Shown piece after piece: positions 1 through 64,000 of a DNA stretch of 64,000 nt. The DNA comes from Gemmatimonadaceae bacterium. Its GTDB lineage: Bacteria > Gemmatimonadota > Gemmatimonadetes > Gemmatimonadales > Gemmatimonadaceae. The notes below the pieces were generated by a model. The model made no database searches. It worked only from the letters and a program-made list of their open reading frames with translations, and was not told the origin of the DNA. Both the position numbers and the translations under genes were made by a program. Location of the stretch: the NCBI GenBank assembly GCA_016742275.1, contig JACVCD010000011.1:124001-188000 (forward strand), read 5' to 3'. Numbering within the stretch: position 1 is the stretch's first letter; each line of letters starts with the position of its first letter.

Positions 1-733
1 CAAACAACACACCAACACCGCGTCCAGTCGTTGTGGCAATTGCTGCTCCGGTCACGCCAAGAGTTGGCAGTGGGCCAGGGCCAAAAATCAGCAACGGACC
101 GAGCACGATGTTGATGCCGTTCGCCAACCACAGCACGCGCATGGAAATGGCCGCGTCACCGGCACCGCGGAACACGGCATTGATCACGAAGAGCAGAAAC
201 GCCGTGCAACTCCCGCCGAGCATGATGCGCGCGAAGGTCGTGCCGGTGCTTAATACATCAGGCGTCGCGCCCATGAGTCCCAGCAGCGTCGGCGCGAGCG
301 CCACGCCAATGACGCCCAATGTGAGCGAGACCATCGCGCCAAGTGCGATGACCTGCACGGCGGCGCGGGCAGCTTCATCGGGGGATTTTTCACCCACGCG
401 GCGCGCGACAAGTGCGGTACCGCCGATGGCCAGGCCCATGGCAATGGTATAGACCACCACCATGAGTGATTCGGTGAGGCCGACGGTTGCAACGGCGCTT
501 GCGCCGAGACGGGCAACAAAAAACACATCGGAGAGTGCAAAGAGACTCTCCATCAACATTTCGAGCACCATCGGAATGGCCAGCAGGAACGTGGCACGTC
601 CGATGGAGCCCGATGTGTAGTCGTGCCGCGTACCGCGAACGGCCGCGCGCACGTCCTGCCACCAATGCGGCCTGTCCGGAGGAACGGTGGCGGAGTGTGT
701 CATGCTGTCGGTGTTACGGGACTGCTCCGCCAT
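1..733 (-). CDS. MATE family efflux transporter (N-terminal part, cut by window edge)
   Basis: This reading frame has no stop before the left edge, so only about 244 N-terminal residues are visible. The translation has a polar N-terminus of about 50 residues, then hydrophobic helices typical of the MATE/NorM/DinF fold: a first helix rich in L, M and A, a segment reading LMVVVYTIAMGLAIGG, a loop with ALVARRVGEK and the family-like stretch FRGAGDAAISM followed by NGINIVLGPLLIFG. Such proteins sit in the inner membrane and export cationic or organic compounds using Na+ or H+ gradients; the substrate cannot be read from sequence. The start is the ATG at 731-733 on the reverse strand; another in-frame ATG lies 10 codons in. 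The assignment to MATE rests on fold-like sequence features and is fairly safe. Confidence 0.85.
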   Translation of the reverse strand, partial: MAEQSRNTDSMTHSATVPPDRPHWWQDVRAAVRGTRHDYTSGSIGRATFLLAIPMVLEMLMESLFALSDVFFVARLGASAVATVGLTESLMVVVYTIAMGLAIGGTALVARRVGEKSPDEAARAAVQVIALGAMVSLTLGVIGVALAPTLLGLMGATPDVLSTGTTFARIMLGGSCTAFLLFVINAVFRGAGDAAISMRVLWLANGINIVLGPLLIFGPGPLPTLGVTGAAIATTTGRGVGVLF

Positions 734-755
734 CGTTGCCTCAGATCAGGTCATG

Positions 756-1868
756 TCAGGGTCTCCGCTTCAAGCGCACTGAGCCGGATCCTGTTTCAAT
801 CGAAATGCGACCAGCGCCATCGCCGATGGTGCCGCGCAGAGAGTTGCGCTCCACCCGATTGGTTCGGATGGGAAAATCCGTGGTGATACCGCCGCTGCCA
901 GTTTCGATGTCGAGCGTGGCGTTCACGTTGTCCGGGAGAGAAAGTGTAACACCACCCGAGCCACTTTCTACACTCACCGAACGTGGTGACGACGTGAGAT
1001 CGAGCGAGACGCCGCCGCTTCCCACGTCGACCGATACGGTGCTGAACGACGCGTTGGTGAAACGTACGCCACCCGATCCGGAATCCGCGCTAAGATCAGC
1101 ACAGGAAACGTTGGTGCCGGTCACCGTTCCCGAACCAGTATCGAGGGTGCAGCGATCACTCCGCACATCCTCGAGCGTGATACCGCCTGAGCCGACATCC
1201 ACATCGAGCAGCGGACCACGAATATCCCGCAGGGTCACACCGCCTGAACCGGCGTCCACGTTCAGTACTCCCGTGATCCGCTCGGCCGTCACACGGGCAG
1301 CGGATCCATCGAGACGCACATCACCGCGCACCCCATTGGCCGACAAGCTACCGACCATGAGGAATGCGTCCACGGCACGTCCATCGGGGACACGTACTAC
1401 GATATCCGCCCACGCCTCGAGACCACTACCCGAGCCTTTGACCTTGATGCGTCGGTAGTCGCTCCAGTTCCGACGCGACTGACTGCCTTCAATCGAACCC
1501 CACGTGCCGTCTTCGCGAATACGGGAATCGGTGGATCCCCAGCGCGAACGCTCGTTGTCCCGATAGACGATCTCGTCTTCCGGGTAGTCGATGACCAACG
1601 TTGGCAGCCCGCGTACCGTACGGGTATCAATGCGCAGACGTTTGGCGTCGGCGCCACGCATGGTGACACTGACTTCAACATCACGACCGCTACCCGGCTC
1701 GAGACGAACCTCGCCGACAATGTTGTAGATGGCCACATGCTCACCGGAGAGCGTGCGACGCTCGGTCTGTGCTTCGGCGGTTGAGCTCAGCGTGAGGGCG
1801 AGCAGGGCCGTGGTGCACAGCGCGGTCGAACCAGAGCTTTTTACCGATCGAAGCTGGCGAATGAACAT
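756..1868 (-). CDS. Secreted DUF4097-type beta-strand repeat protein
   Basis: The 370-residue product begins with a signal peptide (basic start, then a hydrophobic stretch ending ...STAEAQ, cleavage near residue 34). From about residue 190 the chain is a run of strands spaced about 20 residues apart, each carrying a GSGG motif followed by V/I-T-L (GSGGVTL, GSGGITL, GSGTVTG, GSGGVRF, GSGGVSL and so on). This is the pattern of DUF4097, a predicted right-handed beta solenoid often called a putative adhesin. Function is unknown in the family; an extracytoplasmic structural or surface role is inference. It lies 22 bp downstream of the MATE gene's start on the same strand, so this gene may be transcribed first with the MATE gene following. 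Confidence 0.8.
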   Translation of the reverse strand: MFIRQLRSVKSSGSTALCTTALLALTLSSTAEAQTERRTLSGEHVAIYNIVGEVRLEPGSGRDVEVSVTMRGADAKRLRIDTRTVRGLPTLVIDYPEDEIVYRDNERSRWGSTDSRIREDGTWGSIEGSQSRRNWSDYRRIKVKGSGSGLEAWADIVVRVPDGRAVDAFLMVGSLSANGVRGDVRLDGSAARVTAERITGVLNVDAGSGGVTLRDIRGPLLDVDVGSGGITLEDVRSDRCTLDTGSGTVTGTNVSCADLSADSGSGGVRFTNASFSTVSVDVGSGGVSLDLTSSPRSVSVESGSGGVTLSLPDNVNATLDIETGSGGITTDFPIRTNRVERNSLRGTIGDGAGRISIETGSGSVRLKRRP

Positions 1869-1990
1869 GGCAACCCGAAATTGAATGGGGGGCAGGTGCA
1901 GCGGGCGTGACCTTTGTGCACCTTTGGATGGCTGTACGCTGCACAGGGTTTGAATGCTCCTGCCGGATCCCTCCCTCCATCGCTCCGACC

Positions 1991-3277
1991 ATGCTGCTCA
2001 CGCTGGGTGCTTCGCGCTTCACGATGCCGACGGCTCTCGCTTCGGCTCTTCTCCTGCTGACCCCAACACCCGGTGCTGCGCAGGGTGCAGGCGGCAGCAA
2101 CCTGCTGCGTACGCCGCCGCTGGCCACCGACAGTACGGACCCTGTGGCCGTCATGGTTTCACGACTCGATCTCGAACGCTACAAGGCCACCATCAAGGGG
2201 CTGACGCAGTTTGGTGACCGGAGGCAGGGCACCAAGCGGAATCGAGACGCCATCGACTGGATCGAGGCGCAGCTCAAGAGCTACGGATGCACGAATACCG
2301 AACGGCTCACGTATGAGTACAATCCCGCCCCGCCGGCTCCGCGTCCGGCTGGAGCGGCAGCCCCGGCTGGTGGCGCGGCTGGTGGAGCACGTCCCACCAC
2401 TCCACAGATGTCAGCAGGTGGTGGCCGCGCCCGCGGTGTGCGGACGCGCACGGGAGTCAACAATGACTCGCTGCGTCAGCCCGATGCCCGTCTGCGTGCA
2501 CTCAATGCCGAGCCGAGTGTGCCGGGGCCCAGGCAGGAAGTGTGGTGCACCAAGGTCGGCACGACACGTCCCGACGAGATGTACATCGTGGGCGGTCATA
2601 TGGACGGCATCGGCTGGGGTGAAGCCGCAAACGATGACGCGTCTGGTACAGCACTGGTGATGGAACTGGCGCGCATTTTCAGCAGCCCCGATGTGCAAAC
2701 GGAACGTTCGGTGCGCTTTGTGCTGTGGAATAACGAGGAGACTGGCCTCAATGGCGCGCGGGCCTATGTGGAGCAGCGTGCGCCGCTTCAGGGCATCGAG
2801 CAGCCCAAGGGATCAGGCAAGTATCCGGAGCCCAAGTGGCTCGGCATGATCCAGCACGACATGATGATGTTCGATCACGGCATGCCGAACGCGGATGGAT
2901 CGATTCCATCCAAGCAGCGTCCGGAAGCCGACGTCAATATCGAATTCCAGTCCAACTCCAAGATGGCGCGTCAGTCATCCGAGCTCGCGTGGCTGCTGCA
3001 TTCCGCGAATGCCCGATACGCCACGGACTATCCGGCGCAGGTCGGGCCGCACATGACCAACACGGACTCGGGCCCGTTCCAGGATCTCATCCCCTCGGTC
3101 AGTCTGCGTGAGAACGAACGCGGCACGCAGGTGGGTAGCGGATGGAATCCGCACTGGCATCAACCCACGGATGTTTTCGCGACCTTCAGCGACGATGATT
3201 TCCGACTGGGTTTGAACGCGGCGCAGACGACGCTGGGTGCGGTGGCCAAGCTGGTGAACGCGACACGTCGCAAGTAA
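1991..3277 (+). CDS. Secreted M28 family zinc aminopeptidase-like protein
   Basis: The product has about 428 residues, with an N-terminal signal peptide ending near PGAAQ (residue 31). The catalytic core shows the M28 pattern: GGHMDG (His203), NDDASG (Asp215) and WNNEETG (the Glu pair at 249-250), followed by C-terminal metal-region residues including HQPTD. It should cleave amino acids or dipeptides from peptides in the periplasm or outside. An Ala/Pro/Gly-rich insert occupies about residues 112-150, between the N-terminal helix region and the catalytic core, and is not part of the standard fold. I chose the ATG at 1991; one at 2024 would also leave a workable signal peptide. An upstream in-frame extension to 1907 adds no recognisable sequence. 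Confidence 0.9.
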   Translation: MLLTLGASRFTMPTALASALLLLTPTPGAAQGAGGSNLLRTPPLATDSTDPVAVMVSRLDLERYKATIKGLTQFGDRRQGTKRNRDAIDWIEAQLKSYGCTNTERLTYEYNPAPPAPRPAGAAAPAGGAAGGARPTTPQMSAGGGRARGVRTRTGVNNDSLRQPDARLRALNAEPSVPGPRQEVWCTKVGTTRPDEMYIVGGHMDGIGWGEAANDDASGTALVMELARIFSSPDVQTERSVRFVLWNNEETGLNGARAYVEQRAPLQGIEQPKGSGKYPEPKWLGMIQHDMMMFDHGMPNADGSIPSKQRPEADVNIEFQSNSKMARQSSELAWLLHSANARYATDYPAQVGPHMTNTDSGPFQDLIPSVSLRENERGTQVGSGWNPHWHQPTDVFATFSDDDFRLGLNAAQTTLGAVAKLVNATRRK

Positions 3278-3314
3278 GTGAGGCCGCGCGATTCCGGGAC
3301 GGCGTGAACGGCTG

Positions 3315-3743
3315 TCAGTCCAGGAATCGCGCGCGCTGTTCCGGCGCCGGCAGTAGGCAGGCCGGCGCCGCAATGTCCAGACGATGACGCGCAATGAAGC
3401 GGTAGACGGAGTCGCGAAGCACGCGCGGTACGATGCGCACGGCAGCACCAACCACGCGCCACATGCCGCCCAGATGGCGCAGTACGGCCAGGCCAGCGTC
3501 ACTGTAGATCAGGACGCGTCCGCCCGATGCATCGGGTTCGTACCAGACCACGGAGTCGACGGCGGCGAGCTCGTGAAATCGCTCGCGCATTTCCGCGCCG
3601 AATGCGCCCTGTAGCGGGGCAAATCGCAGCGCCTCTGTGCGATTCGCCGGTTCATGCGAAAGCACGAATTGCACGCTGCCGGCACAGAAGCCGCAGTCGC
3701 CGTCGTACAGGAGGACCGGGGTGTCGCGTAGTGACGCGCGCAT
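3315..3743 (-). CDS. DCC family thiol-disulfide oxidoreductase-like protein (DUF393)
   Basis: The 142-residue protein carries the family signature near its N-terminus, LLYDGDCGFC (Asp14, Cys17, Cys20), which gives the DCC family its name and resembles the CxxC of thioredoxin-like proteins. The rest (PLQGAFGAEMRERF, SGGRVLIYSDAGLAVLRHLGG) also fits DUF393. Members are thought to act as thiol-disulfide oxidoreductases, but substrates are mostly unknown. It is cytosolic, with no signal peptide, although a hydrophobic patch near the C-terminal third could associate with membrane. It converges with the M28 gene (37 bp gap) and diverges from the GHL10 gene. Confidence 0.87.
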   Translation of the reverse strand: MRASLRDTPVLLYDGDCGFCAGSVQFVLSHEPANRTEALRFAPLQGAFGAEMRERFHELAAVDSVVWYEPDASGGRVLIYSDAGLAVLRHLGGMWRVVGAAVRIVPRVLRDSVYRFIARHRLDIAAPACLLPAPEQRARFLD

Positions 3744-3835
3744 AAAGAGAAGATAGCGAGGAAAGGGCCCATTGGTTCACTGTCGGCTCGGACCGGTGGG
3801 ACGCTGATCGTGGCGGGATCTGCTATCGTTCCCTC

Positions 3836-5395
3836 ATGCGTACTCCCCACCAATTGTTGGCCGGGTTGGCCCTGGTACTTGGTTCGATAGCGGCTTCGCC
3901 AGTTCCACTTGCGCCACAAGCCATGGAGCCGCCGGCCATTCGTCGTGAGTTTCGCGGCGTGTGGGTGGCATCCGTGGCCAATATCGATTGGCCGTCGCGT
4001 CCCGGGCTTTCGTCCTGGGCACAGCAGACCGAACTCCTGGCCATTCTCGATCGCGTCAAGCTGCTGAAAATGAATGCGGTGTTGCTGCAGGTGCGGCCAG
4101 CGGGCGATGCGATGTATGCCAGCACACTCGAACCGTGGTCGGCGTATCTCACGGGTGTCGAAGGACGTGCGCCGGAACCCTACTACGATCCGTTGGCCTT
4201 TGCGGTGAAGGAAGCGCACGCCCGTGGCCTCGAGTTGCACGCGTGGTTCAATCCGTATCGTGCGCGACATCCCACCACGACCGGTGAGCATGGACGCACG
4301 CACATGAGTGTGACGCACCCGGAGTGGGTGCATCAGTACGGCACATACACGTGGATGGATCCGGGAGAACCCGGTGTGCTTGAGCACTCCCTGCGCGTGG
4401 TGCTCGATGTCGTGCGTCGATATGACGTGGATGGCATACATGTGGACGACTACTTCTATCCGTATCCCATCAATGGTGCGGACAGTCTTGAAGTCCCCTT
4501 TCCCGACAGCGGGTCCTATGCGCGCTATCAGCAGCGCGGAGGAACGCTGGGGCGTTCGGATTGGCGGCGATTCAACGTCGATGAATACGTGCGCCTGCTG
4601 TACCAGCGCACCAAGGCCGTGAAGCCATGGGTAAAGGTTGGTATCAGCCCCTTTGGTATCTGGCGGCCGGGATATCCGGAAAGCATTCGCGGCTTCGACT
4701 CCTACGAGAAGCTTGCGGGCGATTCGCGGAAGTGGCTCAACAACGGATGGGTGGACTACTTCACCCCACAGCTCTATTGGCCCATCGCGCAGACGGCACA
4801 GAGTTATCCGGTGTTGCTGGATTGGTGGTTGCAGGAGAACACCAAGGCGCGCCACATGTGGGTGGGGCACAGCGCCAGTCGCGAAGCTGGCAACACATTC
4901 AAGCCGGGTGAGATCAACGCGCAACTCGAAATCACGCGCAGCACTGTGGCGCGTGACAGCGCACGTCTTCGCGCCACGGGCGATGTGCTATTCTCCATGA
5001 AAGCACTCATGCCGATGCCAACGGATACCAGTGGACGTCGGCCCGCTGAGCGTCTGCAGCAGCTGTATGCCGATGATGCATTGATTCCCGCATCCCCGTG
5101 GCTTGGCCGCACCAAACCTGGTGTGCCGACTGCGCGAGTGCTTCGCGATGCCGTATCGCGGGAGTGGGTCTTGCACGTAACCCCTTCGGCACGAGCACGC
5201 TGGATCACCGTGCGCACTGCACGTGACGGCGTGTGGACGACACAGGTACACCCTTCTTCCAACACACAGATCGTGATTGGTCCTGCCACTCTGGAGAGCG
5301 CGCCGCGCACCTATCTCACAGCCGTTGACCGCAATGGCAATGAGAGTGCTGCGGTGCTCGCGCGTGCAATAACTACACGCGGCGGGGCTCGCTGA
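3836..5395 (+). CDS. Secreted glycosyl hydrolase-like 10 (GHL10/DUF187) protein
   Basis: The 519-residue protein starts with a signal peptide (MRTPHQLLAGLALVLGSIAA, cleavage about residue 25). The GHL10 domain follows from about residue 35: FRGVWVASVANIDWPS, LLQVRPAGDAMY, ELHAWFNPYRARH, DGIHVDDYFYPYP and GWVDYFTPQLYWP are hallmark segments of this TIM-barrel family, which includes Bacillus YngK. Activity on cell-wall or other polysaccharides is proposed for the family but poorly proven. The C-terminal ~100 residues look like a fibronectin-III-type beta domain (VLHVTPSARARWITVRTA). The stop codon overlaps the next start by one base (TGATG), so it is translationally coupled to the ABC-F gene. 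Confidence 0.88.
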   Translation: MRTPHQLLAGLALVLGSIAASPVPLAPQAMEPPAIRREFRGVWVASVANIDWPSRPGLSSWAQQTELLAILDRVKLLKMNAVLLQVRPAGDAMYASTLEPWSAYLTGVEGRAPEPYYDPLAFAVKEAHARGLELHAWFNPYRARHPTTTGEHGRTHMSVTHPEWVHQYGTYTWMDPGEPGVLEHSLRVVLDVVRRYDVDGIHVDDYFYPYPINGADSLEVPFPDSGSYARYQQRGGTLGRSDWRRFNVDEYVRLLYQRTKAVKPWVKVGISPFGIWRPGYPESIRGFDSYEKLAGDSRKWLNNGWVDYFTPQLYWPIAQTAQSYPVLLDWWLQENTKARHMWVGHSASREAGNTFKPGEINAQLEITRSTVARDSARLRATGDVLFSMKALMPMPTDTSGRRPAERLQQLYADDALIPASPWLGRTKPGVPTARVLRDAVSREWVLHVTPSARARWITVRTARDGVWTTQVHPSSNTQIVIGPATLESAPRTYLTAVDRNGNESAAVLARAITTRGGAR

Positions 5396-7287
5396 TGGCG
5401 TTGCTGTCGGTTCAAGATGTGCGCGTAGCATTCGGCGGTCCGCCCTTGCTTGATGGTGCGCAGTTCGCCATCGAGCGAGGAGAACGCGTCTGCCTGCTTG
5501 GCCGAAACGGTGCGGGCAAGAGCACGTTCCTGCAGCTGTTGGCGGGCACGCTGCTGCCCGACGAAGGGCAAGTGGTACGTCAGGGTGGTGTCACCGTGGC
5601 GCGACTTGAGCAAGCCGTGCCGCGCGATTTGGACGGTACCATGTTCGACATCGTGGCCGCCGGGCTTGGCGACACCGGTCGACTGCTCACGGCGTTTCAC
5701 GCGGCATCGGTTCAGGTGGGGGTGGATCCATCAGAGACCAATTTGCAGACACTCGACCGATTGCATCGGCAGCTGGATGCGGCGGATGCATGGCAGCTCC
5801 ATCTGCGCGTCGAAACCGTACTCCAGCACCTCGGTCTGCCAGCTGATGCCCTGATCGCTCAGGCAAGTGGCGGCCGCACACGTCAGGCACTGCTCGCGCG
5901 TGCGCTGGTGAGTGCGCCCGATGTGCTGCTGCTCGATGAGCCAACCAACCATCTCGATATCGACGCCATCGAATGGATGGAGCGCTTTCTGGTCGATCAG
6001 GGTATCACGCTGGTGTTTGTCACGCACGATCGTGCATTTCTGCGTCGCGTGGCCACCCGCATCGTGGAGCTCGACCGCGGGCGCCTCGCGGACTTCGGAC
6101 CCGACTACGATACGTATCTCGAGCGCAAGGAGCAGGTGCTGCACGCCGAATCGCTGGCGTGGGAGGATTTCGATCGGCGACTCGCGCAGGAAGAGGTGTG
6201 GATTCGTACCGGCATTCAGGCGCGTCGTACGCGCAATGAAGGTCGGGTGCGCGCGCTGGAATCCATGCGAGTGGAGCGTGCCGCGCGGCGTGATCGGGTG
6301 GGAATATCGCGGGCCCAGATCCAGGACGCCGAACGCAGCGGTCGGCTGGTGCTCGAGGCGCAGAATATTTCGTTTGCGCATGGGAGTCGTCCGATCGTGT
6401 GCGGTCTCACCACCACCATCATGCGTGGTGATCGTGTGGGGTTGATTGGTCCCAATGGATCGGGCAAAACCACGCTGCTCAAACTGTTGCTTGGTGAGCT
6501 GACGCCAGATGAAGGCAGCGTGCGGCATGGCACCAATCTCGAGATTGCGTACTTCGATCAGTTGCGCGAGCAGCTGGATCCCGAGAAGTCCGTGGTGGAG
6601 AGTATTGGCGATGGCACGGACTGGGTCACCGTTGGTGGACAGCGCCGACATGTGCACGGCTATCTGCAGGACTTCCTGTTCTCGCAGGAGCGGGCACGCA
6701 CACCGGTGCGCGCGTTGAGTGGTGGTGAGCGGAATCGAGTGTTGCTGGCCCGCTTGTTCACGCAGGCATTCAACGTGCTGGTGCTGGACGAGCCCACCAA
6801 TGACCTCGATGTCGAAACCCTCGACATGCTGGAAGCGCTGCTGCGTGATTTTGGTGGCACACTGCTGCTGGTATCGCACGATCGCGCGTTTCTTGACGCG
6901 GTGGTCACCAGCACACTGGTCTTTGAGGGCTCCGGCATCGTGCGCGAGTATGCCGGTGGCTATACCGACTGGGTCCGTCAACGTCCGACGCTGGAAGCGG
7001 TGCCCGCGCGAACCGTCGCCGAAAAGGCTGCGCCACCTGCGGCCGCACCCAAGGCGAAGAAGCGCAAGCTGTCGTACAAGGAGACCGCCGAGCTGGAGAC
7101 GCTACCCGATCGAATCGCTGAAGCGGAAGCGGAACGTGAGGCGGTGTTTGCTCAGTTGGCTGACCCGGCGGTGCTTCGTGATGGCGCCCGGGTGGTGGCG
7201 CTTCAGGCGTCCCTCGCCGATCTCGATGCGCGCATTCCGGAACTCATGGCCCGCTGGGAAGAGCTGGAAACGATCGCCAGCGCCTAG
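5395..7287 (+). CDS. uup: ABC-F family ATPase, Uup-like
   Basis: The 630-residue soluble protein has two ABC ATPase domains and no membrane segments, the ABC-F layout. Domain 1 has Walker A GRNGAGKST (residues ~36-44), signature ASGGRTRQ in place of LSGG, and Walker B LLLDEPTNHLD. Domain 2 has GPNGSGKTT, signature LSGGERNR and LVLDEPTNDLD. Between them is a charged helical linker. The C-terminus after about residue 540 is a Lys/Glu-rich predicted coiled coil (KKRKLSYKETAELETLPDRI), the ABC-F C-terminal domain seen in Uup. Such proteins act on ribosomes or, for Uup, on branched DNA intermediates and suppression of transposon excision. The coupling to a secreted hydrolase gene looks positional rather than functional. 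Confidence 0.9.
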   Translation: MALLSVQDVRVAFGGPPLLDGAQFAIERGERVCLLGRNGAGKSTFLQLLAGTLLPDEGQVVRQGGVTVARLEQAVPRDLDGTMFDIVAAGLGDTGRLLTAFHAASVQVGVDPSETNLQTLDRLHRQLDAADAWQLHLRVETVLQHLGLPADALIAQASGGRTRQALLARALVSAPDVLLLDEPTNHLDIDAIEWMERFLVDQGITLVFVTHDRAFLRRVATRIVELDRGRLADFGPDYDTYLERKEQVLHAESLAWEDFDRRLAQEEVWIRTGIQARRTRNEGRVRALESMRVERAARRDRVGISRAQIQDAERSGRLVLEAQNISFAHGSRPIVCGLTTTIMRGDRVGLIGPNGSGKTTLLKLLLGELTPDEGSVRHGTNLEIAYFDQLREQLDPEKSVVESIGDGTDWVTVGGQRRHVHGYLQDFLFSQERARTPVRALSGGERNRVLLARLFTQAFNVLVLDEPTNDLDVETLDMLEALLRDFGGTLLLVSHDRAFLDAVVTSTLVFEGSGIVREYAGGYTDWVRQRPTLEAVPARTVAEKAAPPAAAPKAKKRKLSYKETAELETLPDRIAEAEAEREAVFAQLADPAVLRDGARVVALQASLADLDARIPELMARWEELETIASA

Positions 7288-7389
7288 ACACTCGAATTCC
7301 TGCTGGACCAACCGTACACGGGCGCTGCAAATTCCGCGCGCCCTCCTGATATCGCTGTTTTTGTTGAGCCCTCCCTCCGGAGTTCTTTC

Positions 7390-9396
7390 GTGACCGTTCG
7401 ATTGCGCGCCATCGTGGCAAGTACCCTGTTTGCGCCGGCTCTGGCGGTCGCACAGCCCGGCGGGGTCAAGCCAACGACGCGACAGGAATTTCCCAACGAC
7501 CCCACGGCCAGCGTGCCGGGAATTGCCTCGCTGCGTGGTGCCACCACCAGTGAACTGGCCGATGTTCTGGCGCGTTTCTCTGTCGACAATCAGGCGCTGC
7601 AGCGTCGCTACGATGCGCCGGACTCCAAGGTGCAGTTGGCGCGCATGCGCAATTTCTACGAGACGTGGCGCAAGCGTTTGGCCGATTCGCCGTTCGATGG
7701 TTTGTCGCAGGAGGGCAAGGTCGACTATGTCCTGCTCGACAATCATCTGCGCTATCAGCTGGAGATGATGCAGCGCGACGAAAAGCAGCTCGCCGAAGTG
7801 GCGCCGCTGTTGCCGTTCGCCGACGCGCTGCTGGCGCTGCAGGACGTGCGACGTGATCTCACGACGGTGAATGGTCAGCAGGCCGCGCGCACACTGGCCA
7901 CCATCACCAAGCAGGTGGACAGTCTGCGGCTGGCGCTTGAGCAGCCGGCGGGTGGTGGTGCGGCGCGTGGTGCCGGAGCTGCGGCAGATAGCGCATCGCG
8001 GACCGCGCGTCCGGCCATGCCTCGTGTTTCACGCACGGTAGCCAATCGCGCCGCCGATCGCCTCGATGCGGTGCGCGGTACGGTGGGAACATGGTATCGC
8101 TACTACAACGGCTATGACCCGCTCTTTTCGTGGTGGGTGACCAATCCGTATCAGAAGCTCGATGAATCAATGCGCCGCTATGCGCAGACCATTCGTCAGC
8201 GGCTCGTGGGCATTCAGGCAACGGCGACAGTGGCCAGTGGTGGTGCACCAGCCGGTGGCCCGGGAGGTGGCGGCGGTGGCGGGCAGGGCGGAGGCCCGGG
8301 AGGTGGAGCTGGTGCTGGCGCTGCTCCACGCAACGCGGCACAGGCCAATGAGCCCATCATCGGTGATCCGATTGGCGCGGAAGGTCTCGCCATGGATCTG
8401 CGTCATGCCATGATTCCCTACACGGCCGACGAACTCATTGCGATCGCCGAAAAGGAGTACGCGTTCAGTCTCGCTGAAGCCAAGAAGGCGGCCCGTGAGC
8501 TCGGTCATGGTGATGACTGGAAGGCCGCTATGGAGCAGGTCAAGAACACCTTCGTCGAACCGGGCAAGCAGATTGATCTCATTCGCGACTTGGCCAACGA
8601 AGCCGATGCATTCTTCGCCAAGCACGACTGGGTCACCATCCCCGCGCTCGCGCGTGAAGACTGGCGAATGGAAATGCTGTCGCCCGAGCGGCAGCGCGTG
8701 AGTCCGTTCTTCCTTGGTGGCGAAAGCATTCTGGTGAGCTATCCCACCAACGACATGACCGAAGAAGAAAAGGCGATGAGTTTGCGCGGCAACAATCCGC
8801 ACTTCTCACGCGCGGTCGTGTTCCACGAACTCAATCCTGGACATCATCTGCAGGGTTTCATGACGGCGAGATATAACAGTCATCGCCGCATGTTCTCCAC
8901 GCCATTCTGGAACGAAGGCAACGCGTTGTACTGGGAGATGTTCCTGTGGGATCACGATTTCCATGTGACCCCACTCGATCGACTCGGGGCGCTGGCGTGG
9001 CGGATGCATCGCAGCGCGCGCATCGTGTTTTCTCTCAGCTTCCACCTGGGCAAGATGACGCCCGAGCAGTGCATCGAATACCTGGTGGACAAGGTGCCGT
9101 TCGAGCGCGCGAACTCCGAAGCTGAAGTGCGCCGTTCATTCAACGGCAGCTATTCGCCGATCTATCAGGCGGCGTACATGCTGGGTGGGCTGCAGTTCCG
9201 CGCGCTGTACAAGGAACTGGTGTTGAGCGGCAAGATGAAGGACCGCGCGTTCCATGATGCCATTCTACAGGGCGGTCCGATGCCGATCGCGATGGTGCGG
9301 GCGAGGATGGCAAAAACGCCGCTCACGCGAAGCGGAGCGGCGGATTGGAAATTCGCTGAACAGTTGCCGGAGCCGAGGCCGTTTGGCGGGAAGTAA
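7390..9396 (+). CDS. Secreted DUF885 family putative metallopeptidase
   Basis: The 668-residue product starts at a GTG preceded by a good GGAG box 8 bases upstream; the N-terminus is a signal peptide ending ALAVAQ (residue ~22). The DUF885 core carries FHELNPGHHLQGF (about residues 479-491), a HExxPGHH-type motif that resembles a zinc-peptidase motif and is diagnostic of the family, and downstream FWNEGNALYWE with a further Glu. Known members are thought to be secreted peptidases of the M32/M2-like gluzincin group; the substrate is unknown. Residues about 280-315 are an almost pure Gly/Ala/Pro insert, and residues 183-205 are Ala/Gly-rich. It probably releases peptides together with the neighbouring peptidases. 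Confidence 0.88.
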   Translation: MTVRLRAIVASTLFAPALAVAQPGGVKPTTRQEFPNDPTASVPGIASLRGATTSELADVLARFSVDNQALQRRYDAPDSKVQLARMRNFYETWRKRLADSPFDGLSQEGKVDYVLLDNHLRYQLEMMQRDEKQLAEVAPLLPFADALLALQDVRRDLTTVNGQQAARTLATITKQVDSLRLALEQPAGGGAARGAGAAADSASRTARPAMPRVSRTVANRAADRLDAVRGTVGTWYRYYNGYDPLFSWWVTNPYQKLDESMRRYAQTIRQRLVGIQATATVASGGAPAGGPGGGGGGGQGGGPGGGAGAGAAPRNAAQANEPIIGDPIGAEGLAMDLRHAMIPYTADELIAIAEKEYAFSLAEAKKAARELGHGDDWKAAMEQVKNTFVEPGKQIDLIRDLANEADAFFAKHDWVTIPALAREDWRMEMLSPERQRVSPFFLGGESILVSYPTNDMTEEEKAMSLRGNNPHFSRAVVFHELNPGHHLQGFMTARYNSHRRMFSTPFWNEGNALYWEMFLWDHDFHVTPLDRLGALAWRMHRSARIVFSLSFHLGKMTPEQCIEYLVDKVPFERANSEAEVRRSFNGSYSPIYQAAYMLGGLQFRALYKELVLSGKMKDRAFHDAILQGGPMPIAMVRARMAKTPLTRSGAADWKFAEQLPEPRPFGGK

Positions 9397-9401
9397 ACAC
9401 T

Positions 9402-9448
9402 CACAGCAAGTCGCGAGTGTTTCGTTAATTCGCTCGCGACTTGCTGTG
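9402..9448. terminator. Bidirectional hairpin between convergent genes
   Basis: A perfect 16 bp stem (9402-9417 with 9433-9448) closes a 15-base loop, six bases after the DUF885 stop codon and about 60 bases from the S9 peptidase stop. No clear T-run follows on either strand, so it may stabilise 3' ends rather than act as a textbook intrinsic terminator. Confidence 0.6.
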
Positions 9449-9484
9449 GGCTTTGGGCTTTGTGCTGTGAGCTATGGGCTCGGG
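9443..9484. repeat. Six tandem heptamers, consensus GCTNTGN
   Basis: Six consecutive 7-base units run from 9443: GCTGTGG, GCTTTGG, GCTTTGT, GCTGTGA, GCTATGG, GCTCGGG. The first unit overlaps the right arm of the preceding hairpin. The array lies wholly between two convergent stop codons and codes for nothing. Confidence 0.75.
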
Positions 9485-9508
9485 TTGTGTGGGCGACTGA
9501 GGCGCGAG

Positions 9509-11593
<2,085 letters not shown>

Positions 11594-11985
11594 TCGGCCG
11601 ATGGCAGGGTGAGGTGAAATTGCAGTATGGCCTGGTGGACCGGTGGGGACCACTGGCATTGCCTGACCAGAAGTGGCTATGTTTCTTAGCTCCCCCGGAA
11701 TTGGGGCCAGAAATGGCGCTGTCCGGAGGAGTGTTTCAATCCTGCTCCGCCTTCGGCGCCGCTCGCGGTGGCCGACACATGCGACGAAGAGTTTGATCGT
11801 CGGCCGTGGTGCGGGTGGTGGCGATGCCTCGTCGGTATCGGCCCGGAAGACTTCGCTTCCGGTGTCCGCGTCGAAGCCTCTCGCACCGCTGGAGCCTCGA
11901 TCGCGTCCGAAAGGTGCGCGGGAGGCGGCAGCGGAAGTCAGACATTTTGAACCGGGTGATTGCGTATCACCCCGGAGTCCCAACG
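11594..11985. other. Gene-free stretch upstream of rplS (possible leader)
   Basis: These 392 bases separate the divergent S9A peptidase and rplS genes. I find no convincing coding frame; the open frames crossing it extend rplS or the peptidase without family similarity. It should hold the promoters of both genes, but no strong -35/-10 pair stands out. The only clear structure is the hairpin next to the rplS ribosome binding site. Confidence 0.5.
11952..11977 (+). promoter_or_regulatory. Hairpin covering the rplS Shine-Dalgarno
   Basis: A 9-pair stem (11952-11960 with 11966-11975, one bulged C at 11973, 5-base loop) ends in the GG of the rplS Shine-Dalgarno GGAG at 11974-11977, eight bases before the start codon. 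It could limit ribosome access, as in autoregulated ribosomal protein leaders. That role is inferred. Confidence 0.45.
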
Positions 11986-12348
11986 ATGCATCCGTTTATC
12001 GAGACCCAGAAGGAGTGGATGAAGGAAGTCGCGCCGTTCCGTGCCGGCGACACCGTGCGTGTCAACGTGCGCGTGAAGGAAGGCGACAAGGAACGCGTCC
12101 AGGCCTTTGAGGGCGTTGTGATTGCCCGTCGTGGTGCAGGTGTGAGCGAGACGTTCACGGTCCGTAAGATGTCGAACGGTGTCGGTGTGGAGCGCATCTT
12201 CCCGGTGCACAGCCCGATGCTCGCGGACATCATTGTCGTGCGTCGTGGCGCCGTGCGCCGCGCCAAGCTGTACTACCTGCGCGACGTGACGGGCAAGGCC
12301 GCCCGTATCAAGGAGCGCAAGGTCATTCATAAGAACCCGGCGCGCTAA
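11986..12348 (+). CDS. rplS: 50S ribosomal protein L19
   Basis: The 120-residue product matches bacterial L19 across its length: [13 protein letters not shown] at the start, [53 protein letters not shown] and the basic C-terminus [11 protein letters not shown]19 sits at the 30S-50S interface of the ribosome. The start at 11986 has GGAG eight bases upstream. The usual companions rpsP, rimM and trmD are not next to it here; instead rnhB follows 22 bases downstream, a common rplS-rnhB arrangement. Confidence 0.97.
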
Positions 12349-12370
12349 GTCATCAGCGGCGATTCGTTCG

Positions 12371-12997
12371 ATGGCTCGTTGGAGCCCGATCGAGCGCTCA
12401 CTGCGCGCGGAGTTCGGCCCGGTTCTCGCCGGAGTGGATGAAGTCGGACGGGGCCCGCTTGCGGGCCCCGTTGTCGCATGTGCCCTCGTCATGCCACACG
12501 ATCGCCGAGCCATTGCCGGCGTCAATGATTCAAAACAGCTCAAGGCCAATGTGCGCGACGAACTCTCCGTGCGCATTCGGCAGCACGCCACCGGTATTGG
12601 TATTGGTGCGGCCAGTGTACGCGAGATCGATCGCCTCAACATCTATCACGCAACGGTCCTGGCCATGCAGCGTGCGCTGCGTCAGCTCGAGCGCCGGTTG
12701 GGGGAAACACCGCAGCATGTTGTCGTCGATGGCAAATCGCTTCGTACGCTCGGCGTTGCCCATACGGCCGTGGTGAAGGGTGATGCCAAGTGCTACGCGA
12801 TCGCCTGCGCGTCCATCGTGGCCAAGGTCACCCGTGATCGCCTCATGCACCAACTTGCCGTGCGGCATCCCTCCTATGCATGGGAGCGCAACGCTGGCTA
12901 CGGCACGCCCATCCATCTGGAAGCGCTGGCGGTGCACGGACTCACCGCGCATCATCGACGGAGTTTCTGTCTCGACGAGCAGCCCACGCTGTTCTGA
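12371..12997 (+). CDS. rnhB: Ribonuclease HII
   Basis: The 208-residue protein has the RNase HII active site: GVDEVGRGPLAGPVV supplies the first Asp-Glu pair, VVDGK the second Asp region and SIVAKVTRDRLM the last Asp. GYGTPIHLEAL near the C-terminus is also conserved. The enzyme nicks RNA-DNA hybrids at ribonucleotides, removing misincorporated ribonucleotides and primer remnants. It is cytosolic and likely co-transcribed with rplS, whose stop lies 22 bases upstream. Confidence 0.96.
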   Translation: MARWSPIERSLRAEFGPVLAGVDEVGRGPLAGPVVACALVMPHDRRAIAGVNDSKQLKANVRDELSVRIRQHATGIGIGAASVREIDRLNIYHATVLAMQRALRQLERRLGETPQHVVVDGKSLRTLGVAHTAVVKGDAKCYAIACASIVAKVTRDRLMHQLAVRHPSYAWERNAGYGTPIHLEALAVHGLTAHHRRSFCLDEQPTLF

Positions 12998-13024
12998 TCT
13001 GTCGTCCTTTCTACGGAACACGCC

Positions 13025-13870
13025 ATGTCCAAGGTCGCTGCAAACGATCTCTCCGTCTTTCGCCCAGGACTGCTGAACGGACAGGTCGCGCTGATCACCG
13101 GCGGTGGCACTGGCATTGGACTCGGCATTTCCGAGTTGCTCGCCGAGCTTGGTGCGCATGTCGTGATTGCCAGTCGTCGTCCGGCCAATCACGAAGCCGC
13201 CGTGGAAGCCATTCGCGCGCGCGGGCACGCTGCCAGCAGTGTGGCGCTCGATGTGCGCGATCAGGCAGCGGTACAAAGCGTAGTGCAGAACGTTGCGACA
13301 ACACATGGTCGCATCGATCTGCTGGTCAACAACGCGGCCGGTAACTTCTATGCGCCGAGTGCCACGTTGTCGCCCAACGCATGGAAGGCTGTCGTGGAGA
13401 TTGATCTCTACGGCACCTTCTATTGCTCACAGGCCGTGCATTCCGTCATGAAGGCGCAGGGTGGTGGACGCATCGTGAGCACGTCCATGACGCTTCACTA
13501 TCGGGGCTGGCCGCTCATGGCGCATGCCACGGCTGCCAAGGCCGGTGTGGACGCACTCACCCGCACGCTGGCCGTGGAGTGGGCGCCCGATCGCATTCGC
13601 GTCAATGCCATCGCACCGGGCCCCATTCCTACAGAAGGCGTGCGTAAGGCGTTTGCGCCGCCAGCAGATAGTGGTGCGCCGGACCTGTTCGCTGCGGCTG
13701 AAGAAAAAATGGCCGAGTATGCGCGCACCGGTATTCCACTCGGCCGATGGGGAACACCGCGCGACATTGCCAACATGGTGGCGTTCCTTGCATCGCCTGC
13801 TGGCGACTGGATAACTGGCGCCATCTTTGTTGTGGATGGCGGTGAATGGCTCGCCAAAGCGCCCAGCTGA
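13025..13870 (+). CDS. SDR oxidoreductase, 2,4-dienoyl-CoA reductase-like
   Basis: The 281-residue protein is a classical-length SDR: TGGGTGIG (residues ~26-33) binds NAD(P), LDVRD follows, and NNAAGNF replaces the usual NNAG, a form typical of 2,4-dienoyl-CoA reductases. The expected YxxxK is absent; at that place it has HATAAKAGVDALTRTLAVEW, again like peroxisomal/bacterial dienoyl-CoA reductases, which keep the Lys but lack the Tyr. NAIAPGPIPTEG and the C-terminal DGGEWL fit too. It probably reduces unsaturated acyl-CoA in fatty-acid breakdown. It lies 27 bases after rnhB on the same strand. Confidence 0.85.
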   Translation: MSKVAANDLSVFRPGLLNGQVALITGGGTGIGLGISELLAELGAHVVIASRRPANHEAAVEAIRARGHAASSVALDVRDQAAVQSVVQNVATTHGRIDLLVNNAAGNFYAPSATLSPNAWKAVVEIDLYGTFYCSQAVHSVMKAQGGGRIVSTSMTLHYRGWPLMAHATAAKAGVDALTRTLAVEWAPDRIRVNAIAPGPIPTEGVRKAFAPPADSGAPDLFAAAEEKMAEYARTGIPLGRWGTPRDIANMVAFLASPAGDWITGAIFVVDGGEWLAKAPS

Positions 13871-14123
13871 CCACCAGAGTGACATTCCTGACGCGTGAAG
13901 GAACGAAATTTCACGCGTTTTCGGGTGATTGCTGTCACCTTTCGCACAAATTGGCCGTTTTTCGGTGACGGAAGTCACGGCGCAGCACACTGGGGAATAC
14001 GACCTTCTCTCCGTGGCCGGCGCGCTCGCACACACTGTGAAAGCGCGATCGGTCGACGGGGCGTTCGACGACAAAGAACAGTCATCGACCCTCCACGATT
14101 CAATCCCACGTGAGGAGGCTATC

Positions 14124-14786
14124 ATGCGAAAGATCCAGTATGCAGCTATGGCGGTGCTGGCGGCGAGCACGCTCAGCGCGTGCGCCACGAAGGGTTTTGT
14201 GCGGAAGGGCCTGGAAGAGCAGCGCGTTGCACTCGACACAGAGCGCGGTCAGCGTATGGCCGGTGACGACTCCCTCGGCCGCAAGGTCGATACGGAAGTC
14301 GGCGCCCTGCGCACGGACCTCAATGCACTGCGCAGCGACCTGACCACACTGAAGAACGACTTTGGTGCTCGCATCACCGCGATGGAAAACCAGGTGAAGT
14401 TCGCGATGCCGGTGCACTTCGGCTTCGATGATGCCGCAGTTCGCCAGCAGGATCAGGAAGCGCTGGAGCGCTTCGCCCAGGTTGCGCAGACGCACTACAA
14501 GGGTGCGACGATCACGATCGAAGGCTTTGCTGATCCGGCCGGTAGCGCGGCCTACAATCTCCGCCTCTCGCGCGAGCGCGCGGACGCGGTGCGTGACTTC
14601 CTTGTGAGCAAGGGCCTCGATGGCGCCTCGCTGCGCACGGTCGGCTACGGCAAGACGCGTCTTGTGAAGCCGGGCGCAACGGGTGGTGATGAAGGTGCGG
14701 AACTCAATCGTCGCGTGACCTTCGTGGTCGAGACGCCGGCCGGTATGGGCACCACCACGGTGGCCGCCATGTCGGGCAACAACTGA
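14124..14786 (+). CDS. OmpA/Pal-type peptidoglycan-binding lipoprotein
   Basis: The 220-residue product has a lipoprotein signal (LAASTLSAC, lipid-modified Cys about residue 19), then a coiled-coil-like region of about 70 residues with heptad Leu/Asp spacing (ALRTDLNALRSDLTTLKNDF), and a C-terminal OmpA domain with FGFDDAAVR, ITIEGFADPAGSAAYNLRLS, RADAVRDFL and ELNRRVTFVV. Such proteins tether the outer membrane to peptidoglycan. The Pal-typical peptidoglycan-binding Arg (NRRV) and Asp are present. The start at 14124 has a strong GAGGAGG box; longer in-frame starts precede the signal peptide and are unlikely. Confidence 0.92.
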   Translation: MRKIQYAAMAVLAASTLSACATKGFVRKGLEEQRVALDTERGQRMAGDDSLGRKVDTEVGALRTDLNALRSDLTTLKNDFGARITAMENQVKFAMPVHFGFDDAAVRQQDQEALERFAQVAQTHYKGATITIEGFADPAGSAAYNLRLSRERADAVRDFLVSKGLDGASLRTVGYGKTRLVKPGATGGDEGAELNRRVTFVVETPAGMGTTTVAAMSGNN

Positions 14787-14832
14787 GTCTCTGAACCAGC
14801 ATGATGCGGTTGCCCTCGTGGCAGCCGCACCG

Positions 14833-14865
14833 AACGGGGCGATCACCATCGGTGGTCGCCCCGTT
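14833..14865 (+). terminator. Terminator after the OmpA lipoprotein gene
   Basis: A 10 bp perfect stem (14833-14842 with 14856-14865) extends inward by four more pairs around an ATC loop. It lies about 46 bases after the stop. The following GCGTTTGG is a weak T-tract. Confidence 0.7.
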
Positions 14866-14954
14866 GCGTTTGGCCTCATGCAATTCTGTTGACGATAGCC
14901 GTTGACCCCGGACGCCGACTCCACGATTCTTCCTGCGTTGGACGCGTGTCGGTC

Positions 14955-15027
14955 GACCGGGTAGCTCAGTCGGTAGAGCAGCGGACTTTTAATCCGTAGG
15001 TCGTGGGTTCGATCCCCACCCCGGTCA
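14955..15027 (+). tRNA. tRNA-Lys (anticodon TTT)
   Basis: A 73-base cloverleaf: acceptor stem GACCGGG with CCCGGTC, D arm GCTC/GAGC, anticodon loop CTTTTAA with TTT at 14988-14990, and T arm GTGGG TTCGATC CCCAC. CCA is not encoded. Confidence 0.97.
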
Positions 15028-15118
15028 TGACACCGTTCTTGGTGCACATTGCCACGCAGATCGCCATTCGATGCCTCCGGCGCGCGCCGTCAGCGCGGTA
15101 CCGGGGGTATTTTTCTTG

Positions 15119-16777
15119 ATGATTCGCTCTCTGCTCGACCTGTTTGGCGCTTCGGAGCGCCGACCTCAGCGCCGATACGGCCTGATGGTCATGATCCTGT
15201 CGATCGGCTTGATGAGTGTGGCTGTGGCGCCCCTGTCAGCCCAGCTCGGCCTCGGCGGCAAGGGAAGCGCGCCTGACACCAGCGTCCCCACAGCGGTATC
15301 GCTCGCGTCGCCTCGTGTTTCGCTCGAAAACTTCCTGCGACTGGCTGAAGCGGGGAATTGGGCGGAAGCTGCCGACTATCTCGTGGTACCGAGTGCGGAG
15401 CAGGCACGCGCCGCTGTGCTGGCGCGTCGGCTCAAGGTGGTGCTGGATCAGCGTCTCGATCTCAAGCTGGCCGATCTGTCGCCACTCGCGGTTGGCGATA
15501 CGACAGACGGCGATCGTCAGGGCGATGTGATTGGCGCGATCTCGGTGGGGGCGCGCGATGTCTCTGTGCGTCTTGTACGCGCAACGAGTGGCACGCCGCA
15601 TTGGCAGTTCGCGGCCAGTACGGTCGAACATGTTGATGTGTGGTTCAACGCATTGGGCGCGCCATTTCTTCGTGATCGTCTGCCGGAAACGATGATGCGC
15701 GAAGGACCGCTCGATGTGTTCTACTGGCAATGGCTGGCGATCGCGGTCCTGCTGCCGCTGATCATCGTTTTTTCCTGGGTCCTTGGTGCGATTCTGCGCC
15801 GTGTAACGGGTTATCTGGCTCGAAGCACGGTCACCGAATGGGATGATCTGCTGCTCGAAAATCTGCGCGGGCCGTTTCGTTTGTGGGCCGGCGCTATTCT
15901 GTCGTTGTCGTCGCTGGCCTTTCTCGAACTGAATCCACGGGTCGACGGTTTTCTCACCGCGCTTGTGCGTGGTCTGGCGCTGCTTGCGCTGTTCTGGGCG
16001 CTGCTCCGCGTGATCGGTCTCGTGCAGCGCCGTCTGGTGCAATCGGCGCTCGCTTCAGGGCAGGGCGCGCAGGCACGCACATTGGTGCCGTTGCTCAGCA
16101 ATATTCTTCGTGTCACGGTGGCCGTCATTGCGCTGCTGGTGGCGTTGTCGCAGTTCGGGTATCCCGTCACAACGTTGCTTGCAGGTCTTGGTATCGGTGG
16201 TATCGCCGTCGCATTGGCTGCACAGAAGACGGTGGAGCACCTATTCGGCAGCGTGAGTTTGGCGGCTGATCGTGTTTTTCGTGTCGGCGACTGGGTTCGT
16301 GTCGGGACACTCGAAGGTGAAGTCGAACGCATTGGTCTTCGCTCCACCAGCATTCGCACTATCGAGCGTACGGTGGTGCGTGTACCCAACGGACGTCTCG
16401 CCGACGACCGCATCGAAACATTCGGCGAGCGCGATCGAATGGTGTTTCGCACGGATATTGATCTCACGTACGACACGACGCCCGAGCAGTTCGTGGCCAT
16501 TCGTGGTGCCATCGAATCCGCGCTGCGTGCACATCCCGCCATCTGGCCAGATCGTGTGCGTGTATATCTCACGGGCTTCGGCGAATCGGCCATCCGTCTC
16601 AACGTGACCTGCTGGTTTCAAACCACCGATGTCAACGACTTCGTGCAGTATCGCCACGACATGATGCTGACGTTCATGCGCATTGTGAAGGAAAACGGCA
16701 GCAGCTTCGCGTTCCCCTCGCGCACGGTGTATCACGTGGGTGCCAACGGACAACCGCTACCGCCGATGGTCGATTGA
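15119..16777 (+). CDS. Mechanosensitive ion channel, MscS family
   Basis: From the ATG at 15119 the protein has 552 residues; an ATG at 15071 would add 16. An N-terminal signal-like helix ending in LSAQ is followed by a soluble periplasmic region of about 150 residues. Membrane helices then run from about residue 200 to 385, and the MscS pore and beta domain is clear: LLAGLGIGGIAVALAAQKTVEHLFGS, then RVFRVGDWVRVGTLEGEVERIGLRSTSIRT and VPNGRLADDRIE. MscS proteins release solutes on hypo-osmotic shock. The stop overlaps the start of the histidine kinase gene, so the channel shares an operon with a two-component system. Confidence 0.92.
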   Translation: MIRSLLDLFGASERRPQRRYGLMVMILSIGLMSVAVAPLSAQLGLGGKGSAPDTSVPTAVSLASPRVSLENFLRLAEAGNWAEAADYLVVPSAEQARAAVLARRLKVVLDQRLDLKLADLSPLAVGDTTDGDRQGDVIGAISVGARDVSVRLVRATSGTPHWQFAASTVEHVDVWFNALGAPFLRDRLPETMMREGPLDVFYWQWLAIAVLLPLIIVFSWVLGAILRRVTGYLARSTVTEWDDLLLENLRGPFRLWAGAILSLSSLAFLELNPRVDGFLTALVRGLALLALFWALLRVIGLVQRRLVQSALASGQGAQARTLVPLLSNILRVTVAVIALLVALSQFGYPVTTLLAGLGIGGIAVALAAQKTVEHLFGSVSLAADRVFRVGDWVRVGTLEGEVERIGLRSTSIRTIERTVVRVPNGRLADDRIETFGERDRMVFRTDIDLTYDTTPEQFVAIRGAIESALRAHPAIWPDRVRVYLTGFGESAIRLNVTCWFQTTDVNDFVQYRHDMMLTFMRIVKENGSSFAFPSRTVYHVGANGQPLPPMVD

Positions 16778-18678
16778 TCGTGCAGGTGGATCTTCCGCTG
16801 GAGCCGCCGGCGCTGCTGGCAACGGAGCTTGCCGCCACGTTGCTGCAGGGCGCCGTTACCACTGGTGTCGCAGCGCTTTGTGCGCACCTGTACGCGCGCT
16901 ATCGGCGTCCTTGGTTCGGATGGTTCGCCGTAGCGTGGGGCGTATACGTCGCACGTCTGCTGTGCATTCTGAGCTTTCTGCTCACCGGTGAACGAGTCTG
17001 GTTGTACTGGCACCAGGTCACGACAGGATGGACAGCGCTCGCGTTGTTGTGGGCGTCACTGGTGTTCCTCCGTCAACCGCGCGCGCGCCCGATCTATCTG
17101 TTGATCGCGTTGTTCCCGCCGCTGTGGTCGTACGTCGCCATCTATCAACTCGACAGCTTTCTGTCGGCAGCACTGCCTGCGGTACTGTTCCTGAGTGGAG
17201 CGACGGCGTGGACTGGATGGGTGTTCTGGCGTCATCATCGCATCGCCGGAAGCCCCGGTGCACGCCTGCTCGCCATTTCGTTCGCGCTGTGGGGACTGCA
17301 CCATCTTGACTATCCGTTCCTGCGGGCGCAGGGCGCGTGGACACCGTGGGGATACTATCTCGACATCGCGATGGAATTACTCGTGGCGTCGGGACTGGTG
17401 TTGCTCGTGCTCGATGATCTCGGACGCGGTGTGCGGGCGCTTTCTACGTTGTCCGGCGATTTGCAGCGACGTACGAACGACAGCGATCCACTCGATGTCC
17501 TGCTTTCGCGTCCGCTCGCACTGCCTGGTGTGCGTGGATCGGCGATGTATGTGTTTGAGCCAGGCTGGCGACTCGATGCCAGCGACACCGATGTCCCCAT
17601 CGTCGCTCCCGAAGATGAAGCGCCGGTGGATACGCTCGATCGTGTCCTCGAAGCGGCGCGTTCACGTGCGCTTCATGCAGGGAGCGAAGGCACGCAGCCA
17701 CGTGGACGATTCCTGCGCGGCACCGGCGTGTGTGCGGCGTGGGTGGGGGCGCACCCGTTGCCGGATGTGCGTGATGCGCTTTCGCGCATGCGTGTCACGC
17801 GCCGCCCGCAGGTGGTGGCATCGAGTGGTGAGCAGCCCTTCATTGCCGCGCTGCCCGTGGGTTCCGGTGCGCACCTGGTCGGCGCGCTTATCATGGCCGG
17901 TGATGTGCGGAATCCGTTCACGGCACTCGATGATGACTTTCTGCTCGCACTCGGCCAACAAGTGGGTGCCGCGCTCGATCAGTGGTCGCTTGATCGTCAA
18001 CTCGCCAACCGCACGCGCGCGCTCGAGCGGTTGTCGACTCGCATGGTGCAGCAGCACGAAGAAGAACGCCGCCGACTGTCGCGGGAATTGCACGACGAAA
18101 CAGCGCAGGTTTTCAGCGCCGTCAAGATGCAGCTCGAGTCTCTTCGGCCATCGGTAGCCGAAGGCACGGCGCCACGCCTTGATCGATTGCTGTCGCTGGT
18201 GGACACGGGTATTGCCAGCATTCGTCAGGTGACCAGCGATTTGCGACCCACGTTGCTGGACGATCTGGGGCTCAGGCCGGCGCTGCACTCACTCATTACG
18301 GAGTTCACGGAGCGCACGGGTATGCAGGTGCGTTTCAGTGCGCCAGCCGCCTTGCCGGTACTCGCGGAAGAAGCGGATCTCGCGGTCTTTCGCGCTCTCC
18401 AGGAAGCCCTGTCCAACGTGGTGCGGCATGCCGAAGCCAGCGCGGTTGAGGTGGTGATTCAGGAGGAGGAGGGCGTCCTGCACCTCATGGTCGCCGATAA
18501 TGGCCGTGGCTTCCCCCTCCAGCGCGGGGGGCGCATCATCGACACCGACCACCGTATGGGGATCACAGGAATGCGGGAACGACTCCACGTGGCGGGTGGG
18601 ACGTTGCAGATTTCCAATCGTGAACCTGGCGCGGAGTTGCATATCCGCGTCCCCATTCCCGATCACGTGCCGGCATGA
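16774..18678 (+). CDS. Membrane sensor histidine kinase (HisKA_3 / NarL-partner type)
   Basis: The 634-residue protein has about seven hydrophobic segments in its first 215 residues (a sensor region unlike known input domains I can name), a possible GAF-like region at about 235-405, and a kinase core. The phospho-acceptor is His440 in RRRLSRELHDETAQ, the HisKA_3 form, followed by the ATPase domain with ALQEALSNVVRHA (N-box) and VADNGRGF (G1). The start is uncertain: the TTG at 16774 overlaps the MscS stop, with GTG codons at 16780 and 16786. It should phosphorylate the regulator encoded next. Confidence 0.9.
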   Translation: MIVQVDLPLEPPALLATELAATLLQGAVTTGVAALCAHLYARYRRPWFGWFAVAWGVYVARLLCILSFLLTGERVWLYWHQVTTGWTALALLWASLVFLRQPRARPIYLLIALFPPLWSYVAIYQLDSFLSAALPAVLFLSGATAWTGWVFWRHHRIAGSPGARLLAISFALWGLHHLDYPFLRAQGAWTPWGYYLDIAMELLVASGLVLLVLDDLGRGVRALSTLSGDLQRRTNDSDPLDVLLSRPLALPGVRGSAMYVFEPGWRLDASDTDVPIVAPEDEAPVDTLDRVLEAARSRALHAGSEGTQPRGRFLRGTGVCAAWVGAHPLPDVRDALSRMRVTRRPQVVASSGEQPFIAALPVGSGAHLVGALIMAGDVRNPFTALDDDFLLALGQQVGAALDQWSLDRQLANRTRALERLSTRMVQQHEEERRRLSRELHDETAQVFSAVKMQLESLRPSVAEGTAPRLDRLLSLVDTGIASIRQVTSDLRPTLLDDLGLRPALHSLITEFTERTGMQVRFSAPAALPVLAEEADLAVFRALQEALSNVVRHAEASAVEVVIQEEEGVLHLMVADNGRGFPLQRGGRIIDTDHRMGITGMRERLHVAGGTLQISNREPGAELHIRVPIPDHVPA

Positions 18679-19343
18679 CCAGTGTGAGCGACGCTCCCCG
18701 AATCCGTGTTCTTATCGCAGACGACCACGCGCTGGTGCGCGAGGGGCTGCGGTATGTGCTCGATGCGGATCCACTCATCGAAGTGGTGGCCGAAGCCTCC
18801 AATGGGCGGGCCGCTGTCGATCTGGCCATTCAGCACGCGCCTGATGTGGTGGTCCTCGATATCACCATGCCCGAGGAGACGGGACTCAAGGCGGCGGCGC
18901 GTATTCGTGAGCAACTGCCCAACGCCCGCGTTCTGCTGCTCAGCATGCACGATCAGAGCGAGTATGTGCGCGAAGGCATGCGAATCGGCACGCACGGCTA
19001 CCTGCTCAAGGACTCCGCCGGTGAAGAGTTGCGGGCGGCCATTCGTGCGGTGCATGCAGGTGGCACATTCTTCAGCCCGGCCGTGGTCAAGCGACTGTCG
19101 TCGGCCGACGCGGTAGTGGAGAACACGCCGGTGGCGCAGCTCGAGCACCTCACACCGCGCGAGCGGGATGTACTGGGAGGCGTGGCGCGCGGACTCACCA
19201 ACAAGGCGATTGCCGCCGAGCTTGGCATCAGCCGCCGTACGGTCGAAGCGCATCGCGAAAGTCTCATGCGGAAGCTCCAGATTCACTCGGTGGCCGGTCT
19301 GACGCGCTTTGCCCTCGAAGCGGGTGTGATTACCGACGCCTGA
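18675..19343 (+). CDS. LuxR/NarL-type response regulator
   Basis: The 222-residue protein has a receiver domain with acidic Asp16-Asp17, phospho-acceptor Asp62 (VVLDITMP) and Lys112 (LLKDSAG), then a LuxR-type helix-turn-helix at about 150-210 (LTPRERDVLGGVARGLTNKAIA, SRRTVEAHRESLMRKL). It is the expected partner of the upstream kinase, whose stop codon it overlaps (ATGA). Its targets are not visible; autoregulation or control of the MscS gene are possible. Confidence 0.95.
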   Translation: MTSVSDAPRIRVLIADDHALVREGLRYVLDADPLIEVVAEASNGRAAVDLAIQHAPDVVVLDITMPEETGLKAAARIREQLPNARVLLLSMHDQSEYVREGMRIGTHGYLLKDSAGEELRAAIRAVHAGGTFFSPAVVKRLSSADAVVENTPVAQLEHLTPRERDVLGGVARGLTNKAIAAELGISRRTVEAHRESLMRKLQIHSVAGLTRFALEAGVITDA

Positions 19344-19389
19344 GTCGAGCGGTTTAGCCGAGCAACCGAGCGGCTTCGGACGCGACGAC

Positions 19390-19405
19390 GTGTGATTCGT
19401 CACAC
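19390..19405. terminator. Small hairpin with a TTCG tetraloop
   Basis: A 6 bp stem (GTGTGA with TCACAC) closes a TTCG loop, 46 bases after the response regulator stop. TTCG loops are very stable. No T-run follows, so termination is uncertain. Confidence 0.4.
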
Positions 19406-19493
19406 ATCGATACTGAATCGCCGTTACGTGTCGGGAATTGTGTTCGTCACTTGGGGACCAGACGCCCTTCGCTGTATTTCAGTCGAATGACTG

Positions 19494-20000
19494 ATGCACG
19501 CTCGAGGCATTCCCGCGGTCCCTGTGACCATCGGCCATCCATCCGACTCCGATCCTACGCTGACCATTGCCGTTGATGCTGCCCGACTGCGGCTCGACGC
19601 CTGCGTACTGGAGCAGTTTGCCGGCGCGCGGTCCCGTGTCACGGCGCGCTTTGTCGGCGCGGCGGGTGAGAGTCCGCGTATCGTGGTCTCTGCCACGCAG
19701 GAAGGCACGAGCTGCCCCGGTGGCGATCTCCGACTTGCCGCGCTGGCCACCTTTGAGGCTCTCACGCGCGCCACACAGGGTGTCGCCACGTTCGATCTGA
19801 TCGGCGTGAAGCCGGTGCGGGCCTTTGACGCTACGGTCCTCATGGTCGCGGCCCTCGTCCGTATCGAGGGGGAAGCCACCCGGGTCATCGGCGCCGCCGT
19901 TGACGAGGGCGATGCGGTGATAGCCACGGCCCGTGCCGCTCTGCATGGCGTCAATCGCCTCGTGGCACCACGTATCGCGATCAGCGCTTCCACCGCCTGA
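19494..20000 (+). CDS. Conserved-looking hypothetical protein, LeuA-dimer-domain-like C-terminus
   Basis: I do not recognise the full 168-residue protein. It has no signal peptide or membrane segment. The second half (ATVLMVAALVRIEGEATRVIG, then AVDEGDAVIATARAALHGVNRL) resembles the alpha/beta regulatory (LeuA dimerisation) domain of 2-isopropylmalate synthase, with a stretch of beta strands and a helix ending in a conserved-looking NRL. Third-position GC bias in this frame fits coding. It stands alone, 150 bases after the response regulator and 142 before the transglycosylase. The ATG at 19494 follows a short, unremarkable leader. Confidence 0.7.
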   Translation: MHARGIPAVPVTIGHPSDSDPTLTIAVDAARLRLDACVLEQFAGARSRVTARFVGAAGESPRIVVSATQEGTSCPGGDLRLAALATFEALTRATQGVATFDLIGVKPVRAFDATVLMVAALVRIEGEATRVIGAAVDEGDAVIATARAALHGVNRLVAPRIAISASTA

Positions 20001-20142
20001 GCGGTCAGGCCAGACCCGCCTTAGAGAGCATGCCTTAGGGCGGTGCGCTGGCTCACTAAAAAGCCGAGTCCAAAACGAATTGGGCCGGAACACGAAGGCC
20101 CTGAAGGTGTCCGAGCCGGGTCTTTCTGCATAGGTTGAGGTC

Positions 20143-21876
20143 GTGATCCCTGCCGTCTCCTTCCTGCGTGCGGGGCTGTGGACGATTCCGACGCGTGAGC
20201 AGGTCGCGCGCACCGCACGGACGGTGAGTCTGGCGCTCGGAGTTGTTGGCAGCACTGCATGTCAGCCCGCCATCCGACCGGCGTTGTCGCCTGCGCCTTC
20301 GTCGGCTCCCGCATCAGCTTCGGCCGCCGCGCGTTCCGCGCAGCCAGCCGGTACTGTGTTGCAGACGACTGCGTCAAAAATAGCGGCGCGCGATGAAGTG
20401 GTCGATGCGGCGGTGGCCGTCTTCGGCGATTCGAGCGCCGTTGTGGCATCGGATTCGATGGACGCTGAGCCGTCCTGGGATATCGATGTGCGGAGCTACG
20501 AAACGCACGAGCGTGTGGCGCACTATGTGAATCTGTTCAGTACGACCGCTCGTGATCGCATGGCCCTGCGTCTGTCGCGCGGTTCGCGCTACCAGCCGAT
20601 GATTCGCACCAAGTTGCGTGCGGCTGGTATGCCGGAAGACCTCACATATCTCGCGCTCATTGAAAGTGGATACGATCCGCATGCCTATTCCCGCGCGGCG
20701 GCGGTTGGCATGTGGCAGTTCATGAGCAGCACGGCACGTGATATCGGCATGCGCGTGGATTGGTGGATGGACGAGCGTCGCGATCCGGCGCGTGCGACCG
20801 ACGGTGCCATTCGCTTCCTTGGCCTTCTGCAGAAACAATTCGGCTCATTGTATCTCGCAGCGGCGGCTTACAATGGCGGCCCGGGTCGCGTGGCCCGTGG
20901 CCTGTCGCGTTTTGCCGATGAACTTGAGGGCAGTGCGGGTGAAGATCGTTTCTTCGCGCTGGCCGAACAGGACTATCTGCGTGCAGAGACCAAGAACTAT
21001 GTGCCGCAGCTGATCGCCGCCGCGCTGGTGGCCAAGATGCCTGAAAAGTACGGGATCGAGATCGAATCGCGTCCGCTCTATGTGTACGATTCCGTGCAGG
21101 TCGTGCCTGGCACCAACATGTCGGTGGTGGCAGAGGCCAGTGGGACCGACATCGAGACCATGCGCGATCTCAATCCGGCCATTCTGCGTGGCGTGACGCC
21201 ACCGGATGCGTCGGTGTGGGTACGACTGCCGGTGGGTTCAGCGGAGCGTGCGAAGGCCACCCTCGACACCATGCCGGAAGTGGCCGTGCGCGGGTACTCG
21301 TCGATCAAGGTGGGCAATAGCACAACGACGGCCGCCGGTTTGGCCAAGCAGCATGGTGTGTCACTGTCGCAGCTCAAGCTGTACAACCCATCACTCCGCA
21401 CCACCAAGAAGGGACGCTTGGTGTCTGGTCAGTCGGTGCGTATCCCGTATCGGACAGCACTGGCCTACGCGCGCGAAATCCCCGATCCCTCAATTGAGCG
21501 CTATGGCACAGCCGCCACGGCGTCATCAGGCAGCCGCGGTGTGCACGTGGTGCGGCGCGGTGAGACCATCGGAGCCATCGCTCGTCGCTACGGCCTGAGC
21601 GAGTCCCGCCTGCGTTCGCTCAATGGCATGCGCGGCGACCGCATCCTGGCTGGTCAGACCCTGGTTGTGCGAACCGGTGCGACCAAGGTGTCCACGACCA
21701 AGGTGGCAAGCACCAAGAGCACCGCCAAGAAGTCCTCGGCCAAGTCTTCTAGCGCCAAGAAGGCCACGCCCAAGAAATCGACTGCCAAGAAGGCCACGAC
21801 GAAGAAGGCCCCGGTCAAGAAGTCGGCCGCGAAAAAGCCCACCCCCAAGAAGACCGTAGCCTCCAAGTCCAAGTAG
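20143..21876 (+). CDS. MltD-like lytic transglycosylase with LysM domains and histone-H1-like tail
   Basis: The 577-residue protein starts at GTG 20143 and has a lipoprotein-like signal (LGVVGSTAC, Cys40). The transglycosylase domain covers about 150-290: LTYLALIESGYDPHAYS with catalytic Glu174, AVGMWQFMSSTARDIGM, and AAAAYNGGPGRVARGL. Two LysM domains follow (about 385-440 and 465-510: VHVVRRGETIGAIARRYGLSESRL), which bind peptidoglycan. The last 55 residues are Lys/Ala/Ser/Thr/Pro repeats (AKKSTAKKATTKKAPVKK), like the tail of histone H1. MltD-type enzymes cut glycan strands for wall remodelling. The tail is not part of the known family and may bind anionic polymers such as teichoic-like chains, LPS or DNA. 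Confidence 0.9.
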   Translation: MIPAVSFLRAGLWTIPTREQVARTARTVSLALGVVGSTACQPAIRPALSPAPSSAPASASAAARSAQPAGTVLQTTASKIAARDEVVDAAVAVFGDSSAVVASDSMDAEPSWDIDVRSYETHERVAHYVNLFSTTARDRMALRLSRGSRYQPMIRTKLRAAGMPEDLTYLALIESGYDPHAYSRAAAVGMWQFMSSTARDIGMRVDWWMDERRDPARATDGAIRFLGLLQKQFGSLYLAAAAYNGGPGRVARGLSRFADELEGSAGEDRFFALAEQDYLRAETKNYVPQLIAAALVAKMPEKYGIEIESRPLYVYDSVQVVPGTNMSVVAEASGTDIETMRDLNPAILRGVTPPDASVWVRLPVGSAERAKATLDTMPEVAVRGYSSIKVGNSTTTAAGLAKQHGVSLSQLKLYNPSLRTTKKGRLVSGQSVRIPYRTALAYAREIPDPSIERYGTAATASSGSRGVHVVRRGETIGAIARRYGLSESRLRSLNGMRGDRILAGQTLVVRTGATKVSTTKVASTKSTAKKSSAKSSSAKKATPKKSTAKKATTKKAPVKKSAAKKPTPKKTVASKSK

Positions 21877-21890
21877 CCGAAGTCTCCGCT

Positions 21891-21931
21891 CCTCCTCTGC
21901 GTCTCCGCGGCTCTCTGCGCCCCTGCGTGCG
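21891..21931. repeat. Degenerate CTCTGCG-type tandem repeat
   Basis: About five imperfect 8-9 base units follow each other: CCTCTGCG, TCTCCGCGG, CTCTCTGCG, CCCCTGCG, TGCG. The repeat lies just after the transglycosylase stop in a convergent junction. Confidence 0.5.
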
Positions 21932-21977
21932 CAGTTCAAATCAACTGTCCGCCCAAACAGACCAAGAGGAAACGCAA

Positions 21978-22017
21978 AACGGCCCCGAGAAATTCTCAAG
22001 GCCGTTCGCCGTTTTTT
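21978..22017 (+). terminator. Intrinsic terminator after the MltD-like gene
   Basis: The stem AACGGCC (21978-21984) pairs with GGCCGTT (22000-22006), with an inner GAGA/TCTC extension, and is followed by CGCCG and six T residues (22012-22017) on the plus strand. Confidence 0.75.
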
Positions 22018-22033
22018 CAGAACTGACTTCCTA

Positions 22034-22882
22034 CTAATCCAGCGTCCCTCTCCCACGGTACCCGCGGGTGATGATGCTCTCGTACCCGTTGGCCGGGCTC
22101 ATGCCCATGGCGAGCGACCGCTGCACCGCTACGGGTCCACGATTGTACACCAGCAGGGCCAGCTTGAGATCGCCCTTGTACTCGCGAATCAGACCGCGAA
22201 GGTAGCGGAAGCCGATCCGGAGATTGACGTCGGGATCCAACAGCTCCTGACGCGTCACGTTGGGCTCGAAGGCCCGCGCCGTACCCAGCATGAGCTGCGT
22301 AAGCCCGAGGGCTCCCACCGGGCTCACTGCCTTCGGATTGAACACACTTTCAACCCGCACCACCCGGAACGCGAGCTCGGGCTCGATCCCGGCCACCGTG
22401 GCGGCGTCGTAGATCTTGCGGGCCAGTTCGGTCTTGATGCGATAGCGCGTGCTGTATGAATAGATGGCGTGCCAGCGGCTCAGCGTCTCGTGATGCTCCT
22501 GCTCGCGCTGTCCGCTGGCCAAAGCCAGTGTGGGCTGCGTACCCGCCTTGCCACGACGAAGCACATCTCCGGCACGGCGCCAGAGCGGCTGATCGGCAAA
22601 GCTGGGCGTGGGGTCGAGCTTGAGTGAGCGCGGGCGCGTTGCGCCGAATCCCAACAAGCCATGGCCGGCTGAATCCGCCAACGCGGTTGCCGAATGCGTG
22701 GTCGCGTCGTCCGTTGCCGGAGACGGCGAGCCAAGCATGCCATAGGCGGCAGCAACAACCGTAATGGCAATCGCCACACGGGTCATCTGACGCTTTGCTT
22801 GACGCTGCGCTCGCCGGCGCAACATCCGCCGGTGACGCTGCATCGCGTCGGTGTTCACTTCTTTATGTACAGGGTCGTGCAT
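22034..22882 (-). CDS. Lytic transglycosylase (Slt/SLT domain)
   Basis: The 282-residue protein has a basic N-terminus and one transmembrane helix (about residues 35-52, VAIAITVVAAAYGMLG), so it is anchored in the inner membrane facing the periplasm. The SLT domain begins near residue 155: FRVVRVESVFNPKAVSPVGALGLTQLM holds the catalytic Glu, followed by DPDVNLRIGFRYLRGLI and LLVYNRGPVAVQR (a variant of the usual AYNAGPG). It cleaves the glycan backbone of peptidoglycan. It converges on another transglycosylase gene; the two may divide exolytic and endolytic work. Confidence 0.9.
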   Translation of the reverse strand: MHDPVHKEVNTDAMQRHRRMLRRRAQRQAKRQMTRVAIAITVVAAAYGMLGSPSPATDDATTHSATALADSAGHGLLGFGATRPRSLKLDPTPSFADQPLWRRAGDVLRRGKAGTQPTLALASGQREQEHHETLSRWHAIYSYSTRYRIKTELARKIYDAATVAGIEPELAFRVVRVESVFNPKAVSPVGALGLTQLMLGTARAFEPNVTRQELLDPDVNLRIGFRYLRGLIREYKGDLKLALLVYNRGPVAVQRSLAMGMSPANGYESIITRGYRGRGTLD

Positions 22883-22906
22883 GGGCCCTCTCGATCAGCT
22901 GGTCAC

Positions 22907-23443
22907 TCACGGACTACTGATGAAGTCTCCTTTCGTGCCGCCGCGCTTTTCGCGCAGCACGATTTCGGATATCACCATGGTCCGGTCGACCGCTTTGGCC
23001 ATGTCATAGATCGTGAGCAATGCCACGGACACAGCGGTCAACGCTTCCATCTCCACCCCGGTCTGAGCGGTGGTCCTGACGAATCCCTCAACCCGACAAC
23101 CGGGCAGGGACTCATCGAGACTAACCCGAACGTCTACACCGGACAACGCCAAAGGGTGACAAAGGGGAACGAGCTCAGCTGTTCTCTTGGCTGCCTGAAT
23201 TCCGGCCAGTCGTGCCACCGGAATGACATCGCCTTTCTTTAAACTATTGTCCCGTATTGCTTTGAATGTGTCCACCTCCATTCGAATCGACCCGCTGGCC
23301 AACGCAGATCGTACGGAAATCGGCTTCTCCGCCACGTCCACCATCTGAAAATTTCCGGCCCGATCCAGGTGCGAGAACTCGCGCGCGACTTCTGGAATGC
23401 CCGATTCGCCGGCCGTTTGAGGCGCCCCGCGGGTCTCACTCAT
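22907..23443 (-). CDS. moaC: Cyclic pyranopterin monophosphate synthase MoaC
   Basis: The 178-residue product matches MoaC: FSHLDRAGNFQMVDVAEK, IPVARLAGIQAAKRTAELVPLCHPL with the active-site Lys and His, GVEMEALTAVSVALLTIYDM and the basic loop KRGGTKGDF at the C-terminus. MoaC works with MoaA to form cyclic pyranopterin monophosphate from GTP, the first stage of molybdenum cofactor synthesis. The other moa genes are not in the window. Its start overlaps the holB stop (ATGA), so it is coupled to holB despite an unrelated role. Confidence 0.96.
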   Translation of the reverse strand: MSETRGAPQTAGESGIPEVAREFSHLDRAGNFQMVDVAEKPISVRSALASGSIRMEVDTFKAIRDNSLKKGDVIPVARLAGIQAAKRTAELVPLCHPLALSGVDVRVSLDESLPGCRVEGFVRTTAQTGVEMEALTAVSVALLTIYDMAKAVDRTMVISEIVLREKRGGTKGDFISSP

Positions 23444-24531
23444 GGCTTCAGGGTGTGATGCAGTTCGGCCAGTAGCGCGGCCGTTTGCAGGTTGGGACTC
23501 ACATTGCGTTGCGTGAGTTCTTTCGCGCGTTCAACGAGGGGAATTGTCATCGCGGTACGACGTGCTTCGATATCACGACCACTCTGCACGAGCTGTTGTG
23601 TGCGTGCATGCAACAAATGGGTGAGCGCGTCGAGCATGTCGCTGAATGCACCACGCGCACCAGCTACACCCTGACGGGCAGCGGTCTTGATACGCTGCAC
23701 CTGTCCATCAGGTGTGGAGGGAGCAAGAGCGGCTTCAAGAATGGCGCGCGCACTCGCAAACGCGCCGCTCAGTTGTTCTCCCGCGAACAGCACCCCCGGG
23801 GTGCCACCGGCGCGCGCACGTTGCTCATCCTTCGGCACACGTGAAAGCAACCGAGCCACCGACGGATCATCGAGAAATGCTTCGACATCTGCGCGAGCGA
23901 GCGCCGGGACACGAACCGAGACCACGCGTGAGCGAATGGTAGGTAGCAGCGTACCCGGCTCGCTCGAAGTCAGGATCAGCGTTGTACCCGGCGGCGGCTC
24001 CTCGAGCAGCTTGAGCAGCATGTTGGCCGATTCCGGACTCGCCTCCTGCGGCACCATGCGTTCGGCATCACCCAACACGAATACGGTACGCCGGGCCATC
24101 GCTGGACGACGTGACGCATCCTGCACGACCGCTTGCATCATGTACTTGTAGATGGCTTCGGTGCCGTTGCTCGGTCCCCAGAGACCGTCGGCGGCCATGC
24201 GCTCGGTGATCGCTTCGGCCAGGTCCTCACGCGCGTCCTGCGCCTGCGGATCCGAATCCTTCACACGGGCACGCGGAAATACCCAATGCAGGTCGGGATG
24301 CATGCCCCGTTCAGCGTAGCGGCACTGCTGACACGATCCGCAGGGCTCATGTTGACCTTCGTCGATCGCGCGGTCGCAGAGCAGATACTGGCCAAGCCAG
24401 AGCGCGAGTCGCTGCTTGCCCACCCCACGCGGTCCTTGTAGCAGGAGGCTGGACGGGAGGCGTCCTTCCATTGCCGCTGCCGCGAGGCGCTGACGAATGG
24501 GGGTATGGCCGTAGACGGGACGGAGCGACAT
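23440..24531 (-). CDS. holB: DNA polymerase III subunit delta'
   Basis: The 363-residue protein shows the clamp-loader delta' pattern: LLLQGPRGVGKQRLALWLGQYLLC (Walker A-like), then the zinc module with cysteines in CD...CGSCQQCRYAERGMHPDLHWV, a VFVLGDAERM motif, and SANMLLKLLEEPPPGTTLILTSS (sensor 1 region). The delta' subunit helps load the sliding clamp. The ATG at 24531 lies 63 bases from the divergent P1 peptidase start. No strong ribosome binding site is visible before it. Confidence 0.93.
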   Translation of the reverse strand: MSLRPVYGHTPIRQRLAAAAMEGRLPSSLLLQGPRGVGKQRLALWLGQYLLCDRAIDEGQHEPCGSCQQCRYAERGMHPDLHWVFPRARVKDSDPQAQDAREDLAEAITERMAADGLWGPSNGTEAIYKYMMQAVVQDASRRPAMARRTVFVLGDAERMVPQEASPESANMLLKLLEEPPPGTTLILTSSEPGTLLPTIRSRVVSVRVPALARADVEAFLDDPSVARLLSRVPKDEQRARAGGTPGVLFAGEQLSGAFASARAILEAALAPSTPDGQVQRIKTAARQGVAGARGAFSDMLDALTHLLHARTQQLVQSGRDIEARRTAMTIPLVERAKELTQRNVSPNLQTAALLAELHHTLKP

Positions 24532-24593
24532 GCTGCAATCTACATCGGATGATCTACATCAGATCGCCGCGATTCCTGCCGCTCAACAGACCG

Positions 24594-25757
24594 ATGCGCC
24601 TTACTGCTCTCCTCCTGCTCCTGGCTCCGCTCACGCTCGATGCGCAGGTTCGCGCACGTGCCATCGGGCTCGCTCCCGGTGTGTTTCGCCCGGGTCCCCT
24701 CAATGCCATCACCGATGTGGACGGTGTGCGTGTGGGCCATGCGACGGTGACGGCCGGAGATTCCATTCGCACCGGTGTGACCGCCATTCTCCCACATGGT
24801 GGCGATCTGTTTCGGGATCGTGTGCCCGCGGCGCTCCATGTCGGCAATGGTTTTGGCAAGCTCCTCGGCGTGACGCAGCTCCGCGAACTCGGGGAAGTTG
24901 AAACCCCGATTCTGCTGACCTGCACACTCTGCATCTGGCAGACTGGCGACGCACTTGCGCAGTGGATGCTGGCCAAGCCGGAAAACGCGAATGTGCGTTC
25001 CATCAATCCGGTGGTTGGCGAGACCAACGATGGTGGTCTCAATGCCACGCGTGCGCGCCCAGGTATGGCGGCGGCGGTGCAGCAGGCGCTCGCCGGTGCT
25101 TCCAGTGGGCCGGTGGCCGAGGGCAGCGTTGGCGCCGGACATGGTACGGTGATGTTTGGCTGGAAAGGAGGGATGGGCACGTCCTCACGAAAACTTCCCG
25201 CTTCACTCGGCGGATACACCGTGGGCGTGCTGGTGCAGGGCAACTACGGCGGTGTGCTGCAGATGGCCGGTGTTCCGATTGGTCCGCTGCTTGGTCGCTA
25301 TGCGTTCCAGCGTGATGTCGAGCGGGAAGCGGGGGCATCTCGCGATAACGGTGGTGACCTGGGCGCTGAACGTGGCGATGGATCGTGCATGATTGTGATT
25401 GCCACCGATGCGCCGCTGCTCGCGCGAAATCTCGAACGTATGGGCGCGCGCGCCGTCATGGGCCTCGCGCGTACCGGATCGAGTGCATCCAATGGATCGG
25501 GTGACTATGTGCTGGCATTCAGTACCAATGCCAAGGTGCGTCGCTCGCCCGATGCGACCGTCAATACCAACGACGAAATGGGCAACGACGCCATGTCGGC
25601 GCTCTTTCAGGCGGTGACCGAAGCCACGGAAGAAGCGCTGTACAATGCGATGCTGATGGCCACACCGGTGAGCAGCCGCGCCGGCACCATCAGACCGGTG
25701 CCGGTGGATTCCGTGCGCGCGCTACTCCGTACTCGAGGAATCGGCGTCAGTCGGTAG
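24594..25757 (+). CDS. Secreted P1 family (DmpA-type) aminopeptidase
   Basis: From the ATG at 24594 the protein has 387 residues with a signal peptide (MRLTALLLLLAPLTLDAQ); an ATG at 24549 would add 15 residues. The P1/DmpA family features are clear: GPLNAITDVDGVRVGHATV, HVGNGFGKLLG, NDGGLNATRARP, and the self-cleavage site with the nucleophile in RGDGSCMIVIATDAPL, where the Ser becomes the N-terminus of the beta chain. Family members act as D-aminopeptidases or beta-peptidases. The stop TAG at 25755-25757 is part of the tandem repeat that follows. Confidence 0.9.
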   Translation: MRLTALLLLLAPLTLDAQVRARAIGLAPGVFRPGPLNAITDVDGVRVGHATVTAGDSIRTGVTAILPHGGDLFRDRVPAALHVGNGFGKLLGVTQLRELGEVETPILLTCTLCIWQTGDALAQWMLAKPENANVRSINPVVGETNDGGLNATRARPGMAAAVQQALAGASSGPVAEGSVGAGHGTVMFGWKGGMGTSSRKLPASLGGYTVGVLVQGNYGGVLQMAGVPIGPLLGRYAFQRDVEREAGASRDNGGDLGAERGDGSCMIVIATDAPLLARNLERMGARAVMGLARTGSSASNGSGDYVLAFSTNAKVRRSPDATVNTNDEMGNDAMSALFQAVTEATEEALYNAMLMATPVSSRAGTIRPVPVDSVRALLRTRGIGVSR

Positions 25758-25830
25758 TCGCTACTCGGTAGTCGCTACTCGGTAGTCGCTACTCGGTAGT
25801 CGCTACTCGGTAGTCGCTACTCGGTAGTCG

Positions 25831-25840
<10 letters not shown>
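25751..25840. repeat. 14 bp tandem array in a convergent junction
   Basis: Six exact copies of TCGGTAGTCGCTAC plus six bases of a seventh fill 25751-25840. Each unit is two related heptamers (TCGGTAG, TCGCTAC) and can fold as GTAG-TCG-CTAC. The first copy contains the P1 peptidase stop codon; the sixth contains the metX-hom stop codon on the other strand. Confidence 0.95.
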
Positions 25841-29475
<3,635 letters not shown>

Positions 29476-29530
29476 GGCGGTTCGGTCTTCAGTTGTCTTC
29501 CAGCTCTACCTGCCACGGGTGGCGGCTATG

Positions 29531-29574
29531 AAAAAGCCGACGGCCCGCGCCGATTGTATCGTCGCGGGCCGTCG
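29531..29574 (-). terminator. Intrinsic terminator of the ackA transcript
   Basis: A perfect 12 bp stem (29538-29549 with 29563-29574) with a 13-base loop is followed on the minus strand by GCTTTTT. It lies about 180 bases beyond the ackA stop codon and insulates the metY leader. Confidence 0.85.
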
Positions 29575-29575
29575 G

Positions 29576-29755
29576 GACCTCGACTTAGACGGATGGACAG
29601 CGCCTCTGGCGCTGCGTACACGGCCCGTCAAATCGGGGAAACCGCCGTGCACAGGGACAGTATCGGCAGGTAGGGTACGAAACGCAAGGGTGGATATGGC
29701 AGCCCCTTCCATGCCGCAAGGGGACTTGGTGCGCCGGCCCACAAACCCCTGCAAA
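29576..29755 (-). other. 180-base untranslated stretch after ackA
   Basis: No convincing reading frame. It holds a 7 bp hairpin (29598-29614, CAGCGCC/GGCGCTG) and a CCCCTT/AAGGGG hairpin around 29703-29724. It ends at the terminator. It may be the ackA 3' untranslated region or a small RNA processed from it. Confidence 0.4.
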
Positions 29756-31000
29756 TCAGAAGGGTAGAGCGATCCCACTCACGACACGAAACGTATCGCG
29801 CGCGATAAGCAATTCCTCGTCGGTGGGCACCACCCATGCCGACAAGGTCGAGTCCGTCGTGGAGATGCAACCTTCTCGACCGCCCACCATCTGCTCGTTG
29901 CTGGGCTGATCAAGACGAAGACCGGCCCACTCGAGGCCCTCACACACCAGCGCTCGAATCTCGGCTGCATTCTCGCCCACACCGCCCGCAAACACCACCG
30001 CATCGGCACCACCCATCGCGGCGAGATAGCTGCCCACGTACTTCCGCACGCGATAGCAAAAAATCTCGATGGCCAGCCGTGCTCGGCGGTCCTGCATTTC
30101 ATGCGCCTCCAACAGCAGATCGCGCATGTCGTTGGTGAGACCGGAAATGCCCAGCAGACCGCTCTGCTTGTTGAGCAAGGCTTCGACCTGCGGTAGCGAC
30201 AACCCCTCCTTGGCTGCGATGTAGTCGAGCAGCGCCGCGTCGATATCTCCCGCCCGTGTGCCCATCACCAGCCCTTCGAGCGGTGTGAAGCCCATGCTGG
30301 TGTCGAGCGACTGCCCACCGCGAATGGCGCACGCCGAGCATCCGTTGCCCAGATGCAGCGTGACAATGTTCACCTGATCACGCGCGCGACCTGTCAGCTT
30401 GCGAAAGCGATAGGCAATCGAGCGATGTGATGTACCATGGAATCCGTAGCGCCGAATCTTGTGCCGCCGATACAGCGGATACGGAATGGCATAGAGATAG
30501 GCGTGTTCTGGCAGCGTATGGTGAAACGCTGTGTCGAACACCGCCACCTGCGGCACGCCACTTCCCAGCGCCGCTCGTGTGGCTTCGATGCCGCGCAGGT
30601 TGTGCGAATTGTGCAGCGGTGCGAGTTCGACATTCTCTTCAATCCCGCGCAATACATCGTCATCGATCTGCGTGCTGCGCCTAAACTGCTCGCCGCCGTG
30701 CACCACACGATGCCCGACTGCATGGATCTCGCCGCGTGTAGTGAGCCCCGTGCCACTTTCCTGATCGGTCACGAAGCTCACCAGCCACTCCACAGCGCTT
30801 CGCATGTCGCGCAATTGCGCCGTGCGTTTCCGACTCACGCCATCGGTGGTGCGCAGTGTGATCACGGCCTCACCACCAATCCGTTCGATCTGCCCGCGCA
30901 ACAACTTCTGATCCTGGTCCGATGTAATGCGCTCAGCGTCCGTTGCCACCACCTGAAACTTGAGGGTGGCCGAACCGGCATTGAGGACCAGGATATTCAT
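29756..31000 (-). CDS. ackA: Acetate kinase
   Basis: The 414-residue protein has the acetate kinase residues in order: [10 protein letters not shown] at the start, GHRVVHGG (Arg), [11 protein letters not shown] (Asp), YGFHGTSH (His), [20 protein letters not shown] (Arg) and a C-terminal [10 protein letters not shown] (Glu). The usual HNPANL is HNSHNL here. It interconverts acetyl phosphate and acetate with ATP. No pta lies next to it; its partner may be phosphotransacetylase or phosphoketolase elsewhere. It follows the small membrane gene by 10 bases and ends at a strong terminator. Confidence 0.95.
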
Positions 31001-31010
31001 GGGTCGCCTA

Positions 31011-31388
31011 TCAGAAGGGCTTGTAGAGCGCCATGTACACGGCGACGCCGGCCAGCACTGGCAACAGCACCAGGAACGGGCGCGCCAACTCGGGCTTGCG
31101 ATAGGGCAGCAGGGCCACCGCGCTCAGGACGAGCCACACGATGATCTTGACCCACAGCCAGCCGGGAAAGTTGGTGCCGTGCTGGAAGCCGATGCGCGCC
31201 AGCATGCCGAAACCGCCCACGAGAATCAGCAAGGCGCCGATGCCGTGGATGGAAGACACCAGACCACGCGTTCCGCTATTGGCCTTGTTGCCGCCGTTGG
31301 CGGCATGCACTGCGACACCGCCAATGGCGGCGAAGAGCAGGGCAATACCCAAGATGTGCAGGATTTCGTAGAAGTCTCTGGGGAACAC
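31011..31388 (-). CDS. Small inner-membrane protein, four helices
   Basis: The 125-residue protein has four predicted transmembrane helices (about 9-28, 45-65, 75-93, 103-122) separated by short loops, one rich in Asn/Gly/Lys. It lacks the histidines expected for a haem-binding cytochrome b561 and has no catalytic motif. I do not recognise a named family; SirB-like or DUF-type membrane proteins are possible. It lies between purK (68-base gap) and ackA (10-base gap) on one strand, so it is probably co-transcribed with ackA. Confidence 0.75.
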
Positions 31389-31456
31389 TTTACTGAGGGG
31401 CGTAAGGTTGGACTGCGTAAGGTGGAAACGGCGGGAAGGGTGGAGATGTCAGATGG

Positions 31457-32680
31457 CTATGAGCTGATGTGCTTTAGTACTGGCTCCTGCACATCGAAGC
31501 TCGCTACCGTACCGGGGGACAATCGGCGATAGCTCTCCAGCACACGACCGAGTGCGTCTTGACTATCGGTGCCGATTGCAGACAGGTGTCCCATCTTGCG
31601 ACCAGCACGTGCGCCGGCTTTACCATACAAATGCAGACGCGTGCCGGGCACGTTGAGTGCGCTCGTGACATCAGGCGCGGCGTCCTGCAGCCAGACATCG
31701 CCGAGCAGATTCACGATGGCTGATGGTGCAAACACCGAGGGGTCGCCGAGCGGGAGTCCGCAGACGGCGCGCACCAACTGCTCGAACTGGCTGGTGCCGA
31801 GCCCGCGTTCGCTGTGGTGATATGTATTGTGTGGACGCGGCGCGAGTTCGTTGACCAGCAACTCACCTGTCTTGGTCACGAAGCATTCGACAGCCAGCAG
31901 GCCCACGATGCCGATGCGTTCGGCGATGGCGCGTGCCAGTGATTGCGCGCGTGCCGTCATTTCGTCGCTGATGACGGCGGGAACAACTGACCACGTGAGA
32001 ATGCCGCTCGTGTGGTGGTTGCGAGACGGAGGATACACCACAGTCGCGCCATTCGGTGAACGCGCCACAAGAACAGAGATCTCGTAGTAGATGTCCACCA
32101 TCGCTTCGACAAGGCACGGCCGCGAGCCGAGCGCGCTCCACGCATCAACTGCCTGCTCAGGCTCGGACAGACGTACTTGACCACGGCCATCGTAGCCGCC
32201 ATGTGTGGACTTGGCGATGCAGGCGCCGTGCGTGCGCACGATATCGGCCACGTCCTGCGCTGATTGCGCTGCGACAAATGCCCCGAGGGGAAACTGTTGC
32301 GCCTTGAGCCACTCCTTCTGCCGAATGCGATCCTGGATGATGTAGACCGCATCACGACCCGGATAGAGCGGCACGCGCGCGGCCACGGCATCGAGTACAT
32401 CGGGGTGGATCTGCTCGATCTCGAGTGTCACCACATCGCACTGCGACGCGAGATCCACCGCAGCGTCCACATCATCGAACCGCGCGGTGATCGTACGCGA
32501 TGCAACAGGTCGTGTCGCGCAATTGGCTTCCGGGTCGAGCACCTGGATGTCGTACCCCATGGAGCGCGCGGCCAACGCCGTCATGCGTCCGAGCTGACCA
32601 CCGCCAAGGAAGCCGATCGTGGATCCGGCGGGCAGCGGCGTCATGGCGGGCAGATTCGGCAAATTCGAAGATGCGGTCAC
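31457..32680 (-). CDS. purK: 5-(carboxyamino)imidazole ribonucleotide synthase
   Basis: The 407-residue protein has an N-terminal nucleotide-binding motif GFLGGGQLGRM, the PurK-typical LDPEANCATRPVA, and an ATP-grasp domain (CIAKSTHGGYDGRGQVRL, VEAMVDIYYEISVLVAR, ECFVTKTGELLVNELAPRPHNTYH). It makes N5-CAIR from AIR, bicarbonate and ATP in purine synthesis, handing over to PurE. The start overlaps the purE stop (ATGA), a coupled purE-purK unit. An alternative start lies 12 codons in. Confidence 0.96.
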   Translation of the reverse strand: MTASSNLPNLPAMTPLPAGSTIGFLGGGQLGRMTALAARSMGYDIQVLDPEANCATRPVASRTITARFDDVDAAVDLASQCDVVTLEIEQIHPDVLDAVAARVPLYPGRDAVYIIQDRIRQKEWLKAQQFPLGAFVAAQSAQDVADIVRTHGACIAKSTHGGYDGRGQVRLSEPEQAVDAWSALGSRPCLVEAMVDIYYEISVLVARSPNGATVVYPPSRNHHTSGILTWSVVPAVISDEMTARAQSLARAIAERIGIVGLLAVECFVTKTGELLVNELAPRPHNTYHHSERGLGTSQFEQLVRAVCGLPLGDPSVFAPSAIVNLLGDVWLQDAAPDVTSALNVPGTRLHLYGKAGARAGRKMGHLSAIGTDSQDALGRVLESYRRLSPGTVASFDVQEPVLKHISS

Positions 32681-33243
32681 GTGTTCAGTGAGTCTGGAGC
32701 AAAGGACGTCGCGATGGCGCCCGGTGCTGGCAGCGGTCGGGCCAGAGCTTCTGCGGCCTTGCCTACGCGGCGTGCTTCGAGTCGCGCGCGAAGCGCGTCG
32801 TCATGCAGGGCCAGCATCTGTGCGGCGTAGAGCGCGGCGTTTGCGGCGCCAGGCTTGCCCACCGCAAAGGTCGCAACAGGGACACCGGCTGGCATCTGCA
32901 CGATGCTGAGCAGTGCGTCCATGCCATTCAAGGCGGTCGCGACCACGGGTACGCCGAGCACCGGGATCAGCGTCTTGGCGGCCAGCATTCCTGGGAGGTG
33001 AGCTGCACCACCGGCTCCAGCGATGATGGCGCGCAGACCCCGTGCGTGCGCCGCCTCCGCGTAGGCAAAGAGCCAGTCGGGCGTACGGTGCGCCGACACC
33101 ACTTTGGCTTCGTATGGCACACCAAGTTCGGCGAGCATTTCGCAGGCCGGCGCGAGGGTGTCGTAGTCACTCGCGCTGCCCATGACCACGCCCACCAAGG
33201 GGGTAGCGCCGGCTGGCACGGTGTCGGAAGCTGCGGTCACCAA
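32677..33243 (-). CDS. purE: N5-carboxyaminoimidazole ribonucleotide mutase
   Basis: The 188-residue protein shows the PurE fold: GVVMGSASDYDTLAPA, VVSAHRTPDWLFAYA (active-site His), AIIAGAGGAAHLPGMLAA, PVLGVPV and LLSIVQMPAGVPVATFAVG. It converts N5-CAIR to CAIR. The first ~15 residues and last ~25 residues extend beyond the usual 160-residue class I PurE; the C-terminal extension is Ala/Arg-rich. It is the first gene of the purE-purK operon and lies downstream of a terminator. Confidence 0.96.
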   Translation of the reverse strand: MVTAASDTVPAGATPLVGVVMGSASDYDTLAPACEMLAELGVPYEAKVVSAHRTPDWLFAYAEAAHARGLRAIIAGAGGAAHLPGMLAAKTLIPVLGVPVVATALNGMDALLSIVQMPAGVPVATFAVGKPGAANAALYAAQMLALHDDALRARLEARRVGKAAEALARPLPAPGAIATSFAPDSLNT

Positions 33244-33280
33244 GACTCCGGGAATAAGGGTCCCGGCAATCTAGCGTACG

Positions 33281-33311
33281 ACACGGGGCCGGTGGTGGGC
33301 CGGCCCCGTGT
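33281..33311. terminator. Hairpin between the serine hydrolase gene and purE
   Basis: A perfect 12 bp stem (33281-33292 with 33300-33311) with a 7-base loop sits 11 bases beyond the stop of the upstream minus-strand hydrolase gene. No T-run is seen on either side. Confidence 0.7.
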
Positions 33312-33322
33312 GGTTCATTCGG

Positions 33323-34417
33323 TCAGTTCGCAGGGCCAAACAGTGCGCCGAGGAACTCCACATCGGCGAACTCCTGCCCGCCGCGCACGGGGCCCATGCG
33401 CACAATCACCAATTCGTGCGACGGAATCACGTAAAGCCGCTGCTTTCCGGCTCCAGCGGCCATGACCACGTCGCGGGGCATCCAGGTGGGCATGGCCGAA
33501 GGAGTATCGTCGCCGCGCCCTCCACGAGCATTGGCACCGGCTCGTCGTCCACGCATGATGGCGGCGGCGCGTCGACCGGCCCGTGCGCCATTTCGCGCGC
33601 CACCGGCCGCTTCGAGTCCGAGTGCCGGCTGCGCCTGAATCGTGGCACCCACCAGCCACCAGCTGAGACCATAGGCCGGATTGGCGTGTGAAGGCACAAA
33701 CAACTCACGCACCAATGCCTCGGGCAGAATGCGTTTGCCGCGATGCACACCACCGTTGCGAATGAATTCGCCAAAGGTGGCCCAATCACGCGCCGTCATG
33801 GCGGCACCGCCGGCCAGCTGCGGCTTTCCGTCACCGCACTTGAGCCGCCACTCCACGGTCACACCCAGGGGCTCGAGTATGCGCGCCTTGAGATACTGCT
33901 CGAACGACTTGGACTGCACCTTCTCGACGACGCTGCCGGCCGCGATGAATGGAAAGGGGCCATAGCGAAACGCACTGCCAGGTTCGGCAAACGTGCCGGC
34001 GTTGACGGCATCCTGCCATGTTGCGCGCGGGCCACCGCAACCGGTGCCGGCATTTCCCGATTCGAGACCGCTTTCGAGTGACAGCAGCTGACGCACGGTG
34101 ATGCGCGATTTGCGTGCGTCACTGCTCCAATCAGGCAGGTATGTGGCAACGGTCTGATCGAGCTTGAGCAGACCATCTGCTGCAGCGGCTATCGCACCAA
34201 CTCCAACAAAGCTCTTGCTGCCGCTGGCCAGCAGCTGTCGTGATCCGGTTGAACCGCCCGCACGATAACGTTCATAGACGATCGCACCGCGATGCATCAC
34301 GAGCATGGCCTGGCCATCGGTTTCGGCAAAGTACCGTTCAGCGCGGGCCAGGGCCGCCGAATCCGGTTGCTGCGTGAGCAGCGCCGCGAGCAGAAGGAGC
34401 ATGTTCGGTGGACGCAT
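33323..34417 (-). CDS. Secreted serine hydrolase, class C beta-lactamase/DD-peptidase-like
   Basis: The 364-residue protein has a short signal sequence and the serine beta-lactamase-like fold: SGSKSFVGVG gives the SxxK, followed by LLKLDQTVATYLPDW and ITVRQLLSLESGLES, typical of class C-like esterases and peptidases. The Tyr motif is degenerate (PAYGLSWW), and a KTG-like triad is not obvious, though HELVIVRMG ends the domain. Residues about 270-310 are an Arg/Gly/Ala-rich insert. The substrate is unknown; many relatives are not true beta-lactamases. Confidence 0.85.
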   Translation of the reverse strand: MRPPNMLLLLAALLTQQPDSAALARAERYFAETDGQAMLVMHRGAIVYERYRAGGSTGSRQLLASGSKSFVGVGAIAAAADGLLKLDQTVATYLPDWSSDARKSRITVRQLLSLESGLESGNAGTGCGGPRATWQDAVNAGTFAEPGSAFRYGPFPFIAAGSVVEKVQSKSFEQYLKARILEPLGVTVEWRLKCGDGKPQLAGGAAMTARDWATFGEFIRNGGVHRGKRILPEALVRELFVPSHANPAYGLSWWLVGATIQAQPALGLEAAGGARNGARAGRRAAAIMRGRRAGANARGGRGDDTPSAMPTWMPRDVVMAAGAGKQRLYVIPSHELVIVRMGPVRGGQEFADVEFLGALFGPAN

Positions 34418-34421
34418 GCAG

Positions 34422-34447
34422 AAGGGCCGACGTTAATGTCGGCCCTT
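34422..34447. terminator. Hairpin after the rhodanese gene
   Basis: A perfect 10 bp stem (AAGGGCCGAC 34422-34431 with 34438-34447) and 6-base loop lies 39 bases beyond the rhodanese stop on the minus strand and just upstream of the serine hydrolase start. Confidence 0.65.
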
Positions 34448-34486
34448 GGTGTGATATCTGTGTGTTACATGCCTCTCGTGTGTTGC

Positions 34487-35416
34487 TTACTTGGCCGGCG
34501 GTGCCACGACCGGTAAATGTTGAGCACCACTCCACTCCTGAAACGATCCGTCGAACATGCGCGCATCGTGACCGAGCATCGTGGCAACGAACCACAACAG
34601 CGTCGCCTGCTGGCCGATGTGGCAATACGTGATGACCGGCTTGCTCTGATCGACACCCTGCTCCGTGAAGAGTGTCTGGAGTTCACTCACCGGCTTGAGA
34701 TAGCCGTTCGTGCTCACGCTCGACAGCGGCACATTCACCGCGGTCGGTATGTGCCCCGGTCGCGGATAGCCACCGCCATCACCGTTGTAGAAGCGTGGCA
34801 GACGCGCATCGACGATGAAGCGCGAACGGTCCTTGGTGGCCGCTTCCACCTGCGCGATGGTGGCGATGATCTCCGGCTTGAGCTTGGGTGTGAACGACAC
34901 ACCAGTGGCCGGTGATGGCGCAACGGCACTGACCGCTCGTCCTTCGCGCTTCCATGCCTGAAAGCTGCCATCCAGCAACGAAGTCCGTTCGAACGCGCCG
35001 AGATAGGCGAGTGTGATTACCACGCGTGTGGCCGATTGCAACGCGGCGTCGTGTGGCACCACGACGATGCGTGACCGATCACTGATCCCGTTGCGTTCAG
35101 CCCATGCGTCCAACTGCGCTTCACCGGCCATCTGCAGCGTCAGCGTGCCTGGACCCTGTGGCAGGGCAATCTCGTCGAGTGTCACATGGCGAGCACCCTC
35201 CACATGTCCGCTGTCATAGGCCACCTTGCTGCCGACATGCAGCACCACGAGATCGGGATCACGCAGGTGGTCGGCCAGCCATGCGGTGGTGACCACCATG
35301 TTGCTGGTGTTGGGGCGGCTCTGCGCATCGGCGTTGGACGTCGAGCACAATGCCATCGCCGCGAGTACCGCGGCGATGGTACCTCGAATACCCCGAACAC
35401 GAATCCTGAATGTCAT
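34487..35416 (-). CDS. Exported sulfurtransferase with two rhodanese domains
   Basis: From the ATG at 35416 (GGAGAG box upstream) the protein has 309 residues and a signal peptide ending NADAQ. Two rhodanese domains follow. The first (about 40-150) has VVPHDAALQSAT where the active Cys should be, so it is inactive. The second (about 165-300) has YCHIGQQATLL, the loop with the catalytic Cys. The layout is that of thiosulfate/3-mercaptopyruvate sulfurtransferases. It closes the M16-M16 operon, with a 13-base gap. Its role there is unknown. Confidence 0.9.
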   Translation of the reverse strand: MTFRIRVRGIRGTIAAVLAAMALCSTSNADAQSRPNTSNMVVTTAWLADHLRDPDLVVLHVGSKVAYDSGHVEGARHVTLDEIALPQGPGTLTLQMAGEAQLDAWAERNGISDRSRIVVVPHDAALQSATRVVITLAYLGAFERTSLLDGSFQAWKREGRAVSAVAPSPATGVSFTPKLKPEIIATIAQVEAATKDRSRFIVDARLPRFYNGDGGGYPRPGHIPTAVNVPLSSVSTNGYLKPVSELQTLFTEQGVDQSKPVITYCHIGQQATLLWFVATMLGHDARMFDGSFQEWSGAQHLPVVAPPAK

Positions 35417-35429
35417 GCGTTCTCTCCGA

Positions 35430-36911
35430 TTACGGCACGATGACCGGGCGACCGCGCATATCGCGGATGTCGACCGGGCCAATCTTCGTGTCGCGCAGCG
35501 GCTGTTCGATGGTGGCACGGTCGCCGGCAATCACGATCGTGAGACGATCGGGGTTCACATACTGCGTGGCCACACGCTGCACATCGGCTGCCGTGACCCG
35601 GCCAATGCCAGCGTTGAAGGCGCCGAGCGTGGACAGCGGGAGATTGTATGGCACGAGGCTCGCAATCTGCGACGCAATATCGCCCGTGCTCTCAAACCCG
35701 TCGGCGTAGCCCAGCTGCAGATAGCGCTTCACCTTGGCCAGTTCTGCCGCCGCCATCGGGCGACGGATGTTCCGCAACTCCTTCATGAATTCGATGAGCG
35801 CGGAGTCGGTCTTGGCCGATACAACTTCTGCACGCGCCGTGAACGGACCCGCTTCCCGACGCATGCTGAATCCGGAGCCGGCGCCATACGTATACGCCTT
35901 CACTTCACGTAGCGTGTTGTTGAGACGCGACGTGAATGATCCGCCCAGCGCCGTGTTCATCACCATCAGCGGATAGTAGTCCGTGGTCTTGCGGGCTACA
36001 CCGATGCCACCAATGCGGAAGCTCGACTGCGCGGCCTTGGGTTTGTCCACGATATGAATGGACGTGGGGCGCGGCGCCATCTTGTTGCTGGCGTATACCG
36101 GTGCAGCAGGTAGCGTTCCGCGCTCCCAGCCGCCGAACGTGCGGGTGGCCAGCGCTTCGGCATCGGCCACACTGAGGTCGCCAACAACAACCAGAGTGGC
36201 GTTGTTGGGGCGATACCAGTTGCGCCAGAAGCCGCGCACATCGTCGAGCGAAAGCGTTTCGACGGTTTCCTTGAGACCACTCGAGCTGCGACCGTACGGG
36301 TGCTGTTCACCGAACACCAGCGAGGCAAACGCGCGGTCGGCCATGGCGGGGCCACGATCCTGCTCCTGCAGCAGTGACGTCAGACGTTCGCTGCGGAGGC
36401 GCGTGAATTCCTTCTCCGGAAACGTCGGACGCTGCACTACATCAGCCATGAGGGCCATGGCGCTGTCGAGCGTGGTGCGTGTGCTATGCAACGACACGGC
36501 ACTCTGTTCGAGACCAGCAAATGTTCCGAGACGAATGGCGAGATAGCCGATTTCTTCAGCCAGCGCCAAGGCATCACGCGAACCCGCGCCCTCGTCGAGC
36601 ATATTGGCCACCAGCGTAGCCAGTCCCGACTTGCCCTGCGGATCGGCCTCGCTGCCCGTGCGAACGACCAATTGCACGTCCACCACCGGAATCTCGTGCT
36701 GCTCCACGATCACGAGACGGAGTCCATTGGGGAGCGTCTTCTCCACCATCGTGGGAAGCGTCAGCGCTTTGGCTGGAGCAAGCACGGGCGGCTTGGTGCT
36801 GGCGGCGACCGGTCCCTGCGCGTCGGCTGCTACCGGCGACACAAGCAGTGTACTGAGCGCGCCACACACCAGCACGCGCCGTGCGGACCACTGATTCAAA
36901 GTGCGGATCAT
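35430..36911 (-). CDS. M16 family peptidase homologue, catalytic motif lost
   Basis: The 493-residue exported protein has M16 N- and C-terminal domains (TLPNGLRLVIVEQHEIPVVDVQLVVRTGSEADPQGKSGLATLVANML...) but the HxxEH zinc motif is replaced by LVANMLDEG near residue 102, so it cannot bind catalytic zinc. The second domain retains GGIGVARKTTDYYPLMVMNTALGGSFTSRLN. Non-catalytic M16 subunits pair with active ones, as in mitochondrial processing peptidase. Its start overlaps the stop of the active M16 gene by one base, supporting a heterodimer. Confidence 0.92.
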   Translation of the reverse strand: MIRTLNQWSARRVLVCGALSTLLVSPVAADAQGPVAASTKPPVLAPAKALTLPTMVEKTLPNGLRLVIVEQHEIPVVDVQLVVRTGSEADPQGKSGLATLVANMLDEGAGSRDALALAEEIGYLAIRLGTFAGLEQSAVSLHSTRTTLDSAMALMADVVQRPTFPEKEFTRLRSERLTSLLQEQDRGPAMADRAFASLVFGEQHPYGRSSSGLKETVETLSLDDVRGFWRNWYRPNNATLVVVGDLSVADAEALATRTFGGWERGTLPAAPVYASNKMAPRPTSIHIVDKPKAAQSSFRIGGIGVARKTTDYYPLMVMNTALGGSFTSRLNNTLREVKAYTYGAGSGFSMRREAGPFTARAEVVSAKTDSALIEFMKELRNIRRPMAAAELAKVKRYLQLGYADGFESTGDIASQIASLVPYNLPLSTLGAFNAGIGRVTAADVQRVATQYVNPDRLTIVIAGDRATIEQPLRDTKIGPVDIRDMRGRPVIVP

Positions 36912-38326
36912 CAGCGGGCTCCCCCGTTGGACGTGGTGGCAGTCGACGTAAGCGCGAGGTCCTTCTTCCCTTCAGGTACCACCGTCAGCACGATCTTTGG
37001 TTGACTCACGAGATAGCGTCGGGCCACGCGCTGCACGTCGGCCGTAGTCAGACGCTCATAGCGGGCGAGATCCTGCGCCATGTAGTCGGGCGTGCCCGTG
37101 AAGTAGTTGTAGGCGCTGAGCTGCGTGGCCTTGCCGAGTACCGACGCAAGACGATCGAGTGTGCCGGCGCGCATGCCATTCTTGACCCGCGTGAGTTCGC
37201 GTTCGGTTACACCGTTGTTCGCGATCTCCGTGATGGCCTTGGCAACTTCAACATCGAGTTCACGCGGATGCACGTTCGGCTTTGCCGTCGTGGTGAGCAT
37301 GAGCATGCCATCCAGCTTGCTCGAGTTGTTGCCCATGCCCACGTCCTGCGCGATCTGCTTGTCGTACACCAGCGTGCGATAAAGACGTGAGCTCTTGCCG
37401 TTGGCGAGGATGTCGGCGAGCGCATCGATTGCCGCATCGTCTTCGCTGTACGCCCGCACACCGGGCCAGGTGTAGTACGCGCGCGGAAGCTGCACACGAT
37501 CTTCCATCACCATCATCGTGTCCTTGGTAAGGCGTACGGCTGGCACCGTTGGACGCGTCACCGCCGGGCCGCGCGGGATATGACCGAAGTACTTGGCCAC
37601 CCAGGCCTTGGCCGAATCCGGGTTGAAGTCACCGGCAATGGTGATGGTCGCGTTGTTCGGCGCGTAGTACTGACGGAAGAACCCCTTCACGTCATCCAAT
37701 GCTGCCGCACTCAGGTCGGTCATCGACCCGATCACCGGCCACGAGTACGGATGATTGGACGGATACATCACCGGCAGGATGGTCTCGAACGCACGACCAT
37801 AGGGCGCGTTGTCGTAGCTCTGACGACGTTCGTTCTTCACCACGTCGCGCTGGATGTCGAGCTTGGACTGGTCCATGGTTGGCAGCAGCCACCCCATGCG
37901 ATCGGCGTCCAGCCACAGCATGAGCGGGAGCGCGTTCGATGGACCCGTCTCGTAGTAGTTGGTGCGATCGAAATTGGTGGAGCCATTGTTGCTCGCTCCG
38001 GCCGCTTCGAGCCACTCGTCGAACTTGCCCACGGGAACGTTCTGCGATCCCATGAACATCACGTGCTCAAAGAGGTGGGCAAACCCGGTGCGGCCGGGCT
38101 TTTCGTCGCCCGATCCAACCTTGTAGAAGTTCTCGACTGCCACGATGGGCACGGAGCGATCCACATGCAGGATGACTTCGAGCCCGTTGGGGAGCGTGTA
38201 CTTCTCGTGGGGGATCGAAGGAGCCGCTTGGGCTGACAGGCTGCCAGCCGAGGGCGCCTGAGCCAGCAGGGCGGCGGTGCCCAGGACGGCGATGCCCCAT
38301 GCGCGACGAAGGGAATTGGCGGTCAT
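36911..38326 (-). CDS. M16 family zinc peptidase, catalytic subunit
   Basis: The 471-residue exported protein (signal peptide ending LSAQ) has the inverted zinc motif HLFEH (His84, Glu87, His88) in GFAHLFEHVMFMG and the third ligand Glu166 in KNERRQS. Two M16 domains follow. It should degrade or process peptides in the periplasm, probably with the inactive partner encoded next. It is the first gene of the operon; its start is only 62 bases from a divergent permease start. Confidence 0.95.
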   Translation of the reverse strand: MTANSLRRAWGIAVLGTAALLAQAPSAGSLSAQAAPSIPHEKYTLPNGLEVILHVDRSVPIVAVENFYKVGSGDEKPGRTGFAHLFEHVMFMGSQNVPVGKFDEWLEAAGASNNGSTNFDRTNYYETGPSNALPLMLWLDADRMGWLLPTMDQSKLDIQRDVVKNERRQSYDNAPYGRAFETILPVMYPSNHPYSWPVIGSMTDLSAAALDDVKGFFRQYYAPNNATITIAGDFNPDSAKAWVAKYFGHIPRGPAVTRPTVPAVRLTKDTMMVMEDRVQLPRAYYTWPGVRAYSEDDAAIDALADILANGKSSRLYRTLVYDKQIAQDVGMGNNSSKLDGMLMLTTTAKPNVHPRELDVEVAKAITEIANNGVTERELTRVKNGMRAGTLDRLASVLGKATQLSAYNYFTGTPDYMAQDLARYERLTTADVQRVARRYLVSQPKIVLTVVPEGKKDLALTSTATTSNGGAR

Positions 38327-38388
38327 GTACGGAAGGGAAGGGAAAAGACCCAGTGGCGTTCGAAAGTTATACGGCGCAAGTTGGCCAA

Positions 38389-39747
38389 ATGGTTCAAGTC
38401 CGCTATGCCGCCCGACTGGGCACGTTTTCCGGTACGATGCTGGTGGTCGGTGGCATCATTGGCGCCGGAATCTTTCTCTCCCCGGCCGTGGTGGCGCAAC
38501 GGGTTGGGACCGCCTCTCTCACACTCGGCGCCTGGGGACTCGGCGCGGTCGTGGCCATCATCGGTGGCTTCGTCTATGCCGAACTGGGCGCCCGCCTGCC
38601 GCGGGCCGGAGGCACCTATGTGTATCTCCGGGAGGCCTATGGGCCGCTTCCGGCCTTTCTTTACGGGTGGGCGCTGTTCCTGATCATGGCGACGGGCGCC
38701 ATAGCCGCCGTCGCCATGACCGGGGCCAACTACTTCGCCGAATTGCTCGGCTGGTCGGCGGCGTCTGCCCGGCCGCTGGCCATTGGGCTCATAGTCGTGC
38801 TCACGTTGCTGAATGTGCTGGGAGTCCAGGTCGGTGCGACCGCCGGCAACATTCTTACGCTCCTCAAGCTGACGGCCATCGCGGCATTGGTTCTTGCCGC
38901 GCTGCTGCTCGATCCGCAGGGCGCACCAACCACGATTGAGACAGCTGTGGCCGCACCGCTCACGGTGCCTACGGGGGCTGCAGGTATTGCCGTGGCGATG
39001 GGCGCAGCATTGGTACCTGTGTTGTTCTCCTTCGGCGGATGGCAGCAAACGAATGCGGTGGCCGAGGAGTTGGTGGATCCGCAGCGCACATTGCCAAAGG
39101 CATTGGTGTTTGGCGTACTGATCGTGGCGGCAACCTATCTGTTGGTGAACGTTGCCTATCTACGTGCATTGGGTGTTGAAGGTCTGGCTGCGAGTCGCGC
39201 GCCGGCGGCAGAGACCATGCAGGTGTTTCTTGGTCCTATCGGCCGCACATTGATCACGGCGGGTATCGTCACATCGACTGTGGGCTTCCTGACCATGGTC
39301 ATTCTCATGTCGGCGCGCGTGTATCAGGCCATGGCGGCGGACGGAATGTTCTTCCGCGGTATGGCGTCCTTGCATCCGCGTACCCAAACGCCGGTGTTGG
39401 CACTGGTGGCACAGGGCGCAGTAGCACTCCTGCTGCTACTTACCGGTACATACGGACAGCTGCTCGACTACGTCGTGTTTGCGGATTGGATCTTCTTCGG
39501 CTCCACCGCTGCGACGTTGTTCGTGTTTCGTGCGCGCAAGATCGGTGAGACGAGCGATGGATTCCGTTCACCGCTCCATCCGTGGGGCACCATTCTGTTT
39601 GTGGCAGCCGCGCTGTACGTGGTGGCAGGATCGATCTGGTCCAATCCCGGCAACGCCGCACGAGGCGCCGCGTTGTTGATTGCCGGTCTTCCCGTATACG
39701 CCTACTGGCGCAGCAAGGCGCGAAGTGAAGTGGGAGGCGCATCGTGA
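38389..39747 (+). CDS. APC superfamily amino acid permease
   Basis: The ATG at 38389 gives 452 residues; upstream in-frame sequence is inside the promoter region and not typical. About 12 transmembrane helices are visible. The N-terminal motif GGIIGAGIFLSPAVVAQRVG (the APC GIG-like substrate-binding loop) and PRAGGTYVYLREAYGP are hallmarks of amino acid permeases. The specific substrate cannot be told. It shares a four-base overlap with the MOSC gene that follows, although the two proteins have no obvious link. Confidence 0.9.
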   Translation: MVQVRYAARLGTFSGTMLVVGGIIGAGIFLSPAVVAQRVGTASLTLGAWGLGAVVAIIGGFVYAELGARLPRAGGTYVYLREAYGPLPAFLYGWALFLIMATGAIAAVAMTGANYFAELLGWSAASARPLAIGLIVVLTLLNVLGVQVGATAGNILTLLKLTAIAALVLAALLLDPQGAPTTIETAVAAPLTVPTGAAGIAVAMGAALVPVLFSFGGWQQTNAVAEELVDPQRTLPKALVFGVLIVAATYLLVNVAYLRALGVEGLAASRAPAAETMQVFLGPIGRTLITAGIVTSTVGFLTMVILMSARVYQAMAADGMFFRGMASLHPRTQTPVLALVAQGAVALLLLLTGTYGQLLDYVVFADWIFFGSTAATLFVFRARKIGETSDGFRSPLHPWGTILFVAAALYVVAGSIWSNPGNAARGAALLIAGLPVYAYWRSKARSEVGGAS

Positions 39748-40604
39748 GTCTGCCAGCACCACTGACGCCGAGCGTCGGCGGTCTCACGATCTATCCGCTC
39801 AAGTCAGCCGCTGGTATCCCGGTCGACGAACTCACACTCGACGATCGCGGTGCGATCGGTGACCGACGCTGGCTCTTGGTGGACCCGGCAGGCGATGCGA
39901 TCACCGCGCGTGAAACCCACGCTCTGCTGCATGTACAGCCACGCTTTGCCAGCGCCAATCGTGATGGATCGCTGATGCTCGATGCGCCCAATCATCCCAC
40001 GTGCGTGGTGCCGGTACCCGATGCGAGCGCGGAAGAACGCACGGTGGTGATCTGGAAGGACGCCGTGTCCGCGCTTGATGCCGGCGATGATGTGGCCGAG
40101 TGGTGCAGTGATGCGATCGGCCGCGCTTGCCGACTGGTGCGGCTCGATGACAGCGCCGCGCGACCGCTCAAGCACAAGTACGCTGGTCCACTTGCTGCCG
40201 ACGGGCGACGGGTCGCGTTCAGCGATGGAGCACCACTCATGCTGCTCGGCCATGGGAGTATCGCGGCTCTCAATGCACGCCTCGCATTGCGGGGGCATAC
40301 CGAGTCCATGGACTATCGGCGCTTTCGCGCCAATGTCTGGCTGGATGCCACCGGTCCGCATGAAGAAGACACATGGCGACGTGTGCGTATCGGTTCGGTG
40401 GAGCTGGGCATGGGTTCACTGTGTGTGCGGTGCGTGCTCACGACGGTGCATCCGGACACGCTGGCGCGTGGTGTTGAGCCACTACGCAGCTTTGGCGAGT
40501 ATCGCCGCGTGGCCGATGGCGTGGCGTTTGGTGTGAACGCCACGCATGCGGCACCGGGCTCGATGCGCGTGGGGGATACCGTGCACGTAGTTGAGGCCCG
40601 GTGA
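39744..40604 (+). CDS. MOSC domain protein (mARC-like molybdenum cofactor family)
   Basis: The 286-residue protein starts at GTG, overlapping the permease stop (GTGA). The N-terminal beta barrel (GGLTIYPLKSAAGIPVDELTL, DRRWLLVDPAG) precedes the MOSC domain, with the cofactor Cys region LGMGSLCVRCVLTTVHPDT near residue 230. Family members bind molybdenum cofactor or sulfur and reduce N-hydroxylated substrates (mARC). Here the role is inferred. The stop lies inside the first hairpin of the repeated GAGGCCCG family. Confidence 0.88.
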   Translation: MSLPAPLTPSVGGLTIYPLKSAAGIPVDELTLDDRGAIGDRRWLLVDPAGDAITARETHALLHVQPRFASANRDGSLMLDAPNHPTCVVPVPDASAEERTVVIWKDAVSALDAGDDVAEWCSDAIGRACRLVRLDDSAARPLKHKYAGPLAADGRRVAFSDGAPLMLLGHGSIAALNARLALRGHTESMDYRRFRANVWLDATGPHEEDTWRRVRIGSVELGMGSLCVRCVLTTVHPDTLARGVEPLRSFGEYRRVADGVAFGVNATHAAPGSMRVGDTVHVVEAR

Positions 40605-40625
40605 TCACGTAGATCAACGGGCCTC
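40593..40625. terminator. GAGGCCCG hairpin, copy 1
   Basis: GAGGCCCG (40593-40600) pairs with CGGGCCTC (40618-40625), extended after one mismatch by TGATC/GATCA around a 5-base loop. It overlaps the MOSC stop codon and lies 62 bases beyond the trypsin-like gene's stop on the other strand. Two further copies occur at 43187 and 46526. Confidence 0.8.
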
Positions 40626-40687
40626 TAAGCTCATTACAGCTGCGCGCAATCGTGTTCTCTGGTGCGCCTAGCTACTTGCAAAATATG

Positions 40688-42394
40688 TTAGTAGTGCGCG
40701 AAGCGAACCGAATCACCCAGGAGAGAGAACGAGCCGGTCATGGGGTTCTTCGACAACACGCGATACTTCGTGTAGGTATAGGCCGGGGTGCCGGAAGGCA
40801 CAACTGAGTGAAAGATCGATCTAGTGTCGGTATAGCTAGTACCGACGACTCTCACCTTCCACGTCCCGACATTCACGACATTGCAGCCCCAGTACGGATC
40901 ACACTGCTGTTGCCAGTCCTCGCCCTGAAGTTCGTACTCGGAAGCACCGGATGCTGATGACCAGCAAACGAATGCCGTTCCCGGTATGCTGCTCACGGAC
41001 CCCGCAATTGTGCTCGGTGGAAGCAATGTAGCCGGTCTGACTACCTGGAATGTCCCGCCGAGATTTGCCACAATGCGATCGTACGGACTCCAGAGGTGTG
41101 CCGAGCCGGGAGCAGTGCCATTATTACCAACAGTGATTCCGATCAACCGGACATTGTTCGAGTCGAGGCGTACAAAAACGCTCCCTCCGCTGTCGCCATC
41201 TTGAGCGCTCGCAGTACCGGTGTCCCCGCATCTGGTCACATACTGATCTGGCCATGCGTAGCCAAGGTGATGGTCAATGCAAGTCTGCACAGTGATGCCG
41301 GTTACCCATCCAGTAGTGTGGCCAATCCTGTGGTAGGTCGTTCCCATCGGGAGAGAACTGGTTGCGACGTCCTTTACGACAAAGTAGGGGCTCGCGGCAT
41401 CAAGATTGATACTTCCTGGGGCGGTGCGCGCAATCAGACCTACGTCGATTGACCCAGATGTAATCTTGAATAGCGCCGCGTCCGCCATGCGGCACCAGTT
41501 TCCTGCGCAGTAGGTCTTGTGCGGATCTACGGTCGAGTAACCGAAATAGGTTCTCGCTCCTAATGGGCCTTGTCTCAGAGCGGTGCTGTCTGGTGCGCCC
41601 CAGATCTGGGTGCAATGAGTATTCGTTACGATTGCAGGGTACGATGCACCGCCACCGGCGGGAGTATAGGTCGTAGTAAAGCCGAGACTACATTCACCGT
41701 CAGCCCCGTTATTGCCGACCATTGGATCCGTCGCAGAAACATGAATGTTTATTCCTCCTACGAGTGTTGTAAATACGCCGTCCAAATTCGATGGCAACAG
41801 CATTGACGCGCGCCGCCCAAATGAACTCGACCCAGCGGCAGGACGCATAGGCTCCTCCGGCTTGAACTCAATCGCTTGGCGATCCAACCCGTGACGCACA
41901 ATCGCTTCTTCCAACTGCGCGGAGGCCTGTGCGGCCATGGACTTGTCGATGCCAATCACGACACGGTTTCGAGCCTCGTTCAAATCAAGTGAAGTGACAC
42001 CGCGCACGGATCCAAAGAGATTTTCGAAGACGGCCTCGCGCTGCTTCGCGAGATATCCGTAGGAGTAGTCGGCTGTCACAATCCGAACACCCCCACGGGC
42101 GTAACTCCTCTGCTCCATAGATACAGCCGTGGAATAGGCTGAACGTGCGGCCTCGAACTCATCCCGGTCCCTTACGCGAATGACCATGCTGCCAGTTTCG
42201 TCGAGATAGTATCCGGCACTCGAAGGGACAAGTCGCGCGAGTGCGGCGAAACCAACTTCGCCAGTTGGAATCTTTTCAGGGACCGCATCAGAACGGTCCA
42301 CAGACACTGATTGTAGATTCGGCACCGATGTGATATCCGAAGGCTCCAGTGTTCGGTCCGCGCAAGCGCCAAAGCCAGTCAATCCCACAAGCAT
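40688..42394 (-). CDS. Trypsin-fold (S1) serine protease lipoprotein with prodomain
   Basis: The 568-residue protein has a lipobox-like start (LTGFGAC, Cys11), a region of about 180 residues like the pro-domains of alpha-lytic protease (AVFENLFGSVRGVTSLDLNEA, VVIGIDKSMAAQASAQLEEAI), then the protease: His260 (IVTNTHC), Asp305 (MADAALFKI) and Ser402 (GDSGGSVF). TNTH replaces the usual TAGH. Several Cys pairs suggest disulfides. Residues about 450-568 may be a fibronectin-like domain. The ATG at 42394 gives an unusually short signal; an in-frame rare start upstream would give a better one. GC content is lower than in neighbours. Confidence 0.82.
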   Translation of the reverse strand: MLVGLTGFGACADRTLEPSDITSVPNLQSVSVDRSDAVPEKIPTGEVGFAALARLVPSSAGYYLDETGSMVIRVRDRDEFEAARSAYSTAVSMEQRSYARGGVRIVTADYSYGYLAKQREAVFENLFGSVRGVTSLDLNEARNRVVIGIDKSMAAQASAQLEEAIVRHGLDRQAIEFKPEEPMRPAAGSSSFGRRASMLLPSNLDGVFTTLVGGINIHVSATDPMVGNNGADGECSLGFTTTYTPAGGGASYPAIVTNTHCTQIWGAPDSTALRQGPLGARTYFGYSTVDPHKTYCAGNWCRMADAALFKITSGSIDVGLIARTAPGSINLDAASPYFVVKDVATSSLPMGTTYHRIGHTTGWVTGITVQTCIDHHLGYAWPDQYVTRCGDTGTASAQDGDSGGSVFVRLDSNNVRLIGITVGNNGTAPGSAHLWSPYDRIVANLGGTFQVVRPATLLPPSTIAGSVSSIPGTAFVCWSSASGASEYELQGEDWQQQCDPYWGCNVVNVGTWKVRVVGTSYTDTRSIFHSVVPSGTPAYTYTKYRVLSKNPMTGSFSLLGDSVRFAHY

Positions 42395-42522
42395 AGTGAT
42401 CGCACGTGCCTTGAACAGGAACGTGCGATTGCGAACAGTACGAGAAATATAAGGCGGGAAATGAGGTCAGAAATGTGCTTTCGATATTGAACACAAGCTG
42501 CAGTTTGCGGGACGGCCCAAAG

Positions 42523-42921
42523 TCATTGTGTGCTGGCCGACATCGCGATCGTTACCTCCACTGGCTTGATGTAGCCGCATTGACGTTCACGAGTCACCAC
42601 AATGTCGTTCCGTGTGGTTGAGTTGAAGCCTGGTGCTTCAACCCGCACATCATAAGTACCCGCGCGTCGATAGGCGCCGAGGTATAGCCCTGGCTGCGAA
42701 GGATCCGTGACCAAGATTTCGGAGTAGGAGCCATCGACGATGCTGACTGTGGGCGTTTGCGCGAGAGGCTGTTGCGTTCTGGTGTCGAGCACTCGGATTC
42801 GCAAGCCATGTGTGGAAGGAGCCGCACAATCTCCACCACAGGCTCCCAACCAGATAGTAAGTATTGGAACTAACAGAACTCGAAGAGAGTGCGCGCCCGC
42901 ACGTAATACTGGCTTAAACAT
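42523..42921 (-). CDS. Small lipoprotein with a carboxypeptidase-regulatory-like domain
   Basis: The 132-residue product has a lipoprotein signal (LLVPILTIWLGAC, Cys about residue 26). The rest is a beta-sandwich-like domain: GLRIRVLDTRTQQPLAQTPTVSIVD, GLYLGAYRRAGTYDVRVEAPGF and a C-terminal strand, similar to carboxypeptidase regulatory or CnaB-like domains, which often bind other proteins on the cell surface. I chose the ATG at 42921, which puts the signal at the start. It precedes the trypsin-like protease gene by 128 bases on the same strand and may work with it. Confidence 0.75.
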   Translation of the reverse strand: MFKPVLRAGAHSLRVLLVPILTIWLGACGGDCAAPSTHGLRIRVLDTRTQQPLAQTPTVSIVDGSYSEILVTDPSQPGLYLGAYRRAGTYDVRVEAPGFNSTTRNDIVVTRERQCGYIKPVEVTIAMSASTQ

Positions 42922-43245
42922 GTTCCGAAACCTCACAATGAGATGTTCATGCCCGTCCGGATTCCCGAACTGCACACTTTCATTCAGAGAGTATCAATCT
43001 GCACGCAAGACGCGCAATAGAAGAGTGAGCTTCAACTTGCGATTCGAAGAAAATATTCGGGACGAAGCGTCTAGCATGCTGTTCGAAAAAGTGACGTCTG
43101 TCACTCGTTTCGTATCCATCGCCATCTACACCCATACACTCGACAGTCCATGTCCAGCTTTGATAAGTGAGGCGGCGCAGAGGGTTGAGGCCCGCTGATA
43201 TATTCTTGGATCAACGGGCCTCGAAGATTCGTCAACGGCGGATGA
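42922..43245. other. Gene-free stretch between lipoprotein and pilin operons
   Basis: These 324 bases have no supported coding frame and are richer in A+T than the surroundings. They should contain the promoter of the lipoprotein gene. The only clear element is hairpin copy 2. Confidence 0.5.
43187..43222. terminator. GAGGCCCG hairpin, copy 2
   Basis: GAGGCCCG pairs with CGGGCCTC, followed inward by TGAT/ATCA across a C-A mismatch. It lies 23 bases beyond the stop of the PilX-like gene. The loop differs from copies 1 and 3 while both arms are the same. Confidence 0.8.
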
Positions 43246-44436
43246 TCAGTACAACTGCGCCCAACTGCGTTCCTTGGTGCGCGTCAGGATGGCTGAACCG
43301 CGCAGTGCAGATTCCACGGCACACTTGGACCACTGGAACAGCGAGTTACCGGTAACGGAGTTGTCGTCGTTCACATTCGCGTTGCGGGACATGATGCTGC
43401 CCCACATGTCGAATGTACCATTGCCCTTCACGATGTCATCCCGGGCGATGATGAGACCGAACCACTGGAAATTGCCGTTGAGACGCACATCGCCATTCAC
43501 GAGCAGAATGCCCTGGCCACGACCATGGCTGAGTTGCGCTTCGCCATCGATGTAGATGATAGGAAAGAAGTCTTCGCACCCCTTGATCCAGCCGCTTCCG
43601 GAGCGGAGTGGTTCACCCCAATTCTCCGTAGAGCCAATGGAGCAGGTACTTGCCGTTCCAACGGGCGCCGGCTTGTAACCGCCTCCAGGAAGACGAATGT
43701 CGGCATTGGCGACCAGTGAGTTCCATGACTCCGTGCCGTATCGAACGTACGTGTTGGAGTCACCGGCTGCGGGATCCTGATTGATGCCGTTGATGACATT
43801 CTGCGGTTTCTGGATGCTGGCCGTCTTGCCCGGTGCATATACAATGGCAAACGTGTCCCGACCAGCAATCGACGCGCACTGTGTCCAGCCGGCGGGATCA
43901 GTGTTGCGGCCTGTGACATCGGCCGCGCCCTTCACATCGATGTTGCCGGCGGTAACGATGGCGCCACCCGGATTGATGGACGGATAGGCGATGCGCACGA
44001 CCATGTGTGTCTGTCGCTGCGCTTCGAGTTGTTTATTGCCGATGCTGGCGCGACCCACCGACCGCACCCAGAATGTGGTTTCCGTCAGACGCTGGATATA
44101 CACCTTGGCCGTATCACCCTGCGCGACGAACACATTGGATGAGTCGATGGCTCCGATGGCCATGCCACGTGGCGGCGGCAGATTGCGCCCACGATCCCAC
44201 GCCGAGATTTCAGAGTTGAGGCCGAACTCCGCGACGGCAAAGGCGCGCTGCTCCACGAGGGAATTCCGACCGGCGCGGAAGTCTTGCATCGATCCCATGA
44301 TCGCACCGGCCGACAAGATGGCGAGTACTACGACCACGATGAGTGTGATCAACAACGCCATGCCGCGACGCGCGCGCTGTTCGGTTGCTGGCGATTCCGA
44401 TGGGATCGCGTCTACGGCTGCGGTTTCGTGATTCAT
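43246..44436 (-). CDS. PilX-like minor pilus assembly protein
   Basis: The 396-residue protein has a class III-type N-terminus: RARRGMALLITLIVVVVLAILSAG, a basic stretch, Gly, then a hydrophobic helix without the Glu5 of normal pilins, as in PilX/GspK-like proteins. The long C-terminal part has repetitive strand segments (AIVTAGNIDVKGAADVTG, ILLVNGDVRLNGNFQWFGLII), suggesting a beta-helical or bactofilin-like domain. It probably sits at the tip or base of type IV pili. It overlaps the upstream PilW-like gene (ATGA). Confidence 0.82.
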   Translation of the reverse strand: MNHETAAVDAIPSESPATEQRARRGMALLITLIVVVVLAILSAGAIMGSMQDFRAGRNSLVEQRAFAVAEFGLNSEISAWDRGRNLPPPRGMAIGAIDSSNVFVAQGDTAKVYIQRLTETTFWVRSVGRASIGNKQLEAQRQTHMVVRIAYPSINPGGAIVTAGNIDVKGAADVTGRNTDPAGWTQCASIAGRDTFAIVYAPGKTASIQKPQNVINGINQDPAAGDSNTYVRYGTESWNSLVANADIRLPGGGYKPAPVGTASTCSIGSTENWGEPLRSGSGWIKGCEDFFPIIYIDGEAQLSHGRGQGILLVNGDVRLNGNFQWFGLIIARDDIVKGNGTFDMWGSIMSRNANVNDDNSVTGNSLFQWSKCAVESALRGSAILTRTKERSWAQLY

Positions 44437-45356
44437 TGACGGTTCCTCAGGGCGATGCGGAAGGCGAGTGAATCGGTGTTCTGTGTGCTCGATGTGCCGA
44501 ACGTGCCGGAACTGTTGGCTCCCTTGGCACGAAGCAGCAGATCGATGCGGGCAACACGACGGCTGTCGGCCACATTGGTGACGGCGGCTCCAAGACTGTC
44601 GAAATACGCGAAGCGAATGCCGCCTCCGCCGCTCACCGGTGGTGCATACGGTCCGCTGACTGGAGTCGAGGCACCCCATGCACCACCCATGTATTCCGAT
44701 CGCGTGAGGTAGTAGTCACCACTCCCCTGTGCTTCGAGTTGATATCGTGCACTGCGGGTGAAGCGAATGGCGGAGCCGACCTTTACCGAATCGGGCAGGG
44801 CAGGGGTCACGGTGATACGCCAGCGTGGTTTGCTCGCATCCAGTGCGGCGTCGAGGTAGGGACTTGGTGTGCAGCCACTCGACGTCGCAACCGCCGTCAC
44901 CCGCAGCGGTGTCCACACATCGTCTTCGGCACCTCGCGACAGACTGTCGTTGAAGGCCCACATCGTATCACCGACTGCAGGATCGGCATACCATGCGGAG
45001 AGTGTGTTGCGCGCCATGTTGGTGGGCGGCAGGTCGACTACGGTGTTGCTGACACGGGCGCAAATGATGGACGCGCCGAGCACACTGCGGAACGACACGG
45101 ATGACGTGCCCATAGCTGTGAGGTCGCCGCCCGAGGAGGATACGGATCGCAGGTCGGCCGGCACGAGGCTCATGGCCGAACGCAGCTCGCGTCGCATGCC
45201 CATTTGCTCGTTGGTGCGCTGATAGAATCGCTGCTGTCCCATCATGAGGCGCGACACCACCACGCCAATCAGCGAAACGATGGCTAGTGTGACGAGCAGT
45301 TCAGCGATGGTCATGCCGCGCCGTGCGCGGCTCTGCCAGGGCGTCAGTCGCGGCAT
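44433..45356 (-). CDS. PilW-like minor pilin
   Basis: The 307-residue protein has the prepilin motif RRGMTIAELLVTLAIV; PilD would cleave after Gly14 and methylate the Met that follows, and the Glu5 of the mature chain is present. A long variable C-terminal domain follows. It belongs with PilW/PilV/FimT-like minor pilins that prime pilus assembly. It overlaps its downstream neighbour by four bases and the PilV-like gene by 13. Confidence 0.85.
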   Translation of the reverse strand: MPRLTPWQSRARRGMTIAELLVTLAIVSLIGVVVSRLMMGQQRFYQRTNEQMGMRRELRSAMSLVPADLRSVSSSGGDLTAMGTSSVSFRSVLGASIICARVSNTVVDLPPTNMARNTLSAWYADPAVGDTMWAFNDSLSRGAEDDVWTPLRVTAVATSSGCTPSPYLDAALDASKPRWRITVTPALPDSVKVGSAIRFTRSARYQLEAQGSGDYYLTRSEYMGGAWGASTPVSGPYAPPVSGGGGIRFAYFDSLGAAVTNVADSRRVARIDLLLRAKGANSSGTFGTSSTQNTDSLAFRIALRNRQ

Positions 45357-45727
45357 GGGATCACCATCTGGTAGCGCAGTTGTTGTGTGCGGCGCGGGAC
45401 GATGACCTTCACATCAATGGTCTTGATGTTGCGGCCGTCGGTCACAGACCAGCTCTCTTTCACACCACGCAGCGTGGTGCTGCCGGTCTTCGCGCCGGCA
45501 TCGAGAGATGCACACGAAAGACTGGTGAGCGAATCGAGCCGTGCCTGCGCGATGCCGGCGGCCACAGTCTGTGTAACGCCACCGGTCATCTGCCTGGCCA
45601 CGGCACCGGACGTGCTGAGCAGGCCGCCAACGCCAACCACGAGCACCGTCACGGCGATGAGGATTTCCACCAGTGTGATGCCGCGCCGTGCGCGTGGGCC
45701 GCGATGTGTGCGAGTGTGAGGACGCAT
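45344..45727 (-). CDS. PilV-like minor pilin
   Basis: From the ATG at 45727 the protein has 127 residues (an ATG at 45745 adds six). The prepilin sequence RARRGITLVEILIAVTVLVVG has the cleaved Gly and Glu5. The rest includes a Cys near residue 80 and one four from the end that could form a disulfide. It is the second gene of the pilin operon and overlaps the PilW-like start. Confidence 0.85.
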   Translation of the reverse strand: MRPHTRTHRGPRARRGITLVEILIAVTVLVVGVGGLLSTSGAVARQMTGGVTQTVAAGIAQARLDSLTSLSCASLDAGAKTGSTTLRGVKESWSVTDGRNIKTIDVKVIVPRRTQQLRYQMVIPCRD

Positions 45728-45732
45728 GCGGG

Positions 45733-46236
45733 TCACAGAGTGCACCCTTTTTTGAGGATGAGACCAGCAGGACTGATACAGAGCGTGTCTGCCTTGCTGC
45801 CGACGGTGAGTCGATACTTCAGCATTGCCGCGGGCGTCGGCGTCATGAGGCCGCGTGCGTTGTAAGTGATCGTGGTCGGCGCGCTGGAAAGCGGTGTCAG
45901 GCTCACTCCAACAGATTCGTAGAGATCAACTGGGCCGAATACCTGCGCCGACGTCCCGGCGAGACCGCTCAGCACACTCACTCGCGCCTGATTGCCCGTA
46001 AGCGTGAGTGTGGAGGTCTTTCCCTTCTGGAGCGCTGCCGCGCGTGCTGCCGCAAACGCCGCGGTCAATTGCTGACGTCCTGCGCGCAGTGCCGAACTGC
46101 TCTTGATGACCGTCATGCGCGGAACCACCATCGTGAACACCACGGCGAGTATCGCCACGACGAGCATGAGCTCGAGCATGGTGAAGCCGGCGCGGCTGTT
46201 TCGTCGATGTGGTGTGGATCGCGAAGCGAATGACAT
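45733..46236 (-). CDS. GspH/FimT-like minor pilin
   Basis: The 167-residue protein starts at the ATG 46236; a TTG at 46263 would add nine residues. The prepilin motif SRAGFTMLELMLVVAILAVV has Glu5. The body resembles GspH/FimT (SALRAGRQQLTAAFAAARAAALQ), and two Cys near the C-terminus may form a disulfide loop. It is the first gene of the four-gene operon; major pilin, PilB, PilC and PilD are not in this window. Confidence 0.87.
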   Translation of the reverse strand: MSFASRSTPHRRNSRAGFTMLELMLVVAILAVVFTMVVPRMTVIKSSSALRAGRQQLTAAFAAARAAALQKGKTSTLTLTGNQARVSVLSGLAGTSAQVFGPVDLYESVGVSLTPLSSAPTTITYNARGLMTPTPAAMLKYRLTVGSKADTLCISPAGLILKKGCTL

Positions 46237-46587
46237 GGTGTGTGAAGTGAGATGCGAGTTCAAAGAACTGCCGACCGCGGACTCCAGGCAGAGCGAGTAC
46301 GGTCCTCACTGTCACGACGCACTACGCGCGACATGTCAACGTTATTTGTGCTTCATGCGGGCTTGTTGTGACAGCATTCGCGTGTGCTGGAACGCGGGTG
46401 TCACATCATTGCGTTTTCACTTGCGAAACACTTCGTTTGATGATGGGACTGTCATGTCTGTGCGACTCGCTGATGATGCCACGTGCGCTGTGTGCTCACC
46501 AAGGTGAGATACCCTGGATGTGATCGAGGCCCGCTGATCGCGTTGCATCGCAGATCAACGGGCCTCGGTTGCATGCACCTGCTCCGT
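46237..46587. other. Gene-free stretch upstream of the pilin operon
   Basis: These 351 bases hold the pilin operon leader. TTGACA on the minus strand (46334-46339) is a possible -35 box, but no good -10 box lies at the expected spacing. Hairpin copy 3 lies at the other end. No coding frame is convincing. Confidence 0.45.
46526..46566. terminator. GAGGCCCG hairpin, copy 3
   Basis: GAGGCCCG pairs with CGGGCCTC and then TGATC with GATCA across one mismatch, with an inner GCG/CGC pairing. It lies 21 bases beyond the stop of the lipoprotein gene at 46588. Confidence 0.8.
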
Positions 46588-47043
46588 TCAGAACTTCACG
46601 TCGAAAGTGCCATTGGTGACGACTTTGTTGCCTGTCGCGCCTGTACTGGCCGAAGGAATGGCAGTGAAGGAAAATGTTCCAGCGGCGCGGTTGGCGGTGA
46701 GGGTCGTGATGTTGACGCTGCCCGACCCACCGACCAGGCTGGTGACCCACCCTCTCGTGCCTTCGGTGTAGGTGACCGTTGCGGGAGCGCCGCCACCAAG
46801 TTGGACCGTGCCTGTTCCCGTGACGTTGGGCAATGCGAAGTTGATCTGGCGCGATGTGCTGGTTACCGCCCCGAAGCTGAGCAAATTGCCGCTTCGCGTG
46901 GCCTGAACTGCGAGATCGGCGGAGAAGGCCGCTCCGTCGATCATTGCAGTCACGCTACCGGATCCGTTCGGTCCCGTGGGGGAGTCCTTGTCACTACCAC
47001 ATGCCATCACCAACACCAGTGCCACGAGTGCCAACCGCTTCAT
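46588..47043 (-). CDS. Hypothetical secreted lipoprotein
   Basis: The 151-residue product from the ATG at 47043 (GGAG box upstream) has a lipoprotein signal MKRLALVALVLVMAC. The mature part opens with a Ser/Gly/Pro linker (GSDKDSPTGPNGSG) and then a beta-rich domain with VTAMIDGAAFSAD, the start seen in DUF6252-type lipoproteins. No catalytic residue is apparent. It stands between tRNA-Asn and the pilin operon. A role at the outer membrane is inference. Confidence 0.78.
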   Translation of the reverse strand: MKRLALVALVLVMACGSDKDSPTGPNGSGSVTAMIDGAAFSADLAVQATRSGNLLSFGAVTSTSRQINFALPNVTGTGTVQLGGGAPATVTYTEGTRGWVTSLVGGSGSVNITTLTANRAAGTFSFTAIPSASTGATGNKVVTNGTFDVKF

Positions 47044-47100
47044 GAACGCTCCGGGAGGGAATTGAGGAAGGATCCCCAATGTAAATCCCGTCGCACGCAA

Positions 47101-47129
47101 AACGGGCGACCTTTGACAGGCCGCCCGTT
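47101..47129 (-). terminator. Terminator after tRNA-Asn
   Basis: AACGGGCG (47101-47108) pairs with CGCCCGTT (47122-47129); on the minus strand it is followed by TTGCG and lies 25 bases beyond the tRNA. Confidence 0.65.
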
Positions 47130-47153
47130 CGCACAAACTTCAGTTTCCAACAG

Positions 47154-47226
47154 CTCCCGGGGAGGGACTCGAACCCCCGACAGGGTGATTAACAGTCACC
47201 TGCTCTACCACCTGAGCTACCCGGGA
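47154..47226 (-). tRNA. tRNA-Asn (anticodon GTT)
   Basis: A 73-base cloverleaf on the minus strand: acceptor TCCCGGG/CCCGGGA, D arm with GCTCAGGTGGTAGAGC, anticodon loop CTGTTAA, and T arm GGGGG TTCGAGT CCCTC. CCA is not encoded. Confidence 0.97.
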
Positions 47227-47309
47227 ATAACCGCCAGCGCCCGCATTCAAGCCCAAAGCGCGCCAGAGCCTCATAGTATCGCCCGGGCGGCCCCCTCAGT
47301 CAAGCGGTC

Positions 47310-50234
47310 TCAGCGTGCTTTTGCCGTCGTTTCGAGAAGGGGGGCAAGCCACCGTCCCGTATGGCTTTCCGGTACTGCCGCCACCTCCTCCGGGCGCCCC
47401 ATCGCCACCACTCGGCCGCCGCCATCACCGCCGTCCGGACCCATGTCCACTAGCCAGTCGGCGAGCTTGATGACATCGAGGTTGTGCTCGATCAGCAGCA
47501 GGGTATGCCCCTGTTCGAGCAACCGGTCGAACACCTGCGCCAGCTTGCGGATGTCTTCGAGATGGAGACCGGTCGTGGGCTCGTCCAGCACATAGAGCTT
47601 CCGCGGACCGTTCGTCTTGGCCGAGGCTTTCACCGCCGTGCCGCGTGGCGCCGCCACACGCCCTGTGCGCGCCGTAAGTGCCAACTCACGCGCAATCTTG
47701 AGACGCTGCGCTTCTCCACCGGACAGTGTGGTAGCCGGCTGACCCAGTCGCAGATAGCCAAGCCCCACTTGCTGCACATGCCACAAGGCCTGCGCGAGTT
47801 TGTCTTCCTTGGGGAAGAACTTGATGGCCTCGTCCACGGTGAGTTCGAGCACATCGGCGATGTTCTTGTTCTTGAAGCGCACTTCGAGCACATCGGGCTT
47901 GAAGCGTTTGCCGCCGCAGGCATCACACGGCACGAATACATCGGCCATGAACACCATCTCGACTTCAATGGCGCCAGCGCCTTCGCAGGTTTCGCAGCGG
48001 CCACCGGCCACATTGAACGAAAAATGCCCGGCGTCGAATCCACGCGTACGTGCCAGCGGCAATTCGCTGAACAACCGTCGCACTTCATCGTACGCCTTCA
48101 CATACGTGACCGGATTGGAGCGAGGCGACTTGCCGATCGGGCTCTGATCCACGAGCACGATGTCATCGATCCACTCCACGCCGCTCAAATGCGTGTACGC
48201 ACCGACGGTTTCGCCGAGATGCTCCTTGGCGGAATGCTCGCCATGCAGTGTGGACTCGATGGCGTGATAGAGCACATCGTGCACCAGTGTGCTCTTGCCC
48301 GAGCCGGACACACCGGTCACCACCGTCATCGCGCCCAGCGGGATGCGAATGTCCACGCCATGCACATTGTGCGCGCGTGCACCGCGCAGCTCAAGCCAAC
48401 GTGAACCCAGTGTGCGACGCGAGGCCGGTACATCGATGCCGCGCTCGCCCGTCAGGAATTGCCCGGTAAGCGGACTTTCGGCCACCTGCGACATCGGTCC
48501 GGCAAACACCACCTGCCCACCGTGTTCACCAGCCGCCGGCCCCATCTCCACCATGAAATCGGCAATGCGCATGGCGTCGAGATCGTGCTCCACCATGATC
48601 ACCGTGTTGCCGAGGTCGCGGAGTCGGGTCAGCAGAGAGAGCAGGCGATCGAGGTCGCGCGGATGGAGACCGATGCTGGGTTCGTCGAGCACATAGGTGG
48701 CGTCCACCAGCGCCGCGCCCAACGCATTGGACAGTGTAATACGCTGTGCTTCACCACCGGACAGCGTGCGTGTGGCACGATCCAGCGTGAGGTACGTGAG
48801 TCCCACATCGGCCAGGAAGCGCGTACGTGCGCGCGCTTCGCGCAACACGGTCTCGGCGATCTGTGCCTCGTTGCCGGGCAGTGTGAGCGAGTCGAGCCAC
48901 ACGTGCAGATCACGCACGGGCATACCTGATACATCGGCAATCGTGCGACCGTCCACGCGCACCTGCATCGCGTCAGTCTGCAGCTTGCTGCCACCACAGG
49001 TCCGGCAGGGCTGCGCGCTCTGATACTTACGCAGGAAAATGCGGATGTACGCCTTGTAGCGTTTTTCCTCGAGCGCCGTGAGAAACGGATGGATGCCGGT
49101 GTAGCTGCGTGTGCGCGCGTTGAGCAATTGCGCACGTGCATTTTCGGGCAGCTGCGACCAGGGCGCATCGGGGCTCACTCCAATCGCGCGCGCAAACTCC
49201 ACCACCGCCCGCCGCTGCTTTTCGTAACGGGGAGCCGTCCACGGATCGATGGCGCCGTCACGCAGCGAACGCTCGTGATTGGGGATGATCAGCGCATCGT
49301 CGTAGTCGAGCGTGGCACCAAACCCGTTGCACGTGGGGCAGGCCCCACGCGGATTGTTGAACGAAAAGAGCTGTGGCGTGGGAGCCGGTGCACGCGTGCC
49401 GTCATTCGGGCATTCGAATCGCTCGGTGAATGCGAGCTGATGCACACGGCCCGTAGATGTCGCAGCTGTGATGGACGCTGGTGTCTCCACCGCATCGGGA
49501 AACAGCAACAGAGCATCACCATCACCTTCGATAAAGGCCGTCTGTACCGCATCGGCCACACGCCCACGCGCCTCGGGATCGACACGCAGACGGTCCACCA
49601 CGATGGCGACGTGCGAAGCCGTAGCGAGGTCCGTGTCCGATTCCTTGAGATCATCGAGGTGCACGATCTCTGGCATGCCGTGTTGTGGATTGCCGATGGC
49701 CAATCGCACAAAGCCGCGCGCGCGCAGATTTTCGGCGATCACGCCATGGGTAACTGCCGCCGAACGCACCAGCGGGCAGGCTACCATGAACCGGGTACCG
49801 GTTGGCAATTCATGCACCACATCGGTCACCGACTGTACGGTGGCCGGTACCAGCTCGCGTCCGCACACCTTGCAGAACGTGTGACCCACACGCGCCCACA
49901 AGAGACGCAGATAGTCGTAGATCTCGGTCGCGGTGCCAACGGTGGACCGCGATGTGCGGGTGGGATTCTTCTGCTCGATGGCCACCGCAGGCGACAGGCC
50001 CTCCACCGAATCCACCGCCGGCTTCTCCATGCGCTCGAGAAACTGACGGGCGTACGCCGACAGCGACTCCACGTAACGACGCTGGCCTTCCGCGTAGATG
50101 GTGTCGAATGCCAGCGACGATTTGCCAGAACCCGACACGCCGGTCACCACCGTAATGGCGCGGCGTGGCAGGTCGAGATCGACACCTTTGAGATTGTGCT
50201 GCCGGGCTCCCCGGATGCGAATACGATCCTTCAT
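47310..50234 (-). CDS. uvrA: Excinuclease ABC subunit A
   Basis: The 974-residue protein from the ATG at 50234 (GAGG just upstream) is full-length UvrA. It starts with IRIRGARQHNLKGVDLDLPR and Walker A GVSGSGKSS, has zinc-finger cysteines in CPNDGT...CPTCNGFG and CETCEGAGAIEVEM with CDACGG, two ABC signatures (LSGGEAQR twice) and Walker B LDEPSIGLHPRDLDRLL and LDEPTTGLHLEDIRKLA. UvrA finds bulky DNA damage with UvrB. A short Ala/Lys insert (about 895-912) follows the second signature. It is transcribed away from the ABC exporter gene. Confidence 0.97.
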   Translation of the reverse strand: MKDRIRIRGARQHNLKGVDLDLPRRAITVVTGVSGSGKSSLAFDTIYAEGQRRYVESLSAYARQFLERMEKPAVDSVEGLSPAVAIEQKNPTRTSRSTVGTATEIYDYLRLLWARVGHTFCKVCGRELVPATVQSVTDVVHELPTGTRFMVACPLVRSAAVTHGVIAENLRARGFVRLAIGNPQHGMPEIVHLDDLKESDTDLATASHVAIVVDRLRVDPEARGRVADAVQTAFIEGDGDALLLFPDAVETPASITAATSTGRVHQLAFTERFECPNDGTRAPAPTPQLFSFNNPRGACPTCNGFGATLDYDDALIIPNHERSLRDGAIDPWTAPRYEKQRRAVVEFARAIGVSPDAPWSQLPENARAQLLNARTRSYTGIHPFLTALEEKRYKAYIRIFLRKYQSAQPCRTCGGSKLQTDAMQVRVDGRTIADVSGMPVRDLHVWLDSLTLPGNEAQIAETVLREARARTRFLADVGLTYLTLDRATRTLSGGEAQRITLSNALGAALVDATYVLDEPSIGLHPRDLDRLLSLLTRLRDLGNTVIMVEHDLDAMRIADFMVEMGPAAGEHGGQVVFAGPMSQVAESPLTGQFLTGERGIDVPASRRTLGSRWLELRGARAHNVHGVDIRIPLGAMTVVTGVSGSGKSTLVHDVLYHAIESTLHGEHSAKEHLGETVGAYTHLSGVEWIDDIVLVDQSPIGKSPRSNPVTYVKAYDEVRRLFSELPLARTRGFDAGHFSFNVAGGRCETCEGAGAIEVEMVFMADVFVPCDACGGKRFKPDVLEVRFKNKNIADVLELTVDEAIKFFPKEDKLAQALWHVQQVGLGYLRLGQPATTLSGGEAQRLKIARELALTARTGRVAAPRGTAVKASAKTNGPRKLYVLDEPTTGLHLEDIRKLAQVFDRLLEQGHTLLLIEHNLDVIKLADWLVDMGPDGGDGGGRVVAMGRPEEVAAVPESHTGRWLAPLLETTAKAR

Positions 50235-50340
50235 CACCTCAAAACTATTCCGGGGTGCAAACAGATCCCGACTTCGGATTCTGACCTCAGATCCAGCCAT
50301 TAGGATCTCACCAATGTCACGCGGCTAGATTTCAGCCACG

Positions 50341-52350
50341 ATGGCTCCATTTGCCGCCGGTTCCGCACCCGCTGCTACGGCAGACGACGATTCGCTAGGC
50401 AAGGCCTACGACGCCCGCCTCGTACGTCGTTTGCTGGCGTATGTGCGTCCCTATCGGCGTTCGGTCGGCACCGCCTTGCTGTGCATCGCTGTTGCTTCAG
50501 CCAGTCAACTGGTCGGACCACTGCTGACGCGCTGGGTGATCGATGTTGCATTCCCGGCTCGCAATGCACAGCTGGTCGTTCAGGTGGCGTTCGCCTTCGT
50601 GGCCGTTCTGCTGGTGCAGTTTGGCGCGACCTATGTTGAAACGGTGGTGACATCACGGATCGGCCAGCAGGTCATGCGTGATTTGCGCCGCGATGTCTTT
50701 GCACATCTGCAGCGACTGCCGATCTCCTGGTTTGATCGCAACCCGGTGGGACGTCTGGTTACGCGGGTTACGAGTGATGTGGAAGCACTCAACGAATTGT
50801 TCACCGCCGGCGTGGTGGCCGGACTCGGCGATCTCTTCACGCTGTTTGCGATTGGCGTGGCCATGCTGATTGTGGACTGGCCATTGGCGCTCGCTGCGTT
50901 TGTTGTCATACCGCTGGTACTGTGGGTTTCGCGGCAATTCCGGTCGCGCGTGCGCACTTCGTATCGTGATATCCGGACACGCCTGGCGCGCGTGAATGCG
51001 TTTCTTGGTGAGCGTCTGGCCGGTGTGCGCCTGGTGCAGTTGTTCGGTCGTGAGCGGAGCGAGCGTCAGCGATTCCAGGAGCTCAATGACGCACATCTCG
51101 ATGCCCATCTGGCGTCGATTACCGTGTATGCGCTGTACTTCCCGGCCATCGAGTTTCTCACGACGCTGGCATTGGCCAGTCTGCTCGTAACGGCAGGATT
51201 TCAGATTGGAGATCCCGCGTTATCGGTGGGCACTGTCGCGGCGTTTCTGCAATTGGTGCGCCGGTTCTTTCAGCCGCTGCAGGATCTCTCCGAGAAATAC
51301 AACATTCTGCAGGCAGCCATGGCGGCGGCCGAACGACTGTTCGCGCTCCTCGATACACCGGCAGCACCCGGCGTCAGCACATTAATTGCAACTACCGCAA
51401 CCGCGTCACACGAAGCGCAGATCGCCACACTGAGGCAGCAAGGAATCACTGTCACCTTCGATGATGTGTGGTTCGCCTACGAGGCCGGTGGCATCAGCGA
51501 GGATCGCACGATTCGCGATCGCATGGTGACTCCAGTTGCCCATCCGAACGCTGCGACGGCTTGGGTGCTGCGGGGCGTGAGCTTCACAGCGAGTCCCGGA
51601 CGTTCGCTGGCGCTTGTCGGACATACCGGGGCAGGGAAGACCACCATCGTCAACCTGCTGCTCCGGTTCTACGAGCCACAGCGTGGCCGCATCCTGATCA
51701 ATGGCACGGACATTCGCGAACTGCCGGTGCAGGTTGTGCGGGCCGTGGTCGGCTATGTCCAACAGGACATCTTCCTCTTTGCTGGTGACATAGCGGCCAA
51801 TGTGCGACTGTCCGGCCAGGCAACGGACGCGGCGCTCGAACAGGCCGCGCAGCGGGTGGGGGCGGATCGTGTGATCGACCGATTGCCCGGTCGATGGCAG
51901 CATGTGCTCGGGGAGCGTGGCGGCGGCGTAAGCGTCGGGGAGCGTCAATTGCTCGCTTTCGCACGCGCTATTGCGGCTGATCCCGCCGTGCTCGTGTTGG
52001 ACGAGGCCACCAGCGCCGTGGACTCGGCCATTGAATCACAGATCCAGCGGGCGCTCGATACGCTCATGGAAGGCCGAACTACCATCGCCATTGCACATCG
52101 CCTGAGCACCATCGTTGGCGCGGATGAGATCCTCGTCCTCCATCATGGTGAAGTCATGGAGCGAGGCGGACACCGGGAACTGCTCGAGCGCAAGGGGCTC
52201 TACGAGCGATTGTATCGTCTGCAAGTCGGGGCGATACCGGAGTCCGACAGCGCCATTGGCGGCACTGTGCACGCTGTTGGACAACCAAAGTCCACTCCAG
52301 AGGACGGGAATCGCGTGCCACGCTTGCCAAGCGACGCGACGCCCGGGTAG
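50341..52350 (+). CDS. ABC exporter (MsbA-like, fused permease and ATPase)
   Basis: The 669-residue protein has six predicted helices in its first ~340 residues (RVTSDVEALNELFTAG is the family-typical cytoplasmic loop) and an ABC domain: Walker A GHTGAGKTTIVNLLLRF, signature VSVGERQLL where most have LSGGQ, and Walker B VLVLDEATSAVD, then an H-loop in IAIAHRL. About 40 residues separate the two domains. It is a half-transporter that would homodimerise to export lipid-like or hydrophobic compounds. Confidence 0.93.
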   Translation: MAPFAAGSAPAATADDDSLGKAYDARLVRRLLAYVRPYRRSVGTALLCIAVASASQLVGPLLTRWVIDVAFPARNAQLVVQVAFAFVAVLLVQFGATYVETVVTSRIGQQVMRDLRRDVFAHLQRLPISWFDRNPVGRLVTRVTSDVEALNELFTAGVVAGLGDLFTLFAIGVAMLIVDWPLALAAFVVIPLVLWVSRQFRSRVRTSYRDIRTRLARVNAFLGERLAGVRLVQLFGRERSERQRFQELNDAHLDAHLASITVYALYFPAIEFLTTLALASLLVTAGFQIGDPALSVGTVAAFLQLVRRFFQPLQDLSEKYNILQAAMAAAERLFALLDTPAAPGVSTLIATTATASHEAQIATLRQQGITVTFDDVWFAYEAGGISEDRTIRDRMVTPVAHPNAATAWVLRGVSFTASPGRSLALVGHTGAGKTTIVNLLLRFYEPQRGRILINGTDIRELPVQVVRAVVGYVQQDIFLFAGDIAANVRLSGQATDAALEQAAQRVGADRVIDRLPGRWQHVLGERGGGVSVGERQLLAFARAIAADPAVLVLDEATSAVDSAIESQIQRALDTLMEGRTTIAIAHRLSTIVGADEILVLHHGEVMERGGHRELLERKGLYERLYRLQVGAIPESDSAIGGTVHAVGQPKSTPEDGNRVPRLPSDATPG

Positions 52351-52410
52351 CTTCGCACGTTACGTTTTGTGTTCCCTGCGTTACTTCCTGAGACGAGCCA
52401 CCCCACCCAC

Positions 52411-53193
52411 GTGCAGCTTTCTGTCGCCGCCGGCACGGATGTCGGACGCATACGGGCAGGCAACGAAGACAGCCTATACGCCGATGCGGATCAGGAGCGT
52501 GGGCTCTTTATCGTCGCTGATGGTATGGGCGGGCATGCGGCCGGTGAGGTCGCCAGTGAAATGGCCGTGCAGATCGTGTCGAAGGAGCTGACCGATCTCC
52601 GGGACCTCACCCGTCAGGATACGGGCTCCCGGATGGCAACGGCGCTCAAGGAGGCCAATCGGGCCATCTACGAGCGCACCATCCAGGAAGCAGACAAGCA
52701 GGGCATGGGGACCACAGCGTCCTGCCTGATGATGGGCTACGGCCGGTACATCATTGGCCACATCGGTGATTCGCGTGTGTACCTGCTGCGCGACGGTGTC
52801 TTCCGCCAGATCACCAAAGACCACTCCTACGTGCAGGAGCAGGTCGACGCCGGCTTCCTCACACCCGAGCAGGCGCGTTACCACCCCTACAGCAACGTGA
52901 TCACACGCTGTGTGGGGGCCAATGCCGCGGTCGAGGCTGATGTGCTCACGGGCGATCTGCAGGCTGGCGACGTTTACCTTGTGGCCTCTGACGGCCTCAC
53001 GGGTATGGTCGAAGACCCGCAGCTCAAGAAGATTCTCGAGACGCGCCAGACACCGGGACGCATGGTCGATGCGATGATCACCGAAGCCAATCGGCGCGGT
53101 GGGCTCGACAACATCACGGCCATCGTCGTGCAGGTCATCAAGGTGACGGGCGTCGCGACTGGCGAGATGGCAGCCGTCGGGCCGTTGGCCTGA
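52411..53193 (+). CDS. PP2C-type protein phosphatase (PPM family)
   Basis: From the GTG at 52411 the protein has 260 residues; a GTG at 52369 would add 14. The PPM motifs are all present: TDVGRIRAGNED (metal-binding Asp), VADGMGGHAAGE, GTTASCLMMGYG, GHIGDSRVYLLRDG, ASDGLTGM and GGLDNITAIVVQV. It removes phosphate from Ser/Thr of proteins, usually opposing Hanks-type kinases; none is encoded nearby. It lies 60 bases after the ABC exporter stop on the same strand. Confidence 0.93.
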   Translation: MQLSVAAGTDVGRIRAGNEDSLYADADQERGLFIVADGMGGHAAGEVASEMAVQIVSKELTDLRDLTRQDTGSRMATALKEANRAIYERTIQEADKQGMGTTASCLMMGYGRYIIGHIGDSRVYLLRDGVFRQITKDHSYVQEQVDAGFLTPEQARYHPYSNVITRCVGANAAVEADVLTGDLQAGDVYLVASDGLTGMVEDPQLKKILETRQTPGRMVDAMITEANRRGGLDNITAIVVQVIKVTGVATGEMAAVGPLA

Positions 53194-53229
53194 TTCTTTC
53201 GCCATTCGGCGTCATCAGGCCACAGATCC

Positions 53230-53439
53230 ATGAGTAGTGAATCCAGCGATTCGGTCGGCACGGTAGCCGAGCTGTATCTGGGCAACTTGCTCTATGCCAT
53301 CGAGCGGTGTGCACTCTCGCTCGAACAGGAAGACAAGCCGCTCGACGCGGCGTTCTATCGCGGCATTGGTCGTAAGCTGGCTGACGCGCATGGGGCGCAG
53401 CGTCAGCCGTCTACGCCTCCAAAGGCACCCACTCCCTGA
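53230..53439 (+). CDS. Small hypothetical protein
   Basis: The 69-residue frame has an ATG start, a helical-looking amphipathic middle (AELYLGNLLYAIERCALSLEQED), an Arg/Lys patch and a Pro/Thr-rich end. Third-position GC bias fits coding. I recognise no family. It lies 36 bases after the phosphatase and 17 bases before the thioredoxin-like gene on the same strand. Confidence 0.55.
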   Translation: MSSESSDSVGTVAELYLGNLLYAIERCALSLEQEDKPLDAAFYRGIGRKLADAHGAQRQPSTPPKAPTP

Positions 53440-53456
53440 CACTGGTCGGAGATTCC

Positions 53457-54134
53457 ATGCGTACGTCGCGTCGTTTGCAGGTGCAGGGACTCGTCGTGGC
53501 CAGTGCATTGCTGCTGGCTGGAGCTACTGCCAAGGCAGACTGCGTGAGCGGAACGCCCGCCAGGAAGCAGCAGGCGGCCGACAGTTCGCTGAGTGTGCTG
53601 TACGAATCGGGGCAGCGCTTTCCTGACTTCCTGGCCAACGCCAAGGCGCGCCGCGAAGGCTGGCTGGGACTGGCGGACAGCGCGCGCATCAGCGAGACGC
53701 TGTTGGCACGTGCACGTCAGGTTGGTGGCTCCTGGCGATTCCTGGTCGTCGCGATCGACGCCTGCGGTGACTCGATGAATTCGGTGCCGTATCTCGCTCT
53801 GCTGGCGAGCTCGGTGCCGGGACTCGATCTCCGCATCGTGCTGCCCACTGAAGGACGCCCTGTGCAGCAGGCCCATTTGTCGCTCGATGGTCGTTCGGCT
53901 ACGCCCACCATCGTGTTGCTCGATGACAAGGGGGCGGATCGTGGTTGCATCGTGGAATTGCCACGTCCCATTCGCGAATGGGCGCACGGTTTGCGCGGCA
54001 AGGTGAGCACCGATTCACTGCGCTCGGGCATTCGCACGTTCTATGCGGCCAATCGTGGTGAAGCCATGGTCACCGAAGCCATCGAAATGCTCGAAGCCGC
54101 CAAGAGCGGCTCGCGGCACTGCTTCACCGGCTGA
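53457..54134 (+). CDS. Secreted thioredoxin-like protein
   Basis: The 225-residue protein has a signal peptide (cleavage near ATAKA). The body resembles Thioredoxin_9-type proteins: IDACGDSMNSVPYLALLASSVPGL is the equivalent of WCGDS in relatives, and ATPTIVLLDDKG holds the cis-proline strand. It has one Cys at the active place instead of CxxC, so disulfide exchange is not assured. It may bind or reduce a periplasmic thiol partner. It follows the small hypothetical gene by 17 bases. Confidence 0.8.
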   Translation: MRTSRRLQVQGLVVASALLLAGATAKADCVSGTPARKQQAADSSLSVLYESGQRFPDFLANAKARREGWLGLADSARISETLLARARQVGGSWRFLVVAIDACGDSMNSVPYLALLASSVPGLDLRIVLPTEGRPVQQAHLSLDGRSATPTIVLLDDKGADRGCIVELPRPIREWAHGLRGKVSTDSLRSGIRTFYAANRGEAMVTEAIEMLEAAKSGSRHCFTG

Positions 54135-54166
54135 TCAATTGACCAACGCCTGACCAACACGCGCCC

Positions 54167-55447
54167 TCAGCTCAAGAGGGCGCGCCCCTCGTCGAGACGG
54201 CTTTGAATCGTATCGGCGTCCAGGCGAAGTGCCCGCAACACGGCATCGGCAGGAACTGACGCACGGTCGGCAGTGAAGACGCGCAATCTGCGGGCGCTGC
54301 GATAGAGCTCGTCCGACAGGCGTGGCAGATTGAGGGCGCCTTCAAAGCCACTGGCCGTGAGCTGCTCCACCCGCCCATCACGCCGCAGCATGGGGATATC
54401 CACGCCCAGCATCTGCGTCTTGGCCGGATAGTCCAGCAGCACCGCTCCCATGGGGAGACGAAGCTCGGCCGCCAGGGCGTTCTCGACACGACGGGTGAGC
54501 GCGTAGTCCGAGGCGATCCATTCGCCCACGTCTTCACCCAGGGTGGCTGCCGGGCATTCGTACGCGCGCTTGTGGAGCCGGCGAACCCGGAGCGAGTCCA
54601 GCAACCCTCGTGCTTCCGGTACCAGCTTCGGTGTGTCGAGGTGCACGAGCAGCCCCTCGTCGGTGAATCGCGCCACTTTGTCCGCCGCCACCGCATCCGT
54701 GTCGAGGGCAACGGCTACCAAACGCTTGTACATGGCCGTTGCGCTTCGTACTGCGTGGTGCCAGTACACGTTGCGGTACATCTGGTACTTGGCGAAGAGT
54801 AGCGACTCGAGTGCCGACAGCCCCTTTTCGTGTACGCCTACCGCGTTTTGTCCCTCAGGTAGAGTGACAAGAACCAGCGAATTGAGCAGACGGTCCACAT
54901 CAATTTCGCCATAGGGCACGCCGCACATGGTCGCGTCGCGCTTGAGATACTCGATTTTGTCGAGATCAATCGACCCTGAGATCAACCCCTGCAATGGGTG
55001 GGTACTATGGCCACTGATGAGGGAAAAGATTTCTTCGGGTGCGGAATCGCCGAGTACCGTGCGAAGGACACGTCCCACATCCCCCTCGGTGATGAGCGGA
55101 CGGGCGACCTCCTCATGATGGGTCACGCCGATCTCTTCGAGCGCGTGCGAGAAGGGATAGTGGCCAACGTCGTGCAACAACGCCGCTGCGCGTACGACTT
55201 GTTGATCTCTCAGTGAGATATCCGAAAGCACGCCACGTTCGTCGAGGAGACGAAGGGCGAGTCCGGCCAGATGCCATGCACCAAGTGCGTGCTCGAAGCG
55301 GGAATGCGTCGCGCCGGGGTATACCAGAAAGGCCAATCCGAGCTGCCGGACATATCGCAGCCGCTGCACCACGGGCGTCTCGAGCAGGGACAAGGCGAGT
55401 CCATCGAGGCGGATGTTGTTCCAGAGCGGGTCGCGAAGGATTTCCAT
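54167..55447 (-). CDS. HD domain phosphohydrolase (dNTPase-like)
   Basis: The 426-residue protein has the HD superfamily metal site: SRFEHALGAW (His), ALLHDVGHYPFSHALEE (His-Asp) and GSIDLDKIEYLKRD (Asp). VVQRLRYVRQLGLAFLVYPGATH precedes them, as in dNTP triphosphohydrolases and SAMHD1-like enzymes. It hydrolyses a nucleotide or phosphoester; the substrate is uncertain. It diverges from the TonB receptor and converges with the thioredoxin-like gene. Confidence 0.92.
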   Translation of the reverse strand: MEILRDPLWNNIRLDGLALSLLETPVVQRLRYVRQLGLAFLVYPGATHSRFEHALGAWHLAGLALRLLDERGVLSDISLRDQQVVRAAALLHDVGHYPFSHALEEIGVTHHEEVARPLITEGDVGRVLRTVLGDSAPEEIFSLISGHSTHPLQGLISGSIDLDKIEYLKRDATMCGVPYGEIDVDRLLNSLVLVTLPEGQNAVGVHEKGLSALESLLFAKYQMYRNVYWHHAVRSATAMYKRLVAVALDTDAVAADKVARFTDEGLLVHLDTPKLVPEARGLLDSLRVRRLHKRAYECPAATLGEDVGEWIASDYALTRRVENALAAELRLPMGAVLLDYPAKTQMLGVDIPMLRRDGRVEQLTASGFEGALNLPRLSDELYRSARRLRVFTADRASVPADAVLRALRLDADTIQSRLDEGRALLS

Positions 55448-55592
55448 TTGTCGAAACTGTCGGCAGGGCGTCAGCGAAGCATCAGCACGAGTGTATGCCT
55501 ATGGGGCACACGGGATTCCACACAAGAATATCCGTGCTTTGCCTCTTAACGAAACGCCTTTCGTATGCGTCTTATGCGTCGTGACTACTCAT

Positions 55593-58500
55593 ATGCCCTT
55601 TTTCCGACGCCTTCTTGGCGGTCTGGCGCTCCTGATCGCGACATTCGCGGCCCCTGAGATTGCCGAAGCTCAACAGGTTGACATCATCCGCGGTCGTGTG
55701 ACCGGTACGGATACGATGCCGATCCCGAACGTGCTCGTCACCGCCACCACTCTGAGTGGCAACGTGAGCCGCACGCAGCGCACCGATCGAAATGGTCGCT
55801 ACACCATCTCCTTCCCCGGCGGGGAAGGCGACTACTGGGTGACATTTTCCGGTATCGGTCTTTCGCCGCGTCGCTATCAGGTGAAGCGTACGGCCGATCA
55901 GGAAATCCTGATTGCTGATGCGCGTCTCTCGCCGGCTGCCATTACGCTCGACGCCGTGCAGGTGACGGAGCGTGCGGCGGTGTCGCGTGCCGATACCGTG
56001 TCGGACGTTGGTGGTTCCGAGCGCACGGTGAGCGATGAACTCGCCGGATTCCTGAATGCGGAGCAGATGGGCGATCTCGCGGCGATGGCTTCGGCCATTC
56101 CCGGTGTGCAGCTGCTGCTCGGTGCTGACGGTGGCGGCGACGCGTTCTCGGTATTCGGACTTGGTGGTGATCAGAACAATACGCAGCTCAATGGTCTCAA
56201 CTTTGGTGATGCGCAGTTGCCGCGTGACGCGAACGTGATGACGTCGCTGTCCACGTCGCCGTACGATGTCTCGCGTGGCGGTTTCTCCGGTGGTCAGCTG
56301 CAGGTGCGCACGGGTTCCGGTTCGAACTTCTCGCGTCGTAACCTGAGCACGAACTTCGTGTCGCCGCAGCTTCAGTGGGCCGACCGCATCGGTATCGCGA
56401 CGGGTCAGCAGTACACCAACATGTCGTTTGGTGGTTCAGCATCCGGCCCGCTCAAGCCTGACGCGTTGTTCTACAACACCTCGTTGCAGTTCGATCGTCG
56501 TCTGCAGGATTTCCAGACGGCGCTCAATTCCAACGTGGATGGCTTCCAGGCTTCTGGTGTGTCGGCGGACTCGGTACGCCGCATGCTCGACATCCTCGGC
56601 ACGGATCAGATCCCGTACAATGTCGATGGATACTCGCCGCTTCGTATCCAGACGTCGCTCAATACGCTGAACAGCTTTGACTGGGTGCCGCAGAATTCTT
56701 CGCGCGGCAGCACGTACGCGTTCACGCTCTCGGCCAACTATCGCAAGACGACGCCGGTGGGTTCGGGCGGCGGCGGCGGTGGTTTTGGTGGTGGTGGTTT
56801 TGGTGGATTCGGTGGCAGCCTCATTACGCCGACGCGTGATGGTGAGCGCACGAACTGGGGTGGTGCTGCGCAGATTCGCCACAGTGGCATGGTCGGCTGG
56901 AAGGGCATCTTCACCGAAACCACGGTCGGCTACAGCACCAGCCGTAACGCGGCCGAGCCGTATGTGTTCCTGCCTTCGGGCAGTGTGCGTGTGAACTCGC
57001 AGTTCGCCGATGGCACGTCGTCGGTGAGCAACCTGCAGTTCGGTGGTAATCCGGCACTCAACAACGGCAGCAGCACCAATCAGTTTGCCGGCAACAACAC
57101 GCTGTCGTGGTTCTCTTCGGACAACCGGCACCGTGTGAAGCTCACGACCGAGCTGCGTCGTGAGGAGTTCCGCAATCTGTTCAACTTCAACGAGTACGGT
57201 TCGTACTCGTACAACACGCTGGCCGATCTGCAGTCCAACACGCCGGCCTCGTTCACGCGTCTGCTGTCGCCGCGCACGCGCACGGGCAGCCAGTATGTTG
57301 GCGCGATCTCGCTTGGTGACGCGTGGCGCCCCACGAATGATCTGCAGGTGCAGTACGGCGTGCGCATGGACGCCAATAAGTACAACATGGGGCCGAACTC
57401 CAATCCTGACGTGCTTGCCACGTTTGGCCGGGACAACGCCGAGGTCCCCAATCGTTTCTACGTGAGCCCGCGCGTCGGCTTTTCGTGGACGCTTGGTGAA
57501 GCCGATCAGCTGGCGCTGATGCCGGGCATGATTCGCGCGCCGCGCGCCGTGGTGCGTGGTGGTATCGGTGTGTTCCAGAACACGCCGGGCACGCAGCTGA
57601 TTTCCAACGCCATCGACAACACGGGTCTGCCCAGTGGTCTGCAGCAGCTCACCTGCCTTGGTGAAGCCACGCCGATTCCTGACTGGACCTCTTATTCGGT
57701 TGATCGCAATAACATCCCGACCACGTGTGCCGATGGCACGAACGGTTCGGTGTTTGCCAACAGCAATCCGAACGTCAATCTGTTCCTGCCCGACTACCAG
57801 GCGCAGCGTTCCATCCGCAGCAATCTGCAGTGGCAGGGTGCGGTGCTGAAGAATCGCTTGGTGCTTACCGCCGACGTGACGTACTCGCGCAACCAGCGCC
57901 AGTCGGGTGGCATCGACCTCAACTTCACTGACGTGCAGCAGTTCACGCTGGCCAATGAAGCCGGGCGTCCGATGTACGTGACGCCGGAGGCCATCGTCAC
58001 CACCACTGGTCAGGTGGCGTGGCGTGAAGCGCGTGTGAGCGACAAGTACGGTCGTGTGACGGCGCAGACGTCAACGCTCGAAGGTGACAGCAAGCAGTTC
58101 AACCTGAGCATCCGTCCCACGGTGTTCAATTCGCGCTGGGGCTGGAACCTTACCTACGTGCTGGCCGATGTACGTGAGCAGTTCCTCGGCTTCAACAGCA
58201 CGGTTGGCTCGCCGCAGGGCAAGGAGTGGTCGCCGAGCGGCTTCTTCTCGCGCCACGCCATTCAGTACAGCCTGAGCTACAACGCCTGGGATGCCATCCG
58301 TATCTCGTGGAACGGGCGCTTCTCCTCTGGCTCGCGCTACACGCCGCTCATCAATCAGGACGTGAATGGCGACAGCTATGGCAACGACCGTGCGTACATC
58401 TTCGATCCGGCATCGGTGAGTGATCCGCTGCTGCGTTCGGGGCTTGAGAGCCTGCTTGCCAACGGAACGCGTGAGGCTACGGCTTGCTTGCGCAGTCAGA

Positions 58501-59351
58501 TGGGGAATTTCGCGGAGCGCAATTCCTGCGTCGGTCCGTGGTCGATGACCGGCAACTTGAGCTTCAACCTCAACTCCCTCAAGCTCGGCCTGCCGCAGCG
58601 TGCCAACATCTCGCTGCAGGTGCAGAATCCGCTCAACGGCATCGATCGCCTTGTGAATGGCGAAGATGGTCTGAAGGGTTGGGGTGCGCAGCAGATGCCG
58701 CAGTCGCAGCAGCAGCTGTTCTTCGTACGCGGCTTCGATCCGGTGACGCGCACGTTCAAGTATGAAGTGAACGAGCGCTTCGGTTCCACGCGTCCGCGTG
58801 AGACCACGCTGCGTTCGCAGCCCGTGATGTTCACGCTGCAGGTGCGCTACGACGTGGGCCAGTCGCGCGAACAGCAGCAGCTGTTGCAGCAGCTGGATCG
58901 CGGCCGCACGCGCCCGGGCAACAAGCCCAGCCTGCAGCAGCTTCGTCAGACGGCCAACGTGGGCATCATCAACCCGATGCAGCAGTTGCTGCAGCAGGCG
59001 GATACGCTCAAGCTTACCCGCACGCAGGCTGACAGCCTGGCCACACTCAATCGTCTCTACATCCTCAAGAGCGACAGTGTGTGGACGCCGGTGGCGCGCT
59101 TCCTGGCCGACCTGCCGGACAAGTACAACCATGGCGCCGCGTACGGCCGCTACAAGGATGCACGTGAAGAAACGGTGGACGTGCTCATCAAGATCGTGCC
59201 GGGTATCCGTAACCTGCTGACCGAAGAACAGATCCGCATTCTTCCTGACCAGCTGGTGCAGTTCCTCGACAAGCGCACGCTGCAGGGCATTCGTTCCGGT
59301 ACCGTGGGTGGCAACCGCTTCGGTATGGGCGGCGGCCGCATGGGCCGCTGA
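55593..59351 (+). CDS. TonB-dependent receptor, Oar-like with carboxypeptidase-regulatory N-domain
   Basis: From the ATG at 55593 the protein has 1252 residues with a signal peptide (cleavage near EAQQ). A carboxypeptidase-regulatory-like domain covers about 30-110 (IRGRVTGTDTMPIPNVLVTATTL), then a plug with AMASAIPGVQLLLGADGGGDAFSVFGLG and a long beta barrel. Residues ~390-410 are almost pure Gly/Phe (GGGGGGFGGGGFGGFGG). The C-terminus is unusual: after the barrel a helical Gln/Leu-rich region (about 1085-1240) follows. It should sit in the outer membrane. It is eight bases upstream of the Gly-rich gene. Confidence 0.9.
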   Translation: MPFFRRLLGGLALLIATFAAPEIAEAQQVDIIRGRVTGTDTMPIPNVLVTATTLSGNVSRTQRTDRNGRYTISFPGGEGDYWVTFSGIGLSPRRYQVKRTADQEILIADARLSPAAITLDAVQVTERAAVSRADTVSDVGGSERTVSDELAGFLNAEQMGDLAAMASAIPGVQLLLGADGGGDAFSVFGLGGDQNNTQLNGLNFGDAQLPRDANVMTSLSTSPYDVSRGGFSGGQLQVRTGSGSNFSRRNLSTNFVSPQLQWADRIGIATGQQYTNMSFGGSASGPLKPDALFYNTSLQFDRRLQDFQTALNSNVDGFQASGVSADSVRRMLDILGTDQIPYNVDGYSPLRIQTSLNTLNSFDWVPQNSSRGSTYAFTLSANYRKTTPVGSGGGGGGFGGGGFGGFGGSLITPTRDGERTNWGGAAQIRHSGMVGWKGIFTETTVGYSTSRNAAEPYVFLPSGSVRVNSQFADGTSSVSNLQFGGNPALNNGSSTNQFAGNNTLSWFSSDNRHRVKLTTELRREEFRNLFNFNEYGSYSYNTLADLQSNTPASFTRLLSPRTRTGSQYVGAISLGDAWRPTNDLQVQYGVRMDANKYNMGPNSNPDVLATFGRDNAEVPNRFYVSPRVGFSWTLGEADQLALMPGMIRAPRAVVRGGIGVFQNTPGTQLISNAIDNTGLPSGLQQLTCLGEATPIPDWTSYSVDRNNIPTTCADGTNGSVFANSNPNVNLFLPDYQAQRSIRSNLQWQGAVLKNRLVLTADVTYSRNQRQSGGIDLNFTDVQQFTLANEAGRPMYVTPEAIVTTTGQVAWREARVSDKYGRVTAQTSTLEGDSKQFNLSIRPTVFNSRWGWNLTYVLADVREQFLGFNSTVGSPQGKEWSPSGFFSRHAIQYSLSYNAWDAIRISWNGRFSSGSRYTPLINQDVNGDSYGNDRAYIFDPASVSDPLLRSGLESLLANGTREATACLRSQMGNFAERNSCVGPWSMTGNLSFNLNSLKLGLPQRANISLQVQNPLNGIDRLVNGEDGLKGWGAQQMPQSQQQLFFVRGFDPVTRTFKYEVNERFGSTRPRETTLRSQPVMFTLQVRYDVGQSREQQQLLQQLDRGRTRPGNKPSLQQLRQTANVGIINPMQQLLQQADTLKLTRTQADSLATLNRLYILKSDSVWTPVARFLADLPDKYNHGAAYGRYKDAREETVDVLIKIVPGIRNLLTEEQIRILPDQLVQFLDKRTLQGIRSGTVGGNRFGMGGGRMGR

Positions 59352-59359
59352 GGAATCAC

Positions 59360-61033
59360 GTGACCAAGTCTTCTTCTCATTCCGGGGTTCTTCCCATGAC
59401 GTCGAATCGCCTTTCCCGTTGGAGCGCCGTTGGTGTGCTGCTCGCGGCCGCGACGACTGCGGTGCCTGTGCATACCGTGTCCGCTCAGGATGCGGCAGCG
59501 CCCGCAGCACCAGCGGCGCAGGTGCCGGTGCGTGATGTGTCGGCAGTGATTGCCCGCACGAGCCAGCCGTTCAACAGCGTGAACATGGTGCGCGCGCTGT
59601 CCGATGGTTCGATCTTCGTGAACGACGTGCAGCGTCGTCAGCTGCTCAAGTTCGATGCGTCGCTGCGCAATCCGGTTGTGGTTGCGGACACTGCGCCCGG
59701 CGCGTTGATGCCGTACGGGCAGCGTCCACTCGGACTCATGCCGTATCTCGGCGACAGCACGATTGTCGTGGATGCGTCGACCATGTCACTCGTGGTGTTG
59801 CGTCCCGATGGCCGCACCGCGCGCGTGATGGCTTCACCGCGCACGAACGACATCAATCTGCTGTCCAACATGAACCTCGGTTCGCATGCGTTCGATGCGA
59901 AGGGTCGCATGTACTACCGTCAGTTCGGCGGTGGCCCGGGTGGCGGCATGGCCAACATGTTCGGCAACGGCATGGATCGCGGCCGTGGTGGTCCTGGCGG
60001 CGGTCAGGGCGGACAAGGTGGGCAGGGCGGCAACAATAACAACAACCGCGGCAATCAGAATCGCGGTGGTGGTGGTGGTGACTTCGGTGGTCCGGGTGGC
60101 GGTGGATTCGGTGGAGGCCCCGGCGGTCCTGGTGGACAGCCGTTTGGCGGTCCCGGTGGTCGTGGATTCAATCCGGCCAATCAGCCGGATTCCGTGCCCA
60201 TCGTGCGTGTCGACTTCGATACGCGCAAAGCCGATACGGTCACGTTCCTCAAGGTGCCGAAGAACGAAACGCAGACCACACGTGGCGATGATGGCACGAC
60301 GCGCATCACCGTGAAGATCAATCCGTTGCCGCAGGGCGACGATTGGGCGCTGCTCGCTGATGGTACGGTGGCCGTGATGCGTGTGCTCGACTATCACGTG
60401 GACTACTACCGTCCCGATGGTTCGCACGTCGCGTCGGACAAGCTGCCGTTCGATTGGAAGCGCATCACCGATGATGACAAGGTGAAGCTGGTCGACTCGC
60501 TGCAGGTGTTGGCGAAGGCGGCCATGGATCGCCAGGCGCAGAATCAGAACAGCACCTTCCGCATGGTGATGGAGCCCATCGCTGCGGATCGTCTGCCGGA
60601 CTACTATCCGCCCATTCGTCAGGGCTCGAGCATTGCCGACAAGGAAGGCAATCTCTGGGTGGTGCCCACGACGTCCAATCTGTCGGCGCAGCTCGCGCAG
60701 CAGTTCAATGGACCGGGTGGTCAGGGCATGGCCGGCATGATGGGTGGTCGTGGTGGCCCAGGTGGAGCCCCGGGCGGAATGCCTGGTGCTCCGGGCGCGC
60801 CGCGTGATTCCACGCGTCAGGGGCCGCCTCCGGCTGCCGCCATGGCCATGATGGCCAGCATGGCCAATCAGCCACCGCTCGTGTACGACGTGATCAGCCC
60901 GGCCGGCAAGCTGCTGCAGCGCGTGAAGGTACCTGCGGGACGTCAGATCACAGGCTTTGGCCCGAATGGTCTGATCATTCTGCAGGCGCGTGATCAGGGC
61001 AAGATCTTCCTCGAGACGGTCAAGCTGAACTGA
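59360..61033 (+). CDS. Gly-rich exported propeller-like protein, TonB-receptor partner
   Basis: The 557-residue protein starts at a GTG with GAGG upstream; an ATG at 59396 fits the signal peptide equally well (cleavage near VSAQ). The folded part has repeated strand motifs of propeller proteins (MVRALSDGSIFVNDVQRRQLLKFD, LLADGTVAVMRVLDYHVDYYRPDG, SIADKEGNLWVV, ITGFGPNGLIIL). Two low-complexity stretches break it up: about 189-270 (Gly with Asn, Arg, Gln) and about 450-480 (Gly/Met/Pro). I do not recognise a named family. Being eight bases after the receptor, it probably works with it at the cell surface. Confidence 0.8.
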   Translation: MTKSSSHSGVLPMTSNRLSRWSAVGVLLAAATTAVPVHTVSAQDAAAPAAPAAQVPVRDVSAVIARTSQPFNSVNMVRALSDGSIFVNDVQRRQLLKFDASLRNPVVVADTAPGALMPYGQRPLGLMPYLGDSTIVVDASTMSLVVLRPDGRTARVMASPRTNDINLLSNMNLGSHAFDAKGRMYYRQFGGGPGGGMANMFGNGMDRGRGGPGGGQGGQGGQGGNNNNNRGNQNRGGGGGDFGGPGGGGFGGGPGGPGGQPFGGPGGRGFNPANQPDSVPIVRVDFDTRKADTVTFLKVPKNETQTTRGDDGTTRITVKINPLPQGDDWALLADGTVAVMRVLDYHVDYYRPDGSHVASDKLPFDWKRITDDDKVKLVDSLQVLAKAAMDRQAQNQNSTFRMVMEPIAADRLPDYYPPIRQGSSIADKEGNLWVVPTTSNLSAQLAQQFNGPGGQGMAGMMGGRGGPGGAPGGMPGAPGAPRDSTRQGPPPAAAMAMMASMANQPPLVYDVISPAGKLLQRVKVPAGRQITGFGPNGLIILQARDQGKIFLETVKLN

Positions 61034-61074
61034 TCTATCGCTGGTGTGGGTGACAACAGATTCACACGGAAAAT

Positions 61075-61128
61075 GCAGATGGGGCGGAAACCACAGGATT
61101 GCGATCCTGAAGTTTCCGCCCCATCTGC
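61075..61128. terminator. Bidirectional terminator between convergent genes
   Basis: A perfect 17 bp stem (61075-61091 with 61112-61128), extended outward past one mismatch by GGAAAA/TTTTCC and inward by AGGAT/ATCCT, is followed by TTTTT on the plus strand and flanked by AAAA on the other side. Confidence 0.9.
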
Positions 61129-61137
61129 TTTTTCCGT

Positions 61138-61178
61138 GTTAGTCAGTCGTCGTGTCAGCATCGCGACGACTGACTAAC
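61138..61178. terminator. Second hairpin near the pckA stop
   Basis: A perfect 15 bp stem (61138-61152 with 61164-61178) with an 11-base loop lies 8 bases beyond the pckA stop on the minus strand. There is no T-run. Confidence 0.7.
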
Positions 61179-61186
61179 GAATACAA

Positions 61187-62806
61187 TCAGCCCTTCGGTC
61201 CCGCGCCAAGAATGGCCGGCGATACTGCGTCACCGAACTTCTTGATGTTCTCGCGGAACATGCCGGCGAGCTTGCTGGCCTGCGCATCATAGGCCGCGCC
61301 ATCAGCCCACGTACCACGCGGATCGAGCACGTCTGACGGCACGTCGGCAACAGACGTCGGGATATTTAGACCGAAGATCGGGTCAGCCTTGAACGCCACC
61401 GAATCGAGACCACCCGACAGCGCCGCACGCACCATGGCGCGCGTGTACGACAGCTTCATGCGCTTGCCAACGCCGTACGCGCCGCCGCTCCAGCCAGTGT
61501 TCACCAGCCACACCTGCGAGCCGTGCTGCTTGAGCAGCTCGCCGAGCATTTCAGCGTACTTGGTCGGATGCCACACGAGGAACACGGCACCGAAGCAGGC
61601 CGAGAACGTGGCCTGCGGCTCCGTCACTCCACGCTCGGTGCCAGCCACCTTGGCCGTGTAACCCGAGAGGAAGTAGTACATGGCCTGCTCGGGCGTGAGG
61701 CGCGCGATTGGCGGCAACACACCAAACGCATCGGCCGTCAGGAACACCACATTCTTCGGGTGTCCACCACGACCGCTTGGCACATGATTCTTGATGTACG
61801 GCAGCGGATACGACGCGCGCGTGTTCTCGGTGATGCTCTGGTTGGCAAAGTCCACCGTGCGCGACGGCTCGTTGAGCACGACGTTCTCGAGGATGGTGCC
61901 GAACATCTGCGTGGTCGCGTAGATGTCGGGCTCACCTTCGGCCGAAAGATTGATGGCCTTGGCGTAGCAGCCGCCTTCGAAGTTGAACGTGCCTTCGCTC
62001 GACCAGCCGTGTTCGTCGTCGCCGATCAGACCGCGCTCGGGATCGGCCGACAACGTGGTCTTGCCTGTGCCGGAAAGACCGAAGAACAACGCCGTGTCAC
62101 CCTCTGGACCAATGTTGGCCGAGCAGTGCATGGAGAGCACGCCCTGCTTGGGCAGCAGGTAGTTCATCACGGTGAACATCGACTTCTTGAGTTCACCAGC
62201 GTAGCGCGTGCCGCCGATCAGGATGGCGCGCTCTGCGAGATTCAGCACGATGAACGTGCCGGTGCGCGTACCGTGGCGCGCAGGATCCGCCTGGAACTCC
62301 GGTGCATGGTACACCGTGAAGTTCGGCGCGAACGTGGCCAGTTCGGCGATGTCGGGCCGAATGAACATGTTGCGCACAAACGCCGCATGCCACGCGTTGG
62401 GCAGGATGTAACGCACGCTGAGGCGCGTCGAAGGATCTGCACCGCAGTAGAGATCCTGCACGAACAGATCGTCCAGTCCGTTCAGGTACTGCTGCACATC
62501 CGACTTGAGCGTCGTCCACTGTTCCGCCGAAATGGGCTGATTGACTTTGCCCCAATCCACATCGGCTTCACTCGCGGATTCCTTCACGACGAACTTGTCG
62601 TTCGGTGAACGTCCCGTGTGCGGCGACGTGACTGCAACAAACGGCCCCATATCGGCCAACGTGCCTTCACCACGGCGAATGGCTGCCTCGATGAGCTCGG
62701 GCGCGACGAAGTTCCAATGGACCTGCCCCTTGGGGCTGATGCCCTGCGGGGCGAGACCGCCAGCGCTTTCGCGCGCGGAAGCAGACGGAGTGACCTGTGT
62801 CGCCAT
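61187..62806 (-). CDS. pckA: Phosphoenolpyruvate carboxykinase (ATP)
   Basis: The 539-residue protein starts at 62806, with GAGGG about 8 bases upstream; the longer open frame has no support. Key motifs: TGRSPNDKFVV, YAGELKKSMFTVMNYLLP, SMHCSANIG, Walker A FFGLSGTGKTTLSADP, DDEHGWS, and ENTRASYPL with the conserved Arg. It converts oxaloacetate and ATP to phosphoenolpyruvate, CO2 and ADP, the first committed step of gluconeogenesis. It stands alone, with hairpins at both ends. Confidence 0.97.
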   Translation of the reverse strand: MATQVTPSASARESAGGLAPQGISPKGQVHWNFVAPELIEAAIRRGEGTLADMGPFVAVTSPHTGRSPNDKFVVKESASEADVDWGKVNQPISAEQWTTLKSDVQQYLNGLDDLFVQDLYCGADPSTRLSVRYILPNAWHAAFVRNMFIRPDIAELATFAPNFTVYHAPEFQADPARHGTRTGTFIVLNLAERAILIGGTRYAGELKKSMFTVMNYLLPKQGVLSMHCSANIGPEGDTALFFGLSGTGKTTLSADPERGLIGDDEHGWSSEGTFNFEGGCYAKAINLSAEGEPDIYATTQMFGTILENVVLNEPSRTVDFANQSITENTRASYPLPYIKNHVPSGRGGHPKNVVFLTADAFGVLPPIARLTPEQAMYYFLSGYTAKVAGTERGVTEPQATFSACFGAVFLVWHPTKYAEMLGELLKQHGSQVWLVNTGWSGGAYGVGKRMKLSYTRAMVRAALSGGLDSVAFKADPIFGLNIPTSVADVPSDVLDPRGTWADGAAYDAQASKLAGMFRENIKKFGDAVSPAILGAGPKG

Positions 62807-62929
62807 CGATGCGACCCTCACGGTAAGCGGACAGCTTCGTGCCGGCGCGAACAGAACGCGCTCGGTGAAGCACAAGGAGAGCGGAATGAAAAACGCGACT
62901 TAAACGTCACGTTGGTCTACTGACGGATT

Positions 62930-62958
62930 CGGCGCCCATTCGGGATGAAGGGGCGCCG
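62930..62958. terminator. Hairpin between metzincin gene and pckA
   Basis: CGGCGCCC (62930-62937) pairs with GGGCGCCG (62951-62958) around a 13-base loop, about 42 bases after the metzincin-like gene's stop. Confidence 0.6.
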
Positions 62959-63000
62959 AGACAGAGGAAGATGTGCGATTGGGTGGCTTGGCGAAAGCGT

Positions 63001-63681
63001 CTACAAGGTGAAGGTGGGCGACTCACCCAGCAGGAACTGCAAGGTCTGCGAGTCCCGATTGGTTGGTATGCGTATGGTCGGTGAGCCGTACATCACGTCG
63101 GAGGGATTGGGGCTGTGCCCACCAATGCCGATAGCATGCCCAAGCTCGTGCGCCACGACCGCGTCGAGGATCGCCTGGCTGGCCATTCCACCCACATCAA
63201 GACGAATGACGACTGAGACCAGTGTCGCGCCACCAACAGTGGTCATGAGCTGCTGCGCTCGATTGCCCTGTGGACAGAAATACGTGTAGCCGGTCGATCC
63301 TCTGGGTTCGAACGGGCAGCTTGCTGCTGCGACGACGGGTAGGGGAGTGCTGCGATCGAGTATCAGCACATTCGCGTTGGCCAGTGACGTCGCAGCTTCG
63401 AGACGAAACTCTCGCGATGTGGGCACCGCATTCCACGCGGCGATGGCACTTGTCGTGGCACTGCGCACATCGCGCGTCGCGTCATCGGGTTGCAGCACCC
63501 AGACTCGCACCGTGCTTCCATGTGTCCAGCGATAGAACTGACCGCCAGTCAATGATGTGGGGTCATATGCTGGAGTCTCCGGGCGCGGGCGCGTGGGAGA
63601 ATCACCACACGCGGCCAATGCCATGAGCGTGGCCGCGATGAGTGTAATCGCGAGGGTGGGTCGCAGATGTTGGCGTGTCAT
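63001..63681 (-). CDS. Metzincin-like zinc metalloprotease lipoprotein
   Basis: The 226-residue protein has a lipobox signal (LMALAAC, Cys about residue 25). Near its C-terminus it has HELGHAIGIGGH, the HExxHxxGxxH zinc motif, followed by SDVMYG, a Met-turn, so it belongs to the metzincins (matrixin-like). It is short for a matrixin, so it is a minimal catalytic domain. It probably cleaves proteins at the cell surface. Its start overlaps the nfo stop (ATGA). Confidence 0.87.
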   Translation of the reverse strand: MTRQHLRPTLAITLIAATLMALAACGDSPTRPRPETPAYDPTSLTGGQFYRWTHGSTVRVWVLQPDDATRDVRSATTSAIAAWNAVPTSREFRLEAATSLANANVLILDRSTPLPVVAAASCPFEPRGSTGYTYFCPQGNRAQQLMTTVGGATLVSVVIRLDVGGMASQAILDAVVAHELGHAIGIGGHSPNPSDVMYGSPTIRIPTNRDSQTLQFLLGESPTFTL

Positions 63682-64000
63682 ACGTTGTTCAGTTCCGCGG
63701 CCGCGAATCCACGAAGCAATGCCAGCATGCGACGATCTGTCTCGATGGGCGTATCGCCTTTGGGCGTTTCAAGTACGCGAGGAATGTTCGCGAGCCTTGG
63801 ATCGGTCATGATCCGATGAAACACCGGAGACCCGATGGTCCCTTCGCCAATCAACTCATGTCGATCGAGATGAGAACCCAGTCTGGCCTTCGAGTCGTTG
63901 AGATGGAGACAGCCCAATTGCTCAAATCCCAGCGTATCACTGAATTGCTGCCATACGACATCGTATGACTGCACCAGATCGTATCCCGCAGCCCACACAT
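63678..64000 (-). CDS. nfo: Endonuclease IV (3' part only)
   Basis: The window ends inside the gene, so only the C-terminal 107 residues are visible. They match endonuclease IV: AAGYDL, GCLHLNDSKARLGSHLDRHELIGEGTIG, with zinc-binding His and Asp residues, and PRVLETPKG. The enzyme cleaves DNA at apurinic sites in base excision repair. Its stop overlaps the start of the metzincin-like gene, so the pair is transcribed together. Confidence 0.9.
   Translation of the reverse strand, partial: VWAAGYDLVQSYDVVWQQFSDTLGFEQLGCLHLNDSKARLGSHLDRHELIGEGTIGSPVFHRIMTDPRLANIPRVLETPKGDTPIETDRRMLALLRGFAAAELNNV

Follow-up and report, generated by a model that had tools for sequence, protein, structure and literature searches.

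Three hairpins that accompany a pilin operon in a Gemmatimonas-type bacterium are probably copies of one ordinary, local gene-end hairpin of the kind that carries no U-tract: the end of pilX appears to have been duplicated, hairpin included, around an inserted pair of genes, and a third copy stands behind a small lipoprotein gene (lip3). The trio is most likely a product of ordinary local genome history and not a new element. It lies in the window, the whole stretch of 64,000 nucleotides analysed here, which is part of contig C21 of a 4.57-Mb genome. The hairpins (hairpin 1, 40593-40625; hairpin 2, 43187-43222; hairpin 3, 46526-46566) share one orientation, and each is found past the stop codon of a minus-strand gene: 62 nt beyond that of a trypsin-like protease gene, 23 nt beyond that of pilX and 21 nt beyond that of lip3, respectively.

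On the minus strand, the form common to the three is GAGGCCCGTTGATC, a loop, and (G/T)ATCA(G/C)CGGGCCTC. The 14-nt 5' arm GAGGCCCGTTGATC is identical in all copies and the 3' arm is nearly so, with differences at 2 of 27 arm sites overall; the loops, of 5 to 13 nt, differ and cannot be aligned. At position 9, a U pairs with G in hairpins 2 and 3, whereas in hairpin 1 it is mismatched with C. Minus-strand folding is strong for each (z of -3.6 to -4.6), and the pattern GAGGCCCGN{3,25}CGGGCCTC matches these three sites and no others in the window, with 0.00 matches expected from shuffled sequence. The coordinates, the shared arms with differing loops, the spacing of 21-62 bases from minus-strand stops and the absence of the family elsewhere in the window were all described in the initial annotation and hold true; its extent for hairpin 3 needs amendment, the stem being longer (approximately 46515-46577). 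Because the arms of hairpin 3 differ at one site from those of hairpin 1 and at one from those of hairpin 2, it belongs, judging by these arms, to the same family.

Comparison with same-genus genomes indicates which of the genes here are old. The relatives' order is uvrA, tRNA-Asn, gspH, pilV, pilW and pilX, followed by a MOSC gene on the opposite strand; the place of the gspH-pilV-pilW-pilX operon (43246-46263, minus strand) is conserved, and the pilX orthologues of ten same-genus genomes are 74-85% identical. Present here and missing from the compared relatives are two additions. The first, situated between hairpins 1 and 2 in the gap between pilX and the MOSC gene (39744-40604, plus strand), is a 2.5-kb insert of only two genes: the trypsin-like protease (40688-42394, minus strand; PF00089 just above cut-off) and a small lipoprotein with a carboxypeptidase-regulatory-like domain (42523-42975, minus strand; PF13620 below gathering score). 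The second, between hairpin 3 and a tRNA gene (47154-47226, minus strand), is lip3 (46588-47043, minus strand), which has no Pfam match and is absent between tRNA-Asn and gspH in the relatives. The tRNA gene has its own separate terminator-like hairpin at approximately 47100-47129, upstream of lip3. Among 100 relatives there is no close homologue of the protease or of lip3 (best matches 36% and 45%, respectively), and comparison of the protease with plasmids gave one weak match, from Deinococcus (26.6%). Since the protease pair and lip3 are missing from the relatives and lack close homologues, two of the three hairpins, 1 and 3, are taken from these comparisons to end gene units gained in this lineage, and hairpin 2 to end the old operon. 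No integrase, transposase or other mobility gene was found in the protease/lipoprotein insert among its open reading frames or by Pfam search. A second pilin cluster occurs elsewhere in the genome (C15:190000-209500), with gspH, pilV, pilW and a pilX that is 52% identical to that of the window, followed by further genes of pseudopilin type.

In the two closest relatives (L074 and L075), the short gap between pilX and the MOSC gene is filled by a single hairpin of other sequence, which overlaps the MOSC end; the corresponding site here consists of hairpin 1 on the MOSC side, where it overlaps the stop codon of that convergent gene, and hairpin 2 next to pilX. From the gene orders compared, genes seem to enter and leave this gap. 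Several other same-genus genomes (L076, L077, L078, L081 and L082) have an alpha/beta-hydrolase-like gene, so identified by reading of the sequence, between pilX and MOSC.

The relationship between hairpins 1 and 2 is revealed by a copied but decayed pilX 3' end (40633-40669, minus strand) located between the protease stop codon and hairpin 1. This remnant matches the end of pilX at 29 of 37 nucleotides without a gap and with the stop codon in register (RTREHDCAQL* against RTKERSWAQLY*), and it is also detected by BLAST. None of 2000 shuffled sequences matched as well, and as good a match was found in 3 of 6000 random 60-mers of the contig, some of which may overlap the locus itself. The segment that is absent from relatives is thus flanked by direct repeats, each made up of a pilX 3' end and a hairpin. 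Because this in-register remnant precedes hairpin 1, the sequence evidence demonstrably identifies hairpins 1 and 2 as a direct repeat of the pilX tail and its putative terminator around the protease/lipoprotein insert. Divergence of the arms (2/27) does not differ significantly from that of the tail remnant (8/37; p 0.17). The flanks downstream of the three hairpins share no homology with one another.

These observations can be accommodated by a scheme in which an ancestral hairpin occupied the gap where pilX and MOSC converge; entry of the protease/lipoprotein pair behind pilX would have duplicated the pilX 3' end and hairpin, leaving one copy on each side. Hairpin 2 would have stayed behind intact pilX, and hairpin 1 would have come to stand behind the protease with the decaying pilX tail in front of it, at the place of the single pilX/MOSC hairpin of relatives. 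The third copy, behind lip3 and across the operon, may have the same origin as the others. Against the scheme speak the loops, which are too different to align beside such similar arms, and the absence of any other pilin remnant from both inserts. Candidate recombination routes include a single crossover, site-specific insertion, and a tandem pilX copy that was later replaced. Duplicated 3' gene ends are known to flank insertions such as integrative elements and single-crossover integrations, which resemble this locus in the direct repeats of pilX 3' end and terminator around the insert; unlike them, the 2.5-kb insert here has no mobility gene, and the copies of the repeat have diverged.

A variant of this explanation, differing in route alone, is that the pilin operon or pilX by itself was once tandem and that the outer copies were replaced by the protease and lip3 genes, leaving their terminators behind. 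Such a history would cover all three hairpins and the pilX tail with one scheme, and tandem pilX-like genes do exist in one relative (G021:C3). It is nevertheless unlikely, as no further pilin remnant was found in either insert and hairpin 3 lacks a clear pilX tail. Its flank has no significant likeness to the window's own pilX tail. The best resemblance, of 12-17 nt (GAACGGAGCAGGT-GCA), is to the end of pilX in a close relative, and between 59 and 446 of 6000 random stretches, according to the tail chosen, are just as similar.

The three are most likely, by position and predicted folding, 3'-end or terminator hairpins. Each would end or protect the transcript of the gene that it follows on the minus strand: hairpin 1 that of the protease unit, hairpin 2 that of pilX and hence the pilin operon, and hairpin 3 that of lip3. 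Hairpin 1 may also serve the MOSC gene from the other side. In six of ten relatives, pilX is followed within 90 nt by a strong hairpin (z below -3.4) that differs in sequence and has no T-run; conservation extends to position and pairing but not to sequence, which fits a terminator or 3'-end protector. Of the features of intrinsic terminators, a GC-rich hairpin within approximately 80 nt of the stop codon is present in all three cases, and the classic U-tract after the stem is absent. The initial annotation had correctly remarked that no T-run follows any of the hairpins, but treated as notable what is the rule here: by a crude, ORF-based gene set for contig C21, at least 5 T in the next 8 nt were found at 6 of 50 gene ends with a strong hairpin within 150 nt and were missing at the other 44, and matches to terminators of the T-run type near the locus are at chance level (10 against 10.1 expected). 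According to a passage in PMC8355165, many gene ends supported by RNA-seq do not need a poly-U trail, and U-less hairpins are common there. Absence of a T-run is therefore no anomaly, in view of the 44 of 50 gene ends in C21 and, as far as that passage goes, of the published gene ends. The predicted terminators resemble U-less intrinsic terminators in having a GC-rich stem soon after the stop codon, the sole difference being that they form a local family with identical arms. Among the three interpretations first offered for the hairpins, a terminator family of the lineage is the best supported as regards termination; as regards lineage it fails, this being a local trio that probably arose by duplication, and the hairpins behind pilX in relatives having other sequences. 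As gene-end hairpins in this genome mostly lack a T-run, terminator finders based on T-runs would miss them.

The copy number of the arms bears on the remaining interpretations. The exact 14-nt arm GAGGCCCGTTGATC occurs at three sites in the genome, namely hairpins 1-3, all within 6 kb, and near-matches to it are as numerous genome-wide as for a reversed-pattern control. The outer arm pattern has four matches in the whole genome, the fourth of which (C17:34516) is a different hairpin without TTGATC. The complete hairpin was not found in the contigs of other genomes, a search that may leave out the window's own genome, or in the viral contigs searched, and no Rfam family besides the tRNA was detected at the locus. 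With no other genomic copy of the full arm and no full hairpin in those contigs, the family is not a dispersed repeat, an uptake sequence or the mark of a regulon. DNA uptake sequences, pairs of which can act as terminators, number hundreds of copies per genome, against three here. The genome-wide search for the arm that the initial annotation proposed accordingly returned three exact copies and not hundreds at random genes, and the suggestion of a REP-like element finds no support; REP and BIME elements are likewise intergenic palindromes, but here there are three copies only.

In another reading, an RNA- or DNA-binding regulator would recognize the arms by their sequence and so coordinate three surface-related units. 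Near-identity of the arms alongside differing loops would suit such recognition, as would the plausible export of all the products concerned (protease, pilins and lipoprotein), to judge from their sequences and Pfam matches. This reading is quite improbable, however: there are exactly three copies, half-sites do not exceed the reversed-pattern control, the relatives' hairpins at the same place have other sequences, and common descent accounts for the identity of hairpins 1 and 2. Shared origin accounts for the common sequence of two of the hairpins at least. The idea that a binding site joins three units gained no support, with no further copies of the arm and with genes that an insertion next to the pre-existing pilin operon would have brought into proximity. 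The locus thus illustrates how duplication of a gene end during gene gain can give rise to a small local hairpin family that resembles a common regulatory signal.

The genome seems to carry an integron, its integrase (C4:120898-121827) scoring 383.6 bits against TIGR02249 (cut-off 265) and being followed by two 74-nt attC-like repeats (L165:17686-17759 and L165:19927-20000) that are 78% alike and start with GCCTAAC or GCATAAC. Presence of this integrase, together with extra genes that each end in the same hairpin and with loop variation like that of attC sites, could suggest that the hairpins are recombination sites and that gene-plus-hairpin cassettes were captured, as in integrons, by a recombinase that recognizes the arms. 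Integron attC sites are similar to the hairpins in their location at gene ends, conserved arms and variable loops, but their RYYYAAC and GTTRRRY boxes are absent on inspection from all three hairpins, and the hairpin pattern has neither an unpaired central spacer nor extrahelical bases. The attC-like sites beside the resident integrase (repeat GCCTAACAGAACGCTGCTGCC...) are longer and unrelated to the hairpins in sequence. An attC pattern scan of the contig found none; because it also overlooked the attC-like repeats next to that integrase, the inspection is decisive here. There is no other copy of the hairpins in the genome and no recombinase in the insert, and the pilX tail at hairpin 1 points to duplicated host DNA. 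Identity of the hairpins with integron attC sites is rejected, given the missing boxes and the unrelated resident repeats, and capture in the manner of an integron is very unlikely. Instead, the arms might be what an unknown recombination process recognizes, one that repeatedly captured genes plus hairpin around the pilin operon. They would then be gene-cassette sites of a new kind, but this reading has little in its favour and is scarcely credible.

Whether duplication of gene-end hairpins into local families is general in this genome can be judged from approximately 202 kb of contig C21, in which no nearby pair of hairpins sharing at least 12 arm bases forms a second such family; the present family is therefore a single case and not a habit of the genome. 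The general form GAxGCCC...GGGCxTC recurs among the ordinary gene-end hairpins of relatives. The outer 8 nt thus reflect a preference widespread in the genus, and the shared inner part is the special feature of the trio. Covariance-model matches in relatives proved to be different U-less terminators, located where genes converge; of these, the best (in G020), within approximately 6 kb of a distant homologue of lip3 and between unrelated genes, was treated as coincidence. Elsewhere in C21, gene ends have very long hairpins of ACTCAAAACTCAAAG-like words (C21:87895-87964 and C21:121501-121569), and two such hairpins share parts of their arms. At another gene end, within the window (25777-25839), there are about five tandem ACTCGGTAGTCGCT units.
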